Notes under the pieces: generated by a model
What the model saw: only the letters and a program-made list of their open reading frames with translations
Told to the model about the DNA's origin: nothing
Database searches by the model: none
Program-made: the position numbers and the translations under genes
NCBI RefSeq assembly: GCF_008369195.1
Contig: NZ_VOBC01000001.1
Location: forward strand, 1,984,001 to 2,048,000
Length of the DNA stretch: 64,000 bases
Direction of reading: 5' to 3'
Source: Sporosarcina sp. ANT_H38
GTDB taxonomy: Bacteria; Bacillota; Bacilli; Bacillales_A; Planococcaceae
In this document: positions 1-64,000 of the stretch, one piece after another
Numbering within the stretch: the first letter of the stretch is position 1
Layout: every line of letters begins with the position of its first letter

Positions 1-69
1 GAAAGAACAGTTTGTGTAATTTAAAAAACTATCAAATTTTCCGAGTGCACCCCTTTTTATAAGGGCTTA

Positions 70-104
70 GAAACAGCATGGTCCTTTTAGGATTATGCTG
101 TTTC
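70..104 (+). terminator. Rho-independent terminator of a gene left of the window
   Basis: A 10-bp inverted repeat, GAAACAGCAT at 70-79 and ATGCTGTTTC at 95-104, is followed on the plus strand by TTTG. It probably ends a plus-strand gene lying before base 1. Bases 1-60 hold no gene start that I can support. Confidence 0.6.
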
Positions 105-114
105 TTTGTATATA

Positions 115-151
115 CAAAAAAGACCTGAGGATATATCACTCTCCACAGGCC
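115..151 (-). terminator. Terminator of the kduD-like transcription unit
   Basis: Read on the minus strand, a stem of GGCCTGtGG with CCtCAGGTC is followed by seven T residues. It lies about 30 bp after the stop codon of the KduD-like gene and ends that operon. Confidence 0.65.
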
Positions 152-179
152 CTCGTATTTTCCAACAACATTTATTCGT

Positions 180-938
180 CTATCTTCCCAACCAACCACC
201 ATCTACAGCTAACAGATGGCCATTGACATAATTAGAAGCATCGGATGCTAAGTAAACGACTGCTCCATTAAAATCATCAGGACTTCCCCAACGACCAGAA
301 GGGATTCGCTCCAATATTTGCCTGTTTCGTGTTTCATCTTGGATGAGTGCTTCGTTCATATCCGTAGCAATATAACCTGGTACGATTGCATTTACATTTA
401 CATGATGTTGTGCCCATTCATTAGAAAGGGCCTTCGTTAGTTGAGCAACGCCGCCTTTTGCCGCAGCGTACGCCGGAACAGTTAAGCCACCTTGGAATGA
501 AAGCAAGGATGCAAGATTAATAATTTTCCCGCTCTTATTTGGCACCATATATTTTCCTGCTTGTTGGCATAAAAGCCAAACCGACTTCAAGTTCACATTG
601 ATCACATCGTCCCAATCCATCTCTGAAAAATCAACCGCCGGCGAACGACGCTGAATGCCAGCGTTGTTTACAAGGATGTCGATTTTCCCGAAATGCATTA
701 CAACTGACGGGATTGCATCTTTCACTTGGTTTACATCTTCTAAATTACAAGGAATGATAACGCACTTTCTTCCCATGCCTTCAATGGCTTGTTTTACATC
801 TACCTGATCAAGATTTCTTTGAAGAAGTGCAATGTCCGCACCTGCTTCAGCTAAGGCCAGGGCCATGGAACGGCCGATTCCTCTTGTTGCGCCAGTAATA
901 GCAGCTACTTTTCCCTCCAAGGAAAATGATTTCAACAT
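180..938 (-). CDS. kduD: SDR-family oxidoreductase, KduD-like
   Basis: A 252-residue short-chain dehydrogenase. The N-terminal cofactor motif TGATRGIG, the structural NNAG motif (in NNAGIQRR) and the catalytic Ser and YxxxK (YAAAK) are all visible. The segments NLKSV, LASLLSFQGG and AVDGGWL are typical of KduD, which reduces 3-deoxy-glycero-2,5-hexodiulosonate to 2-keto-3-deoxygluconate (KDG). KduI, the usual partner, is not present here. Gluconate 5-dehydrogenase (IdnO) shares NNAGIQRR and is the main alternative. It follows a zinc dehydrogenase by 12 bp and lies downstream of the KDG-forming cluster, which fits sugar-acid reduction in the cytosol. Family assignment is secure; the exact substrate is inferred. 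Confidence 0.75.
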   Translation of the reverse strand: MLKSFSLEGKVAAITGATRGIGRSMALALAEAGADIALLQRNLDQVDVKQAIEGMGRKCVIIPCNLEDVNQVKDAIPSVVMHFGKIDILVNNAGIQRRSPAVDFSEMDWDDVINVNLKSVWLLCQQAGKYMVPNKSGKIINLASLLSFQGGLTVPAYAAAKGGVAQLTKALSNEWAQHHVNVNAIVPGYIATDMNEALIQDETRNRQILERIPSGRWGSPDDFNGAVVYLASDASNYVNGHLLAVDGGWLGR

Positions 939-950
939 GATTCTCGCCCC

Positions 951-1976
951 TTACATCGATGGTTTAATCAATATTTTTAGTGATTCATCCGGATTTCCCA
1001 TTAATGAAAATCCTTGTTCCAATTCTTCAATTGGTAGCTCATGGGAAATAATTGGTGCAACGTCAATTTTCCCTTGCGCCATCAGGCTGATTGCAGTGCT
1101 AAAGTCATCACGGCTATAACAGCGTGTTGTTGTTAATGAAATTTCATTGTAATGCATTTTGGCGAAATCAATTGTGGGTGGCTGTTTAAAAACACTGACA
1201 ACGACAATCTGGCCCCGCGTTTTAACGATTTCCACCATTTGATTGGCAGTGATTTGTGAGCCTGCAACTTCAAAGACAACATCTACTCCATGACCATTTG
1301 TTCTCGATAAAATCTCTTCCGTAACATTCACTTTCCTAGCATCTAATGAGATAAATCCAAGCTCCTCTGCTTTTGCTAGGCGATAAGGGCTGATGTCCGA
1401 GATGAAAATATTATTTGCTCCATTGAGTTTGGCCACCATTCCGATCAATAATCCGATTGGACCTGCACCTAGAATCGCTACATTTTCTCCTACCAGTAAA
1501 TCGGATTTTCTAACCGAATGAACAGCTACAGCTACAGGTTCAGTGAATGCTGCAATTGATGCTGGAAGTTCGTCAGGTATTTTATGTAAGCGATTGATCG
1601 GAACGGCTACGTATTCGGCGAATCCGCCATCCATATCAATCCCGATGAGACGTAATGTTTTACAAACATTCGCATGACCTGATTGACACGCCGGACATTG
1701 TCCACAGCTAATGGTCGGTTCAACTACAACTCGGTCTCCGATAGTAAAGGACGAACCATCCGCAATCTCTTCAATTACTCCGCTAAATTCATGTCCCATA
1801 GTTAAAGGTGCTTTTGCTCTTGGATGCTTGCCGAAATAGATCATCATATCTGTTCCACAGATCCCAGCAAATGATACTTTAACTAATGCTTCCCCATCCT
1901 TAACGGAAGGTTTTTCTATCTGAGATAAACCTAACTTTTTTTCTGATAAATATTGCCCTGCTTTCATAAGTGACAA
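951..1976 (-). CDS. Zinc-dependent medium-chain sugar-acid/polyol dehydrogenase
   Basis: A 341-residue medium-chain dehydrogenase. Catalytic zinc ligands are in CGTD (near residue 40) and GHEFSG; the structural zinc site is CGQCPACQSGHANVC. The Rossmann motif GAGPIG lies near residue 170. The start is taken as TTG at 1976, because GGGGG precedes it by 8 bp; an in-frame ATG at 1967 is the alternative. It resembles threonine, idonate and butanediol dehydrogenases, and the substrate cannot be read from sequence. The KduD-like gene follows 12 bp later, so the pair may interconvert a hydroxy and a keto sugar acid, as IdnD/IdnO do. About 420 bp separate it from gntP, so it may have its own promoter. 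Confidence 0.75.
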   Translation of the reverse strand: MSLMKAGQYLSEKKLGLSQIEKPSVKDGEALVKVSFAGICGTDMMIYFGKHPRAKAPLTMGHEFSGVIEEIADGSSFTIGDRVVVEPTISCGQCPACQSGHANVCKTLRLIGIDMDGGFAEYVAVPINRLHKIPDELPASIAAFTEPVAVAVHSVRKSDLLVGENVAILGAGPIGLLIGMVAKLNGANNIFISDISPYRLAKAEELGFISLDARKVNVTEEILSRTNGHGVDVVFEVAGSQITANQMVEIVKTRGQIVVVSVFKQPPTIDFAKMHYNEISLTTTRCYSRDDFSTAISLMAQGKIDVAPIISHELPIEELEQGFSLMGNPDESLKILIKPSM

Positions 1977-2228
1977 TCGAGTTTCCCCCTTTTAATATCA
2001 CACGATGAATCAGTTCTTTGTATACTTATGAACGGCATCATGTCATTCATCAGTAGCTTGCTTGATAAACCTAAAACAGTAGTACCCCTCCGCTAATCAT
2101 TTAAGATTGGTTCTTTCATAGAACTTCTTTTAAACAAATCAATTTCACAATTACTTATTTCTTGTGTAAAGACGAACAATATAATTCATCTTCCAATTCA
2201 TTGTCCATCAATCTTTCGGACTACTCTC

Positions 2229-2353
2229 GTTGATTGTAGCGGAAGATGGCGACTCCTGCGGGAACAGCACGAGCTGAAGACCCCGCAGGAGTGAAACGAC
2301 GAGGAGGCTGAAGCCGTGCCCGCGGAAAGCGTCCATCTGAAGCGGAAATCAAC
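2229..2353. repeat. 125-bp dispersed-repeat-like element with terminal inverted repeats
   Basis: The element starts with GTTGATT and ends with AATCAAC, and the homology of its ends extends inwards (GAAGATGG near the left end, CCATCTGAAG near the right). Inside, CTCCTGCGGG pairs imperfectly with CCCCGCAGGAG. It is richer in GC than the flanks and interrupts the gap between gntP and the zinc dehydrogenase gene. I recall similar sequences scattered through Bacillaceae and Planococcaceae genomes but cannot check this here. Open frames across it look fortuitous. The rest of the 1977-2396 gap holds only the ribosome binding site of the dehydrogenase gene and AT-rich sequence. Confidence 0.6.
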
Positions 2354-2396
2354 ATTGTTCGTTTTTCCTGTTTTATAACCCTATTATGAAATTGAT

Positions 2397-3749
2397 TTAA
2401 ACAAATAAGCTTAGAAGTAAAACGAAACCGAGACCACTCACTGAAATAATAGTTTCTAGCACAGTCCAAGTTGCGAATGTTTCTTTCATCGTTAAGCCAA
2501 AGGACTCTTTAACAATCCAGAAACCAGTATCGTTAACGTGTGAAGCAATGATACTACCTGCACCTGTTGCTAATACCATTAATTCTAAATTGACATCAGT
2601 ACCTGCCATCATTGGAATGACTAGTCCAGCCGTTGTTAATGCCGCAACTGTTGCTGATCCTTGTGCAACTCGAATTACAGCTGCAATAAGCCAAGCTAAT
2701 ACTAAAGGTGATATTGAACTATCTTCGAAAAGGACAGCAACATAATCGCCTACTCCTCCGTTGATTAAAACTTGCTTAAGCGCACCACCGGCACCAAGAA
2801 TCAGTAACATCATACCGATAGCTCTTACCGCATTTTCTGCAGATTCCATAAGTTGTTTCATTGGGATTTTCCGTGCAATCCCCATTGTATACATCGCTAG
2901 TAATACAGACAGCAACATAACTGTTGTTGGGGATCCCATCATTGTAACTACATCAAAAAATACGTTCTCTGATCCATTTCCATCCTGGACTAATTTAACT
3001 ATTGTTGAAAAAGCCATTAAAATAACCGGGAAAAGCGCTGTAAATGCACTGACACCAAATCCTGGTGTATCCTCTAATTTAAATTGTTTGGTTTCTCCTA
3101 TTGAAGCAATACTACCGCTTGTACTATCTTTATCAAAAGCTTTTGGTACAAACTTTTTCGCGAATTTCGTAAATATTGGACCTGCAATAATCACGATTGG
3201 AATTGCAATTATAAAACCATAAAGCAATACCAATCCGACGTTTGCTCCGAATTCATTGGCTATAACAGTAGGACCTGGATGTGGTGGTAAAAATGCATGC
3301 GTAGCTGATAACGCTGCTGACATCGGAAGACCTAAGTATAAAAATGGTACTTTTATTTGTTTTGAAATTTGATAGACGATAGGTATTAGTAATACAAGAC
3401 CCACTTCAAAGAACAATGCAATCCCAAGAATAAATGAGGCAACAACAACAGCCCATTGGATATATTTCAATCCGAATTTTGAAATTAGAGTCATTGCAAT
3501 ACGTTGGGCACCGCCTGAATCGGCGATTAGTTTCCCAAGGATTGCCCCTAGCCCGAAGACTAATGCGATACTACCTAAAGTTCCCCCCATACCACTTTCT
3601 ATTGATTTAACAATCTCATTTATTGGCATGCCTAAAGCTAAAGCTATTAAGAATGAAACAACCACTAATGAAATAAATGTATTTACATTAAATTTCATGA
3701 TTAATATGAGTAAAACGATAATCCCCAAAGCAACAATTACTAATGGCAT
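2397..3749 (-). CDS. gntP: GntP-family gluconate/hexuronate:H+ symporter
   Basis: A 450-residue polytopic membrane protein with about 12 hydrophobic segments. It carries GntP-family hallmarks such as FLPPHPGPT near residue 150, a conserved SHVNDTGFW segment, and a closing hydrophobic helix. Family members import gluconate, idonate or, in E. coli GntP, fructuronate. Its position after mannonate oxidoreductase, mannonate dehydratase and a LacI regulator suggests that it imports the acid catabolised by this cluster. GGGGGAG precedes the ATG. The LacI-type operator upstream points to substrate-induced expression. Which acid it carries is inferred. Confidence 0.88.
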   Translation of the reverse strand: MPLVIVALGIIVLLILIMKFNVNTFISLVVVSFLIALALGMPINEIVKSIESGMGGTLGSIALVFGLGAILGKLIADSGGAQRIAMTLISKFGLKYIQWAVVVASFILGIALFFEVGLVLLIPIVYQISKQIKVPFLYLGLPMSAALSATHAFLPPHPGPTVIANEFGANVGLVLLYGFIIAIPIVIIAGPIFTKFAKKFVPKAFDKDSTSGSIASIGETKQFKLEDTPGFGVSAFTALFPVILMAFSTIVKLVQDGNGSENVFFDVVTMMGSPTTVMLLSVLLAMYTMGIARKIPMKQLMESAENAVRAIGMMLLILGAGGALKQVLINGGVGDYVAVLFEDSSISPLVLAWLIAAVIRVAQGSATVAALTTAGLVIPMMAGTDVNLELMVLATGAGSIIASHVNDTGFWIVKESFGLTMKETFATWTVLETIISVSGLGFVLLLSLFV

Positions 3750-3806
3750 AACTTTCTCCCCCTGTTAGCTACAGTGTTGTTATAGTTTCAAACAATGTTC
3801 GTTACT

Positions 3807-3878
3807 ATTCTATAGTTCTTTTTTTATATGCTGCAATTTGTGCTTTCAATTCATAAATTAATGAACTAAACCGATTTA
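3807..3878 (-). promoter_or_regulatory. LacI-type operator and candidate promoter of gntP
   Basis: TAAACCGATTTA at 3867-3878 matches, on the opposite strand, the duplicated TAAATCGGTTTA at the kdgK promoter; the shared block reads TTGATAAATCGGTTTA. A candidate sigma-A promoter, TTGCAG (3831-3836) and TAGAAT (3807-3812) with 18 bp between, lies downstream on the minus strand. The operator copy is clear and the promoter is tentative. Confidence 0.6.
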
Positions 3879-3914
3879 TCAAATTAACAAAGGTAACCCT
3901 ACTTGCAAATTGGA

Positions 3915-4931
3915 TCAACAAGATCCTCTTGCAATTAACGTAGGTTGTAACCGATATACCTCTGGTTCCCCTTGTTCTTTTTCATTAATTTGCTTCATGA
4001 GTAATTTAACTGCCAGATTTGCCATTTCAATCATCGGTTGTGAAATGGTTGTGATGGATGGTGTGTAAAAACTAGCAAACGGCACGTCATCTATACCAAT
4101 AACTGCGACATCTTCTGGGATTTTCAAATTATGTGTTTTTATATATTTCAATACTTCCATGAGTACGAAATCATTACCCGCAAGTATAGCCTCCGGTGGT
4201 GCTTCAAGCTCGAATAATTCTTTTAGAGCTGAAGGTATGGCATCCGAGTCAGCCGTCTTCACATAATCTGAGTTAACATCCAATTGATGATTCTCTAACG
4301 CACTTTTATATCCTTGAATTCGTTCAACCCGAGGACTAATATTCCTTATAATTGACGTAGTAATAATTGCGATTTTGTTGTAACCGCTTTCAACGAATTG
4401 AGTGACCGCAAGTTCCGCCGCTTTGATGTTATCAAGAAGCACAGTTTCAATCCCAAGATCAGCGATTGTCCTGTCCATAAAAACAAGTGGAAAGCCGGAT
4501 TTTTTCATCCTTTTGTATAAGTCGATATTTCCACCTGTAGGAAATATGATTATCCCATCCACTTGCTTTGCCATTAGCATCTCGATATATTCTTTTTCCT
4601 TTTCAGGTTCATCATCTGCATTACAAACAATTATATGAAAACCTTGTTCGTAAAACTTGTTTTCAATCGCCCGGATAATATGAGTAGAGAACGAATGAAG
4701 AATATTAGCGACAATGACACCAACTGTAAATGTAGATTTTTGCGTTAAACTACGAGCTACTACGTTTGGGCGATAATCCAATTCTTCGACTGCCAATTCA
4801 ATTCGTTCTCGTGTAAGCAAACTCATATACTCATACCGTTTATTTAAAAATTGAGAAACTGTACTCTTAGATACCCCTGCTAACTTTGCTACATCTGCAA
4901 TAGTAATGTTCTTCAATTGATCCAACTCCAT
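3915..4931 (-). CDS. LacI-family transcriptional regulator of the hexuronate cluster
   Basis: A 338-residue LacI/GalR protein. The N-terminal helix-turn-helix reads TIADVAKLAGVSKSTVSQFL, followed by the hinge helix (YRPNVVARSL) and a periplasmic-binding-protein-like effector domain with the typical VIGIDDVPFA near the C terminus. It lies between uxuB and gntP and is probably the KdgR-type repressor that binds TAAACCGATTTA, so it would also control its own operon. The ATG at 4931 lacks a good ribosome binding site. A TTG at 4916 sits 9 bp after GGAG and may be the real start, giving MKNITIADVA. The effector, perhaps KDG or a hexuronate, is not known. Confidence 0.85.
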   Translation of the reverse strand: MELDQLKNITIADVAKLAGVSKSTVSQFLNKRYEYMSLLTRERIELAVEELDYRPNVVARSLTQKSTFTVGVIVANILHSFSTHIIRAIENKFYEQGFHIIVCNADDEPEKEKEYIEMLMAKQVDGIIIFPTGGNIDLYKRMKKSGFPLVFMDRTIADLGIETVLLDNIKAAELAVTQFVESGYNKIAIITTSIIRNISPRVERIQGYKSALENHQLDVNSDYVKTADSDAIPSALKELFELEAPPEAILAGNDFVLMEVLKYIKTHNLKIPEDVAVIGIDDVPFASFYTPSITTISQPMIEMANLAVKLLMKQINEKEQGEPEVYRLQPTLIARGSC

Positions 4932-4948
4932 TTTTTAACTTTACACCA

Positions 4949-5785
4949 TTATACACCGGAGTAGGCCATGAAGCCTCCATCTACTTGAATTGTTGTTCCT
5001 GTAACAAAACCAGAACACGATTCATCGACAAGAAACAGCATTGCACCAAGTAAATCTTCAGGTGTACCGAATCGCTTCATCGGAGTAGCTGCAATAATTT
5101 TAGTTGAACGTGCAGTATGGCTACCATCTTCATTGAGTAGCAAGCCTCGGTTTTGAGTTGTTAGGAAAAAACCAGGTGCAATTGCGTTTACTCTTAATCC
5201 TGTTTCTGCGAAGTGGACTGCTAACCACATCGTAAAATTATTAATAGACGCTTTCGCTGCACTATATGCTGGTACTTTCGTCAATGGTGTATAAGAACTC
5301 ATGGATGAAAGATTTACTATTGAAGGTGTTTCTGATTTTAATAATTCTTTCCCGAATACTTGTGTTGCTAAAAAAGTACCGGTGAAGTTTGTAGAAAATA
5401 CTTCAGAAAAACCGTTTTCATCCAGATCGAAGAAAGTTTTACCTTCTTCCTGTCCATCATAGATTTCTGGATCGGTTATCGCATCTGCATGATTGCCGCC
5501 CGCTCCGTTAATGAGCAAATCTACACGGCCAAATTGGATGATGATTTCCATCCTTGCATGTTCCAGTGAAGCTCTATCCAGCACATCCGCCGCAAATGCA
5601 ATGGCTGTACCTCCAGCCTCTTTAATGCTGTCAACGATTTTCTGACCTTTTTCCGCATTACGATTCAGAATTGCGACTTTAACGCCTTGGCGCGCTAATT
5701 CACGCGCCATTTCTGAACATAAAACACCACTTCCACCTGTTATGACGGCTACCCGTCCATTTAGGTTGTTATGAATTGGAATCAT
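4949..5785 (-). CDS. uxuB: SDR-family D-mannonate oxidoreductase (fructuronate reductase)
   Basis: A 278-residue short-chain dehydrogenase with TGGSGVLC at the cofactor site, NGAGGNHAD, catalytic Ser (LSSMSSY) and YSAAK. Length and the NGAGGNH motif match the SDR-type mannonate oxidoreductases of Gram-positive bacteria (B. subtilis YjmF), which are unrelated to E. coli UxuB. The reaction is fructuronate + NADH to mannonate. Its ATG overlaps the uxuA stop codon by 4 bp (ATGA), so the two consecutive pathway steps are translationally coupled. The LacI regulator gene follows 17 bp later. Confidence 0.85.
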   Translation of the reverse strand: MIPIHNNLNGRVAVITGGSGVLCSEMARELARQGVKVAILNRNAEKGQKIVDSIKEAGGTAIAFAADVLDRASLEHARMEIIIQFGRVDLLINGAGGNHADAITDPEIYDGQEEGKTFFDLDENGFSEVFSTNFTGTFLATQVFGKELLKSETPSIVNLSSMSSYTPLTKVPAYSAAKASINNFTMWLAVHFAETGLRVNAIAPGFFLTTQNRGLLLNEDGSHTARSTKIIAATPMKRFGTPEDLLGAMLFLVDESCSGFVTGTTIQVDGGFMAYSGV

Positions 5786-6858
5786 GATGCACCATTCGAT
5801 TTTTCAGTTTCATAGGCATCCCATAATCCTAGCAAATACATGATACCTAAAGCACGATCATACAATCCGTAACCTGGACGGCAAACTTCTCCCCAGATAT
5901 GGCGACCATGATCAGGTCTGACGTATCCATCGTAGTTTTGCTTATTCAGCTCTTCAACAATACCTTTAATGTCAATCGAGCCATCTTGCGTATAATGGGA
6001 TGTTTCTACGAAATCTCCGTTATCATAAATCTTCACATTACGGATATGTGAGAATGGAGCACGTGAAGCATATTTTTTCGCAACTTGTACCATATCATTA
6101 TTCGGATTTGCTCCCATTGAGCCCGTGCACATCGTAAATCCATTTGACTCGGAATCCGAAATAGCAATTAGTTTTTCGTAACTTTCTGGGCCTGTTATGA
6201 TGCGTGGCAGACCAAAGATTGACCAGGGTGGATCATCCGGGTGAATCGCCATTTTTATGCCGCAAGCCTCAGCTACAGGTAAAATCTCTTTCAAGAAAAT
6301 CTCGAGATTTGCCCATAGTTGCTCTTCGTCAACTTGTTTGTATGCCTCAAATAGATCCGTAATTTTATCCAACTTCTCCGGTTCCCAACCAGGTAATGTC
6401 AAATCTGACGCTTCACTTACTGTACGGATTAACTCTTTTGGATCAAGACCGTCTACTTTTGCCTTTTCATAAAATAACGCAGTGGATCCGTCTTCCAATG
6501 GATGGAACATTTCCGTACGTGTCCAGTCAAATATCGGCATGAAATTGTAACAGATGACTTTGACACCGAACTCTGAAAGATTGCGGATTGTCTCTTTATA
6601 ATTTTCAATGTATTTAGCGCGGTCTTCATTACCAATTTTGATAGCTTCATGAACATTTACACTTTCAACGACATCCGCATGAAATCCGTACGACTTGATA
6701 TAATCGATTTCTTCTTTTATTTCTTCTTTTCCCCAAACTTCTCCAGCTGGCTTTTGATGCAACGCCCATACGATTCCTTTCGTACCAGGAATCTGTCTTA
6801 TATGATCGAGTGTAACAGTGTCATTATCTCTTCCATACCAACGAAATGTAATATTCAT
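5782..6858 (-). CDS. uxuA: Mannonate dehydratase
   Basis: A 358-residue UxuA, close to the family's usual length. It starts MNITFRWYG with AAGGAG 8 bp upstream; an upstream in-frame ATG at 6882 is rejected because it lacks this site. Conserved segments include IPGTKGIVWALH, YNFMPIFDWTRT, IHPDDPP and RPDHGRHIWGE, which hold metal and substrate ligands. The enzyme dehydrates D-mannonate to 2-keto-3-deoxygluconate. It follows kdgA by 13 bp and overlaps uxuB, in a five-gene run that carries fructuronate to pyruvate and glyceraldehyde 3-phosphate. Confidence 0.93.
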   Translation of the reverse strand: MNITFRWYGRDNDTVTLDHIRQIPGTKGIVWALHQKPAGEVWGKEEIKEEIDYIKSYGFHADVVESVNVHEAIKIGNEDRAKYIENYKETIRNLSEFGVKVICYNFMPIFDWTRTEMFHPLEDGSTALFYEKAKVDGLDPKELIRTVSEASDLTLPGWEPEKLDKITDLFEAYKQVDEEQLWANLEIFLKEILPVAEACGIKMAIHPDDPPWSIFGLPRIITGPESYEKLIAISDSESNGFTMCTGSMGANPNNDMVQVAKKYASRAPFSHIRNVKIYDNGDFVETSHYTQDGSIDIKGIVEELNKQNYDGYVRPDHGRHIWGEVCRPGYGLYDRALGIMYLLGLWDAYETEKSNGAS

Positions 6859-6871
6859 TATGCCACTCCTT

Positions 6872-7492
6872 TTATTGTGCAATTTTGTTTATATATTGTT
6901 TACTAAGTTCCACTACTGCTTCGTAACCGCCAGATTTATACGCTTTATTCAAATCACTGCCGATTCCTACAGCAACTGCACCCGCAGCAAGCCAATCGTT
7001 GATATTATCCAGATTGATGCCGCCTGTCGGCATAATCTTCACTTGAGGTAACGGTCCGTTAACCGACTTAATAAATGAAGGCTTAAAGTCGTTGGCCGGG
7101 AACAATTTCAAGACGTCGCAACCTGATTCAAGTGCTTCCACCATTTCACGAATCGTCATACATCCCGGGAAATACGGAATGCCATAACGGTTGCAAATAC
7201 GTGCAACGTCTTTATTGAAATGAGGACTTACGACGAACTTCGCACCAGCTAAAATGGCATGACGTGCAGTTTCAGGATCTAATACTGTACCTGCGCCTAT
7301 TAGAAGGTCCTCATGTTGCAACTCTTCAAACACTTTTTGAACTTGTGGAGTTGTATACGTCAATTCGATTGCCCGAATACCGCCTTCAGCAGCTGCTTTT
7401 GACAACTGGATAGCTTCCTCTGCATTACTTCCGCGAATGACTGCCACAACTTTAGATGCCGCTATTTGTGCATGAGTCTCAAACTTCGTCAT
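6872..7492 (-). CDS. kdgA: KDPG aldolase / 4-hydroxy-2-oxoglutarate aldolase
   Basis: A 206-residue class I aldolase of the Eda family. Glu43 in AIELTYTTP is the expected acid-base residue, and the lysine in CDVLKLFPA forms the Schiff base. GAGTVLDP, SPHFN and PTGGI are also typical. It splits 2-keto-3-deoxy-6-phosphogluconate into pyruvate and glyceraldehyde 3-phosphate. Its place between the RspB-like dehydrogenase (16 bp upstream) and uxuA (13 bp downstream) makes it the last step of the cluster, working on the product of KDG kinase. Confidence 0.93.
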   Translation of the reverse strand: MTKFETHAQIAASKVVAVIRGSNAEEAIQLSKAAAEGGIRAIELTYTTPQVQKVFEELQHEDLLIGAGTVLDPETARHAILAGAKFVVSPHFNKDVARICNRYGIPYFPGCMTIREMVEALESGCDVLKLFPANDFKPSFIKSVNGPLPQVKIMPTGGINLDNINDWLAAGAVAVGIGSDLNKAYKSGGYEAVVELSKQYINKIAQ

Positions 7493-7508
7493 GATTCTCT
7501 AGCCTCCC

Positions 7509-8528
7509 TTAGTCAAATACAATAACTGCTTTTCGGACTTTATCTGGATTATTTTCAACAAATGTAAATGCTTCTTGCACATCTTCAAGCGCAAATGTAT
7601 GTGTAATTAATCCATCGTGACGGATTTTTCCTGCGTTTAATAATTCCACAACTCTTGGCATTTGGTTCGTTTGCAATCTGGATCCAACAATGGTTATTTC
7701 TTTTTTTGTTATTAATAACTGTGGAATTTGAGCCGGTCTCTCATCGAAACCAAGCACAACGACCGTTCCAGCAGGAGACACAACTTCAATCCCCAGTTCG
7801 AATGTCATCGGTAGGCAGACTGCATCGATGACGACGTTCGCCCCTTCGCCTTGCGTCCACTCTTTCACGCGCTCTTGCACATTTTCCAACCCTACTTGAA
7901 CTGTCACATCCGCTCCGTTTTCCCGTGCAAATGCCAGACGTTCTTCGCTTAAGTCAGTCATCATAACCGATGCACCTTGTAGTTTGGCGAATTTCAATAT
8001 ACAAATACCAATTGGCCCTGCCCCTTGGATAAGAACTGTATCACCTTGTCCTACTTGACCTCTCCATGTTGCTTGAGCTCCGATTGTGTAAGGCTCCGCC
8101 ATAACAGCTTCGTTCCATTCAAGCGTCGAATCGATAACGTGAAGCTGCTTTTCAGGAAGAACGAAGTATTCTCTCATCCCGCCGTCTTCATGAACACCGA
8201 ACACCGATAGCTGTTCACAGACATTCGGACGTCCTTTTCGACATGCGTAACATTCGCCGCAGTAACTAATCGGTTCCACGACGACATGGTCTCCGACTTT
8301 AAGCGTTGTGACACCCACTCCCGTCTCCACCACTTCGCCTGTTACTTCATGGCCGACTACTCGCGGCAATGTCGCAAGAGGATTCGTTCCGTGGTAGATA
8401 TGCATATCAGATCCACATATCCCAACTCGCTTCGTTTTCACCAACACATCTGTTGCAGAAACAAGCTGCGGTTGTTCAACTTCATTGATGACAAGGTCAA
8501 ACGCTTTCCTTACTTGTACAGCTTTCAT
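7509..8528 (-). CDS. RspB-like zinc dehydrogenase, probable L-gulonate 5-dehydrogenase
   Basis: A 339-residue medium-chain dehydrogenase. Zinc ligands lie in [17 protein letters not shown] and [15 protein letters not shown]; the nucleotide site is [20 protein letters not shown] and [10 protein letters not shown] resemble E. coli RspB. RspB-type enzymes have been linked to oxidation of L-gulonate to fructuronate, which would feed directly into uxuB-uxuA here. The start is the ATG at 8528, preceded by AAGGTGG; the reading frame remains open further upstream into kdgK but has no ribosome binding site there. The kdgK stop overlaps its ribosome binding site, so translation is probably coupled. The function is inferred from family and context. 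Confidence 0.72.
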
Positions 8529-8538
8529 CTTGTCCACC

Positions 8539-9495
8539 TTACCTTTCAATACCTTTTTCTTGTCGGATAAAAGGCAATACTTCTTCCAATAAAGGAAGCC
8601 CTTCATTGTCTCCGTACACAGTTGTAACAAGAGCCCCTACACCATTTGCCAATTCCAAACTCTCTTGCGGTGCAAATGAATTTAAATAAGCATAGATATA
8701 ACCTGCATCGAACCCATCTCCTGCACCAACTGTGTCTACAGGATTAACTTTAAATGCTTCTTTTTCATACCAAGTACCATCTGTAAGAACCCTTGAGCCG
8801 TTTGCTCCATCTTTTATTACAAATTGGTTTATTTGAAAACGTTTCGCACAGTCGGTCAACGCTTCATCTGAAGAATCTTCAAGAATTAGCTCGATTTCAT
8901 CGAGTCCTGTTAGCAAAATATCAACATACGGGAAAATCTCCATAAACGTTGCTCTTGCTTCTTCAATCGTCCACATTTTTAATCGTAAATTCGGATCAAA
9001 TGACACCGGTATGCCAATTTCTTTCGCAATTTCAAGCACTTGTTTCACGATTTCAGCGTTTTTTGGATTTATCGATAAAAACACGCCTGAGAGATGAATC
9101 ACATTAACGCCTTCAAACATGTCTTTCGAAATGTCTTCTGGTTCCATCGTAAGCATAGGTGACTGATGACGATAATAGAACGTCTTGCCCGAACCACCTT
9201 CTTGAATTTCTTTAAAGTTTAACGAGGTAGGATAGCCTTGCATAAGCTTGACATCCGATACATCGATTCCTTCGCTACGCGCAAAATTATAAATGACCCG
9301 TCCAAATTCATCATTGCCTAAACGACTCACCCATTTTGACTTCAGACCAAGGCGAGCACATCCTATTGCAAAATTCAACTCAGCTCCACCTACCTTACGA
9401 GAGAAACTTGTTACAAATCGTAAAGGGCCAGTCTCTGCTGGATTCATTGTAATAAGACCGTCACCAAGTGTTAGAACACTAAAATTTGAAGACAT
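8539..9495 (-). CDS. kdgK: 2-keto-3-deoxygluconate kinase
   Basis: A 318-residue PfkB-family sugar kinase. The first signature is [15 protein letters not shown]; the second, [18 protein letters not shown], holds the catalytic Asp and anion hole. The start is the ATG at 9495 behind a strong AAAGGAGGAAT; an in-frame ATG further upstream overlaps the operator and is rejected. It phosphorylates KDG to KDPG for the aldolase encoded two genes later. As first gene of the operon it lies directly behind a promoter and double LacI operator, so the pathway should be induced as a unit. Confidence 0.92.
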
Positions 9496-9544
9496 ATAAT
9501 TCCTCCTTTGTACAACTTCGAGCAAATATGTATTACTTATTTTT

Positions 9545-9606
9545 TGATAAATCGGTTTACTAAATCGGTTTATCAAATTATATAATGAAAAGGCTTACAA
9601 AATCAA
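9545..9606 (-). promoter_or_regulatory. kdgK operon promoter with tandem LacI-type operators
   Basis: On the minus strand, TTGATT (9601-9606) and TATAAT (9577-9582) are 18 bp apart. Directly downstream lie two copies of the near-palindrome TAAATCGGTTTA at 9548-9559 and 9561-9572, a 13-bp step, so a bound repressor would cover the start site. A cre-like sequence, TTGTAAGCCTTTTCA, lies between -35 and -10 (9586-9600) but mismatches the cre core at one base. Confidence 0.75.
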
Positions 9607-9732
9607 GCATTAGTTTGTGAAATCTAAAAACTCGCTTTTTTTCCGATAGATTACGTCCAAACAGCTTGTAATTGCATGCAAAGATTCGCTAATTGAATCG
9701 GCACGCAAGCACTCCCTTTTAATTGAGCATTG

Positions 9733-9773
9733 AAAAAAGCATGACCCTCTTAGTCAGAGGATCATGCTTTTTT
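9733..9773 (-). terminator. Terminator behind the broken symporter gene
   Basis: AAAAAAGCATGA pairs with TCATGCTTTTTT around a second short stem (CCTC/GAGG). It has T-runs in both directions and lies 33 bp after the natural end of the symporter fragment. Confidence 0.75.
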
Positions 9774-9805
9774 CGTGCTATACGTTGCTTACTATAGCTA
9801 ATTTC

Positions 9806-10852
9806 TTATACGTTTACGCTAGTTTTACCGATTTCCGCAAGATATTTCTTTTCCTTGTCAGTTCAAATCGGCCTTCCCATTTAGACATTACAACAGCTGC
9901 TAGTGAGTTACCCACTACATTGACAACTGTTCTTGCCATATCTAGAATTCTGTCGATTCCTGCGATGAAGGCAAGACCTTCAACTGGAATCCCTACAGTT
10001 CCAAGTGTCGCCAGTAGGACAACGAAAGAAACTCCTGGTACACCCGCTATCCCTTTAGATGTAATCATAAGTACTACCATCAATGTGATTTGTTGCATAA
10101 TACTTAATTCGATTCCATACATCTGCGCAATGAAAATCGCTGCGAGTGCTTGATAAAGCGTAGATCCATCTAGGTTAAATGAATAACCTGTCGGAATGAC
10201 AAAGGAAACAATGTCTTTTGGACAACCGAATCTCTCCATCTTCTCCATCACTTTCGGTAATACCGTTTCAGAACTAGACGTGGTATAAGCTAACAATAAT
10301 TCATCTTTCAACACTTGGATAAGATGGAAAACACTCGTCCCACACATTTTTGCAATAGCCCCTAAAACAACGACTATAAAGAACGCCATAACTGAGTACA
10401 CTAGGATGAGTAATTTCCCTAGTGGAATTAAGGATTCCAGCCCGAATTTTGAAACTGTTACGCCGATTAAAGCAAACACGCCAAAAGGGGCAAACTTCAT
10501 AATAATATTCGTTACCCAGAACATTGCATCTGCCGTTCCTTGGAAGAAAGCAAGTACTGGTTCACCCCTCTTACCAATTGCTGCAATCCCTAAACCGAAT
10601 AGGACAGAGAAGAAAATAATAGCAAGCATATCGCCCTCTGCCATCGCTTGGATAATATTGCTCGGTACAATGTTTACAATAATGTCCATAAAGCCATGAT
10701 TCGAAACTTCTTCAGTTGTTTGTACGTATTGCGAAATATCCCCTTTTTCCATTGTGGATATATCCAAACCTACGCCTGGTTTAAATATATTCGCTGCTAG
10801 TAATCCAACGATAATCGATGCGTTGACAATAAGTAGCGCATCAGATGCTCCG
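9806..10852 (-). pseudogene. Truncated dicarboxylate/glutamate:cation symporter (GltT/DctA family)
   Basis: The remnant covers about 345 residues of a family of roughly 420. It runs from a segment reading LLAANIFKPGVGL through the hairpin serines YTTSSSETVLPKV, the NLDGSTLYQ motif and the GVPGVSFVVLLATL segment. The first two transmembrane helices are missing, and the 5' end joins another gene out of frame near 10850. A second lesion near 9855 is a one-base shift: the original frame would end as TDKEKKYLAEIGKTSVNV at 9806, whereas the current frame ends at 9814. An internal ATG at 10767 could start a 317-residue protein, but it would lack the first helices, so function is unlikely. Confidence 0.8.
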
Positions 10853-11228
10853 CGCTATTGCCGATGAACTCGAAGTATGGTTCTATTTTAATAATGCTAA
10901 ATCCGATCGCAAATAATACATAATACACGAATGCTGGCAGGTGATTATGTAAACTTGTCCAAAAAGAAATAGTCTCATTCGTTAGATCGCCATAAAGACG
11001 AAAACAAACAACTGTTATTCCCGTGATGAAACCCGTTCGTATCATAGGAATGGAAGGTCGTATAAGAATAAGTAAAAAGAACGTAATACTTCCTAATCCG
11101 AAACGGAAATTCTCCCCGTTGAAAGGAATCACTTTAATTTCACTGGCAACCGCGGTCAATAATGCGATTACAACGTAAGAGACACCAGTGGTTCCAATAC
11201 TATTTTTAAGTTTAGTTATAGACAACAT
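10850..11228 (-). pseudogene. 5' fragment of a membrane sensor-like gene fused to the symporter remnant
   Basis: An intact start (ATG at 11228 behind AAAAGGAG) opens about 125 residues with four or five hydrophobic segments, including PFNGENFRFGLGSITFFLLI and YVVIALLTAVASEIKVIPF. This resembles the N-terminal membrane part of YcbA/GlnK-type sensor kinases, a low-certainty match. No kinase domain follows: after GNSAEH the frame runs into symporter DNA and stops at 10797. A deletion has probably joined two formerly neighbouring genes, a sensor and the transporter it regulated. Confidence 0.55.
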
Positions 11229-11425
11229 TAATTTCTCCTTTTATGTCCTATCACACTTTTTGTTTACGTTTATTATCAACCTATTACTGCTATTTGAAAT
11301 AAGGTGAATTTTACCACACCAAAAAAAGCCCACCTAATTCGTTTTTTTGACGTTGGTTATTTCTTCAATTTGCAGTTGTGTTTTTTTGTATTTTGGGAAC
11401 ACTAAAGCTTACTGGAGGAAATATA

Positions 11426-11698
11426 ATGGCTCGCACTAATAGAATTTTAGTACCCGGTCCACAACAAGCGTCAGATCGATTGAAAGCGCGCGTCATACCA
11501 GTCCATCATTACGACAAGAATTAACCTGCACCTGCTAACTTAGATTTCGAAAGCACGGAGGAACTAGGTATTCCACTAGCGAAGGCCTGTAACGGAAAAC
11601 TGACGTCGGAAAAGGCGGGGAAAGTTGTCGGATCTATTAGTGGTAATATAGCGCAAGAACAGATGAGGATGACGCAAGAACAAATGGCAAAGAAATGA
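11426..11698 (+). pseudogene. Alpha/beta-type small acid-soluble spore protein gene with an in-frame stop
   Basis: ATG at 11426 behind GGAGG opens MARTNRILVPGPQQASDRLK, the usual N terminus of alpha/beta SASPs. TAA interrupts at 11522-11524 (codon 33). The same frame then continues without a shift through ELGIPLAKACNGKLTSEKAG to TGA at 11696, giving 90 residues in all. SASPs coat spore DNA in the A-like form and are cut by the GPR protease at germination. The Gly-rich core AGKIGG reads AGKVVG and GYNG reads ACNG, so key residues have also drifted. This looks like a decaying paralogue. A sequencing error at the stop would not explain the drift. Confidence 0.75.
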
Positions 11699-11742
11699 AT
11701 CTAACGCTTGTCCCGCAACCCATGGGATAGTGTATTAATTTC

Positions 11743-11931
11743 TTGGACGATTTACCACGTTTGTTGAATCGTTCCGTGCAATGAGTGGACACTCCATCTC
11801 GTTCGTTGGACACATTAATATTATGGTTAGACACTTCACCGCCTTCGTTGAACAGTTCGGTACAATGGTTGGACACTCTCCCCCGTTCGTTGGACACTTC
11901 AACATAACGGTTAGACTATTCGGTTACGAGG
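11743..11931. repeat. Array of nine imperfect 21-bp units
   Basis: Nine contiguous 21-bp units run from 11743, most beginning TTGGACAC or TTGAAC, for example TTGGACACTCTCCCCCGTTCG minus its last base at 11869. Units 2-5 and 6-9 correspond pairwise, giving an 84-bp higher-order period, and an alternating 42-bp pattern is also visible. It lies between the converging SASP remnant and yqkK. Frames are open on both strands because the period is a multiple of three; no ribosome binding site supports translation. Confidence 0.75.
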
Positions 11932-11973
11932 CATCTAGAAAAGCACCAGCCAAATCTCAGCCGGTGCAACCTT

Positions 11974-12225
11974 TTAAAACTTCGATCCAGTATCTCCAAA
12001 CTCTTTGAGTAGTTCGCCAAAACTTTTGTTTTTCTCACGTTCTTTGCGTTCCTGACGCAGTTGCTCTTGACGTTCCTCTTCTTTCGTCTCCTCGGCAGCA
12101 GACAATGCCTTTTTTGCCGCTTTCAATTTTTCAAGAATATCATCATCAAGTGCATCGGAAAAAATCGAGCCTTCGTTTTCTCTTTTTTTCGGCTGTGGTG
12201 CGTTTTGTTTACGTTTTTTCGCCAT
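11974..12225 (-). CDS. yqkK: YqkK-like small charged protein (DUF3886)
   Basis: An 83-residue, highly charged protein without membrane segments. It has a basic N terminus (MAKKRKQ), then DDDILEKLKAAKKAL, a Glu/Arg/Gln-rich helical stretch that may form a coiled coil, and the closing SFGELLKEF motif that marks the DUF3886 family of Bacillales. No function is known to me. ATG at 12225 is preceded by AGGTG; a GTG three codons earlier is also possible. It follows the thiolase gene by about 20 bp on the same strand and probably shares its transcript. Confidence 0.75.
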   Translation of the reverse strand: MAKKRKQNAPQPKKRENEGSIFSDALDDDILEKLKAAKKALSAAEETKEEERQEQLRQERKEREKNKSFGELLKEFGDTGSKF

Positions 12226-12244
12226 TCTTTTCACCTACTTTCCT

Positions 12245-13429
12245 TTATGGTCGCGTAACGATAGTTGCGACGCCTTGTCCCCCACCTATGCATAGCGTGG
12301 CAAGTCCAGATTTCACATCACGACGTTTCATTTCATGAAGAAGCGTAACTAAGATGCGTGCCCCACTAGCGCCGATTGGATGGCCAAGTGCAATTGCACC
12401 ACCATTGACATTAAGTTTTGACGCGTCAAATTCAAGTTCTTTGCCGACTGCAATTGACTGTGCAGCGAATGCCTCATTAGCTTCAATTAAATCAATTTCG
12501 GATAGTTGCATATTTGCTTTTGTGAGTGCTTTTTTAACTGCTTCCACAGGACCCAGACCCATAATAGAGGGATCTACACCTGCATTACCATTAGCTACGA
12601 TTGTTGCCAATGGCGTCAGGCCAAGTTCGTCTGCTTTTTCTTTCGACATTATAACGAATGCTGCTGCACCGTCGTTAATGCCCGAAGCATTTCCTGCTGT
12701 TACACTGCCATCTTTTTTGAATGCCGGTCGCAATTTACCGAGCTTGTCTGCAGTTGTTCCAGCTTTAACGTATTCATCTTTATCGAAAAGGATAGGATCG
12801 CCTTTACGCTGTGGAATTTCAATCGCAACGATTTCTTCTGAGAAAGTCCCGGCTTCGATTGCTGCCGCCGCTTTTTGTTGTGATGCTGCTGAAAATGCAT
12901 CTTGCTCTTCACGTGTAATTGAATAATTATCACAAAGATTTTCCGCAGTGATGCCCATATGATAATCATTAAATGCACACCAAAGTCCATCTGAAATCAT
13001 ACTGTCTATAATTTTTTGGTCCCCCATTTTAAAACCTTCTCGGCCATTCTTCATTATGTATGGGGCTTGACTCATATTCTCCATACCGCCTGCAACAATA
13101 ATATCCGCATCTCCTGCAATAATTGCTTGACGTGCAAGATGCACAGCTTTCAAACCAGAACCGCATACTTTGTTAATTGTCAAAGTCGGAACGGTAACAG
13201 GTAGCCCCGCTTTGATGGCAGCTTGCCGCGCCGGGTTTTGTCCGAGCCCTGCTTGCAATACATTACCCATGATAACTTCGTCAACGTTCTCAGGCGCCAC
13301 CCCAGCGCGTTTTAATGCCTCTTTGATGACTATTGCACCAAGATCTGTTGCCGGTATATCTTTTAATGAACCTAGAAACGATCCAATTGCAGAACGAACT
13401 GCACTGATGATTACGACTTCTTTTGACAT
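12245..13429 (-). CDS. Acetyl-CoA C-acetyltransferase (thiolase)
   Basis: A 394-residue thiolase with the acylated Cys89 in [10 protein letters not shown], the NEAFAAQ loop, the [10 protein letters not shown] histidine motif and the C-terminal catalytic cysteine in CIGGGQG. It interconverts two acetyl-CoA and acetoacetyl-CoA + CoA, in the cytosol. The start is the ATG at 13429 behind GGGGAG; the frame extends upstream to 13480 without a ribosome binding site. It diverges from an HMG-CoA lyase gene over a 76-bp gap. The lyase releases acetoacetate and acetyl-CoA, so a joint role in leucine or ketone-body breakdown is likely. Confidence 0.93.
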
Positions 13430-13505
13430 AACTTTCTCCCCATTCCCTTTTTTAGGTTGCCTGTATATGCATCCCTTCATTACAATATACTAGAGGAGGG
13501 ATGAT

Positions 13506-14408
13506 ATGTTCATTTTACCAAACAACGTTACAATTATCGAGGTCGGACCACGCGATGGGCTACAAAACGAAAAGAAACATGTCGATGAAAACGACAAGCT
13601 AGCATTTATTGAAGCTTTACAAGGTGCTGGCATTCTCGAAATGGAGTTGACTTCGTTTGTATCACCAAAATGGGTACCGCAAATGGCGGATGCAAAAACA
13701 ATTGTAGAAAAGTCAAAAAAAGTCGGTAGACAATTTGTCCTTGCACCGAATGACAAAGGTGCAGAGCTTGCAATTGAAGCGGGTGCTCAAAGTATTGCTG
13801 TGTTCGTTGGGGTGAGCAATACATTTAACATGAAAAATATTAATCGTTCAACAGACGATAGCGTCGATGCGCTTGAATCCGTATTTGCGAAATTAAAAAT
13901 AAATGGCATTTTTATTCGTGTTTGTATTTCAACTGCGTTTTATTGTCCGTATGAAGGGAAGATAGGGATAGAGGATGTTGTCGCACTTTGTAAACGATTT
14001 GTCGCTATGGGAGCGCATGAACTGAGTGTTGCGGATACGATTGGAAAAGCAAATCCCCGTGAAAGTTATGAGTTGTTTAAGACGTTAAAGGAGGAGTTTC
14101 CCGACGTACTGTTGACAGCTCATTTCCACGATACGCGTAAAATGGCGATAGCAAATATTTTTGCTGCGATGCAAGCGGGGATCGACCGTTTCGATACGTC
14201 TGCAGGCGGCTTAGGAGGCTGTCCATTCGCTCCTGGAGCAACAGGTAATGTAGCAACGGAAGATGTAGTTAGCATGCTCGATACGCTCGGCATCGAAACC
14301 GGTGTTGACGTAAATAAAGTTTGTCAAGCAGTCCAAGTGATTGCGCCGCATGTATCACGGCCAATTGATACAGGTATGTACAGATTGTTCGAAAACAATC
14401 GACTGTAA
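13506..14408 (+). CDS. Hydroxymethylglutaryl-CoA lyase
   Basis: A 300-residue TIM-barrel lyase of the HMGL-like family. It has the N-terminal VGPRDGLQNE metal-site motif, ADTIGKA, the HFHDTR histidines, and GLGGCPFAPGATGNVATED with the active-site cysteine. It splits HMG-CoA into acetoacetate and acetyl-CoA, the last step of leucine breakdown (B. subtilis YngG). GAGGAGGG precedes the ATG. A possible promoter (TTGCCT at 13457, TACAAT at 13481, 18 bp apart) would leave a very short leader. The other leucine-degradation genes are not next to it. yqkD follows. Confidence 0.92.
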   Translation: MFILPNNVTIIEVGPRDGLQNEKKHVDENDKLAFIEALQGAGILEMELTSFVSPKWVPQMADAKTIVEKSKKVGRQFVLAPNDKGAELAIEAGAQSIAVFVGVSNTFNMKNINRSTDDSVDALESVFAKLKINGIFIRVCISTAFYCPYEGKIGIEDVVALCKRFVAMGAHELSVADTIGKANPRESYELFKTLKEEFPDVLLTAHFHDTRKMAIANIFAAMQAGIDRFDTSAGGLGGCPFAPGATGNVATEDVVSMLDTLGIETGVDVNKVCQAVQVIAPHVSRPIDTGMYRLFENNRL

Positions 14409-14423
14409 AAGGAGTTGAGTGGT

Positions 14424-15350
14424 TTGAAACGGCGGGTTCTTTATATAACCGGTGTAATTTCCAGTGTTATTACAGCGTTACTGACAATCTTCGGATTTCT
14501 CGCAACGAATCGGCTGATGTTTTTAAAAATGAAGGATTCCGAATTTATTTTGGAACGTGAAATTATTTCGAAACGATTTGATGAACATTGGTATCAAACA
14601 GTGCGTAAAGATGATATTTGGATTGAGTCACCAAACGGTTATCTATTGAAAGCGATATTTCTGAAACCACTTGAAACGGCAAAAACAGTGATTGTCTGCC
14701 ATGGTGTAACAGAAAATAAAATCAATTCGATAAAATATGCCCGTCTTTTTGAACGGCTTGGCTATAATTCTGTCGTCTATGATCATCGGCGGCATGGGGA
14801 CTCTGGAGGAAAAACGACGAGTTTCGGTTTTTATGAAAAGACTGATTTACAGGTAATTGTCCATGCAATACGCGAACGCATCGGAAAGCGAGCATTGCTT
14901 GGTATCCACGGCGAGTCAATGGGGGCTGCAACGACTATATTATATGCGGGGACATTTGTGGATGAAGCAGATTTTCATATCGCCGATTGCCCATTTTCAG
15001 ATTTTTCTGAACAGATTCTTCATATTTTGCGAAAAAACACGCCTATCCGAACAGCGATGGCGCTAAGAATTGCGAATGTTTTCCTCAAAATGCGTGATGG
15101 CTATACCTTGAACCTGGTCTCTCCCAGAGAAGTCGTCAAAAATATTTCAAAACCCGTCCTTTTCATACACAGTATGGAAGATGATTTCATACTCCCCTAT
15201 ATGACAGTGGAATTGTATGAAGCGAAAAAAGGCGACAAAATGTTGAAGCTCTTTCAAAAGGGCGCTCATTCCAAGTCGTTCAATGATAATCCGGTACAAT
15301 ACGAAAAAACTGTACAGGAATTCCTAGATCGGTTCGGATTTAGAAATTAA
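14424..15350 (+). CDS. yqkD: YqkD-like alpha/beta hydrolase, membrane-anchored
   Basis: A 308-residue protein. One hydrophobic helix at about residues 5-28 is followed by an alpha/beta-hydrolase domain with VCHGVTENK (oxyanion region), the nucleophile elbow GIHGESMGA, an acidic residue in HSMEDDFI and a His in KGAHSKSF. This is the YqkD family of Bacillales, serine hydrolases of unknown substrate, probably facing outwards on the membrane. The start is TTG at 14424, 9 bp after GGAG; a TTG at 14415 would touch the ribosome binding site. It follows the HMG-CoA lyase gene closely and is probably cotranscribed. Confidence 0.8.
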   Translation: MKRRVLYITGVISSVITALLTIFGFLATNRLMFLKMKDSEFILEREIISKRFDEHWYQTVRKDDIWIESPNGYLLKAIFLKPLETAKTVIVCHGVTENKINSIKYARLFERLGYNSVVYDHRRHGDSGGKTTSFGFYEKTDLQVIVHAIRERIGKRALLGIHGESMGAATTILYAGTFVDEADFHIADCPFSDFSEQILHILRKNTPIRTAMALRIANVFLKMRDGYTLNLVSPREVVKNISKPVLFIHSMEDDFILPYMTVELYEAKKGDKMLKLFQKGAHSKSFNDNPVQYEKTVQEFLDRFGFRN

Positions 15351-15454
15351 AAAAACCATCTATTATAAGCTATCGAACCGCCCCCCGAATTTCGGACACC
15401 TTGAAAAAGACCCGATATTCGGGATTTTTATATACAAATATGGTATTTCTCGTC

Positions 15455-15807
15455 CTCGACCAATCATATACTCGTGCGAACCAAACATATACGCCTCTCG
15501 ACCAATCATATACTCGTACGAACCGATCATAAACACCTCTCGACCAATCATATACTCGTGCGAACCGATCATAAACACCTCTCGACCAATCATATACTCG
15601 TACGAACCGATCATAAACACCTCTCGACCAATCATATACTCGTGCAAACCGATTATATACGCCTCTCGACCAATCATATACTCGTGCAAAACGATCATAA
15701 ACACCTCTCGACCAATCGTATACTCGTGCGAACCGATCATAAACACCTCTCGACCAATCATATACTCGTGCGAACCGATCATAAACGTAGCTCGACCAAT
15801 CATATCG
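15455..15807. repeat. Array of eight 42-bp units (2 x 21 bp) plus a partial ninth
   Basis: Units start with CTCGACCAATCATATACTCG at 15455 and every 42 bp to 15749, and a partial unit ends at 15807. Each 42-mer consists of two related 21-bp halves sharing the core ACC.ATCATA.AC (13 of 21 positions). Units differ at only a few bases. It lies between converging yqkD and yneF genes. Both strands are open because the period is divisible by three; the minus frame would read MIGREVF/MIGSHEY heptads, but no ribosome binding site precedes it. The rest of the 684-bp gap holds the yneF terminator and no gene. Confidence 0.85.
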
Positions 15808-15857
15808 CTAAGCGTTAACTTATATTTAACAAGAAATCCAATAAATCTCCAGGCAAC

Positions 15858-15900
15858 AAAAAAACCATCTTCCCTGTCAAGTCTTTAACAGAAAAAATGG
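15858..15900 (-). terminator. Terminator of yneF
   Basis: On the minus strand a 13-bp stem with several G-T pairs (CCATTTTTTCTGT with ACAGGGAAGATGG) is followed by seven T residues. It lies about 135 bp after the yneF stop codon. Confidence 0.6.
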
Positions 15901-16034
15901 CTTATTAAGTGATTGGTATAAAGTTTAAGTAATCCGAGTAAATTTCAAGTGAAAGAGTAACCTATGTATGAAACCTTGCAGGCTTTCCTTTTCACGAATC
16001 CTTTACAACCCCAGTAATATCGGGTATCAAATAA

Positions 16035-16277
16035 TTACTTTTTAACCTTTTTTTCCTTTTTGTCACTTACTTTGTTCATTTGGTTCATCATTTGATTGAT
16101 TTTTTTCTGCGAGGGTTTTTGCCCCATTTGCATCATCATCATACGTAACATCTCTTCATTAATCGGCGGGTTATCTTTCAAATATTTCATCATATATTGA
16201 CGTGCAATGAAAAATCCGAGGGCCACACCTGCTAATAGCGCGACGATGATCAAAACGATCCACCATACAGTAGTCAT
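16035..16277 (-). CDS. yneF: YneF-family small membrane protein (UPF0154)
   Basis: An 80-residue protein with one N-terminal transmembrane helix ([19 protein letters not shown]), then a Met-rich cytoplasmic segment ([21 protein letters not shown]) and a lysine-rich tail. This is the whole UPF0154 pattern. Function is unknown. GAGG precedes the ATG. It lies downstream of sirA and tkt in the order seen in B. subtilis. About 200 bp and a weak terminator-like hairpin separate it from sirA, so it may have its own promoter. Confidence 0.88.
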
Positions 16278-16418
16278 CCGCTATACCTCCTCTACTTCAG
16301 TTATTCGATTTTACTCTAACATGATGGATTATACAACATTGCACTAGTGAATAGCAATGGACCTATATTAAATAATCTAATCAACGCATAATAGAGTTTC
16401 CCACTTCATACAATTTGA

Positions 16419-16465
16419 ACAGACAAATAGACCCTAATTGTAAGGTTTGGGCCATTTTTGTCTGT
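16419..16465 (-). terminator. Possible sirA terminator
   Basis: ACAGACAAA (16419-16427) pairs with TTTGTCTGT (16457-16465), with an inner CCC/GGG pair. The downstream T-run on the minus strand is weak, so termination efficiency is uncertain. Confidence 0.4.
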
Positions 16466-16481
16466 CCATATTATTACTATT

Positions 16482-16931
16482 TCAAAGATATGTAGCTTCT
16501 TCGTATGCACGAAAATCCGTTGTTTTAACTGGTTTCAGCCATCCCCATTCCCCATAACCGTCCATGACAGCGAAGAAACGATCAGCCGCCCCAGATAATG
16601 CAACAAACAAATCTAAATCCAGCATGCGGGATCCGTCACAAAATACATTAAGTGAATACGATGAAAGCGAGATATGGATAGATCCTTTGACAGGATGCGT
16701 CAATTTGTATTCCCCATTTCGGGATTCAATCGACGTGAATCCTTCGCCTAGGTTTGCAATAATAGCTTCATCAATCATTTTTTCTTCAAGCCTGTCACAT
16801 AAGTAATGTACTTCAGGCATACAATTATTCTTCTGCTCGTCTTCTTTTAAAAGGTCATACAAAAGCCGTTCACGTCCAATGATGAATGGCTGGTACATTT
16901 CTTTCACTTTATATATTCCGTATGATCGCAA
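16482..16931 (-). CDS. sirA: Sporulation inhibitor of replication SirA
   Basis: A 149-residue soluble protein matching SirA (YneE) in length, in its N terminus (YGIYKVKE and FIIGRERLLYDLL, like B. subtilis YFGRESVMFEL) and in its C-terminal GWLKPVK motif. SirA is made under Spo0A control and binds DnaA domain I to stop new rounds of replication when sporulation starts. The start is TTG at 16931, 8 bp after GGGGG; two GTG codons just upstream lie inside the ribosome binding site. Gene order tkt-sirA-yneF is as in B. subtilis. The middle of the protein is divergent, which is usual for this family. Confidence 0.85.
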   Translation of the reverse strand: MRSYGIYKVKEMYQPFIIGRERLLYDLLKEDEQKNNCMPEVHYLCDRLEEKMIDEAIIANLGEGFTSIESRNGEYKLTHPVKGSIHISLSSYSLNVFCDGSRMLDLDLFVALSGAADRFFAVMDGYGEWGWLKPVKTTDFRAYEEATYL

Positions 16932-17057
16932 TATCACCACCCCCTAAAGATAATCCTACATGGTTTGATTTAAAAAGGGTGTCATATTGCGGAATAGAAC
17001 AGCACTTTTATTGTCGGAAAATATGGATAACTGAAGATTCTGTCAAGATATTCAAAA

Positions 17058-17101
17058 AAGCAGTCCGTTTGTCAAAAACTCCTCGACAAACGGGACTGCT
17101 T
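17058..17101 (-). terminator. Terminator of tkt
   Basis: AAGCAGTCCGTTTGTC pairs with GACAAACGGGACTGCTT, with one bulged G, and six T residues follow on the minus strand. A strong rho-independent terminator 8 bp after the tkt stop. Confidence 0.85.
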
Positions 17102-17108
17102 CATTTTT

Positions 17109-19115
17109 TTAGTTATTGATTAACATTTTCACAGTAGCAAGAACATTGTCCTCTGTGAAACCGAATTCTTTGATGACAGTATCTCCAGGTGCACTTGCCC
17201 CGAATGTGTCAATCGCAATAATTGCGCCTTCGTCACCAACGTATTTATGCCAACCTAATGAAACGCCCATCTCGATACCAAGACGTTTTTTTACTTCTTT
17301 CGGTAATACATTTTGTTTGTACGCATCGTCTTGCTTCTCGAACAAATCCCATGAAGGCATAGAAACTACAGCAACATCGATCCCTTCAGCTAACAATTTC
17401 GATTGCGCAGATACTGCTAGGCTTACTTCTGAACCAGTCGCAATTAAAATTGCATCTGCTTGTTTTTTGTTTGCAGGAGATACGATGTAAGCCCCTTTTT
17501 TAACACCTTCCATAGCAAGTTCAGCTGACTTCGGAAGGACAGTCAAATTTTGACGAGACAATACAAGTGCAGTTGGCGAATTCTTCGATGACACTGCAAT
17601 ATTCCATGCAGCTGCAGTCTCGTTTGCGTCAGCCGGACGAATAACCGATAATCCTGGCATTGCACGAAGTGCAGCAAGATGTTCAACCGGTTCATGTGTT
17701 GGACCGTCTTCACCAACCGCTACGCTGTCGTGTGTGAAGACGTATGTGACCGGTATACCCATAAGTGCTGAAAGACGAATTGCAGGACGTACGTAGTCGC
17801 TGAACACGAAGAACGTTCCACCGAATACATGTAATCCGCCGTGCAAAGTCATTCCATTTAACGCTGTTCCCATTGCAAACTCACGAACACCGAACCAAAT
17901 ATTACGGCCAGAATAATTGGTAGCAAGGAAATCTCCTGCTGCCTTAATTGTTGTCTTGTTAGATCCTGCAAGGTCGGCACTACCACCAAAGAACGAAGGA
18001 AGCTGCTTAGCAATTGCATTGATAGCGTCACCGGAAGCAGAACGTGTCGCGTGAGATGAACCCGCTTCATACGATGGCAAGGATTTTTCGAATCCTTCAG
18101 GCAGTTTACGCTCAATTGCATCTTTCAATTGCTTCGCAAGATCCGCATGTGACGTTTCATATTTTTCAAATAGGTCGTTCCATTCCTGTTCTTTTTGCGC
18201 GCCCAATTTCTCAGCTGCTTCTTGGAATGTTTCATAGACGCCTTCAGGAACATGGAAATCTTCTTCCAATGTCCATTTATAGTATTCTTTTGTCAATTTC
18301 ATTTCATCTTCACCAAGAGGCATACCGTGAGCATCCGATTTTCCGGATCTGTTTGGTGATCCGTAACCAATGACCGTTTTAACTTCGATCATTGTCGGAC
18401 CTCCGACATTACCTTTAGCTTCTTCAATCGCTGTTGAAACAAGGTCAATGTTGTTACCGTCTTCAACACGGATGTAATTCCAGCCATATGATTCAAAACG
18501 TTTACGAATATTTTCAGAGAACGACATATCAAGTTCACCATCTAGTGAAATATCATTGCTATCATATAGGACAATCAGTTTACTTAACTGCAAGTGACCC
18601 GCAAGTGAAATCGCTTCAGCAGCAACGCCTTCCATTAGATCACCATCACCACAAAGAGCATATGTGTAATGGTCTACAACGTCAAAGCTTGGTTGATTGT
18701 ACGTTGCAGCAAGGTGTTGTTCTGCCATTGCCATTCCGACTGCCATTCCGATACCTTGTCCAAGTGGGCCAGTAGTTGCTTCGACGCCGACTGTATGACC
18801 GTATTCGGGATGTCCTGGTGTTTTAGAGTTCCATTGTCTGAAGTTCTTGATTTCATCCATCGGAAGTCCGTATCCGCCAAGATGAAGCAAGCTGTATAGA
18901 AGCATCGAGCCGTGTCCTGCCGAGAGTACGAAACGGTCACGGTTAAACCACTGCGGATTTGAAGGGTTGTGATGCATATGTTTCGTCCAAAGCGTATAAG
19001 CCATCGGAGCTGCTCCCATTGGTAAGCCTGGGTGTCCGGAATTCGCTTTTTCGATTGCGTCAATAGAGAGTGTACGGATTGTGTTAATGGCTAGCTGATC
19101 AATCTGTTTAGTCAT
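17109..19115 (-). CDS. tkt: Transketolase
   Basis: A 668-residue transketolase of normal length. The thiamine-diphosphate motif GDGDLMEG lies near residue 155. The start segment [18 protein letters not shown], the [12 protein letters not shown] histidine region, and the phosphate-binding FGVREFAMG and [16 protein letters not shown] motifs are intact. It transfers C2 units in the non-oxidative pentose phosphate pathway. The start is ATG at 19115 with AAGGATG upstream; the frame runs on to 19136 without support. ynzC lies 74 bp upstream and a strong terminator follows, so tkt closes the yneA-yneB-ynzC-tkt group. Confidence 0.97.
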
Positions 19116-19189
19116 TGTGTACATCCTTCCCGTCATATGTATTTATCTACATATCTTATTTTAGACACTTCATGCAGTGAATGCAAAGC

Positions 19190-19423
19190 TCAGTTTAAAT
19201 ATTTGCCGTTACGTGTGTCTTTCACTTTGTCTGGTGTCACATCGTTGCCCTCAGGATCAAGTACTTTGACGTGTTCAATTGTGTCACGCATCGACGAACG
19301 GAATGTCTCAAGATATTCTTTTCGTAGTTGTGTCTGTTCTTTTGCCTCTTCAATCGACAGACCAGATGTCTTAGATTTTTTTGAAAGTTCATTAATGCGT
19401 TTGATTTTGTCAGCTGATAGCAT
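19190..19423 (-). CDS. ynzC: YnzC-family protein (DUF896)
   Basis: A 77-residue, mostly helical soluble protein. The family pattern is complete: KRINELSKK, GLSIEEAKEQ, LRKEYLETFRSSMR and the C-terminal KVLDPEGNDVTPDKV. DUF896 proteins form a small helical hairpin, and B. subtilis YnzC belongs to the SOS-induced yneA-yneB-ynzC operon. No molecular function is known. GGAGGAAAT precedes the ATG. It is 64 bp downstream of yneB, consistent with the same operon and LexA control. Confidence 0.9.
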   Translation of the reverse strand: MLSADKIKRINELSKKSKTSGLSIEEAKEQTQLRKEYLETFRSSMRDTIEHVKVLDPEGNDVTPDKVKDTRNGKYLN

Positions 19424-19486
19424 ATAATTTCCTCCATTTAGTTTATGAATACAAACGTATACAAAAAGTGCAGAAAGTGCAATGAA

Positions 19487-20454
<968 letters not shown>

Positions 20455-20468
20455 CATTATCCCCCTTG

Positions 20469-20573
20469 CGAATGTCCGTTCGGAATACCTGTTCTGATTA
20501 TAGGAAATGAAAAAGAGATTGTCAACACTTATTCGAACCTGTGTTTGCCAATTTTACAGGAGACTGATATAAT
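20469..20573. promoter_or_regulatory. Divergent lexA/yneA promoters with LexA boxes
   Basis: LexA boxes: CGAATGTCCGTTCG (20469-20482) and CGAACCTGTGTTTG (20534-20547). A weaker third, AGAACAGGTATTCC read on the minus strand, lies at 20482-20495. yneA promoter, minus strand: TTGACA 20520-20525, TATAAT 20497-20502, spacer 17. lexA promoter, plus strand: TTGCCA 20545-20550, TATAAT 20568-20573, spacer 17. The box at 20534 overlaps the lexA -35 region, which accounts for autorepression. Confidence 0.9.
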
Positions 20574-20657
20574 GAATCTATTGAAATAACTAGCTTGTCC
20601 GGAATCTATTTAACGTCTTTCGGAGGTTGTCAGAATATAAGGTGAGAGGTGAATGAA

Positions 20658-21278
20658 ATGAAAAAAATTTCGAAGAGACAAGAAGATATTTTGTCTTTCA
20701 TTAAATCAGAAGTTAAGAAAAAAGGTTACCCACCGTCCGTGAGGGAAATTGGCGAGGCTGTCGGTCTAGCATCAAGTTCAACTGTTCACGGGCATCTAGC
20801 TCGATTGGAAAGCAAAGGTTTCATTAGAAGAGATCCGACAAAACCGAGAGCAATTGAAGTGCTTGATCCTGAAGGGTTAGAAACATTGAAACCGGGTGTT
20901 CTTCATGTACCTCTTGTCGGCAAAGTTACTGCCGGTCTTCCAATTACAGCTATTGAAAACATCGAAGAGTACTTCCCACTGCCTGAATCTTTTGGTACAT
21001 CGGAGGACAATCTGTTCATGCTTGAAATAGTTGGGAACAGTATGATTGAAGCAGGAATCTTGAACGGCGATTACGTCGTTGTTAAACAACAACAGACAGC
21101 TAATAATGGTGAAATTGTCGTCGCAATGACCGAAGATGATGAAGCAACAGTGAAACGGTTCTTTAAAGAAAAAGATTATTTCCGCCTGCAACCTGAAAAT
21201 GCTTCAATGGATCCTATCATTCTTGATAACGTATCGATTCTTGGCAAAGTAGTTGGCGTTTATCGTATGATTCATTAA
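20658..21278 (+). CDS. lexA: LexA repressor
   Basis: A 206-residue LexA. The winged helix is at the N terminus ([21 protein letters not shown] and [16 protein letters not shown]). The self-cleavage Ala-Gly is in VTAGLPI, and the catalytic Ser in GNSMIEAG and Lys in ATVKRFF are present, so RecA-stimulated autoproteolysis should work. The start is ATG at 20658 with AGGTG upstream; a GTG three codons earlier overlaps that site. It represses yneA-yneB-ynzC, itself and, from the box found there, recA. A terminator follows 12 bp after the stop. Confidence 0.97.
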
Positions 21279-21290
21279 TTTCAGAATGCA

Positions 21291-21331
21291 AAAGGCTGTT
21301 TCCTTCACTCGAAGGAAACAGCCTTTTTTTT
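21291..21331 (+). terminator. Terminator of lexA
   Basis: A perfect 15-bp stem, AAAGGCTGTTTCCTT with AAGGAAACAGCCTTT, is followed by T residues. Strong and probably unidirectional. Confidence 0.92.
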
Positions 21332-21362
21332 GTTGAAGAATTATCATCACAGTTAGTTAAAT

Positions 21363-22625
21363 TTATTTTCCTATCAAATTTTCTCTAACTAATTTACTGA
21401 TAGATGACAGAACAGCCACTTTTACATGCTCGTATGTGAGGCCACCTTGTACATAAGCCGTATAAGGCGGTCTGATTGGGCCATCTGCAGTTAGCTCGAT
21501 GCTGGAGCCTTGGATGAATGTCCCTGCGGCCATGATGACATCGTCTGTGTAACCAGGCATATATGACGGTTCAGGCGCGTAATGCGAATTGATAGGCGAG
21601 TTCTCTTGAATCGAGCGGCAGAATGCAATCATTTGATCCGCATTTTCAAAAGACACTGATTGTATTAAATCCGTTCTTTTTGCTGTGTAATGTGGTGATG
21701 TATTGAGTCCATAACTTTCAAGGAGTGCGGCCGTGAAAAGAGCTCCTTTCACAGCTTGGCTGACAACGTGCGGGGCCAGGAAAAATCCTTGGTACATTTC
21801 TCGCAGCGTGTCAAGCGATGCTCCCGCCTCCGCCCCAAGACCTGGTGAAGTCATTCGGTATGCACACTTTTCAACAAGATCAGCACGACCGGCGATATAT
21901 CCACCCGTTCTTGCGAGTCCGCCACCTGGGTTTTTAATGAGGGATCCTGCCATTAGGTCGGCCCCCACTTGCGTTGGTTCTTTCTCTTCGACAAATTCGC
22001 CGTAACAATTATCTACAAAGACAATGAGTTCAGGGTTGATTGCTTTCACTTTACGAATCATTTCACCGATTTCATCCACCATGAAAGACGGACGATCCGA
22101 GTAGCCTTTCGACCGCTGAATACCAATCATTTTGGTTTTTGGATGAATATTTTCCGCAATTTCCTCAAAGTTGACCGAACCGTCTTCATTCAAATCAATA
22201 TGTTTGTAAGTGATGCCGTAATCATGAAGTGAACCCGTGTCTTTCCCTTTTCCAGAAACGATTGAATCCAAAGTATCATAGGGTTTCCCTGTAATGTAAA
22301 GCAGTTCATCACCCGGCCTAAGAATCCCGAAAAGACTAATTGAAATTGCATGGGTTCCCGATATTATCTGGTTGCGTACGAGACAATCTTCTGCTCCAAA
22401 AACCTCTGCATAGACTTGTTCCAGCACGTCACGTCCAGCATCGTCATAGCCATAGCCTGTTGAACCGGTCAAATGAAAATCACTCACCGTATTTTTACGG
22501 AATGCCTTTAGCACTTTCCGTTGATTGTAAAAAGCAGTTTTTTCTACACCTTTGAAATAGGGCGCAAGTTTCTCTTCTATTTTTTCAGCATCTTCAAATA
22601 ACAAGTCGTCTTGTTCTGCAAACAT
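21363..22625 (-). CDS. ynbB: YnbB, PLP-dependent methionine gamma-lyase-like protein
   Basis: A 420-residue protein of the YnbB family (PF06838, once called aluminium resistance protein). It belongs to fold-type I PLP enzymes related to cystathionine lyases. The PLP lysine is in SLIKNPGGGLA, the aspartate pairing with the pyridine nitrogen in VFVDNCYGEF, and STGYGYDD and GTHAI are present. The start is ATG at 22625; the frame extends 7 codons upstream without a ribosome binding site. The physiological substrate is unknown. In B. subtilis it lies beside hflX and glnRA; here both are missing and it sits between lexA and a divergent membrane gene. Confidence 0.88.
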   Translation of the reverse strand: MFAEQDDLLFEDAEKIEEKLAPYFKGVEKTAFYNQRKVLKAFRKNTVSDFHLTGSTGYGYDDAGRDVLEQVYAEVFGAEDCLVRNQIISGTHAISISLFGILRPGDELLYITGKPYDTLDSIVSGKGKDTGSLHDYGITYKHIDLNEDGSVNFEEIAENIHPKTKMIGIQRSKGYSDRPSFMVDEIGEMIRKVKAINPELIVFVDNCYGEFVEEKEPTQVGADLMAGSLIKNPGGGLARTGGYIAGRADLVEKCAYRMTSPGLGAEAGASLDTLREMYQGFFLAPHVVSQAVKGALFTAALLESYGLNTSPHYTAKRTDLIQSVSFENADQMIAFCRSIQENSPINSHYAPEPSYMPGYTDDVIMAAGTFIQGSSIELTADGPIRPPYTAYVQGGLTYEHVKVAVLSSISKLVRENLIGK

Positions 22626-22708
22626 GATTCGTATTCCTCTTTTCATTAAATAGTCACTTCATTATCTTATCAGTCTGTTCGTAGAGGTCAATGTTTACAG
22701 GGGCCACA

Positions 22709-22736
22709 TTGATAATTTATGAATACCTGTTAGAAT
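22709..22736 (+). promoter_or_regulatory. Candidate promoter of the TRIC-family gene
   Basis: TTGATA (22709-22714) and TAGAAT (22731-22736) with a 16-bp spacer lie 32 bp before the TTG start. Matches to consensus are moderate. Confidence 0.4.
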
Positions 22737-22767
22737 TCTAAAGGATATATTGAATGGGGGAAGTAAG

Positions 22768-23367
22768 TTGGCTTGGGACGTTTTTAGCTTTATCGGTACT
22801 GCAGCATTTGCCATTTCGGGCGCAATTGTTGCAATGGAAGAAGAATACGATATTTTTGGCGTTTATATATTGGGTATTGTTACTGCATTTGGCGGTGGCG
22901 CTGTTCGTAATGTCTTAATAGGTGTCCCTGTCTCCGTTTTATGGGATCAGCAATTTTTATTTCTTGTTGCAAGTATATTGATAACCATTATTTTCTTTTT
23001 CTCTAGATATCTTCTTGCACATTGGATTAGATGGGGTAATTATTTTGATGCTATTGGATTGGCTGCGTTCGCCATTCAAGGTGCCATGCTGGCTATATCA
23101 CTGAATATGTCGCTTTACGCAATAATGGTTGCAGCAGTCCTGACTGGAGCCGGCGGCGGAGTCATTCGCGACCTTCTAGCAGGTAGAAGACCTCTGATAT
23201 TCAAACGAGAAATCTACGCAGTGTGGGCTGCGATCGCAGGTTTACTTGTCGGCCTTGGCCTATTCAAAAGCGATCTTGCACTTTATGCATTGCTTGTAAT
23301 GACTGCCGGTCTCCGTATTCTTTCACTGATCTTCCACTGGAAACTACCTAACGGAAAAATTCATTAA
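22768..23367 (+). CDS. TRIC/UPF0126-family membrane channel protein
   Basis: A 199-residue protein with seven hydrophobic helices arranged as two related halves. Each half has a glycine-rich motif followed by a conserved Arg: GGGAVRNVLIG and GGGVIRDLLAGRRP. This is the prokaryotic trimeric intracellular cation channel family (E. coli YadS/YicG, B. subtilis YvgT), thought to conduct monovalent cations. The start is TTG at 22768 after GGGGG with 7 bp spacing; a TTG at 22750 precedes that site and is rejected. It is monocistronic and diverges from ynbB. The ion conducted here is not known. Confidence 0.88.
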   Translation: MAWDVFSFIGTAAFAISGAIVAMEEEYDIFGVYILGIVTAFGGGAVRNVLIGVPVSVLWDQQFLFLVASILITIIFFFSRYLLAHWIRWGNYFDAIGLAAFAIQGAMLAISLNMSLYAIMVAAVLTGAGGGVIRDLLAGRRPLIFKREIYAVWAAIAGLLVGLGLFKSDLALYALLVMTAGLRILSLIFHWKLPNGKIH

Positions 23368-23397
23368 GAAAAGCGTAAAGCGTTTGGACCCTAAACA

Positions 23398-23445
23398 TAA
23401 ACAAAAGCGGAACAAGGATTTTACTCCCTGTTCCGCTTTTGTTTA
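23398..23445. terminator. Bidirectional terminator between the TRIC gene and hfq
   Basis: CAAAAGCGGAACA pairs with TGTTCCGCTTTTG around an inner GG/CC, with A/T runs on both sides. It lies between two converging genes and can serve both. Confidence 0.85.
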
Positions 23446-23488
23446 CGTCTAAACTACAGCGCTTCTAAACGGGCGCTTCCGCTTTTGA

Positions 23489-23716
23489 TTACTCTGTTTC
23501 GTCTTTTAAAATAACCGGTTTTGTTGGGACATATGTTGAAATCGCATGCTTGTAAATAAGTTGCTGTTTACCGTCTGATTCTAGCAAGACAGTGTAATTA
23601 TCATACGATTTAATAAGTCCTTTCAGCTGAAAACCATTCAGTAAGAATACCGTTACAAATGTGTTATTCTTTCGCAACGAGTTTAAAAAAGTTTCTTGCA
23701 TGTTAACCTGTTTCAT
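23489..23716 (-). CDS. hfq: RNA chaperone Hfq
   Basis: A 75-residue Hfq. The Sm1 motif ([22 protein letters not shown]) and Sm2 motif ([10 protein letters not shown]) are complete, and the N-terminal [10 protein letters not shown] supplies the distal and proximal RNA-contact residues. The C-terminal tail is very short, as in other Bacillales. It forms a hexamer that binds small RNAs and mRNA. It follows miaA, the order seen in most bacteria, with 45 bp between them. Confidence 0.96.
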
Positions 23717-23761
23717 ACGCCGAATCCTCCAGTTGTCATAGCTATATTTCTATTGCTCCAC

Positions 23762-24727
23762 TTACTTTATTCGACTTGGATGTTCAAATTCCTTCAATAT
23801 TTCCAAAATTCTATTTAAAATTCCGTTTGTACCCAGTTCTGCATCGAACCAGGAGATATCCAGTTTGTTACGGAAATAGGTCATTTGCCGTTTTGCATAG
23901 TTACGCGTGTTTTTCTTAATTAAGTCAACAGCCTCTTCTTTTTCTAATTTTCCCTCCATGTATAGATGAAGTTCTTTATAACCAATAGCCTGCACAGACT
24001 GCATGCTTCGAATTCCTTCATCCCATAGCTTTTCAGCTTCCTCTAAAAGACCTTTTTCCATCATCAAATCAACGCGTCGATCGATTCGTTCATAAAGTAC
24101 GTCACGGTCCATTTCAAGACCGACGATGAGATGATCATAAAGAGGTGCGTGTCCCGCATCGTCTTCGTGATCATCTTTCGTTTTTCCTGTCACTTCAATG
24201 ATTTCAAGCGCCCGAACAAGCCGGCGATGATTGTTTGGATGAATTTTTTCAGCACTCACTGGATCAAGCTCGACAAGTTTATCATACAGGTATGCGGCCC
24301 CTTTTTCGGCCAATTCCAACTCCAAGCGTTTTCTTACTACGAGATCTGCCGCTTCTTCCGTAAAGCGGAAATCAAACAATACCGATTGTATGTATAAACC
24401 GGTCCCCCCCGCGATAATCGGTGTTTTTCCACGTCCCTGGATATCTTTAATCCAATTACGGACATTCGTTTGGTATTCGGCGACAGAAAAAGGTTCATTC
24501 GGTTCTTTCACATCAAACAAATGATGGGGAATGCCTCCCATTTCTTCCACGGTAATTTTTGCAGTCCCAATATCAAGACCTTTGTACACTTGCATCGCAT
24601 CACCGTTAATGACTTCCCCACCGATTATTTTGGCGAGTTCGACACTTAAAGCCGTCTTCCCGGATGCTGTCGGTCCAACGATTGCAATCACTTCTGGATA
24701 ATTAGTCAATTTTCCCAATCCAATCAT
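23762..24727 (-). CDS. miaA: tRNA dimethylallyltransferase
   Basis: A protein of up to 321 residues with P-loop GPTASGKT at residues 18-25, the [15 protein letters not shown] substrate site, [11 protein letters not shown], and a C-terminal [13 protein letters not shown] tRNA-binding motif. It adds a dimethylallyl group to A37 of tRNAs reading UNN codons, and MiaB (encoded at 33643) then methylthiolates that base. The start is uncertain. The ATG at 24727 overlaps the hydrolase gene by 26 bp and has no clear ribosome binding site; a TTG at 24709 is an alternative. Either way the gene overlaps its upstream neighbour and is probably translated by coupling. Confidence 0.95.
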
Positions 24728-25619
24728 ATACAGCTTTGAAGACGTGATGTCGATTCTTTTCGTGAAGCATTTCGTGCCTACCGCCTTCGAACAGCATAAC
24801 CGTCACATTCTTCAAACCCGCGTTATCGTATTGCTTTGCTACTTCCCAAACACCCTTCCCATTGTTACCTACCGGGTCTTCATTACCGGAAATAAGTAAA
24901 ATAGAAAGTTTTTCAGGAACTTTTTTCACTTCATCATTATCATGAATTACTCCAAGTCCTTTGAATAAATCCGCAAAAAATTGCGTTGTAGGAACTGTCC
25001 CACAAGCCGGATCAACAATGTACTTCTCAACAGCCTCGGTATCTCTAGACAGCCAGTCGAACGGAGTTTTAGGTTGCTGTACCGATTTATTGAAGCCGCC
25101 AAAAACGAGTTTATTCAAAAAATTATCAGGCTGATCAAAGCCATTTTTCTTTCCGCGTATATAAGCCGCTGCTTGCCCTGCAAAACGGCTAGCTCCAGGG
25201 TCTCCACCCGTCCCTGAAAAGATCGCCAAATCGACTTCGCTTCCGTGGAGCTGGACATACCTTCGTGCAACGAATGATCCCATACTATGGCCAAACAGTA
25301 TAAAACGCGGTGATGGATATTGTTCGCGAAGTTTCGAAATAATTTCGTATGCGTCCTGAACAACGTGGTCAAATCCGTTTTCATCGGCAAAATGGCCTTT
25401 AATCCCATTCATTTTAGCTGTCTTCCCATGTCCCCGGTGATCGTGTCCAGAAACGATATAGCCCTTCGCTACGAGGTATTCTGCAAATTCTTCGTACCTG
25501 CCAATGTGTTCAGCCATGCCGTGAAGAAGATGGATATGCCCTACCGGTTTCCCCTCAGGTTTCGTCACAACTGCATGGGTTAAAAAACCGTCTGTCATTT
25601 CTATTGTCGCTTCCCTCAT
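24702..25619 (-). CDS. Alpha/beta hydrolase, monoacylglycerol lipase/lysophospholipase type
   Basis: A 305-residue soluble hydrolase of the Hydrolase_4 family. It shows the [13 protein letters not shown] oxyanion motif, HDHRGHG, the nucleophile elbow FGHSMGS, an acid in SGNEDPVG and the catalytic His in GGRHEMLHE. It should cleave monoacyl lipids, and the exact substrate is unknown. No signal peptide is seen. Its ATG overlaps the stop of a broken upstream gene in TAATG form, and its 3' end overlaps miaA, so it lies inside an operon reaching hfq. Confidence 0.87.
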
Positions 25620-25915
25620 TAACGTACACCATCCTTCACTTTTGCATCAGTAATTTGACGTTCGAGTTCATGTAAATGACGTATTTTTTCATCCTAGCTG
25701 TAATTAAGAAGGTGTGCCATATAGTGTGTGACCGATTCATTAAACAGTTCAACTTGGTGCATATTAAAATAAAAATCCCGTTGTCATTGTTTCAATCGTT
25801 TGCCGTACATCGTGCGTTCGGTATTCAATATAACCGCCTCCACCAAGAAGGCCGTCCCTTTGAAATAGTGATGCCACCATCTATGTCTAGAACGCCAAAT
25901 TGATAGTCTCACAAG
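25620..25915 (-). pseudogene. Decayed, unrecognised gene before the hydrolase
   Basis: This stretch holds protein-like fragments in different minus-strand frames. One reads FGVLDIDGGITISKGRPS then LLGGGGYIEYRTHDV. A later one reads MHQVELFNESVTHYMAHL, a TAG stop, then DEKIRHLHELERQITDAK and a terminal TAA. The final frame ends as TAATG with the hydrolase start, a normal operonic junction, so a gene once ended here. At least one frameshift and two internal stops separate the pieces. I do not recognise the family. Bases 25916-25970 add nothing clear, and I see no glpK terminator. Confidence 0.5.
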
Positions 25916-25970
25916 AACTGTTTTACTTTCGGTCTTGTAATGGCTGCTAACTTACGTCCCCGACTACTTG

Positions 25971-29331
<3,361 letters not shown>

Positions 29332-29335
<4 letters not shown>

Positions 29336-31899
29336 CCTTTCTTAGGTCTGAGCTTTTCTTTCAATTCATGGATGTATTGCAGTGCTTGAAACGGTGTCAT
29401 ATTAAGTAAATCGGCATCATTCAGACCAGTTAACACTTCTTGTTCATCTGCTGACAAGGTAGACTGCTCTTCATTTTGGATATCAAAAAAGTTCAGTTGT
29501 TGTGGTTCATCTTCACGAACCGTTTGTTTTTCTACATTTTCAAATGTAATAAGTAATGTTTTAGCACGGTTGAGAAGCGATTCAGGTAGACCTGCAAGAT
29601 CTGCAACGTAAATTCCGTAACTTTTATCTGCCGGTCCTGCCATCACTTTATGGAGAAAGACGACTTTACCATCCTGTTCCATCGCGGCAACATGGACATT
29701 TTCAAGCCTGGACAGTTCTTTATCTAAATTGGTAAGTTCATGATAATGGGTAGAAAATAGTGTATTTGCACCGATTTCATTGTGAATATGTTCCATCATC
29801 GCTTGCGCCAATGCCATGCCATCATATGTTGAAGTCCCACGTCCGATTTCATCAAAAAGAAGAAGACTTTGTGCAGTTGCGTTTGCGATAGCGAATTGTG
29901 ATTCCATCATTTCCATCATAAATGTACTTTGTCCTGATGCCAGGTCATCCGCAGCCCCAATTCTTGTGAATATCTGATCGGTGACAGGGAGTAACGCCTG
30001 ATCACAAGGGACATAGCAACCAATCTGTGCCATTACAACAATGAGGGCCACTTGTCGCATATATGTACTTTTACCGGACATATTAGGTCCAGTGATCAGT
30101 AGCATATTTGCTTCTTCAGTCAATTTGCAGTTATTAGGAACATAAAGGGAATGGTCAATCATCTTTTCAACGACTGGATGGCGACCGTTTTTAATTTCCA
30201 AAGATTTCTCATCACGAAATACAGGTTTGACATAGTTACGTTTTTCCGAAACCGCTGCGAATGAAAGAAGAACATCCAGTTCGCTTAATACACTGGCGAG
30301 ATGCTGGATATGACGAATATGGGTTTTCATGGAATCCCGGACTAAGCTGAATAATTGATATTCAAGTTCTTGTCCTTCCGCTTCTGCATTCAGAATGAGG
30401 TCTTCCTTCTCTTTCAATTCAGGAGTTATGTAACGTTCAGCATTCGCAAGCGTCTGCTTTCTTTCATATCGTTCCAAATCGGCAAGATGGATATTGGATT
30501 TTGTAATCTCAATATAATAGCCGAATATTCTGTTGTACCCTATTTTTAATGATTTAATGCCTGTCCGCTCGCGCTCCTCGCGTTCAAGTTCTGCAAGCCA
30601 TGCCTTACCATTTTTTGATGCATCACGGTATTGGTCGAGTTTTTGATCGTAGCCGTCCTTAATAATGCCGCCCTCTTTAACCGATAGTGGAGGATTTTCA
30701 GCAATGGCCAATTCAAGAATTTGTAGCGCTTCTTCGCAACCGTCAATTCGTTCTGAAAACTGATTAAGTAGCGGTCTTTCTGATTCATGAAGCGCTTTTT
30801 TAATGTTTGGGACACGACGGAGTGAGTTACGAAGTTGTGCAAGATCTCTTCCACTCGCGCTGCCCATCGAAATTCGTCCGGCGAGCCGCTCTAAATCGTA
30901 TACTTCTTTCAAGCTCGTCTTCAGTTCATCCCGCAGGAAAAATTCTTCTATCAGTTCAGTCACTGCATCTAGTCGGTTTTCAATTGCTCTTTTTTCAGCG
31001 AGTGGCTGATGAATCCACATTTTCAATTTACGAGCACCCATTGCTGTCACTGTCTCGTCAAGTAGCCAGTAAAGTGTGCCATCCTTACTGCCGTTCCGGA
31101 TAGATTGGATCAGTTCCAGATTGCGCATTGAATTGGCGTCAATGGATAGTTTCGTTTGTTTCTGAATAAATTCAAATGGACGTATATGATCAAGTGCCGT
31201 TTTCTGTGTACGCTTTACATAGGAGACAAGCATGCTACATGCTTCTGTGACATCGGGTGGAATAGCGCCGAATAAATCCTCAGTTTCGAACTGCTCTTCT
31301 CCATACTCGATGGACAATACAATATTACGTTTTGCCATGCTGTCACTGAGAGCGAGATGCAGTCCTTCATCGACAACAACCTCTTTCATACCCAGTGCCT
31401 CAATTTCTGCAATCAGCGTCCGCTCATCGCCTTCAACACACTCCACTTTCCCCTCACCAGTCGCCAGGTCAAGATAAGCGAGTGCATACTTGTTGCCATC
31501 TATAATGTCGGCGGAACCAATGAAATGATTCGTATTTGCATCAATTGTTTTCCCTTCAGTCATCGTACCAGGGGTAATGATCTTAACGACTTCCCTTTTG
31601 ACAATGCCCTTCACGAATTTTGGATCTTCCGTCTGTTCACAAATAGCCACTTTATGCCCTTTACGTACGAGGGTTTCAATATAACCTGCAGCCGCATGAT
31701 ACGGTACACCGCACATCGGAATCCGATCGCGACTACCAGCATCCCGACTTGTTAATGTAATTTCAAGAATTTGAGACGCTTTCTCCGCATCAGTAAAAAA
31801 TAGTTCATAGAAATCACCTAATCTAAAAAATAAGAATGCATCTTCATGCTCCGATTTCACTTTTAAATATTGCTGAATCATTGGTGTGTGAGTTGTCAT
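29332..31899 (-). CDS. mutS: DNA mismatch repair protein MutS
   Basis: An 855-residue MutS. The mismatch-contact Phe30-x-Glu32 is in RLGDFYELF. The ATPase has Walker A GPNMSGKSTYMRQ, the ABC-like signature (ASGQSTFMMEM), Walker B LLFDEIGRGTST and the STHYHEL switch. The C-terminal tail includes a possible beta-clamp motif (QQLNFF). It finds mismatches and recruits MutL. Its promoter, with an extended -10 TGCTATAAT (31932-31940), lies directly beside the hairpin array upstream, so mutS does not depend on cotE transcription. Confidence 0.97.
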
Positions 31900-31931
31900 T
31901 GTTTAACCTCTTTACGTTTACTGTTTTTTAT

Positions 31932-31940
31932 ATTATAGCA
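31932..31940 (-). promoter_or_regulatory. mutS promoter, extended -10
   Basis: On the minus strand TGC precedes TATAAT, an extended -10 element. No good -35 exists at the expected place; instead the first hairpin of the array (31942-31966) occupies it. The start site would be near 31925, giving a leader of about 25 bases. Confidence 0.6.
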
Positions 31941-31941
31941 A

Positions 31942-32465
31942 AATCGGACCACGAAGAGTCCGATTTCTGCGTGATTTTGTGATCTTCAAAAATCTAAGCA
32001 AATGTCTTCGACCACGAAGAGTCCGATTTCTGCGTGATTTTGTGATCTTCAAAAATCTAAGCAAATGTCTTCGACCACGAAGAGTCCGATTTCTGCGTGA
32101 TTTTTGTGATCTTCAAAAATCTAAGCAAACACCGGACAACGAAGAGTCCGCTGTTTGTGTAATTTACGCGGGCTGTGCGGGAATTACAACAAAGTTGGGC
32201 AACGAAGAGCCCATCTTCTGCGTGATTTTTGTGATCTTCAAAAAATCTAAGCAAACATCGGACAACGAAGAGTCCGCTGTTTGTGTAATTTACGCGGGCT
32301 GTGCGGGAATTACAACAAAATTGGGCAACGAAGAGCCCATCTTCTGTGTGATTTTTGTGATCTTCAAAAACTAAACAAACTTGAGCCAAGAAAGATTCGA
32401 TGTGTCTATAATTTACGTGGGTTGCTCTGAAATTACAACAAATCCGGGTTATGATCGATGCTTAA
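31942..32465. repeat. Array of about nine 63-bp units with paired hairpins upstream of mutS
   Basis: Units begin near 31945, 32008, 32071, 32133, 32196, 32259, 32322, 32382 and 32445, a 63-bp step with small deviations. Each starts with a short stem around the loop AACGAAGA or CACGAAGA. The stem alternates between CGGAC/GTCCG and TGGGC/GCCCA. The remaining part of each unit is of two types: one forms GATTTTTG/CAAAAATC around TGATCTT, the other GTAATT/AATTAC around a GC-rich loop, so the fuller period is 126 bp. Units nearest cotE are degenerate. The array fills the 623-bp gap between cotE and mutS except for the cotE terminator. Frames across it have no ribosome binding site. Confidence 0.85.
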
Positions 32466-32494
32466 TTACAACTCCCCAAAATCACATCAAAACG

Positions 32495-32521
32495 AAAAAA
32501 AAGCCGGTGTGTTTTCCGGCT
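32495..32521 (-). terminator. Terminator of cotE
   Basis: On the minus strand AGCCGG-AAAACACA-CCGGCT is followed by eight T residues, immediately after the cotE stop codon. It should prevent most cotE transcripts from entering the repeat array. Confidence 0.88.
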
Positions 32522-32522
32522 C

Positions 32523-33110
32523 TCAAAATGACGATGATTCTCTTCCTTGTTTATGATTGTTCCCTGGTCCTTGATCATTGCCTCGCACTTGCTCATGTAC
32601 TGAAGCGTTGCCATGTTCATGAGATGATGATTCATCTCGGATTGACCATTCCTCTTCGAAACTTTGCGGGTGCACCGTAATACAAACTTTTGTTTCACCC
32701 ACAACTTCAGCAACTAATTCACGTTCAATCGTGATACAGAACTTTTCACCACATTCGGAAATGATTGCCTCAGTACAATTCGGATGCTGGACAACATCAA
32801 CAATGATTTCTTCATGCCCCGATGTCGGCTCGTCTCGATAATGCAAACGAATCCGGTCTTTGTAAGGAATTGACTCCGTAAAGACTGACGTTTTGGAATG
32901 ATCTTGATGGGAATACCAAACATTGACGTCGAACTTCCCGGTAACTTCGATGAACTTACCGACTTTTTTCGCCTGATGTGTATGGTTGATAACCCAACAT
33001 CCGAGTATACTTGTCGGTCCATTCGGCGGCTTCAATGTAACAGTCGTTTCGGTCCGCTTCTTCCCTTTAGCAATAACCGTCTTCGTCACGATCTGACGTA
33101 AATTTTTCAG
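32523..33110 (-). CDS. cotE: Outer spore coat morphogenetic protein CotE, probable CTG start
   Basis: A 195-residue CotE. Conserved segments are TKTVIAKGKK, ILGCWVINH, DVNVWYSH, DRIRLHYRD, HPNCTEAIIS and ELVAEVVGETKVCI. The C terminus is a His/Glu/Asn-rich hydrophilic tail. CotE directs outer coat assembly around the forespore. The only ATG/GTG/TTG-type start, GTG at 33089, is 28 bp from the ribosome binding site GGAGGAGG. CTG at 33110 is 7 bp after it and gives MKNLRQIVTKTVIAKGKK, which aligns without gaps to B. subtilis MSEYREIITKAVVAKGRK. I therefore choose CTG. Confidence 0.88.
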   Translation of the reverse strand: MKNLRQIVTKTVIAKGKKRTETTVTLKPPNGPTSILGCWVINHTHQAKKVGKFIEVTGKFDVNVWYSHQDHSKTSVFTESIPYKDRIRLHYRDEPTSGHEEIIVDVVQHPNCTEAIISECGEKFCITIERELVAEVVGETKVCITVHPQSFEEEWSIRDESSSHEHGNASVHEQVRGNDQGPGNNHKQGRESSSF

Positions 33111-33165
33111 TTCGATTCCTCCTCCATTCGCTTCAATCCATTCTATGCAAGAGAAGCCCAGAGAG

Positions 33166-33200
33166 TGAAAAAAATCGGCAGGAAATTTTTCCTACCGATT
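33166..33200 (-). terminator. Terminator of ricA
   Basis: On the minus strand AATCGGTAGGAAA pairs with TTTCCTGCCGATT (one mismatch) and T residues follow. It lies 12 bp after the ricA stop, separating the miaB-ricA unit from cotE. Confidence 0.85.
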
Positions 33201-33211
33201 GGTATACTCTA

Positions 33212-33643
33212 TTATAGTTTTTCATATGTCGTATTTTTCACATAAGAACCAGTTTCTCCGCGTCTTATATCGCCATCTGTTGCTTTGATGATTTCATCCG
33301 TAACAGTATTTGCGATTGTGTTCGATACAAGTTGGAGTAAATCATTCACTTCACCTTGTGATTGTTTAAATTCCTGAACAATCGGAACTTCGTCTATATC
33401 ACTTTGAATTTTTTCGATTTTACCTTCAATAATACCCAACGCTCTTTCTTTTCCGTACTGTTGGAAATTGACTGCCTGCTTTTGCAATGATTTCAAGCTC
33501 GCGATATTTTCACGAATTTTTTGGTTTTCATTTATCTGTTCTTCTGCGCGCTTGAAAAACTCAACTTGTTCCGTATTAGCAATCATTACTGCAATTTCAC
33601 GTGCCTTTGCGATAATTTCGTCTTTAGTATAGATTTTTTCCAT
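33212..33643 (-). CDS. ricA: RicA/YmcA, Y-complex subunit for RNA maturation and development
   Basis: A 143-residue helical protein of the YmcA/YlbF family (KAREIAVMIANTEQVEFFKRAEEQ in parts, LKSLQKQAVNFQQYGK, and PIVQEFKQSQGEVNDLLQLV). With YlbF and YaaT it forms the Y-complex, which steers RNase Y cleavage of polycistronic mRNAs and is needed for sporulation, competence and biofilm formation in B. subtilis. It overlaps the miaB stop by one base (TAATG). rny, its functional partner, lies 3 kb upstream in the same window. Confidence 0.92.
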   Translation of the reverse strand: MEKIYTKDEIIAKAREIAVMIANTEQVEFFKRAEEQINENQKIRENIASLKSLQKQAVNFQQYGKERALGIIEGKIEKIQSDIDEVPIVQEFKQSQGEVNDLLQLVSNTIANTVTDEIIKATDGDIRRGETGSYVKNTTYEKL

Positions 33644-35184
33644 TATGACATCACCTTTTCCTTTTCTACGACGCCGATAAACTCACCGTCGAGTGACCAT
33701 GTTTTGGCCTCAATTATTTTCACTTTAATTATCTTCCCGATAGCAGATCGGGGGGCTTTAAAATTGACCAATTTATTTTTCGCTGTATAGCCTGCGAGCA
33801 CTTCTGTATTCCGCTTACTTTCACCTTCGACGAGGACTTCAACGATTTGTCCTTTATATGGTTTCATCGCTTCCGCCGATAAATCATTCACCAGCTTATT
33901 TAATCGCTGAAGACGTTCTTTTTTCACTTCCATCGGGATATTGTCAGCCATCTTCGCTGCCGGTGTACCCTCTCGCGGTGAATAAATATACGTATAAGCT
34001 ATATCGAACCCGACTTCCCTGTATAAAGACATTGTCTCTTCGAATTGCTCGTCCGTTTCATTCGGGAATCCGACGATAATATCTGTCGTTAAGCTAACAT
34101 TAGGGATAGCTTTTTTAATTTTTTGTACAAGCTCAAGGTAGTGTTCACGAGTATATTTCCGTGCCATAATTTTCAATATATCGCTAGAACCTGATTGAAC
34201 TGGAAGATGGATATGGTCGACGAGATTGCCGCCCCTTGCAAGCACTTCAATAAGATGGTCATCGAAATCACGTGGATGGCTCGTTGTGAAACGGATTCTC
34301 GGAATATCGATTTTTCTTATTTCGTCCATTAAATCGCCGAAACGATAACCAATATCATCAAAATCCTTGCCATATGCATTGACATTTTGACCAAGCAACG
34401 TTATGTCCTTATACCCTTGTGCTGCTAACTGCCGGACTTCCTGAATGATATCCTGAGGTCTTCTGCTACGTTCTTTCCCCCGCGTATATGGAACGATGCA
34501 ATACGTACAAAACTTATCGCAGCCGTACATAATGTTGACCCACGCTTTGATGTTGCCGTGTCGGACCTTCGGGAGGTTTTCGATGATATCGCCTTCCTTT
34601 GACCATACGTCGATAACCATCTCTTTTGATAAGTATGCCTCATGTAAAATGTTAGGCAACCTATGGATATTGTGTGTACCGAAAATCATATCAACTTGAT
34701 CATACGTTTTCAAAATTTTATTAACAACCGATTCCTCTTGGGACATACAGCCGCATACCCCAATTAATACATCAGGGTTTTTCTGTCTTAGCGGTTTATA
34801 ATGGCCGAGTTCCCCGAACACTTTATTTTCCGCGTTCTCCCGAATGGCACATGTATTAAGCAATATGAGATTAGCATCTTTAACGCTGTCTGCAGGTTCG
34901 TAGCCTAGTCCCATCAAAATACCCGCAATTACTTCTGTATCATGTTCGTTCATTTGACAGCCAAAAGTCCGTATATAAAACTTTCGGTTTGTCCCCATTC
35001 CACGAAAGCGTTCTTCAATCTCAAAATCATCGTAATAAGTAATTTCTTCCTTACCGCGTTTTTTCGCATCTTTCAATGAAGGCGGTGCATAGGCTGTCTG
35101 AAAATACTGGCTATAGTCTTTTTCAGCAGATTTTACTAGATTAGGTTTCAATAGCTCATCATTCAGTCGCTGTTCCTCATTCAT
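33643..35184 (-). CDS. miaB: tRNA-2-methylthio-N6-dimethylallyladenosine synthase
   Basis: A 513-residue radical-SAM methylthiotransferase. The N-terminal UPF0004 domain has cysteines in [22 protein letters not shown] and GCMSQEE. The radical-SAM CxxxCxxC is in [16 protein letters not shown], and a C-terminal TRAM domain follows. It converts i6A37 of tRNA, made by MiaA, to ms2i6A. The N-terminal extension of about 65 residues is usual in Bacillales MiaB. ricA follows with a one-base overlap, so the two are cotranslated. Confidence 0.95.
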
Positions 35185-35569
35185 TTAACTTGTCCCCTTT
35201 CCTACGAAGCCTTCGGAGTTTACAGATATGATTTCATTATACTTAATTGTAGACCAGCTGTACAAGAAGAGATAGCATTGTCGGTTGTTTGTCACAGTTA
35301 ATAAATGACTTTTTTGTAGTGATGCCTTAATCTTCAAAAAGGAGGGATGAATTTTAATCTCTCTCACCTAATTAACCAACAGGGAGTATCGAACAACAAT
35401 CCATCCGCGTTGACACTAACCATTCGCCCTTTTACGAGCAGTTGACCTCCACTTATTCTTCTCGTGTTCTTAAAGACTTCGAATCGAGAGTCCCACTGAC
35501 CGTAAATGCAGGATAAACCTAAAAGACCACAGGAAATTAATGCATCCCGTGGTCCTGAATCTTTCTAAT
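35185..35569. other. Intergenic region between spoVS and miaB, no supported gene
   Basis: The gap holds the spoVS terminator (35525-35554). On the minus strand a 65-codon open frame without a start codon runs through that terminator (for example QWDSRFEVFKNTRRISGG). On the plus strand a 32-codon frame starts at an ATG behind GGAGGG near 35349. Neither resembles a family I know. I treat the region as untranslated, possibly with old gene remains. Confidence 0.4.
35525..35554 (-). terminator. Terminator of spoVS
   Basis: GACCACaGGA pairs with TCCcGTGGTC; on the minus strand four T residues follow. It lies about 16 bp beyond the spoVS stop. Confidence 0.65.
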
Positions 35570-35845
35570 TTACATATTACGCTGTCGTTTTTCAACAAGT
35601 AATTTTAATGCCGTACGTCCTTCACCGTTAATCTCAATGTCAGTGAAGGCCGGTGCACAGATGAGATCTCCACCACTTGGAGCGACGAATCCACGTGCAA
35701 TTGCAATTGCTTTTACTGCCTGATTTAATGCACCAGCACCTACAGCCTGCATTTCTGCATATCCCTGGTCCCGAATAACTGCAACGAGTGCTCCTGCAAC
35801 AGAATTCGGATTCGAGCGAGATGATACTTTCAATGGGTTCAACAT
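35570..35845 (-). CDS. spoVS: Stage V sporulation protein S
   Basis: A 91-residue Alba-like protein. The diagnostic stretches LKVSSRSNPNSVAGAL, QAVGAGALNQAVKAIAIAR and GFVAPSGGDLICAPAFTDI are almost unchanged from B. subtilis. SpoVS is needed for coat assembly and affects septation timing, and is normally transcribed with sigma-H. I did not find a convincing sigma-H promoter in the 83 bp upstream. GGAGG precedes the ATG. It follows ymdB, as in B. subtilis. Confidence 0.96.
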   Translation of the reverse strand: MLNPLKVSSRSNPNSVAGALVAVIRDQGYAEMQAVGAGALNQAVKAIAIARGFVAPSGGDLICAPAFTDIEINGEGRTALKLLVEKRQRNM

Positions 35846-35928
35846 GATTCCTCCTTATTTTTCGATGTCTATGGAACGGATATCTCCATAAACCATCCTA
35901 TGATTCGGAGGGGATGTTTAGACACGTC

Positions 35929-36726
35929 TTAGCCTTTGAATGTACGGTCGGCATTTATGGCCACTCGTTCAACTCTTATTGCATGTCCTTTTTCATCATC
36001 CAATACGACAAAGAGTCCGTTTAACTGGGTGCGTCCAGTTTTCGGAACTTCAAAACGAACTGGTAAATTCGTACGGAAACGATAGATGACGTCTTCTTTT
36101 TTCATACCTAAGATCTCATCGTATGGGCCCGTCATACCTGCATCAGTTAAATAGGCTGTTCCACCTGGTAGAATGCGATCATCCGCTGTTTGGACGTGCG
36201 TGTGCGTTCCTACAACAACAGAGGCCTTCCCATCAAGATGCCAACCCATTGCTATTTTCTCACTTGTCGCTTCGGCGTGAAAATCGACGAAAACTAGCGG
36301 AGAAATTTCTCTTGCTTCCGCTACCAATTCTTCTGCCTTTTCAAACGGATCGCCGTGCGGAGGTAAAAATGTTCGACCATGCAAATTGATGATTGATAAC
36401 GTCACACCATTACGTGAAATCGTTGTCATCCCTTTACCAGGCGCATCATCTGAAAAATTTGCAGGACGGATAAGATAATCTGTGTCATCGATAAAATCAT
36501 AAATCTCTTTTTGGTCCCATGTATGATTCCCCATCGTTACAACATCTACTCCAGCACGTAGCAGGTCATCAAATATCGCTTTTGTAATTCCTCTTCCAGC
36601 AGCTGCATTTTCCCCATTCGCAATAATAACATCAGGGTTGTACTTCCTTTTGAGGCGTGGTAAATAGTCAAAAACCATATCTCGTCCTAGCGACCCTACA
36701 ATATCACCTATAAATAATACTCTCAT
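35929..36726 (-). CDS. ymdB: YmdB metallophosphoesterase (2',3'-cyclic nucleotide phosphodiesterase)
   Basis: A 265-residue calcineurin-like phosphodiesterase. Metal ligands are in FIGDIVGSLGR, NGENAAAG, MGNHTWDQ, FVDFHAEATSEK and VVVGTHTHVQT. In B. subtilis YmdB influences biofilm and motility cell fates. The start is ATG at 36726 with GGGAGAG upstream; the frame continues to 36774 across the rny terminator and is not used. That terminator lies 19 bp upstream of the start, so ymdB depends on read-through from rny or on its own promoter. Confidence 0.93.
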   Translation of the reverse strand: MRVLFIGDIVGSLGRDMVFDYLPRLKRKYNPDVIIANGENAAAGRGITKAIFDDLLRAGVDVVTMGNHTWDQKEIYDFIDDTDYLIRPANFSDDAPGKGMTTISRNGVTLSIINLHGRTFLPPHGDPFEKAEELVAEAREISPLVFVDFHAEATSEKIAMGWHLDGKASVVVGTHTHVQTADDRILPGGTAYLTDAGMTGPYDEILGMKKEDVIYRFRTNLPVRFEVPKTGRTQLNGLFVVLDDEKGHAIRVERVAINADRTFKG

Positions 36727-36744
36727 TAAATAATCTCTCCCAAT

Positions 36745-36790
36745 AGAAAAAGAGGCTCCCGGACCGAAATGCACGGAAACCCCTTTTTTC
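36745..36790 (-). terminator. Terminator/attenuator between rny and ymdB
   Basis: On the minus strand GGGGTTTCCG pairs with CGGGAGCCTC through G-T pairs and is followed by five T residues. It lies 2 bp after the rny stop and just before the ymdB ribosome binding site, so it can reduce ymdB transcription relative to rny. Confidence 0.7.
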
Positions 36791-36791
36791 T

Positions 36792-38357
36792 TTATTTTGC
36801 GTATTCGACCGCCCGTGTTTCACGGATGACCGTTACTTTAATATGTCCTGGATAATCGAGTTCTTCTTCAATCCGTTTCCGGATATCTCGCGCTAGACGA
36901 TGGGCTGTAATATCATCGATTTGGTCTGGGCGGACAATAATTCGAACTTCGCGTCCTGCCTGGATTGCAAATGATTTCTCCACGCCGTCGTACGATTCAG
37001 AAATCTCTTCAAGTTTTTTCAGCCTGCGGATATAGTTTTCAAGCGTTTCACTACGCGCTCCCGGCCTTGCAGCGGATAATGCATCTGCTGCTGCAACCAA
37101 TACGGCAATTACTGATGTCGCTTCTGTATCCCCGTGATGGGATGCGATACTGTTAATAACCACAGGATGTTCTTTGTACTTGGTTGCAAGTTCAACACCA
37201 ATTTCAACATGACTGCCTTCTACTTCATGGTCAATCGCTTTTCCGATATCATGTAGGAGTCCAGCACGTCGTGCGAGCGTTACATCTTCTCCAAGTTCTG
37301 CCGCCAACAAGCCTGCTAGATAAGCAACTTCTGTCGAATGCTTCAGGACATTTTGACCATAACTCGTGCGGAAACGTAATCTTCCAATGATTTTAATAAG
37401 ATCTGGGTGTAGATTATGAATGCCAATATCGAAAGTTGTCTGTTCTCCAGTTTCGCGGATAAGTTCATCCACTTCACGCCTCGATTTATCAACCATCTCT
37501 TCAATTCGTGCTGGGTGAATTCGCCCATCTTGCACGAGTTTCTCCAGTGCAAGTCGAGCAGTTTCCCGGCGTACCGGATCAAAGCCTGATAAGATGACCG
37601 CTTCTGGTGTATCATCGATGATCAGGTCAATACCTGTCAATGTTTCAAGTGTTCGGATGTTACGTCCTTCACGACCGATAATACGGCCTTTCATTTCATC
37701 ATTCGGTAGATTTACTACCGATACAGTAGTTTCAGCAACATGGTCTGCTGCAAAACGTTGCAAGGCTATGGAAAGAATTTCACGAGATTTCTTATCCGAT
37801 TCCTCTTTTGCTCGTTGTTCTGCCTCTTTCGTCATAACCGCGATATCTGTAGCAAGTTCTTTCTCGACTTCACTAAGGATGAGCCTTTTCGCCTCATCAC
37901 GTGTCAGAGATGATATTTTTTCAAGTTCAGATTTCTGAACAGAAACAAGTTCTTCCGCTTTGAGTTCCATCTGTTCGATATGCTGTTGTCTTCCTGTAAG
38001 CGCTTCTTCTTTGCGCTCTAGACCAGCGTCTCTTTTATTGAGAGCTTCATCCTTGCGGTCATGATTTTCTTCCCGTTGCAGAAGACGGCTTTCTTGTTTT
38101 TGCAATTCCGCCCTTCGTTCACGAATCTCTGATTCCGCTTCAATTCTCAGTTTGTGAGTTTCATCTTTCGCTTCTAGTAGTGCCTCTTTTTTAAGAGCAT
38201 CCGCTTCACGCTTCGCCTCTTCGACGATTTGTTCTGCCGTATATTTGGCACCAGTCACTTTTGAATCGTTCACTTTCTTATTAAAGGAATTGGTAACAAC
38301 AGCACCAACGAGCAGACCGAGCAAAGCGGAGATGATCATTTGTAGTACTACTAACAT
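36792..38357 (-). CDS. rny: Ribonuclease Y
   Basis: A 521-residue RNase Y. It has an N-terminal membrane anchor ([19 protein letters not shown] region), a long charged coiled coil at about residues 40-200, a KH domain ([15 protein letters not shown]) and an HD domain ([12 protein letters not shown]). It is the main membrane-bound endoribonuclease that starts mRNA decay. GGAGGTGA lies 5 bp before the ATG. A near-consensus promoter is found upstream. RicA, encoded nearby, is a known partner in B. subtilis. Confidence 0.97.
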
Positions 38358-38462
38358 CTAGGTCACCTCCTCCTGCTATTCTTTTCATTTTCAGTCGGCT
38401 CATATATCAACGTTCAACATATTGCCAAATTCATTTCAATGGTATGAAATTATACAATTCTA

Positions 38463-38491
38463 ATTGTATCTATCTAAATTTGACATGTCAA
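38463..38491 (-). promoter_or_regulatory. rny promoter
   Basis: TTGACA (38486-38491) and TACAAT (38463-38468) are 17 bp apart on the minus strand, about 105 bp before the rny start. This is a near-consensus sigma-A promoter behind the recA terminator. Confidence 0.75.
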
Positions 38492-38553
38492 GGATACACA
38501 GGTCTTTGTGACCCATTATTCTCGAAGTATTAGTAGTCTTTTTCGGAGAATAT

Positions 38554-38593
38554 ACAAAAACCGATCACGCCCTACCAAGAGGACGGATCGGCT
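38554..38593 (-). terminator. Terminator of recA
   Basis: AGCCGATCCGTCCT pairs with AGGGCGTGATCGGT, with small mismatches, followed by T residues on the minus strand, 12 bp after the recA stop. Confidence 0.82.
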
Positions 38594-38604
38594 TTCTGTA
38601 TAAC

Positions 38605-39663
38605 TTATTCTTCACCTAGCAAAAGTTCCAACTCTTCATCTTCATCTACGTCATGAGCTCCAATAACATAGTTTGAGGTAGCAAGTCCATAAGACTCACG
38701 AATTTTATTGGCGATTTCCGCACGGATATCCGGGTTTTCCTTCAAGAACTGCTTCGAATTCTCTCGTCCCTGTCCAAGTCGTTCTCCTTCATAGGAATAC
38801 CAAGATCCACTTTTTTGGACAACTTCGGAGTCAGCACCAAGATCGATGATTTCTCCTTCTCTAGAAATTCCTTCTCCGTACATAATATCAACTTCCGCTG
38901 TTTTAAACGGAGGTGCAACTTTATTTTTCACAACGCGGATTCGTGTTTTATTTCCCACTATATCATTGCCTTGTTTGATCGCTTCTCCACGTCTTACATC
39001 AAGACGTACGGAAGAGTAAAATTTCAATGCTCGTCCACCTGGAGTTACTTCAGGGCTACCGAACATAACACCAACTTTTTCACGAATTTGGTTAATGAAG
39101 ATCGCAATCGTGTTCGATTTATTAATGGCACCGGAAAGTTTACGTAAAGCCTGTGACATGAGACGGGCTTGTAATCCGATATGCGAATCTCCCATTTCCC
39201 CTTCAATTTCCGCTTTGGGAACAAGTGCAGCTACGGAGTCAACAACAAAAATATCAACTGCACCGCTTCTTACAAGCGCTTCAGCGATTTCAAGTGCTTG
39301 CTCTCCCGTATCAGGCTGGGAAAGTAGTAACTCGTCGATATTAACGCCTAATTTACGGGCATAAACTGGATCAAGCGCATGCTCAGCGTCGATAAATGCC
39401 GCTGTTCCTCCGGCTGCTTGTACTTCTGCGATGGCATGAAGAGCAACAGTCGTCTTACCCGAACTCTCAGGTCCGTATATTTCAATAACTCGTCCACGTG
39501 GATACCCACCTATGCCGAGTGCAGAATCGAGTGCAAGGGAGCCTGTCGAAGAAGTTTCAACTTCCAGGTTTGTTTTTTCACCCAGTTTCATAATAGATCC
39601 TTTACCAAATTGCTTTTCAATCTGTTTTAACGCCATATCTAAGGCGGCTTTACGATCGCTCAA
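38605..39663 (-). CDS. recA: Recombinase RecA
   Basis: A 352-residue RecA with Walker [10 protein letters not shown], the [17 protein letters not shown]alker B and L1 region, [12 protein letters not shown] (L2) and an acidic C-terminal tail (DVDEDEELE). It catalyses strand exchange and stimulates LexA self-cleavage. The start codon is TTG at 39663, 7 bp after GGAGG; no ATG is available. Upstream are a sigma-A promoter and a LexA box, so recA belongs to the SOS regulon together with yneA and lexA. Confidence 0.98.
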
Positions 39664-39710
39664 TTTATTTCCTCCCTCAAGATAATGTTTCTGTTTTTCT
39701 TACTATCTCT

Positions 39711-39761
39711 AGTATACTCCTTTAATGAGAAATACTCAACCAAAAAGCGAACATTTATTCG
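39711..39761 (-). promoter_or_regulatory. recA promoter and LexA box
   Basis: Minus strand: TTGAGT (39734-39739) and TATACT (39711-39716) with a 17-bp spacer. The LexA box CGAATAAATGTTCG lies at 39748-39761, 8 bp upstream of -35, close in sequence to the B. subtilis recA box CGAATATGCGTTCG. Confidence 0.85.
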
Positions 39762-39839
39762 ATTCGTTTTCTTGAATTGAATATATTAGTGAGAATACAA
39801 GGGCGTTTTGCATTTTTAACTGAAAATAAGGGTTAAAAA

Positions 39840-41093
39840 TTAACTTTGCACTTCTTTTTCAGTTAAGTGTTTTATGAGATAATAGAGCGCAAATCTTGCT
39901 GCTCTGAGACGGTTTGCGTTTCTTGAACCCGACAGCAACAACTTAAATGTCTCTGTATCTGCATTTGTAGAAGCAATACCAATCCACACAGTGCCGACCG
40001 GCTTCCCATCATGTGGATCTGGGCCTGCCGCACCCGTTAGACCTATTCCGATATCCGTTTTGAACGTACGTTTTACGTTTACCGCAAGAGCGGCCGCGCA
40101 TTCTGCACTGACGACACCATACTCCGCAAGTATAGACTGCTCAATACCAAGTTGTTCCACTTTCGATTTCTCATTGTAAACAACAATGCCACCTTCGAGT
40201 GACGAACTAATCCCTGGTTCACCGGCCAGTTCTGCCATAAATAGGCCTGCCGTCAGACTTTCTGCTGCGGCTATTGTCCAACCGTTTCGAATTAGGAGTT
40301 CCGCAGCCTTGGATGACAATGTATCATCATCCGTGCCATAGATGAATTCACCAACGAGTGAACGAATTTCTTCTTCCAAAGGCGCGATTAGCTTCATCGC
40401 TGCATCGGTCGTTTGTGCTTTTGCAGTGAGGCGTAACGTGACTGCGTCGGCCGTTGCTAGCGGTGCAACTGTCGGATTTGTCTGTTTCTCCAAAATGGGC
40501 TGAATCTGGTGTTCAAGCTCAGCCTCGCCAATACCATAAAACTTCAGGATACGCGAAGTGATGACTTCCTGTTTGCCAGTAACACCTAACAAATAAGGAA
40601 TCGCCTCATCCGTAAACATCGGCTCCATTTCATGCGGTGGTCCTGGCAGAAGGATATATCGCACGCCATCTTTTTCCACTGCCATCCCGGGTGCCATTCC
40701 TTTTCGGTTCGCTAAGACTTTCGCGCCTTTAAAAACTAGCGCCTGTTTCTTATTGTTCTCTGTCATAACCCGACCACTGCGCTCGAAATATTGCTGAATA
40801 TAAAGAAGCGCCTCGTCATCGCTAACTAGCGTTGTGCCAATATGCTTTACAATTGTTTCTTTTGTCATGTCATCTTTCGTTGGCCCGAGTCCACCTGTAA
40901 AGATTAAAATATCCGCACGTTTCCTTGCAATTTCAATGACTTCATTCAATCGATCTGGGTTATCACCAACGACTGTCTGATAATGGACATCAATGCCAAT
41001 TTCCGCAAGTTTTAATGAAATGAATTTAGCGTTCGTATTCGTAATTTGTCCAAGTAATAACTCAGAACCAATCGCAATAATTTCTGCTTTCAT
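39840..41093 (-). CDS. cinA: CinA-like protein (competence/damage-inducible)
   Basis: A 417-residue two-domain protein. The N-terminal MoCF-like domain has AIGSELLLGQ, TGGLGPTKDDMT and PGPPHEM. The C-terminal CinA/PncC domain has AAESLTAGLFMAELA and GLTGAAGPDPHDGKPVG. Family enzymes act as ADP-ribose pyrophosphatase and nicotinamide-mononucleotide deamidase in pyridine nucleotide repair. It is 15 bp downstream of pgsA and upstream of recA, the usual pgsA-cinA-recA order. The recA promoter lies beyond its stop, so recA can be induced separately. Confidence 0.94.
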   Translation of the reverse strand: MKAEIIAIGSELLLGQITNTNAKFISLKLAEIGIDVHYQTVVGDNPDRLNEVIEIARKRADILIFTGGLGPTKDDMTKETIVKHIGTTLVSDDEALLYIQQYFERSGRVMTENNKKQALVFKGAKVLANRKGMAPGMAVEKDGVRYILLPGPPHEMEPMFTDEAIPYLLGVTGKQEVITSRILKFYGIGEAELEHQIQPILEKQTNPTVAPLATADAVTLRLTAKAQTTDAAMKLIAPLEEEIRSLVGEFIYGTDDDTLSSKAAELLIRNGWTIAAAESLTAGLFMAELAGEPGISSSLEGGIVVYNEKSKVEQLGIEQSILAEYGVVSAECAAALAVNVKRTFKTDIGIGLTGAAGPDPHDGKPVGTVWIGIASTNADTETFKLLLSGSRNANRLRAARFALYYLIKHLTEKEVQS

Positions 41094-41107
41094 AACTTCT
41101 CATCCCC

Positions 41108-41686
41108 TTACATCGAATCAAGCAGCACTTTTCTATTTTTGTAGAAATAGTCGAATCCAGACCAAATTGTAAATACCAGTGCGATATAAAGCATGATGAC
41201 ACCGAAAGGTACACCAATCGATTCGAAAAATATATTATTCAACAACAATGATGTTATTGCCAAGATCTGTGCTACTGTCTTAATTTTCCCGAGTTGATTG
41301 GCCGCGACGACTTCCCCGCCGCCTGCAAGGATAAGCCTAAGGCCTGTCACAGCGAATTCACGGCTGATAATGATGATGACAATCCATGAAGGTGCTGTTC
41401 CAAGTTCAACAAGTATGATGAAAGCTGCAGAAACTAATAATTTGTCCGCAAGCGGATCCAGAAATTTCCCCATATTTGTAACAAGATTATTTTTCCTAGC
41501 GATATAACCATCAAGCCAATCAGTTATAGAAGCAACAATAAAAATAAGTCCACCAATTAAATGTTCTTTCATCATTTCAGTACCAGCGAGTGTTATCGTG
41601 CCCAATTTAAAATCAACCAGCATGAAAACCATAAAAACTGGAATGAGCAGAACGCGTGATACGGTTATTTTATTTGGCAAATTCAT
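41108..41686 (-). CDS. pgsA: CDP-diacylglycerol-glycerol-3-phosphate 3-phosphatidyltransferase
   Basis: A 192-residue integral membrane enzyme. It carries the CDP-alcohol phosphotransferase motif DWLDGYIAR...[10 protein letters not shown] (DxxDGxxARx8Gx3Dx3D) with all four aspartates, plus about six hydrophobic helices. It makes phosphatidylglycerophosphate. The start [11 protein letters not shown] at 41686 fits the family; the frame continues 7 codons upstream. The AAAGGA site is rather far (12 bp), so a GTG four codons earlier cannot be excluded. rodZ lies 50 bp upstream. Confidence 0.95.
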
Positions 41687-41736
41687 AAAATACACCATTC
41701 CTTTCAAAGAAAATAGTCATCTGAAGTAGATGACTA

Positions 41737-42612
41737 TTACTCTTTCTTGTATTTAATCATAATATTTTGTGGGACGTTATCTTGGGCAGGTACGCCATAT
41801 TCAAGCAACTCACCGTTCACGTAAATTTCTGTAGACTTAGGACGTCCAACTCGGATTCGAACTGAGTCTGTAGCCGTCACATCAAATTCAACCAATTCCC
41901 CTGCTTGCATAATACGTGCAGGTGTCATCCATTCTTTTCCGGCATTATCTTTAACACCAATCCAAGATCCTCCAGTTAGACGGATTTCAAGTTGGAATGA
42001 TTCTGCTCCAGTAAGTGCATACTCAGATGTTTCTCCGCTTGCACTTTCAAAAGCAAGAGCTTGTTGCGGTTTTTCAGGTTCTTTTTCAGGTTCTTCTTCC
42101 ACAGGCTTTTCTTCTACTTTTTCTTTGTCGTTCTCAGTAGGATCCGGCTTACTGTTTTCCAATGTTACTGGCTCATTAGTAGTATCATTATCAACATTTC
42201 CCTGATTGTTATTAGATTTTCCTTGATAAAGGGTCCACATGACAACTATAATCACGATAATAAATAATGCAACAATGATTTTCGGCATCATTTCATTTAG
42301 TTTATCATTACTTTTCAAACCCCTTTTACGCGTCATTGTCGTAGGAGTAAGCTGGCTTGCCTCTTCTTCCGATGACACTGCAGAAGACGTGTCTTTATAC
42401 ATGGATAGCATTTCGTCGGGATCAAGATCTACTGCATCTGCATATTGCTTTATGAATGCCCGTACATAAAAAGACCCAGGCATCATGCTGTAATCTTCAT
42501 TTTCGATACCAGAAAGGTACCGTTTCTGTATTTTCGTTATTGACTGTAAATCATCTAATGTAAATCCTTTAGTTTTTCTCGCCTGCTTGAGACGATCACC
42601 TAATCCTGTCAC
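41737..42612 (-). CDS. rodZ: Cytoskeletal cell-shape protein RodZ
   Basis: A 291-residue protein with an N-terminal Cro-like helix-turn-helix (LGDRLKQARKTKGFTLDDLQ) that contacts MreB. A membrane helix lies near residues 110-130 (IIVALFIIVIIVVMWTLY). An acidic Glu/Pro/Lys linker with EEKPVEEEPEKEPEKP follows, then a C-terminal DUF4115 domain. It couples MreB filaments to the wall machinery. The start is GTG at 42612 with AGGTG upstream; the open frame reaches back to 42654 into ymfK and is not used. It is 16 bp after ymfK. Confidence 0.9.
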   Translation of the reverse strand: MTGLGDRLKQARKTKGFTLDDLQSITKIQKRYLSGIENEDYSMMPGSFYVRAFIKQYADAVDLDPDEMLSMYKDTSSAVSSEEEASQLTPTTMTRKRGLKSNDKLNEMMPKIIVALFIIVIIVVMWTLYQGKSNNNQGNVDNDTTNEPVTLENSKPDPTENDKEKVEEKPVEEEPEKEPEKPQQALAFESASGETSEYALTGAESFQLEIRLTGGSWIGVKDNAGKEWMTPARIMQAGELVEFDVTATDSVRIRVGRPKSTEIYVNGELLEYGVPAQDNVPQNIMIKYKKE

Positions 42613-42628
42613 CAAAAACACCTGCCTA

Positions 42629-43426
42629 TCAGAAGTTGAATAAACCCGACCCATCCGTCATTCCATGGTCGGACATCATATCGTTTTTTTCCATCATTTC
42701 ATATGTAATTTCTTGATCTGGATCTGTTCTTAATTCAATAATATAATCAAAATCTTCAATGTTGTATTCAGAATGCTGAACGAACATATCCGGATGCTCT
42801 ACTACTTTAATAGAAGGCATTCGCATCATTTCTCTGACTAGTTGCATGTGACGCTCGTCCTCTGCCTTACGTGTAACAATTCCATCTAAGATAAATATAT
42901 TATCTTTCGAAAATTCATCACCCGCCAAATTTTTTCTCAACGTTTGCTTAATCATCGTCGAGGAAAGAAAAATCCATTTTTTATTGGCACAAACACTTGC
43001 AGCCACGACTGATTCAGTCTTGCCCACTCGCGGCATCCCGCGAACACCAATCAATTTATGACCTTCCTGTTTGAATATTTCAGCCATGAAATCAACAAGA
43101 ATCCCAAGGTCACTGCGAAGGAAACGGAATGTTTTCCTTTCGTCTACATCACGCTGTATATAACGTCCGTGTCGGACCGCTAAAATATCACGTAACTTCG
43201 GCTCACGGATTTTTTTCACATGAATTGTTTCCATCGTCTCGGCGATTTGTTCAAAACGTGCAATCTGGTCATCGTTGTCAGCCCGCAGCAGCATTCCGCG
43301 ATGCCCGCCATCAACACCATTAATTGTAACAATGTTCACGCGTAGCATTCCTAGCAACGACGATATATCACCCAGAAGACCAGGTCGGTTAACCTGAATT
43401 TCGTATTCAAGATACCATTCACCCAT
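42629..43426 (-). CDS. ymfK: YmfK-like protein (DUF3388) with a P-loop
   Basis: A 265-residue protein. The first 80 residues look like an ACT-type ligand-binding fold (YLEYEIQVNRPGLLGDISSLL). A central domain carries a Walker-A-like GMPRVGKTES and a later hydrophobic strand ending in Asp (IFILDGI). DUF3388 is confined to Bacillales as far as I know, and its function is unknown. ATG at 43426 is used, with AAAGGAG 10 bp upstream. The order ymfI-ymfK-rodZ follows B. subtilis, but the small ymfJ gene normally between ymfI and ymfK is absent. Confidence 0.8.
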   Translation of the reverse strand: MGEWYLEYEIQVNRPGLLGDISSLLGMLRVNIVTINGVDGGHRGMLLRADNDDQIARFEQIAETMETIHVKKIREPKLRDILAVRHGRYIQRDVDERKTFRFLRSDLGILVDFMAEIFKQEGHKLIGVRGMPRVGKTESVVAASVCANKKWIFLSSTMIKQTLRKNLAGDEFSKDNIFILDGIVTRKAEDERHMQLVREMMRMPSIKVVEHPDMFVQHSEYNIEDFDYIIELRTDPDQEITYEMMEKNDMMSDHGMTDGSGLFNF

Positions 43427-43523
43427 CCGACACACACTCCTTTGTCCATTTTTTGAACACGCACTACTATATGACGCACAAGAAGTAATATAGTTCTATG
43501 ATAGCTGATAAAACGCATTATGA

Positions 43524-43554
43524 AAAGGAAAAAGGGGATTATATTAATCCCCTT
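43524..43554 (-). terminator. Terminator of the ymfF-ymfH-ymfI unit
   Basis: A perfect 10-bp stem, AAGGGGATTA with TAATCCCCTT, is followed by T residues on the minus strand, 8 bp after the ymfI stop codon. Confidence 0.88.
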
Positions 43555-43561
43555 CTCAAAT

Positions 43562-44296
43562 TTATATATACCAGCCGCCGTTCACTTTCATTATTTCACC
43601 TGTCATATAATCTGCCTTGCCGCTTAACAAGAAATTAACTGCTTCAGCAACATGCTCTGGTGTCCCAGTACGCATAAGTGGTATCTCGTCGATTACCATC
43701 TGTCGTTCATCCATTGGGATATCACTATTCATACGTGTTTCAATCCAGCCTGGTGCCACAGCGTTGACACGCATTCCTGAAAAGGCCGCTTCTTTTGCAT
43801 ATGCTTTCACAAATGCGTGTTGCGCCCCCTTCACAGCGGAATACATCACTTCTCCCGCTGCCCCCGTATTGCCCCAAATTGAACCAATCATTACAATGTA
43901 AGATTGCTCAAACTTGCGTAATTGAGGAGATACAAGACTTATAAATCGAGCTGGATTTTGTACATGGACTTTCCATAATGCATCCATGTCATTAGCGGTC
44001 GTTTCCGTCAATAGTTTCATCATCGATTGTCCATTTGCAACAACAACAGCACCAACATTGCGAACTTTTTTGACGAGTAATTCTGCTCCGTCTTGTGAAC
44101 TAAAGTCTGCTTGGACTGTTTGAAAATCCGATTGTGGATATGCCGCAATGAGCTCCTTTTGCAAAAGTTCAACATGTACAGCATTTTCATTGTAATGAAG
44201 GAACAGCGACCAGCCTGTAGACGCTAATAGTCGACTAATCGCATCGCCTATTCCACCCGATGCACCAAGTACAATGCAGTATTTCTGCACTCTCAT
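43562..44296 (-). CDS. ymfI: SDR, EF-P 5-aminopentanone reductase
   Basis: A 244-residue short-chain dehydrogenase with LGASGGIGDAIS, the ANGQ motif, catalytic Ser in MIGSIWG and YSAVKGA, and a terminal KVNGGWYI. In B. subtilis YmfI reduces the 5-aminopentanone group on elongation factor P to 5-aminopentanol, the modification on Lys32. It overlaps the ymfH stop by one base. Neighbouring ymfH and ymfF are named for the same modification. General FabG-type reductase is the alternative, but synteny favours YmfI. Confidence 0.85.
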   Translation of the reverse strand: MRVQKYCIVLGASGGIGDAISRLLASTGWSLFLHYNENAVHVELLQKELIAAYPQSDFQTVQADFSSQDGAELLVKKVRNVGAVVVANGQSMMKLLTETTANDMDALWKVHVQNPARFISLVSPQLRKFEQSYIVMIGSIWGNTGAAGEVMYSAVKGAQHAFVKAYAKEAAFSGMRVNAVAPGWIETRMNSDIPMDERQMVIDEIPLMRTGTPEHVAEAVNFLLSGKADYMTGEIMKVNGGWYI

Positions 44297-45594
44297 TAGG
44301 CCTTATCTGCAGGAATGATTGAAAAGACTGTATGTCCGCTTTCATATGAAAACGTTTGGAAGGCATCTTTCAAATTTTCGAGCGTTAACTTCTCAAGTGT
44401 TGGAACAACGTCAAACAAATTCATGTTGTTAAAAGTATAGCGCGTAAACTGGTTTGCGATAAACTCCGGTGAATTCAATGAGCGCATGAATTGACCAATT
44501 TTCTTTTTCCTCATCCGATTAAGTTCTAGGTCAGTAATTGGCCAAGTTTCCACAGTGTTTTTCACTGTCTGCTGAATTGCTTTTTCGAGTTGTTCCGGCT
44601 CGTCTGTGTCAGAACCAATCATTGCGAAACCGAATCCATTCTCCATCGTGAAATCATAAGAAAATGACTCATCAATAAGCCCATCATTATACGTATTCGT
44701 ATAGAATTCAGAAGATCTACCAAACAAACTATCCAGGACAAGACCGGCTGAAAGTTCCTGAATAAGCATTTCCTCGCCATCGATATCAGTGTTATTGCAT
44801 TTCATACCCATTATTAATTTCGGCTTCGATACATCCATGGCAAGTGTACGATTAGCGATAGCTGCAGTGTCCACTTCTGTAGGGAAACTGCGTACAATTT
44901 CCGCCGGGTCATCAAATGTTTTCGCTTCCTGATTCTTTTTGATGTAAGCCATCATCTCAGCCGGGTCTACAGCACCTACAACGAAAAGAACCATATTGGA
45001 CGGATGATAGAAGGTTTCATAGCATTCATACAAATAGTCCGCCGTGATATCTTGAATAGACGCGACTGTACCAGCGATATCAATCTTCACTGGATGTTCA
45101 TGGAACAAGTTTTCAATTGCACCGAAATAGAGACGCCAATCAGGCTGATCATCATACATCGTTATTTCCTGGGCAATAATACCCTTTTCCTTGTTAACCG
45201 TTTTTTCCGTAAAATACGGCTCCTGCACAAAATCGAGAAGAGTCTCTGTATTTTCATACAACTTATCCGTAGCGGAGAATAAATAAGCAGTTCGAGTGAA
45301 TGAAGTAAACGCATTTGCGGATGCACCATGCACACTAAACTTTTGAAATACGTCCCCATCTTCTTTTTCGAACATTTTATGTTCAAGGAAATGAGCGATA
45401 CCATCCGGAACCGTCACAGCTTCTGTTTTTCCTCGTGGGATAAATGTCCGGTCTATTGAACCATACTTAGTTGTGAACGTCACGAATGTTTTTGAAAATC
45501 CGCGTTTAGGTAAAATATAGACGTCCAATCCATTGTCGAGTTTTTCATTATATAATGTTTCTTGTAAATTATCGAAGTGAATATTCTTCATCAT
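44296..45594 (-). CDS. ymfH: M16 family peptidase YmfH (EF-P modification-associated)
   Basis: A 432-residue M16 peptidase. The inverted zinc motif HFLEH (HxxEH) lies near residue 68, with a downstream glutamate in KEKGIIAQEI. NAFTSFTRTAY and a C-terminal M16 domain follow. It is the catalytic partner of the inactive YmfF homologue encoded just upstream, like a processing-peptidase pair. The start ATG overlaps the ymfF stop (TAATG). The natural substrate is unknown; association with EF-P maturation comes from family annotation. Confidence 0.88.
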   Translation of the reverse strand: MMKNIHFDNLQETLYNEKLDNGLDVYILPKRGFSKTFVTFTTKYGSIDRTFIPRGKTEAVTVPDGIAHFLEHKMFEKEDGDVFQKFSVHGASANAFTSFTRTAYLFSATDKLYENTETLLDFVQEPYFTEKTVNKEKGIIAQEITMYDDQPDWRLYFGAIENLFHEHPVKIDIAGTVASIQDITADYLYECYETFYHPSNMVLFVVGAVDPAEMMAYIKKNQEAKTFDDPAEIVRSFPTEVDTAAIANRTLAMDVSKPKLIMGMKCNNTDIDGEEMLIQELSAGLVLDSLFGRSSEFYTNTYNDGLIDESFSYDFTMENGFGFAMIGSDTDEPEQLEKAIQQTVKNTVETWPITDLELNRMRKKKIGQFMRSLNSPEFIANQFTRYTFNNMNLFDVVPTLEKLTLENLKDAFQTFSYESGHTVFSIIPADKA

Positions 45595-46913
45595 TAATTA
45601 GCCTCCTTGCCCGATAACAGATAGACGATTTCTAGTTTAATTTCAGATGCCATCTTTTTAATATCATCTTTTGTTACGGATTCCCAGCCTGTAATGATTG
45701 TGTCTGCTGTGAAATTTTCATCAAGCTCTTTGTATTGATCAAACACTTCGATCTGCCCTCTTGCAGAATCAAATGCACTTTTAATACCGTTCGCAAGTAA
45801 TGCTTTTGTCTGTTCCATTTCAAGGTCTGTAATTTCACCTTGTTGAAGTGCTGTGAGTTGAGCATTAATTAGATTTACGGCTTTTTCTTCAAGTTCAGCA
45901 TCGATTCCTGCCATTACATAGAGAAGTCCATAATGGGAAGAATAAGAACTGGATGCGTAATACGCCATGCTTTCTTTTTCACGGACGTTAATGAAAAGCT
46001 TGCTGTGCGCAAAGCCACCGAAAACTCCGTTTGTCATTTGCATTTTTGCATAATCAGGATGTTTGAATGTAACAGGCGTAGTGAAGCCTAAATGAAGTTT
46101 CCCTTGTTTCATGTCTTGTTTTTCGCGAACATGACGGACTTCTGTTTCTTGTGTAGCCGTTTCTTGTGTAGCCGTTTCTTGTGTAGCCGTTTGTTGTGTA
46201 GCCTTTTGTTGTGTAGCCTTTTGACGTCCAAGCACTTTACGGCTCTTGAATGTCAGTAACGACCTGATTTTTTCTGTCATTTCATCTTCGTCAATGTCAC
46301 CCACAACGTAGATATCAATTTCATCTTCATTTAACATACTTTGATATGCTGTAAATAATTCTGCAGAAGTAAGTGCGTCTACTTCCTCTTCCGTTCCATA
46401 AGATGGTGCGGATGCGGCGCTATCAGGACGTAAGATTTCAAGCATACGCTTCTGGGCATATCGTGTCTTGTCATCGTAAAGCGAACGAATTCGCTCTTTC
46501 ACAGACCTTTTTTCACGGTTGACAACTGCTTCATCGAACTGTCCGTCAACTACATTCGGGTCAAAAATGACTGTCTTGATCAAGCTCAGCACTTCTTCAA
46601 GCACGCCGCCTTCTGATAGATATTCGTCATTTACACATTCAGCGGATAGAGACACCATATGGGTTTCCCCACGTTTTCCAGCATCTGTGTACAATACTGT
46701 TCCATATAATTCATCTAACGCATTGCGGAAATCCGTTTGTGACCGGTATCGCCCGTTTGATTCTTCTAAGACATTCGCCAACACTGCACGAAGAGCCGAT
46801 TTCTTTTCATCAAGTGCTGTTTTCCACTTGACCGAGAAATTGACTGTTTTGAACTGCTCTGACTTGCGGATATATAATGTGACACCCTCTTGTAACTCAA
46901 CCTTTTTGAACAT
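45594..46913 (-). CDS. ymfF: M16-like protein YmfF (inactive subunit) with a 15-bp coding repeat
   Basis: A 439-residue M16 homologue lacking the HxxEH zinc motif: the matching position reads ANVLEESNG, so it is probably a non-catalytic partner of YmfH. The substrate-binding VREKESMAYYASSSYSS segment is present. Between the two halves a linker holds about six tandem pentapeptides of type KATQQ/TATQE (DNA 46147-46222, 15-bp units), which I do not expect in this family. AGAGGTG precedes the ATG. A candidate promoter lies 45 bp upstream. Confidence 0.87.
   Translation of the reverse strand: MFKKVELQEGVTLYIRKSEQFKTVNFSVKWKTALDEKKSALRAVLANVLEESNGRYRSQTDFRNALDELYGTVLYTDAGKRGETHMVSLSAECVNDEYLSEGGVLEEVLSLIKTVIFDPNVVDGQFDEAVVNREKRSVKERIRSLYDDKTRYAQKRMLEILRPDSAASAPSYGTEEEVDALTSAELFTAYQSMLNEDEIDIYVVGDIDEDEMTEKIRSLLTFKSRKVLGRQKATQQKATQQTATQETATQETATQETEVRHVREKQDMKQGKLHLGFTTPVTFKHPDYAKMQMTNGVFGGFAHSKLFINVREKESMAYYASSSYSSHYGLLYVMAGIDAELEEKAVNLINAQLTALQQGEITDLEMEQTKALLANGIKSAFDSARGQIEVFDQYKELDENFTADTIITGWESVTKDDIKKMASEIKLEIVYLLSGKEAN
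46147..46222. repeat. 15-bp tandem repeat inside ymfF
   Basis: About five to six copies of a 15-bp unit (TGTGTAGCCGTTTCT type on the plus strand). The left copies are identical and the right ones carry point changes. Length changes would stay in frame. Confidence 0.85.
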
Positions 46914-46955
46914 ATAAACACCTCTGTTTTAGTTAATATGCGGAATCCTCACTTC

Positions 46956-47006
46956 ACTATACATTCCATAAGTCTAAAGATGCAAATAAACTGGTGAATG
47001 CATCTT
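46956..47006 (-). promoter_or_regulatory. Candidate ymfF promoter with an inverted repeat
   Basis: TTGCAT (46980-46985) and TATAGT (46956-46961) are 18 bp apart on the minus strand. A perfect 8-bp inverted repeat, AAGATGCA (46977-46984) and TGCATCTT (46999-47006), overlaps the -35 and could be an operator. Confidence 0.45.
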
Positions 47007-47318
47007 AACTTATGCTGAAATTCATATGAAATAGACCATGTCTGTTGTTTACCCAAAAGTAACCAATAAATAACTTGATCACTCCATAGCCGCTACTTGT
47101 TTTTCGATTGCTTTAGATTGAATGACTTCTATTATGATTAACGGAAAAAGTGTGGTTGACCTTCATCCGTCGCACTCCAAATGCATAAGTAGACAGAGTG
47201 CTGAAGCATTTCGGGACGAAAGAATAGCTGACTTCGTACCTATAGAAAAGCAACTAAAGATGCAATTTTGGCGGCTGTTGCATTCTCTATGGTTAATCAA
47301 CAGACGTGGCAATAAACC
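47007..47318. other. Gene-free stretch between ymfF and the ABC permease
   Basis: Short open frames occur on both strands but none has a ribosome binding site, a plausible protein composition or a family resemblance that I recognise. I see nothing further in it apart from the flanking promoter and terminator. Confidence 0.4.
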
Positions 47319-47363
47319 AAAAAATGCCCCTAAGTCCAATGTATCAGACTATCGGGACATTTT
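47319..47363 (-). terminator. Terminator of the ABC importer operon
   Basis: On the minus strand AAAATGTCCC pairs with GGGGCATTTT around a 23-base loop and is followed by more T residues. It lies immediately after the last permease gene. Confidence 0.7.
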
Positions 47364-47369
47364 CATTTT

Positions 47370-48329
47370 TTAACGAATTCCTTTGATATAAGGTTCTCCT
47401 ACCGCTTTCGGTGCTTGCGATCTTCCGATGAACCCTGCAAGCGCAAGGATTGTCAATGCGTATGGTAAAATGTGTAAATATACATCTGGTACATCTTTCA
47501 AGAATGAAATACCCGAGGAACTGATAGCAAGTGCTTGCGCGAATCCGAAGAATAATGCCGCTCCCATTGCGCCAATCGGGTGCCATTTACCAAAGATCAA
47601 TGCAGCAAGTGCCATGAACCCTTGTCCATTGATCGTCGCATGACTGAAATCATTCGTCATAGTTTGAGAATAGATTGCACCACCAATACCTGCAAGACCA
47701 CCTGAGATAATAACAGCAATGTAGCGGATTTTCGTCACATTGATGCCCATTGTATCGGCGGCCATTGGATGTTCTCCTACAGAACGGAGACGCAAGCCGA
47801 ATGGCGTTTTATAAATGATGAACCATGCAAGAAAAGCAAGCAATATTGCCAATATCGATGAACCGTAAATAGCTGTGAAAAATAACGGTCCAATAAACGG
47901 AATTTCATGTAAAATTGGAACGTTGAAACGTGGAATACTTTGTTGGATGAAATCAGTCTGCCCTTTGTCAAAAATCAATTTCACAGTAAACAACGCAATG
48001 GCAATCCCCAGCATGTTGATAGCAACACCTGATACCACTTGGTTAGCACGAAATGTAATCGATGCGACCGCGTGCATAATGGAGAAGATTGCGGAAACAA
48101 CCATCGCTACAAGTAAGGCGAGCCATGGTGTCCAAGATCCAAATGTATCAGCATAAAATAGATTGAATAAAATACCGATAAAAGCACCCATAACCATAAG
48201 TCCTTCAAGTCCGATGTTAACAACTCCAGCACGTTCCGAGAACATTCCTCCTATTGCAGTGAAAATAAGAGGGGCAGCATATGAAATGGTTATCGGAATG
48301 ATGAAATAAAGTATCTCAAGAAAACTCAT
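47370..48329 (-). CDS. BMP-type nucleoside ABC transporter, permease (NupQ-like)
   Basis: A 319-residue permease of the BPD_transp_2 (RbsC/LivH-like) family with about eight to ten membrane helices. It carries the family motifs GGMFSERAGVVNIGLEGLMVMGA (in part) and GKWHPIGAMGAALFFG. It ends with a short basic tail. It is the second permease of a NupNOPQ-like importer, which in B. subtilis takes up guanosine. It follows the first permease by 1 bp and precedes the operon terminator. Confidence 0.87.
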   Translation of the reverse strand: MSFLEILYFIIPITISYAAPLIFTAIGGMFSERAGVVNIGLEGLMVMGAFIGILFNLFYADTFGSWTPWLALLVAMVVSAIFSIMHAVASITFRANQVVSGVAINMLGIAIALFTVKLIFDKGQTDFIQQSIPRFNVPILHEIPFIGPLFFTAIYGSSILAILLAFLAWFIIYKTPFGLRLRSVGEHPMAADTMGINVTKIRYIAVIISGGLAGIGGAIYSQTMTNDFSHATINGQGFMALAALIFGKWHPIGAMGAALFFGFAQALAISSSGISFLKDVPDVYLHILPYALTILALAGFIGRSQAPKAVGEPYIKGIR

Positions 48330-48330
48330 A

Positions 48331-49377
48331 TCATTTTGCCTCCTTTTTCTTTTTCATCTTGCTAAGAAGAACTCGAATGATATAGCCAGATGCAACAAAG
48401 AATATGATAAGTGCAATGACAATTGAAACAATTTCAACTGGCACTCCTGCTTCATTCGGCATATTGCCGGCACCATATTTCAATGATCCGAACAAAGATG
48501 CTCCGAAAATAACACCAAGTGGCGTATTGGCACCTAGTAAGGCGACAGCGATCCCGTCAAATCCAATGCCAGTGAACCCACTGCGACTTACCATATTACC
48601 AAATGTTCCAAGCGCTTCCATTGCACCTCCAAGTCCAGCAAAAGCACCGGAAACAACCATTGAAAGAATGATGTTCTTTTTCACGTTCATTCCCGCGTAT
48701 TGAGAAGCATGGTCGTTAAATCCGACCGATTTAAGCTCAAACCCGGTTTTTGTTTTCTCTAAAATGAACCACATGACCACAACCATTGCTAGTCCGACGA
48801 AGATTCCGTAGTGTAATGTTGAGAAATCAGTCAGATTAGATAAGAAATCGGAACGCAGCGATGCAGTCTGATGAATTTTTTCTGTTTTGTATCCACCATC
48901 AGAAACCGCCTTTATCAACGCATTTACTGTATGAAGTGCGATGTAGTTCATCATTATTGTTACGATAACTTCATGTACTTGAAGCGTTGCTTTTAAAATA
49001 CCCGGAATCAGTCCCCATAGCGCTCCTGCTAATGCAGCTGCAATAAGTGCCAGTGGTAAGTGAATGATTTTTGGCAATTCAAATGCCACACCGACATATG
49101 CCGCCGCAAACCAACCGACAATTAATTGTCCTTCCACCCCAATATTGAAAAGCCCGGATCGGAATGCAAAAGCAACTGCGAGACCTGCTAGTATATATGG
49201 GCTTATTTGTCGGATTGTTTCTCCGATTGAATACATATCACCGAAAATTCCGTTCCATAATGCGATATAGCCAGCAACCGGATCATATCCGCTGAACCAC
49301 ATTACTGCTGCTCCCACTAGCAATCCAAGAATAATCGAGATGATGGGTACCAGTATATTTATTATCCTATTCGACAT
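48331..49377 (-). CDS. BMP-type nucleoside ABC transporter, permease (NupP-like)
   Basis: A 348-residue BPD_transp_2 permease with an N-terminal helix, FRSGLFNIGVEGQLIVGWF, the GLIPGILKA cytoplasmic coupling segment, and several further helices, ending in a lysine-rich tail. The start is ATG at 49377, which overlaps the ATPase gene by 11 bp with AAAGG 10 bp upstream; GTG four codons earlier is possible. It pairs with the NupQ-like permease to form the membrane channel. Confidence 0.87.
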   Translation of the reverse strand: MSNRIINILVPIISIILGLLVGAAVMWFSGYDPVAGYIALWNGIFGDMYSIGETIRQISPYILAGLAVAFAFRSGLFNIGVEGQLIVGWFAAAYVGVAFELPKIIHLPLALIAAALAGALWGLIPGILKATLQVHEVIVTIMMNYIALHTVNALIKAVSDGGYKTEKIHQTASLRSDFLSNLTDFSTLHYGIFVGLAMVVVMWFILEKTKTGFELKSVGFNDHASQYAGMNVKKNIILSMVVSGAFAGLGGAMEALGTFGNMVSRSGFTGIGFDGIAVALLGANTPLGVIFGASLFGSLKYGAGNMPNEAGVPVEIVSIVIALIIFFVASGYIIRVLLSKMKKKKEAK

Positions 49378-50932
49378 GGCTATCATCACCTTCTTTCAGC
49401 GTAACAGTAGCCTTATCTCTGGCTTGACCTGCCATGAGAAGGCCGAGTTGCTGCTCTGTTGTTTCGGCTGGAATAACTGTATCAACAATTACTCCGTCGT
49501 AAATAACTGCAATTCGATCAGAAACGTTCATGACCTCATCTAGTTCGAATGAAATTAGAAGAACCGCTTTGCCGTTATCACGTTGTTCTATTAATCTTTT
49601 ATGAATGAATTCAATTGCACCAACATCAAGACCGCGAGTTGGGAGTGCAGCAATTAGTAACTCTGGGTTACGATCCACTTCGCGTCCAATGATGAGCTTT
49701 TGCTGATTACCACCTGAAAGCGAACGAGCTAACTCATGCTCACCTTGTGTCCGTATGTCAAACATCTCGATGATTTCTTTTGCTTTTTTAGTTATGAGTT
49801 TATAATTCATAATGCCCTTTTTGGATAGAGGTTCTTTATAATAGGTTTGTAATGCCACATTGTACCCGACAGAAAAATCAAGAACAAGGCCGTGCTTATG
49901 ACGATCTTGCGGAATATGCCCGAGACCGGATTCTGTTATGTCACGTGGCTTTTTCCCAGTGACATCCTTTGAATCTATGAACACTTTTCCACTCTTCACT
50001 TTTCGAAGACCTGCAATTGCCTCGATCAATTCAGACTGCCCATTGCCGTCAATTCCCGCGATTCCTACGATTTCACCTTTACGGACGGAAAGATTTAAGC
50101 CTTTTACTTTCGGAACTCCACGGTAATCATCCACAACTAAGTTTTCAACACGAAGAACTTCTTCGGCCGGATATGATGGTCCTTTTTCCGTTTTGAATGT
50201 CACTTGACGCCCCACCATCAATGTCGCAAGCTCTTGTGGGTTTGTTTCTGAAGTAATAACTGTCCCAATCCCTTTACCTTTACGGATAATGGTCACTCGA
50301 TCGGACACATCCATTATTTCCTGAAGTTTGTGGGTGATGATGATAATCGATTTTCCTTCGTTAATCAATTTCTTAATAATTGAAATCAGTTCAGTGATTT
50401 CTTGCGGTGTTAAAGATGCAGTCGGTTCATCGAAAATCAGAATTTCTGCTCCACGATAAAGCGTTTTCAATATTTCTACTCGTTGTTGCATACCAACTGA
50501 TATATCTTCAATCTTTGCATAAGGGTCCACATCAAGGCCGTATAGTTTCGAAATTTCAGCCACTTTTTTCGCAGCATCTTTAACGTTAATCATGCCCATT
50601 TTTTTGGGTTCATTGCCAAGAATGATATTTTCTGTAACTGTTAGATTTTCAACAAGCATGAAATGTTGGTGAACCATTCCGATGCCCAAACTATTCGCGA
50701 CGTTTGGATCTGTAATCGCAGTTGCTTTTCCACGTACCCTAATTTCTCCACCTTCAGGTTGATAAAGACCAAAGAGCACGTTCATTAACGTAGATTTCCC
50801 TGCTCCGTTCTCGCCTAATAAAGCATGTATTTCACCTTTTTTAAGCTGAAGGGTAATATCATCGTTCGCAACAAAACTACCGAACTCCTTTCGGATATTC
50901 AGCATCTCAATAACATATTCCACCGGATTCAC
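49367..50932 (-). CDS. BMP-type nucleoside ABC transporter, double ATPase (NupO-like)
   Basis: A 521-residue protein with two ABC domains. The first has Walker A GENGAGKST, signature SVGMQQR and Walker B ILIFDEPTASL. The second has a degenerate Walker A (GIDGNGQSE), canonical LSGGNQQK and a Walker B lacking the catalytic Glu (LLIAALPTRGLD). This asymmetry is normal for RbsA/NupO-type ATPases. It powers nucleoside uptake. It follows the binding-protein gene after a 138-bp gap with a strong hairpin, so it is probably made in smaller amounts. Confidence 0.9.
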   Translation of the reverse strand: MNPVEYVIEMLNIRKEFGSFVANDDITLQLKKGEIHALLGENGAGKSTLMNVLFGLYQPEGGEIRVRGKATAITDPNVANSLGIGMVHQHFMLVENLTVTENIILGNEPKKMGMINVKDAAKKVAEISKLYGLDVDPYAKIEDISVGMQQRVEILKTLYRGAEILIFDEPTASLTPQEITELISIIKKLINEGKSIIIITHKLQEIMDVSDRVTIIRKGKGIGTVITSETNPQELATLMVGRQVTFKTEKGPSYPAEEVLRVENLVVDDYRGVPKVKGLNLSVRKGEIVGIAGIDGNGQSELIEAIAGLRKVKSGKVFIDSKDVTGKKPRDITESGLGHIPQDRHKHGLVLDFSVGYNVALQTYYKEPLSKKGIMNYKLITKKAKEIIEMFDIRTQGEHELARSLSGGNQQKLIIGREVDRNPELLIAALPTRGLDVGAIEFIHKRLIEQRDNGKAVLLISFELDEVMNVSDRIAVIYDGVIVDTVIPAETTEQQLGLLMAGQARDKATVTLKEGDDSHVE

Positions 50933-51018
50933 TCCCTCACTTTTGCCTATGTAAGAATAAATTAATACAAGAAAAGAGTCCTTGCATGGTATCTTTTATT
51001 CTATTAATTTAAACGGAA

Positions 51019-51053
51019 ATCATGAAGACCGAACAAAATCGGTCTTCATGATT
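51019..51053 (-). terminator. Attenuator hairpin between binding protein and ATPase genes
   Basis: A perfect 14-bp stem, ATCATGAAGACCGA with TCGGTCTTCATGAT, has only a weak T-rich tail on the minus strand. It probably lets some transcripts through and stabilises the upstream mRNA, giving more binding protein than ATPase. Confidence 0.75.
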
Positions 51054-51070
51054 ACGTATTGCATTTATTA

Positions 51071-52138
51071 TTATTTAGCTCTGAATTCTGGCACTTCGAT
51101 TTCACCGTCTGCAATTTGCTTAGTGAATTTTTCTACTTCGTCTAATACATCTTGTGGAATTGCTCCGCGTGAATCAGCAAGTGCAATACCATTGTCAGCA
51201 AGACCGAAAGTTGTTACTTCTCCGCCTGGGAATTCACCTTTAGCAGCTAAATCTGCTGTGTTTTTAACAGCAATGTCAACACGTTTAAGCATTGAAGTCA
51301 ATGTAATATTATCGTCGCCTACTTTACCTTCTTCGTACTGATCAGAGTCAACGCCGATTACCCATACATATTCATCCGGGTTAGCTTTTTTACGTTCTTT
51401 AGCTTCAGCGAATACACCGTTACCGGAACCGCCGGCAGCGTGGAAAATAATATCTACGCCTGAAGAATACATACGGTTTGCAGCTGCTTTACCAAGTTCA
51501 GCTTTTGCAAAATCGCCTGTATACTGAACATCAACTTTAAGTTCAGGTTTCACTGCTGCAACACCTGCAAGGAATCCAGCTTCAAAGCGCTCGATTACCG
51601 GAATATCCATGCCACCAACAAAACCGATTTTATCGGATTTCGTCATCTTAGCAGCTGCAACACCTGCAAGAAATGCTCCTTCTTGCTCTTTGAACATAAG
51701 GCTTGCTACGTTTGGTAACTCAGAAGTTTCATCAACAAGCGCAAAATGATTGTCAGGACGTTGTGTAGCAATCTCTTCAACAGACTCTTTCAATAAGAAT
51801 CCTACTCCGAAGATTAGATCGAAGTCACGTTGAACTAGTTTATTAAAGTTTGGCAGATAATCAGCGTCTTCTGCTGATTGTAAGTAATCATAACCGCCAT
51901 CGCCTTTTGTATATTTATTTTCTTCACCATATTCTTTGATACCTGTCCAAGCAGATTGGTTGAACGATTTGTCGTCAACACCACCCGTATCCGTTACCAT
52001 TGCGATGGAAAATGTATCTTCTTTTGGAGCACTTGCAGAACCTTCTTTTTCTTTCGCTTTATCCGTTCCACATGCCCCAAGTAGTGTACCTGCAGCAAGA
52101 ACCATTGATAAAGCCAAACCAAATTTACGTTTGCTCAT
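51071..52138 (-). CDS. BMP-family nucleoside-binding lipoprotein (NupN-like)
   Basis: A 355-residue lipoprotein. The signal peptide ends in the lipobox LGAC, with the modified cysteine at residue 23, then a charged linker and a BMP/Med domain (MVTDTGGVDDKSFNQSAW, FAGVGFLL-like strand, VGGMDIPVIERFEAGF, HAAGGSGNGVF). It binds a nucleoside, probably a purine nucleoside, outside the membrane and hands it to the permeases. GGGGG precedes the ATG. The GntR regulator gene ends 47 bp upstream, so both may share a transcript. Confidence 0.9.
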   Translation of the reverse strand: MSKRKFGLALSMVLAAGTLLGACGTDKAKEKEGSASAPKEDTFSIAMVTDTGGVDDKSFNQSAWTGIKEYGEENKYTKGDGGYDYLQSAEDADYLPNFNKLVQRDFDLIFGVGFLLKESVEEIATQRPDNHFALVDETSELPNVASLMFKEQEGAFLAGVAAAKMTKSDKIGFVGGMDIPVIERFEAGFLAGVAAVKPELKVDVQYTGDFAKAELGKAAANRMYSSGVDIIFHAAGGSGNGVFAEAKERKKANPDEYVWVIGVDSDQYEEGKVGDDNITLTSMLKRVDIAVKNTADLAAKGEFPGGEVTTFGLADNGIALADSRGAIPQDVLDEVEKFTKQIADGEIEVPEFRAK

Positions 52139-52185
52139 TGTTGAAACCCCCTGTTTATTTCATATTAGTAGGACGAATTAACGTC

Positions 52186-52914
52186 TTATACCCTTTTTCG
52201 TACAACATGGAAACTGAATTTATCAGCCCGAAAATAATTTTTCGAGTAGAGGACCATTTCGCCAGCCTCACTGTAATGATGCTGCAGGAGGACTAGAAGC
52301 GGAACATCTACACCACATCTAAGGATGGACGATGCTTCATCGTCATACCCTACAGGTTCAATGTGTGCTACAGCTTGAACAATACGGATTGCGCCCGTTT
52401 TTTCGATTGCATCGAATATGGATTCATTCAATAGTTCTTCCGTTCCTGCTGGAAGGTTTTTTGAAAGCACCTGATCGATACAATAAACCACTGGATCGCC
52501 GTCTGCAGTCCTTACTCTTTTGATTGTAACTAGACGATCATCTTCATCGCATTCGAACTTTGCCGTACTTTCCTCGCACGGATCTGTTTCTGAAACATCC
52601 ATGAAAATCGTTCCCGGCTCCATGCCTGCATCCCGAATCATAGATGACACGCTGGACAAGTGTTCAATACCCGATGAAAATAATGGCTTTGGATTAACGA
52701 ACGTCCCAACGCCGTGCTTTCTGACGATAACTTTATCTTCTTCAAGCACACGAAGTGCTTCGCGAAGTGTTGCTCGGCTGACACCTAACGTACGGGCAAG
52801 TTCGAATTCTGAAGGGAAACGTTCATTCTCTTTGAATATGCCAGATTCGATGTCCTTTTTCAGACGTTCTATCACTTGCACATACAGATGTCTTTGATCC
52901 GCCTTTACCATCAT
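52186..52914 (-). CDS. ymfC: GntR/HutC-family regulator (YmfC-like)
   Basis: A 242-residue GntR protein. The winged helix-turn-helix (FPSEFELARTLGVSRATLRE, then GVGTFV) is N-terminal, and a UTRA effector domain (HutC subfamily) fills the rest, with SKNYFRADKFSFHV at the end. It sits directly upstream of the importer genes and probably controls them and itself; a perfect palindrome before its start is the likely operator. Its position next to spoIIIE matches YmfC in B. subtilis. The effector is unknown. Confidence 0.87.
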   Translation of the reverse strand: MMVKADQRHLYVQVIERLKKDIESGIFKENERFPSEFELARTLGVSRATLREALRVLEEDKVIVRKHGVGTFVNPKPLFSSGIEHLSSVSSMIRDAGMEPGTIFMDVSETDPCEESTAKFECDEDDRLVTIKRVRTADGDPVVYCIDQVLSKNLPAGTEELLNESIFDAIEKTGAIRIVQAVAHIEPVGYDDEASSILRCGVDVPLLVLLQHHYSEAGEMVLYSKNYFRADKFSFHVVRKRV

Positions 52915-52931
52915 TAAATCTCCCCCTCTAC

Positions 52932-52944
52932 GAGGTCAGACCTC
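52932..52944. promoter_or_regulatory. Candidate GntR operator
   Basis: The perfect palindrome GAGGTCAGACCTC lies 18 bp before the ymfC start. GGTC-N-GACC is the typical core bound by several GntR-family proteins. A possible -10 (TATAGT, minus strand) lies about 30 bp further upstream, so a bound regulator would cover the early transcribed region. Confidence 0.6.
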
Positions 52945-53072
52945 TGATGTTAAACGTCACTACTAATCATCCATACTATATCACTATTAGCACATAAAAT
53001 AAACAATACTTCAAAAAAAAAATGAAATATGTTTTCTTGAAGTGAACAAATATACCTATTTAGTCATTCTAA

Positions 53073-55400
53073 TTAAGAATAAATATCCGTATCATCCTTA
53101 CTAATTAGAACTTGACGCGGTTTACTGCCTTCAGGCGGCCCTACAATCCCCCGCATCTCCATCTGGTCTACAATGCGTGCCGCTCTCGAATAACCGACCC
53201 TGAAACGACGCTGCAACAAGGAGACGGAAGCTGTCTGCATGTCCGTCACGAGTTGAACTGCTTCATCATAATATTCGTCCGTTTCTTCATGTGGTGACAC
53301 TTCTTCTATTTCTGTTGGAATCATGTCTTCTTGGTACTGGGCTTTCTGCTGTTCAATGACAAAATCAACAACTGCCTCGACTTCAGCATCCGTCACAAAT
53401 GCACCTTGAATCCGGACCGGTTTTGCAACACCCGCCGGCAAGAATAGCATGTCACCCCTACCAAGTAGTTTTTCCGCGCCGCCACCGTCCAAAATCGTTC
53501 TTGAATCGATTGATGATGACACAGCGAACGCGATTCTAGACGGAATATTCGCTTTAATGATCCCTGTTATAACGTCAACACTCGGTCGTTGTGTTGCAAT
53601 GATCAAGTGAATTCCAGCAGCACGTGCCATTTGCGCAAGCCTCGTTATTGAATCCTCCACATCACTAGATGCAACCATCATGAGGTCCGCGAGCTCATCC
53701 ACAATAACGACTATGTACGGCATACGTGGATGCTTTTCCTCATTCTCTTCGTTCCATACTTCGATATGTTCGTTGTACCCTTCAATATTTCTAGTTCCCG
53801 TGTGAGAAAACAGTTCATAACGTCTTTCCATTTCAGATACTACTTTTTTCAGAGCTTGAGATGCTTTCCGTGGATCTGTGACGACAGGTGCGAGTAGGTG
53901 AGGAACGCCGTTATAGACATTCAGCTCGACCATTTTAGGATCAATCATCATCATTTTCACTTCATGCGGTTTCGCACGCATTAATATACTGACGATAATG
54001 CCATTGATACATACACTTTTACCGCTACCTGTTGAACCGGCAATCAGAACGTGCGGCATTTTATTCAATTCTGCCAGCATCGCCTGTCCTGTTACGTCAC
54101 GTCCAAGTGAAATCATTAATTTGGAATCAGGGCGATTATTCTCTTTTGCTTCAATGACTTCACGCAAACTGACAACAGCAACCGAACTGTTCGGTACCTC
54201 AATCCCAATTGCAGACTTCCCAGGAATCGGTGCTTCGATTCGAATCCCACTTGCTGCTAGCGCAAGTGCTATGTCGTCAGCTAGGCTCACGATACGACTT
54301 ACTTTGACACCCGTATCTGGTAACACCTCATACTTCGTGACAGCTGGCCCAAGATGTACCTCAGTAACCTTCGCTTTCACGCCGAAGCTAAGAAAAGTTC
54401 GTTCAAGCTTTTGTGCATTCGCCTGAATCGAATTGTATTCTTCCGATTGATCGATAACGGGCGTTTGCTTCAGTAATGACGGAGGAGGTAAAATGTATGA
54501 TTCATTCTCTTCTTCTCCTGTCACACCTGTATAAGCATTGACTTCGAAGGCAACTTCCTGTTGTTGTTCTTCCACTACCGCTGCCTGTTCATCCTTAACA
54601 GGCTTATCTATCCGTTCACTAAAGGCCGAAATAATTGGTTGTGATACAATCTCTTCGATATCCGGCTGAATTGGAGGCAGATTTCGCCCAGATTGCTCAT
54701 CCCCTGAATTAGCTTTTTTCTTCGAGCGTGTCGTTCTTGGTTCGCTAGAAGACTTTTTAACTGACGGCGCTTTTTTTGTAAATAAATCCTTCATCGAATT
54801 AAGCAGTTTCGGGAAGCGTTCAGCTACATATGGGACAAATGCTTTTCCCGTTAAGAGAACAACGCCAATTAAAAATAATAAAATCCCCGCAACCGTTGCT
54901 CCAGCCGAGTCAAACAACGCATGGAACATGGCAAAAAGAACTGCTCCAGCCATTCCACCACCGAGCGCTCCACTTCTAGAAGTGATGCCATCGTTTGTGA
55001 TAAGTACTTTCCAAGTTTCTTTTAGTGCTGACTCCGACATTAAAACGCGGCTTTCATACAGTTCCTTGAATAAATGGACATGACTAAACAGAACAAAGCT
55101 CGCCAAGATGAAAAAACAGCCTCCCACAATACGATTTCTCCAACCGCCTACTTTCTGTTTAATCATAAACATAAGCGCCTGAACAATTAGCAGGAGTGGA
55201 ATTGCAATATGCCAATTCCCGAAAATAAATCTAGACAAGGAAGAAAGTCCTCTCCCAGCAACACCGAATTCAAACATGATGATGATAGCAAGGCCAATCA
55301 TTCCCAAGCCCATCACTTCGTAGATCAACGGATGTAACTCAGCTGACTTCTTTTTCTGTCCAGTCGTTTTCTTTTTCTTCTTTCCTTTTTTCCTAGACAT
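53073..55400 (-). CDS. spoIIIE: DNA translocase SpoIIIE/FtsK
   Basis: A 775-residue translocase. It has a lysine-rich start ([11 protein letters not shown]), four membrane helices within residues 25-200, a charged linker, and a motor domain with Walker A GSTGSGKS, Walker [12 protein letters not shown] and [13 protein letters not shown]. The C-terminal gamma winged helix ([23 protein letters not shown]) reads DNA polarity. It pumps the chromosome into the forespore during sporulation. It lies between rnjB and ymfC as in B. subtilis. A second paralogue (SftA) would be expected elsewhere. Confidence 0.95.
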
Positions 55401-55423
55401 ATTCTTACGTTACCTCCTTTTTA

Positions 55424-55467
55424 CAAAAAAGGGCTTCCCACCGGTCAGACGGTAAGGAAACCCTTTG
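55424..55467 (-). terminator. Terminator of rnjB
   Basis: AAGGGTTTCCTTACCGT pairs with ACCGGTGGGAAGCCCTT on the minus strand with minor mismatches, followed by six T residues. Confidence 0.82.
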
Positions 55468-55551
55468 TAGCATTAATAATAAATAATAAGTTAGAAGCTT
55501 ACCAACTTAGATTCGTGTCTAGACTCAAGACGCCTGCACTTTTCTTTTGAA

Positions 55552-57219
55552 TTAATATTCCATAATTATAGGAATAATCATTGGTCTTCTTTTCGTTTGC
55601 TGATACAAATACGAGCTAAGCGTATCACGTATTTCTTGTTTAATGTTTGTCCATTCGAACGTCTCTTTATTCACATACTTCTCAACAATTTTTCTGACAA
55701 GATTTGCGGACTCTTCAAGTAGCTCTTCGGACTCACGTACATAGACGAATCCGCGCGAAACGATTTCCGGTCCTGCCGCGATGCGCTTTTGTTTACGATT
55801 TAGTGTTACAACCACTGTAAAGATTCCATCCTGCGAGAGGAGTTTGCGGTCGCGAAGAACGATATTTCCAACATCGCCTACACCGATACCATCAATCAGA
55901 ATATTACCTGCCTGCACTCGTCCACTCATGCGCATTTTATCATTTTTATATTCGACAATATCGCCTTTGTCCGCAATAAATATTTGTGACTTTTGAAGTC
56001 CTGTTTCCTGTGCTAGCTTGGAATGCGCAATGAGCATCCGATACTCACCTTGGATAGGGATGAAATAGTCGGGTTGCATCAGGTTCAGCATTAGTTTCAA
56101 ATCTTCTGAACTACCATGCCCCGATACATGGACATTCTTACTTGAAGTAAGGACGCTTGCACCAGCTTTTGCAAGATCATTCATCGTCTGAAACATCGAA
56201 ACTTCCATCCCTGGAGATGGTGTAAACGTAATAAGAACTGTATCTGTTTCTTTGATGCGCAAGTCTCTATGCTGTTTACGGACAATTTTTTCAAGGGCAT
56301 CAAGCGGTTCTCCCTTGTTACCTGTCACGATAATTACAACTTTATCATCATCATATTTCTCAATTTCTTTAACCGGAATGACAATGTCATCTTCAATTGT
56401 TAAATAACCGAGTTTCAAGCCAACCTCAAAGTAACTTTCAAGACTTTTCCCAACGACAGCAACTTTTTTCCCTGTTTCAAGTGCTGTGTCGAACACTTGC
56501 TGGATACGGATAAAGTTCGATGCATACAGTGCGACTAAAATTCGGCCTTCTGCTCCGTGGAATGTTTTGGATAAACTTTTTTCAATAACCGACTCTGAGG
56601 TCGTGTAGCCCGGACGCTCCGCTTCAGAAGAATCCGACATGAGAATGAAGACACCTTCTTCACCAAGTGCAGCCATCTTCGCAATGTCTGGACGATATTT
56701 ACCTTTAGCAGACTGATCGAACTTGAATTCGCCAGTGTGCACAATCGCCCCTTCACTTGTATGGAAAACTATTCCAAGTGAATCTGGGATACTGTGTGTC
56801 GTATGGAAGAATGTCACATATGTACATTTGAAATTCATGCGACTTTTGTTTGTAACTTCAAAAAACTTGACGTTAGGTGGTGCTGGCATCACTTTTAAAT
56901 GTTCTTTCGCTAGTGCAATTGTCAATTTAGATCCATAGACAGGTGCTTGTACTTTTTGCAATAGGTACGAAATTGAACCAATTGCGTCTTCATGACCGTG
57001 CGTCAAGAAGATTCCTTTTACGCGGTCTTTGTTTTCTTCGATATAACTAATATCTGGAATGACGATGTCGATTCCAAGCATTTCTCCTTCAGGGAACATA
57101 AGCCCTGCGTCAACGATGAAGAGTTCTTCATCAACTTCGACCACGTACATCGCTTTACCGATTTCTCCAACTCCACCGAGTGGAATGATTCTAATTATTT
57201 CATTTTTAGTTTTCGTCAC
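55552..57219 (-). CDS. rnjB: Ribonuclease J2
   Basis: A 555-residue beta-CASP metallo-beta-lactamase, exactly the length of B. subtilis RNase J2. The metal motif reads HGHEDAIG, where RNase J1 has HGHEDHIG; this His-to-Ala change marks J2, which has weak activity and works in complex with J1. HTTHSIPDS, VHTGEFKFD and the beta-CASP VSGHGSSEDL follow. The start is GTG at 57219, 7 bp after AGGAGG; the frame extends to 57267 across the promoter and is not used. It has its own promoter behind the dapA terminator. Confidence 0.94.
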   Translation of the reverse strand: MTKTKNEIIRIIPLGGVGEIGKAMYVVEVDEELFIVDAGLMFPEGEMLGIDIVIPDISYIEENKDRVKGIFLTHGHEDAIGSISYLLQKVQAPVYGSKLTIALAKEHLKVMPAPPNVKFFEVTNKSRMNFKCTYVTFFHTTHSIPDSLGIVFHTSEGAIVHTGEFKFDQSAKGKYRPDIAKMAALGEEGVFILMSDSSEAERPGYTTSESVIEKSLSKTFHGAEGRILVALYASNFIRIQQVFDTALETGKKVAVVGKSLESYFEVGLKLGYLTIEDDIVIPVKEIEKYDDDKVVIIVTGNKGEPLDALEKIVRKQHRDLRIKETDTVLITFTPSPGMEVSMFQTMNDLAKAGASVLTSSKNVHVSGHGSSEDLKLMLNLMQPDYFIPIQGEYRMLIAHSKLAQETGLQKSQIFIADKGDIVEYKNDKMRMSGRVQAGNILIDGIGVGDVGNIVLRDRKLLSQDGIFTVVVTLNRKQKRIAAGPEIVSRGFVYVRESEELLEESANLVRKIVEKYVNKETFEWTNIKQEIRDTLSSYLYQQTKRRPMIIPIIMEY

Positions 57220-57265
57220 TTTGTTTCCTCCTATTAATAATTCCCGTCCATAACGACTATATTTC

Positions 57266-57294
57266 ATTATACGGGACAGGAGCTATCTGTACAA
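57266..57294 (-). promoter_or_regulatory. rnjB promoter
   Basis: TTGTAC (57289-57294) and TATAAT (57266-57271) are 17 bp apart on the minus strand, directly after the dapA terminator and about 47 bp before the GTG start. Confidence 0.75.
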
Positions 57295-57295
57295 A

Positions 57296-57323
57296 CAAAA
57301 AAAGCCGGTAATTGATACCGGCT
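57296..57323 (-). terminator. Terminator of the asd-dapA unit
   Basis: A perfect 8-bp stem, AGCCGGTA with TACCGGCT, and a run of seven T residues on the minus strand, 4 bp after the dapA stop. Confidence 0.9.
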
Positions 57324-57327
57324 TCGT

Positions 57328-58218
57328 TTAATTAAAAATATGAAGGTTTTTTTCATAGTTTTTCCAGACTTTATCAAAGGCATCATCCTTGCCTTCGAGT
57401 CCGATCAGTGGCAACCTGACTCCCCCAGTTTCAACTCCCAGTTTTTCTAGTGCGTATTTCACCATTACCGGATTGGGTGCGGAAAATATTGCTCGGAATA
57501 AAGGAAGTAACGTTCTATGCATCGCACCCGCCTGTTCCGTGTGTCCGTCCTTGAACGCTGCAATCATCCGTTGCATTTCATTGCCTGCAACGTGTGAGGC
57601 GACCGACACGATACCTTTTCCACCTATTGCAAGGGTAGGTAACGCCAACGCGTCGTCCCCACTGTAGACTGAAAATCCGTTATCCGTCCCAGAGATGATG
57701 TCAACTATCTGGTCGAGGCTTCCACTCGCTTCTTTTACCGCTCGGATATTTTTTATTTTTGATAAAGCGATAAGTGTCTCTGGAATCATATTTACGGCAG
57801 ATCGTCCTGGGATATTGTACAACATAACTGGCAGGCTGGTTTCCCCTGCAACATGCGAAAAGTGAGCGTACATTCCTTTTTGATCAGGTTTGTTGTAATA
57901 AGGTGCGACGAGCATAATACCGTCAGCCCCCACTCGTTCCGCCATCAGTGTAAGCTTGACAGTTTCTCTTGTAGAAAACGTACCCGTCCCTGCGATGACT
58001 GGTACGCGCTTATTCACTATTTTTACAGTTAATGCAAAAAGTGCTTCCTTCTCTTCTACAGAAAGTGTAGGTGATTCGCCAGTCGTACCACACACGACCA
58101 ATGAATCACTTCCATTCGCAATCAGATGATCAATCAGTTTTGCAGTTTTGTCGTAATCAATGTCTCCCGTTGATGAAAAAGGTGTGACCATTGCCGTCGA
58201 TACGCGTCCAAGTTCCAT
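57328..58218 (-). CDS. dapA: 4-hydroxy-tetrahydrodipicolinate synthase
   Basis: A 296-residue DapA. VCGTTGESPTLS, YNIPGRSAVN with the catalytic Tyr, and the Schiff-base lysine in RAVKEASGSLDQ are present. It condenses pyruvate with aspartate semialdehyde, giving the precursor of lysine, diaminopimelate and dipicolinic acid. Next to asd and dpaA/dpaB it fits a sporulation-linked supply of dipicolinate. In B. subtilis the aspartokinase gene dapG lies between asd and dapA; here only 26 bp separate them and dapG is absent. Confidence 0.96.
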   Translation of the reverse strand: MELGRVSTAMVTPFSSTGDIDYDKTAKLIDHLIANGSDSLVVCGTTGESPTLSVEEKEALFALTVKIVNKRVPVIAGTGTFSTRETVKLTLMAERVGADGIMLVAPYYNKPDQKGMYAHFSHVAGETSLPVMLYNIPGRSAVNMIPETLIALSKIKNIRAVKEASGSLDQIVDIISGTDNGFSVYSGDDALALPTLAIGGKGIVSVASHVAGNEMQRMIAAFKDGHTEQAGAMHRTLLPLFRAIFSAPNPVMVKYALEKLGVETGGVRLPLIGLEGKDDAFDKVWKNYEKNLHIFN

Positions 58219-58244
58219 ATTTATCAGCCCTTCATTTTGATTTA

Positions 58245-59270
58245 TTAGTTAATCAAAGTTTCTGCAATTTGCACAGAATTAAGCGCCGCACCTTTAAGAA
58301 GATTGTCCGATACAATCCACAGGTGGAATCCTGATGGATGGTTTGGATCTTTTCGAATACGACCCACAAACACTTCATCTTTTCCTTCGGCGAATAATGG
58401 CATCGGGTACAATTGTTTAGATGGATCATCTTGGACGACGACGCCTGGCGCATTTTCAAGTAAAGCATGAAGCTCTTTTACGGATACTCCGTCCTTACCA
58501 ATTTCAATATATACTGACTCAGAATGCCCTGTAACGACAGGTAGGCGCACACAAGTCGCTGACACGGCCAATTTTTGATCATTAAATATTTTTTTTGTTT
58601 CATTTATCATTTTAAGTTCCTCAAGTGTATAGCCTGAAGGATCGAATGCGTCAATTTGGGGAATCGCATTGAATGCGATTGGATAATGCCGTTCTGCTGA
58701 AGCAGATGGTAAAATAGTTGCTTCTGTTTTCGAACGGTTTTCAAACTGTACACTTTGATTTTCCAATTCATCAATTGCTTCGGAACCTGCACCTGAAACT
58801 GCTTGATACGTGGAAACAATGATTCGATTTAGACCGAACTTCTCACGAATTGGTTGTAATGCAGTAACCATCTGAATCGTTGAACAGTTCGGGTTAGCGA
58901 TGATTCCTGTATGTCCACTTAAAGCTTCAGTGTTCACTTCAGGAACAACTAGCGGAATTTCTTTTATCATTCGGAATGCGCTTGTATTATCGATGACAAC
59001 CGCACCTCTTTTTACTGCTTCATGTGCAAACTTTTCAGAAATGGCACCGCCCGCACTAAAAAAAGCAATATCGATGCCGGCGAATGATTCTGGAACAGTT
59101 TCTTCAACGATATAGTTATAACCGCCCGCCGTAATCTCTGTTCCAGCAGACCGTTTCGATGCTAGTAACTTGATAGATGCGACAGGAAAATCACGTTCAA
59201 GTAATTTCTCAAGAATTTTCGTACCAACTGCCCCCGTCGCTCCAACTATTGCAACATTCATTTTTTTCAT
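58245..59270 (-). CDS. asd: Aspartate-semialdehyde dehydrogenase
   Basis: A 341-residue Asd. The NADP motif GATGAVGTKILE is at the N terminus, the catalytic Cys is in NPNCSTIQM, and the active-site His follows in RLPVVTGHSESV. It reduces aspartyl phosphate to aspartate semialdehyde. AGGGAG precedes the ATG. About 175 bp separate it from dpaB. I found no lysine riboswitch fold by eye there, only AT-rich sequence, so control of asd remains open. dapA follows directly. Confidence 0.96.
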   Translation of the reverse strand: MKKMNVAIVGATGAVGTKILEKLLERDFPVASIKLLASKRSAGTEITAGGYNYIVEETVPESFAGIDIAFFSAGGAISEKFAHEAVKRGAVVIDNTSAFRMIKEIPLVVPEVNTEALSGHTGIIANPNCSTIQMVTALQPIREKFGLNRIIVSTYQAVSGAGSEAIDELENQSVQFENRSKTEATILPSASAERHYPIAFNAIPQIDAFDPSGYTLEELKMINETKKIFNDQKLAVSATCVRLPVVTGHSESVYIEIGKDGVSVKELHALLENAPGVVVQDDPSKQLYPMPLFAEGKDEVFVGRIRKDPNHPSGFHLWIVSDNLLKGAALNSVQIAETLIN

Positions 59271-59444
59271 CTCTATCTCCCTTTCGGCTCATACGGATTT
59301 ACAAATAATCAGATTATGCAAATGTTATGCTGTTTTCCACATTGCCCAAAAAACGGCACGATAAGCAGAAACACTATAATCCCTTACACCGTTAGCAGTT
59401 CATTGGAGGAATTATATCATATATTCGATTATTCTGCTCTTTAA

Positions 59445-60029
59445 TTAATTATGAATGATTAATAACGGTTGAAGTTGTCTTTTTTCGAGGGCAGCAGCTG
59501 CCGCAGGTACCATGAGTGTGAAATCGGAGATAAGTGAGTTTGGCTTCTTCAACGGATCGTCCTGTCCGAACGGGATGAAAAAGACATTTTTCATATTGAG
59601 TAGTTTCATAAGATTCATTGCGTTTAAACCGAGTGCATCATTTGTTGAAATCCCAATGAGGACAGGACTGTCATTTCGTAGTGTAGCTTTGGCAGCCATC
59701 AATACAGGTGAATCTGTCGCCGCGTTGGCAAATCGACTCATAGAATTCCCAGTCATCGGTGCAATAACCATACAATCGACTGGGGTTTTCGGACCGAATG
59801 GCTCAGCTCCAACAATCGTAGAAATGACTTTCTCGCCTGTTGCCTTTTCAATTCGTTCTATCCATTCTTCTCCAGTTCCGAAACGCGTTGCAGCTGTCAA
59901 AACAGAGTGAGTGATAACGGGTACGACTGCAGCTCCTGCGTCTTTTAGTGCAGTAATTACTGGTATGATTTCCTCATACGTACAATGTGAAGCCGTAATC
60001 CCCAGACCTATTCTCTTTCCCTTTAGCAT
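59445..60029 (-). CDS. dpaB: Dipicolinate synthase subunit B (SpoVFB)
   Basis: A 194-residue flavoprotein-like subunit. The N terminus KRIGLGITASHCTYEE, the VIAPMTGNSMSRFANAATDSPV segment and NMKNVFFIPFGQDDP are diagnostic of DpaB. With DpaA it oxidises dihydrodipicolinate to dipicolinic acid in the mother cell during late sporulation, normally from a sigma-K promoter. It follows dpaA by 12 bp. Confidence 0.95.
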   Translation of the reverse strand: MLKGKRIGLGITASHCTYEEIIPVITALKDAGAAVVPVITHSVLTAATRFGTGEEWIERIEKATGEKVISTIVGAEPFGPKTPVDCMVIAPMTGNSMSRFANAATDSPVLMAAKATLRNDSPVLIGISTNDALGLNAMNLMKLLNMKNVFFIPFGQDDPLKKPNSLISDFTLMVPAAAAALEKRQLQPLLIIHN

Positions 60030-60041
60030 CGTGTTCCCCTT

Positions 60042-60815
60042 TCATCTTCTATACATTCTCTCGAGCGCATCCGCTAAAGCGACTGCTGCATCTACAGGAA
60101 AGTGTTTTCCCGGTAATCCGAGGAGTACTGTATAGTATTCAGATGAAAGCTGCGCCTTTAGGCAGCCCGGGGCTGATGCAAGGTCATAAATGTGCAGACT
60201 GGGGTTCTTAGTAGCAGCAAGCCATTTAGCGGGAATCGTGTTGATCAAAATCTCATCTTTCATTGCCCAATCATCCGTTAACAGCTCGGTCTTATATCCG
60301 TGATAACAGGCTTCACCGAGCTGAGCGTCAGCCCTAGCAACGACGGTCACAATGGCCCCTAAAGACGCCAATGCATGCGCTGTTGCCTTGCCAACCTTAC
60401 CGAAACCTGCTATTGAAAAATGAGTCCCTGAAATGCACCGTTTAGTACGTGCATAGTATTCATGAATGAATCCCTCGGCAGTCAGTTTCGCATTTTGCCA
60501 AATGAATTGCTCTTCTTTAAAATAGGAATGGATTGACAGTCCCGCCCCTTTATAGGACCTCAACCACTCCTCCGACGCAACTCCTGTAAAGAGCTCCGTT
60601 CCCTCTTCTAATAATGACGGAGGGATTGGATCTTTCATTTGTAAAATCGGGAACACAATTTGCTTTGGCGAATATTCAACAATTCTTTCACCAAGTTCAT
60701 CCGAATAATTATTGGTTCCAATATGGTGAGTGGCAAATCCTCGTTCAAACATTATCTTACTGCAAGTTCCCAATCTGCTATCCGTTCCAATGAAGAGCCA
60801 ATTATTATCCTTCAT
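60042..60815 (-). CDS. dpaA: Dipicolinate synthase subunit A (SpoVFA), short form
   Basis: A 257-residue protein with the N-terminal DpaA domain followed by a Rossmann domain (FSIAGFGKVGKATAHALASLGA, INTIPAKW, DLASAPGC, LGLPGKHFPV). B. subtilis DpaA has 297 residues, so this one is about 40 shorter, mainly in the first half. The start is taken at 60815 (MKDNNWLFIGTDSR), overlapping ymxH by 11 bp; ATG at 60830 is possible. Motifs are complete, so I expect it to be active with DpaB. Divergence is higher than for its neighbours. Confidence 0.88.
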   Translation of the reverse strand: MKDNNWLFIGTDSRLGTCSKIMFERGFATHHIGTNNYSDELGERIVEYSPKQIVFPILQMKDPIPPSLLEEGTELFTGVASEEWLRSYKGAGLSIHSYFKEEQFIWQNAKLTAEGFIHEYYARTKRCISGTHFSIAGFGKVGKATAHALASLGAIVTVVARADAQLGEACYHGYKTELLTDDWAMKDEILINTIPAKWLAATKNPSLHIYDLASAPGCLKAQLSSEYYTVLLGLPGKHFPVDAAVALADALERMYRR

Positions 60816-61080
60816 AGCTAGCCAACTCATCCATACTATGCGTTTTTCCGAACAAAATACGATGTTCTCCAATCAAGACAATTTCATGCCAGGGTATGAA
60901 TTCTTCCGAAGCTTCCTGACGGTTCTTGAATGAAAAACGACCGAACTTCTTCTTTATTTCAAATCCGATAATATCGCCTGTTTTTCCGTTAAAAATAAGG
61001 TCGGTATCCGCCAAAAAACCATAGCGGACCCCGTCCTCAACTTGAATAAGCTCTTTTTGAGCAAGTTCTGAAAGTAGCAT
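60805..61080 (-). CDS. ymxH: YlmC/YmxH-family PRC-barrel protein
   Basis: A 91-residue PRC-barrel protein. It has LLSELAQKELIQVEDGVRYG, LIFNGKTGDIIGFEI and IPWHEIVLIGEHRILFG, the usual YmxH pattern. The molecular role is unknown; the family is found in spore formers between the mlpA peptidase and dpaA. The start is the ATG at 61080, 6 bp after GGGGA; two upstream in-frame ATG codons overlap that site. Its end overlaps dpaA. Confidence 0.88.
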   Translation of the reverse strand: MLLSELAQKELIQVEDGVRYGFLADTDLIFNGKTGDIIGFEIKKKFGRFSFKNRQEASEEFIPWHEIVLIGEHRILFGKTHSMDELASYEG

Positions 61081-61151
61081 CGTCATTCCCCTTTCCTTCA
61101 TCTCCATCCATCATATGAGAGGAACATGGGAAAACTGACTGACACCATCAA

Positions 61152-62399
61152 TCAAATATTAAATTCTTTTAGAACATCCTTTGGCGCAATGATGGATATT
61201 GCCCGTTGCCCCCCAAAGATGTCGTTTGCCATTCTATACACCTGACTTATTTCGACATTATCGATAAGAGCTACGACTTCATCTGCAGATTTATGTTCCC
61301 TTAAAATGAGTTCGTTTTTCCCATTGCGGTGCATTATCGCTTCTGAACTTTCTAGTCCAAGTAGGAAGCCGCCTTTTAACTGCTCTTTCGCATTATGCAA
61401 TTCATTTTCCGTAATGCCTTCTTTTAAGATCGCATCAATAACACCATCAATCGTATCGGATAATTCCCTTAGATTCTCAGGGGAAGTACCGCCGTATATC
61501 ATGAATGCACCTGTCGATTTATATGCTGAGAAATAGGAATGAATTGAGTACGCCAGACCACGTTCTTCACGAACTTCCTGAAATAGTCGCGAGGACATCG
61601 AGCCCCCTATTATACTATCCAACACAATTAACTCTGGGATTCGTTCATCATCTACAGGTAGCCCTGTAAAGCCAAGACAGATATGTGCTTGTTCAATATC
61701 TTTTTCTTTTAAAGTAAGTCCACCGTGGAATTCAGGTAACGCTAATGGTGCCGAGTGTTCGGCCTTCTTTTCCCGTTTGAACGAACCGAACTGAACTTCA
61801 ATAAGCTGTATTAATCGTTTGTCATAGTTCCCCGCTACAGATATGACAATCTGCTCCGGAGTGTACATTTTTTCCATGAAGTCATCTATCATTTTGCGAT
61901 TGAAAGTACTTATTGTTGCTTCATTTCCAAGTACCGGTTTTCCAATTGGTTGTTCTGGATACATAACTGGCCATAATCTTTCATCTACATCGTCATCGGG
62001 CGCATCTTCAACAGCCGCAAGCTCATCAAGGACAATGGACTTCTCTTTTTCGATTTCCGCTTCATCAAACGCCGAGTTGAAAAACATATCGGTTAAGATT
62101 GAGAGTGCGCGGGGAGCTTGATGTCCAAGTACTGTCGTGTAATAACACGTCATTTCTTTCGATGTAAAGGCGTTAACATCTCCACCAATCCGATCAAATT
62201 CCTCTGCTATCGTACGCGCACTTCGTGAAGCTGTCCCTTTAAAGAGCATGTGTTCAATAAAATGAGCGATTCCCGCTTCCGATTCCATTTCGTCTCCCGA
62301 ACCGGCACCAACCCATATCCCTAGTGCCACCGAGCGTACATGCGGCATTTTTTCATGGACGATTCTGACGCCATTTTGGCATATATGCGTTTCTATCAT
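61152..62399 (-). CDS. mlpA: M16 family zinc peptidase MlpA/YmxG
   Basis: A 415-residue insulinase-type peptidase with the complete inverted zinc motif HFIEHMLFKG (HxxEH) near residue 47, NAFTSKEMTCYYTTVL, the third zinc ligand Glu region (EKEKSIVLDEL) and the C-terminal EERGLAYSIHSYFSAYKSTG substrate segment. It lies downstream of pnp in Bacillales, where it is thought to affect exoprotease regulation. It is a third M16-fold protein in the window, but unlike ymfF/ymfH it is encoded singly. Confidence 0.92.
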   Translation of the reverse strand: MIETHICQNGVRIVHEKMPHVRSVALGIWVGAGSGDEMESEAGIAHFIEHMLFKGTASRSARTIAEEFDRIGGDVNAFTSKEMTCYYTTVLGHQAPRALSILTDMFFNSAFDEAEIEKEKSIVLDELAAVEDAPDDDVDERLWPVMYPEQPIGKPVLGNEATISTFNRKMIDDFMEKMYTPEQIVISVAGNYDKRLIQLIEVQFGSFKREKKAEHSAPLALPEFHGGLTLKEKDIEQAHICLGFTGLPVDDERIPELIVLDSIIGGSMSSRLFQEVREERGLAYSIHSYFSAYKSTGAFMIYGGTSPENLRELSDTIDGVIDAILKEGITENELHNAKEQLKGGFLLGLESSEAIMHRNGKNELILREHKSADEVVALIDNVEISQVYRMANDIFGGQRAISIIAPKDVLKEFNI

Positions 62400-62560
62400 T
62401 CCTCGAATCCCCCTTTAAACTCTATTCTTTTGTATAGTATATTTGATAAATGAAGAAAAGCGCAAGCTGCTCGGACTAGTGAACTTAGCATAAGTTCACC
62501 ACATCACCTCTTGTTTGCTTATTACCTGAGCGTAAGGTCGCTGGCAACTGAACAATAAGG

Positions 62561-62597
62561 AAAAAGCCCTCATCTTCATTTGAAGAGGGGGGCTTTC
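62561..62597 (-). terminator. Terminator of pnp
   Basis: On the minus strand AAAGCCCCCcTCTTC pairs with GAAGAtGaGGGCTTT around AAAT, followed by further T residues, about 20 bp after the pnp stop. Confidence 0.85.
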
Positions 62598-62619
62598 CAT
62601 TCGATTACTTTATGTCGAT

Positions 62620-64000
62620 TTAGCTATTTGCTTTTTCAGCAGCTGCTTTTTCTTCAAGAATGACAACTTTTCTAGACAAGTTAACTCGTCCCTGGTTATC
62701 GATTTCAATTACTTTAACGAACATTTCATCGTTCATTTTCAAGACGTCTTCAACCGATTTCGTCCGTTCTTCTCCAATTTCAGAAATATGAAGAAGTCCA
62801 TCTTTTCCTGGGAAGAGTTCAAGGAATGCACCGAATTTCTCAATTCGTTTCACTTTCGCCATATAATATTCGCCAACTTTTGCTTCACGAACGATATTTT
62901 CAATCATCGCTTTCGCTTTGGCGTTCATTTCATTATTTGGAGAAGAGATGTAAATCGTACCATCTTGCTCAGTATCGATTTTAACGTTCGTCTCTTCAAT
63001 GATTTTGTTAATCACTTTTCCGCCAGGCCCAATTACGTCGCGAATCTTGTCTGGATTTATTTTGATGACGATAATTTTCGGAGCATATTCCGAAAGCTCT
63101 TCACGCGGTCCTGAAATTGCTGTGATCATATGGTTTAAAATCTTCAAGCGACCCACTTTTGCTTGTGTCAATGCTTCTTCCAAGATTTCACGTGAAAGAC
63201 CCTCAATTTTAATATCCATTTGAAGTGCAGTAATCCCTTTAGAAGTTCCTGCCACTTTGAAGTCCATATCGCCAAGATGATCTTCCATCCCTTGGATATC
63301 GGAAAGGACAGAATAGTTGTCCCCTTTTTTCACAAGACCCATTGCGATACCCGCAACCGGAGCTTTAAGTGGAACACCCGCATCTAACATAGCCATTGTT
63401 GAAGCACAGATTGATGCTTGTGAAGATGAGCCGTTTGACTCAAGCACTTCTGCTACGAGACGGATTGTGTACGGGAAATCAGTGTCATTCGGGATAACTG
63501 CCGAAAGTGCGCGTTCGCCGAGGGCACCGTGTCCGATTTCACGACGGCCTGGTCCACGGATTGGACCCGTTTCACCAACACTGAAGTTCGGGAAGTTATA
63601 ATGGTGCATGAAACGTTTTGTTTCTTCAAGACCAAGACCATCGATGATTTGTACTTCACCGAGGGCTCCCAGTGTACAAACACTAAGCGCTTGCGTTTGG
63701 CCGCGTGTAAAGAGACCCGAACCGTGCGTACGTGGCAAGAGGCCAACTTCTGATGCAAGTGGACGGATTTCATCAAGGCCGCGGCCATCAGGACGGATTT
63801 TCTCATCCGTAATTAGGCGACGTACTTCTTCTTTAACCATTTTATCCAAAACGCCTTTTACTTGTTTCATCGTAGCATCGTCCGCTTCGTTTTCTTTGTA
63901 GCGTTCGATCACTTCGTTTTTCACTGCATTGATAGCATCTTCACGCGCATGCTTCTCTACGGTTTGGATTGCATTGATAAGATCGGTTTCACAGCTATTT
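62620..64000 (-). CDS. pnp: Polynucleotide phosphorylase, 3' part (5' end outside window)
   Basis: About the last 459 of roughly 700 residues. Visible are the end of the linker domain and the second RNase PH core ([27 protein letters not shown], the DMDFKVAGT catalytic aspartates). A KH domain ([17 protein letters not shown]) and an S1 domain ([23 protein letters not shown]) follow. The enzyme degrades RNA 3'-5' phosphorolytically and works with RNase Y and RNase J, also encoded here. The frame is open to the window edge, so no start can be given. Confidence 0.97.

Follow-up and report, generated by a model that had tools for sequence, protein, structure and literature searches.

The tandem array between cotE and mutS in Sporosarcina sp. 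ANT_H38 is probably a BOX-like, genus-specific modular interspersed repeat that has been amplified next to the mutS promoter, with hairpin arms kept matched by hairpin-dependent spread, by template switching, or by both. The repeated module is dispersed, sits in several unrelated outer palindromic elements and mostly outside long open reading frames (ORFs), forms tandem arrays at other loci too, and shows paired changes in its stems. We propose that the mutS array arose by local tandem amplification of the inner module (hairpin B plus hairpin A) and that pairing matters, or arises, at the DNA level: copies may spread or be recognised as folded DNA hairpins, and template switching during replication may rewrite one arm from the other, either of which would keep the arms matched. 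Unequal recombination and slippage would alter unit number. The repeats at mutS would not be a dedicated RNA switch, and any effect on the gene would be a by-product acting on promoter context, DNA topology or cotE read-through.

The window, the whole 64,000-nucleotide stretch that was analysed, carries both genes on the minus strand, and a tandem-repeat scan of it places the array, at a spacing of 60-63 bp, in the intergenic region upstream of mutS, where a first-pass annotation had located it. That annotation counted nine units at about 63 bp; we recognise eight, seven with the loop NACGAAGA on the plus strand and one degenerate. The intact loops (ACGAAGA, plus strand) lie at 31951, 32014, 32077, 32139, 32202, 32265 and 32328, and the degenerate one at 32388. 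Bit scores for the units below come from R1, a covariance model built from 29 of 34 aligned modules (set A1).

29332..31899, minus strand: mutS, mismatch repair ATPase, flanking gene, ATG at 31899 (TIGR01070, 1105.9 bits)
31932..31940, minus strand: extended -10-like box TGCTATAAT of mutS, directly after the hairpin, named by eye
31941..31966, minus strand: A hairpin of unit 1, mutS-proximal; 9-bp stem of 31941-31949 with 31958-31966, loop 31950-31957 reading TCTTCGTG on the minus strand
31940..32005, minus strand: unit 1, hairpins B and A (67.2 bits, E = 2.7e-14)
32006..32068, minus strand: unit 2, A stem of three pairs, alternative stem TCTTCG/CGAAGA (39.9 bits)
32069..32126, minus strand: unit 3, A stem of three pairs, alternative stem like that of unit 2 (37.9 bits)
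32128..32196, minus strand: unit 4, A stem CGGAC/GTCCG, B of the GTAATT type (63.6 bits; inverted repeats I2 and I5)
32191..32258, minus strand: unit 5, A stem TGGGC/GCCCA, B of the GATTTTTG type (63.4 bits; trimmed form 33.1 bits)
32254..32322, minus strand: unit 6, A stem CGGAC/GTCCG, B of the GTAATT type (66.2 bits; inverted repeats I3 and I6)
32317..32383, minus strand: unit 7, A stem TGGGC/GCCCA, B of the GATTTTTG type (57.1 bits; trimmed form 33.9 bits)
32380..32442, minus strand: unit 8, degenerate, loop AAGAAAGA on the plus strand, weak stem, identified from the sequence and missed by R1
32499..32524, minus strand: cotE terminator, upstream border of the intergenic region, from a scan for terminator-like stem-loops
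32523..33089, minus strand: cotE, outer spore coat protein, flanking gene, stop at 32523 (PF10628, 192.4 bits)

Each unit is made of two palindromes, ordered B then A along the mutS strand. On that strand a typical hairpin B reads TGC-TTA-GATTTTTG...CAAAAATC-AC-GCA and a typical hairpin A reads ATCGGAC-TCTTCGTG-GTCCGAT, with the loop TCTTCGT. The alternation first described, CGGAC/GTCCG (32133, 32259) with TGGGC/GCCCA (32196, 32322) around a constant loop, is present, and an inverted-repeat search found the second-half stems of both types. The statement that every unit opens with a short stem holds for five of the seven intact-loop units, whose A stems reach 5 bp or more; at 32014 and 32077 the A stem retains three pairs, and the alternative stem of these two units uses the loop itself. 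Read from the sequence, unit 8 does pair through G-T as claimed, two among its five pairs, yet weakly and around a 10-nt loop. R1, whose 29 training sequences include three window units, recovers seven units with matches down to E = 2.7e-14 in the 64-kb window, so the array is not a chance arrangement. These strong matches all lie on one strand; three weak matches on the plus strand, at E 0.0056, 0.064 and 0.41, overlap strong units or lie next to them because parts of the module are palindromic. The window holds further tandem repeats at 15455-15805 (42 bp, 8.4 copies) and at 11763-11916 and 46144-46222 (42/84 bp and 15 bp).

The module is widespread in the genus and was found only there. Of the 68 genus genomes, 31 contain a degenerate A-hairpin pattern and none contains the reversed control; although two positions per arm are free in the pattern, Watson-Crick pairing is complete in 124 of the 126 matches listed. 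A covariance-model search of the same and related genomes, a check that the first-pass annotation had itself named, gave R1 (B+A) matches at E<=0.01 in 66 of the 68, with at least 1204 in sum and from 0 to at least 76 per genome; these counts are lower bounds, as the best 76 candidates per genome were scored under stricter filters. When the search was widened to 261 genomes from 19 genera, all 66 genomes with a match at E<=0.001 belonged to the genus, and the module appeared in none of the 193 other family genomes, for which the best 19 candidates each were scored. The window's own genome (G000) has 21 matches at E<=0.01, seven in the array and 14 dispersed. Comparison of the array with plasmids returned no match.

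Eighty dispersed copies were picked by hand from the best 150 R1 matches listed. Among 56 dispersed copies with enough flank, five overlap an ORF of at least 100 aa; for the other 51 the strands of the flanking ORFs, used here in place of called genes, divide 15/14/10/9, with three copies having one neighbour, and follow no orientation rule. Tandem arrays also occur elsewhere, with three units in G191, two in G183 (62 bp apart, one without its 3' arm) and two in G201 (132 bp apart). The Bacillaceae-1 RNA (Rfam RF01690) lies near dispersed copies at two loci (L019 1572-1638; L021 935-1068). Module orientation is co-directional with the replication fork at 99 of 156 positions in eight genomes (p=0.001), a value to be read with the non-independence of copies in related genomes and the strand bias of genes themselves; G215 alone contributes 15 of 17, G228, G185 and G187 show no lean, and G224 was among the single-contig genomes used. 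Transposition strand bias was set aside on these grounds.

Rough motif sorting assigned 119 distinct modules to outer types I (78), III (7), IV (6) and II (1), with eight mixed and 19 without an outer type. In alignment, type IV has terminal inverted repeats, TATATATGTTGAA/TTCAACATATATA, and holds at its centre the B-A module or, in six copies, a plain hairpin; the outer element is also found without the module. A 218-bp composite in G000 corresponds to an empty site in G202, where query bases 1-435 adjoin 654-1067. At the same site the flanks are within 0-50 bp of each other in G201, G185 and G200 and about 950 bp apart in G187. No target site duplication is readable at the one empty site, where the flanks have diverged. 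The MITE-like outer element with terminal inverted repeats TATATATGTTGAA/TTCAACATATATA (L217, L358-L364) has many partial matches per genome, and no source transposase or IS was identified for it. In type I copies (L014, L036, L271 and others) a third hairpin, C, carries the A loop motif in the opposite orientation. No mobilising enzyme was found for the module, and the presence of a Y1 transposase (PF01797) does not track copy number: it occurs in 50 of 68 genomes, including both zero-copy genomes, and is absent from G000, and median copy number is 11 in the 50 genomes with it and 10 in the 18 without (p=0.79).

In A1, 91.5% of stem cells are paired and 13 of 19 pairs show both-sided changes (0/500 shuffles), with 70 both-sided cells against 18.1 in shuffles, and seven one-sided cells; further pair types are not clearly raised (83/500 shuffles as high). 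Set A3, 102 model matches in 91 distinct rows and leaning to the model, has 99.2% of A-helix cells paired and 44 both-sided against 5.0 shuffled. These shuffles ignore relatedness, and an alignment containing wrong-strand matches (A2) was left out of the counts. When the partner is shifted by 1-3 columns, pairing drops to 19-55% in A1, in A3 and in the mutS-proximal hairpins alike. Twelve arm pairs, nine of them perfect over 8 bp, occur among the 119 distinct motif-collected modules, four of whose rows come from mutS arrays. The first-pass annotation had cautioned that its covariation might count as one duplication event; that concern is removed, because independent copies across the genus change in pairs. 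Its suggestion of selection on folding is strongly supported in the sense that something keeps the stems paired genus-wide.

YCTTCGYN occurs in 87 of 102 A3 rows, a tally that favours the usual loop, since most copies were found by a motif or model containing it. Among the 14 dispersed copies of G000, an A stem of 5 bp or longer closing an 8-nt loop was recovered for eight and not for six; YCTTCGYN matches one of these eight loops, and the rest, all on 8-bp stems, are CCTGCGCT, CCTACGCT or CCTGTGCT. The loop is therefore common and not fixed, and old copies lose pairing.

Related cotE-mutS arrays turned up only in the genus (blastn over 261 family genomes, flanks checked). We took mutS upstream regions from 67 of the 68 genus genomes, leaving out G213, which has no upstream sequence; one locus (L192) has no cotE match. 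In nine of the 67, TTTGN-TATA(A/C)T comes after an intact A hairpin whose loop starts 59-64 nt before the mutS ATG; R1 found no module at mutS in the other 58 at E<=0.01. The nine carry 7, 6, 5, 2, 2, 1, 1, 1 and 1 recognisable-loop units, of which 22 of 26 have A stems of at least 5 bp. The four that keep the sequence and have lost pairing, the outcome named beforehand as counting against selection on folding, comprise two in the window, one chimeric unit in G202 with arms of two unit types, and one in G200. The nine proximal hairpins (seven distinct rows) have 98.4% of cells paired, both-side changes in seven of nine pairs, and 13 both-sided cells against 4.0 in shuffles (0/500 as high), with further pair types not raised (360/500 shuffles as high). 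Read by eye, the proximal hairpin fills the mutS -35 region beside the extended -10-like box, at which a promoter scan listed no -35/-10 pair. A-palindrome spacing is 61-63 bp in the G000, G201 and G202 arrays despite two unlike B types between. On a cotE tree of 64 genomes the nine require three changes, two forced by starred branches; because three changes are needed and many forks are weakly supported, one gain with losses and several gains both remain as histories of the hairpin. In G218 and G223 the mutS region seemed by eye to hold decayed hairpins, which were dropped as not significant (R1 best E 0.33 at L152, none at L151). A scan of named genomes gave 80 MutS loci (L037-L116), none from close kin.

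The cotE-mutS region upstream of mutS is a repeat hotspot. Unrelated tandem repeats (TCTGGCGTTC..., CGCCAATAA...) occupy it in L180, L179 and L150, and large palindromes in L170, L194 and L148. Such other repeats at the same site in other species suggest a tolerant site, not a conserved switch. A second tandem repeat of about 21 bp (GTTGCAATTAGA...) adjoins the hairpin units in L008, L009, L010 and also L028, and the arrays of L009 and L010 grade into it. Between cotE and mutS, L183 and L187 carry a small reading frame that looks like a lipoprotein gene.

An unlikely reading, though one to be taken seriously, is that the covariation is purely mutational: template switching keeps the arms complementary without selection, and the array is inert. 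It overlaps the explanation that we favour and differs by denying the hairpin any role in spread. According to parts of PMC8794818, template switching in replication can change both arms at once, which would account for the scarcity of one-sided intermediates in A1. Units 2 and 3 resemble, by eye, a loop copied into the 3' arm, and we raised the odds of this reading because of the drifted loops in G000. Against it, most A3 matches keep YCTTCGYN while their stems vary, a contrast that is partly by construction, the loop being in the model and the copies top-scoring.

We consider it improbable that a regulator of mutS binds the A hairpins in double-stranded form, as operators whose inverted repeats flank an 8-bp spacer, the first of them covering the -35 region. 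The precise position before the -10 box in nine genomes and the regular A-palindrome spacing across unlike B types would suit such sites. A sequence-specific protein, however, needs conserved arms, and here the arms vary in pairs; 58 of 67 genomes are without such a module at mutS, and dispersed copies lie in all orientations to genes.

A role in the transcript, as a leader, as a cotE-mutS terminator series or as a small RNA, is in our judgement decidedly improbable. In its favour, besides the covariation, both strands of the array fold strongly as RNA (z -4.9 on the minus and -4.1 on the plus strand; 0/100 shuffles as low), and terminator-like stem-loops number ten, the cotE terminator among them, against 0.7 in shuffles. 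The T tails are weak, however, and the array lies upstream of the apparent -10 box, hence outside any mutS leader from that promoter. Selection on the RNA of one strand should give more G-T than A-C among non-Watson-Crick stem cells; on small counts, we found 7 against 11 in A1 and 8 against 16 in A3 (3 against 2 and 4 against 3 in the A helix). This lack of strand preference fits DNA better than RNA, and three A hairpins tried as DNA fold about equally on both strands. Together, the missing G-T excess and the lack of an orientation rule to genes favour a DNA-level explanation; the earlier suggestion that the units act as RNA is not supported. In Rfam, the best match in window positions 31500-33000 is TD-2 at 25.7 bits against a cut-off of 48.7, and across 20 loci the matches over cut-off (rRNA, BsrG, Bacillaceae-1, SAM) all lie outside the module. 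Identity with an RNA family was dropped, the TD-2 matches being sub-threshold and the sole ones.

We give a very small chance to a more elaborate idea, in which some machinery reads a single-stranded DNA hairpin loop code, mostly YCTTCGYN, common to several unrelated palindromic elements of the genus, and the unit number of the mutS array tunes mismatch-repair expression as a heritable mutation-rate dial. The near-constant 61-63 bp spacing, close to six helical turns, would belong to this idea. Parts of PMC10527192 describe d(GCGAAGC) as an unusually stable DNA mini-hairpin, and the complement of YCTTCGYN carries the same C-GAA-G, which may link that mini-hairpin to the array loop. The odds of the loop-code idea were lowered because G000's own dispersed copies have drifted loops. 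A kissing-loop RNA in the type I outer element, with the A loop (UCUUCGU) pairing with another hairpin's loop (ACGAAGA), looked attractive by eye and is complementary over up to 7 nt in typical copies, but deserves hardly any credence and was dropped, as the two loops do not covary (a second loop was found in 67 of 119 modules, and in four of these 67 it departs from ACGAAGA; on average 5.78 of 7 positions pair, against 5.83 with shuffled partners, 1976/2000 shuffles as high).

Several observations count against the interspersed-repeat explanation that we prefer. The proximal hairpin, kept at one place in nine genomes, could reflect local selection. No mobilising enzyme was found and no target duplication seen, the array at mutS has none of the outer parts that surround most dispersed copies, in G000 six of 14 dispersed copies gave no A stem of the expected form and most loops have drifted, and the fork lean is uneven.

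Compensatory changes abound in this family, which 66 of the 68 genus genomes carry, yet it shows no apparent RNA role. RNA discovery by covariation should take note, and the family lends itself well to telling selection on pairing apart from mutation by template switching. Unit number at the mutS promoter differs between species, so a dose effect on mutS, and with it a mutation-rate effect, could be tested directly.

The first-pass annotation knew of no named element with this design. We likewise found no description of the family for this group in the literature, which for this purpose was open-licence papers covered mostly by listing, yet its design closely resembles that of BOX repeats, and other known systems share some of its features. 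REP/BIME elements with RAYT transposases are, in parts of PMC2817692 and PMC3733652, palindromic units in regularly spaced clusters mostly outside genes, whereas the units here run head-to-tail and do not alternate in orientation. The REP tags GTAG and CGTC occur within 14 nt either side of the A hairpin, on both strands, in 8 and 7 of 119 modules, where by our own arithmetic uniform chance would give about 20 of 119; with so few tags, no link to Y1 transposase and no alternating orientation, assignment to REP/BIME was dropped. Outer type IV is like MITEs in having terminal inverted repeats and an empty site (one site), whereas the inner module, apart from its own stems, lacks terminal inverted repeats. 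The bcr1 and Bhal-1 elements, as portions of PMC2267715 present them, are likewise stem-loop repeats of Bacillus genomes, a likeness at the level of description. The closest parallel is the streptococcal BOX element, which sections of PMC3049150 describe as boxA-boxB(n)-boxC with a variable number of boxB, and with boxB also placed between other outer modules in S. suis. The Sporosarcina inner module differs in standing also as an array without outer parts and in having stems that vary in pairs. As in BOX, it is scattered, able to fold, present in variable tandem number and common to different outer modules, a likeness of kind that rests on design and behaviour, not on sequence comparison.
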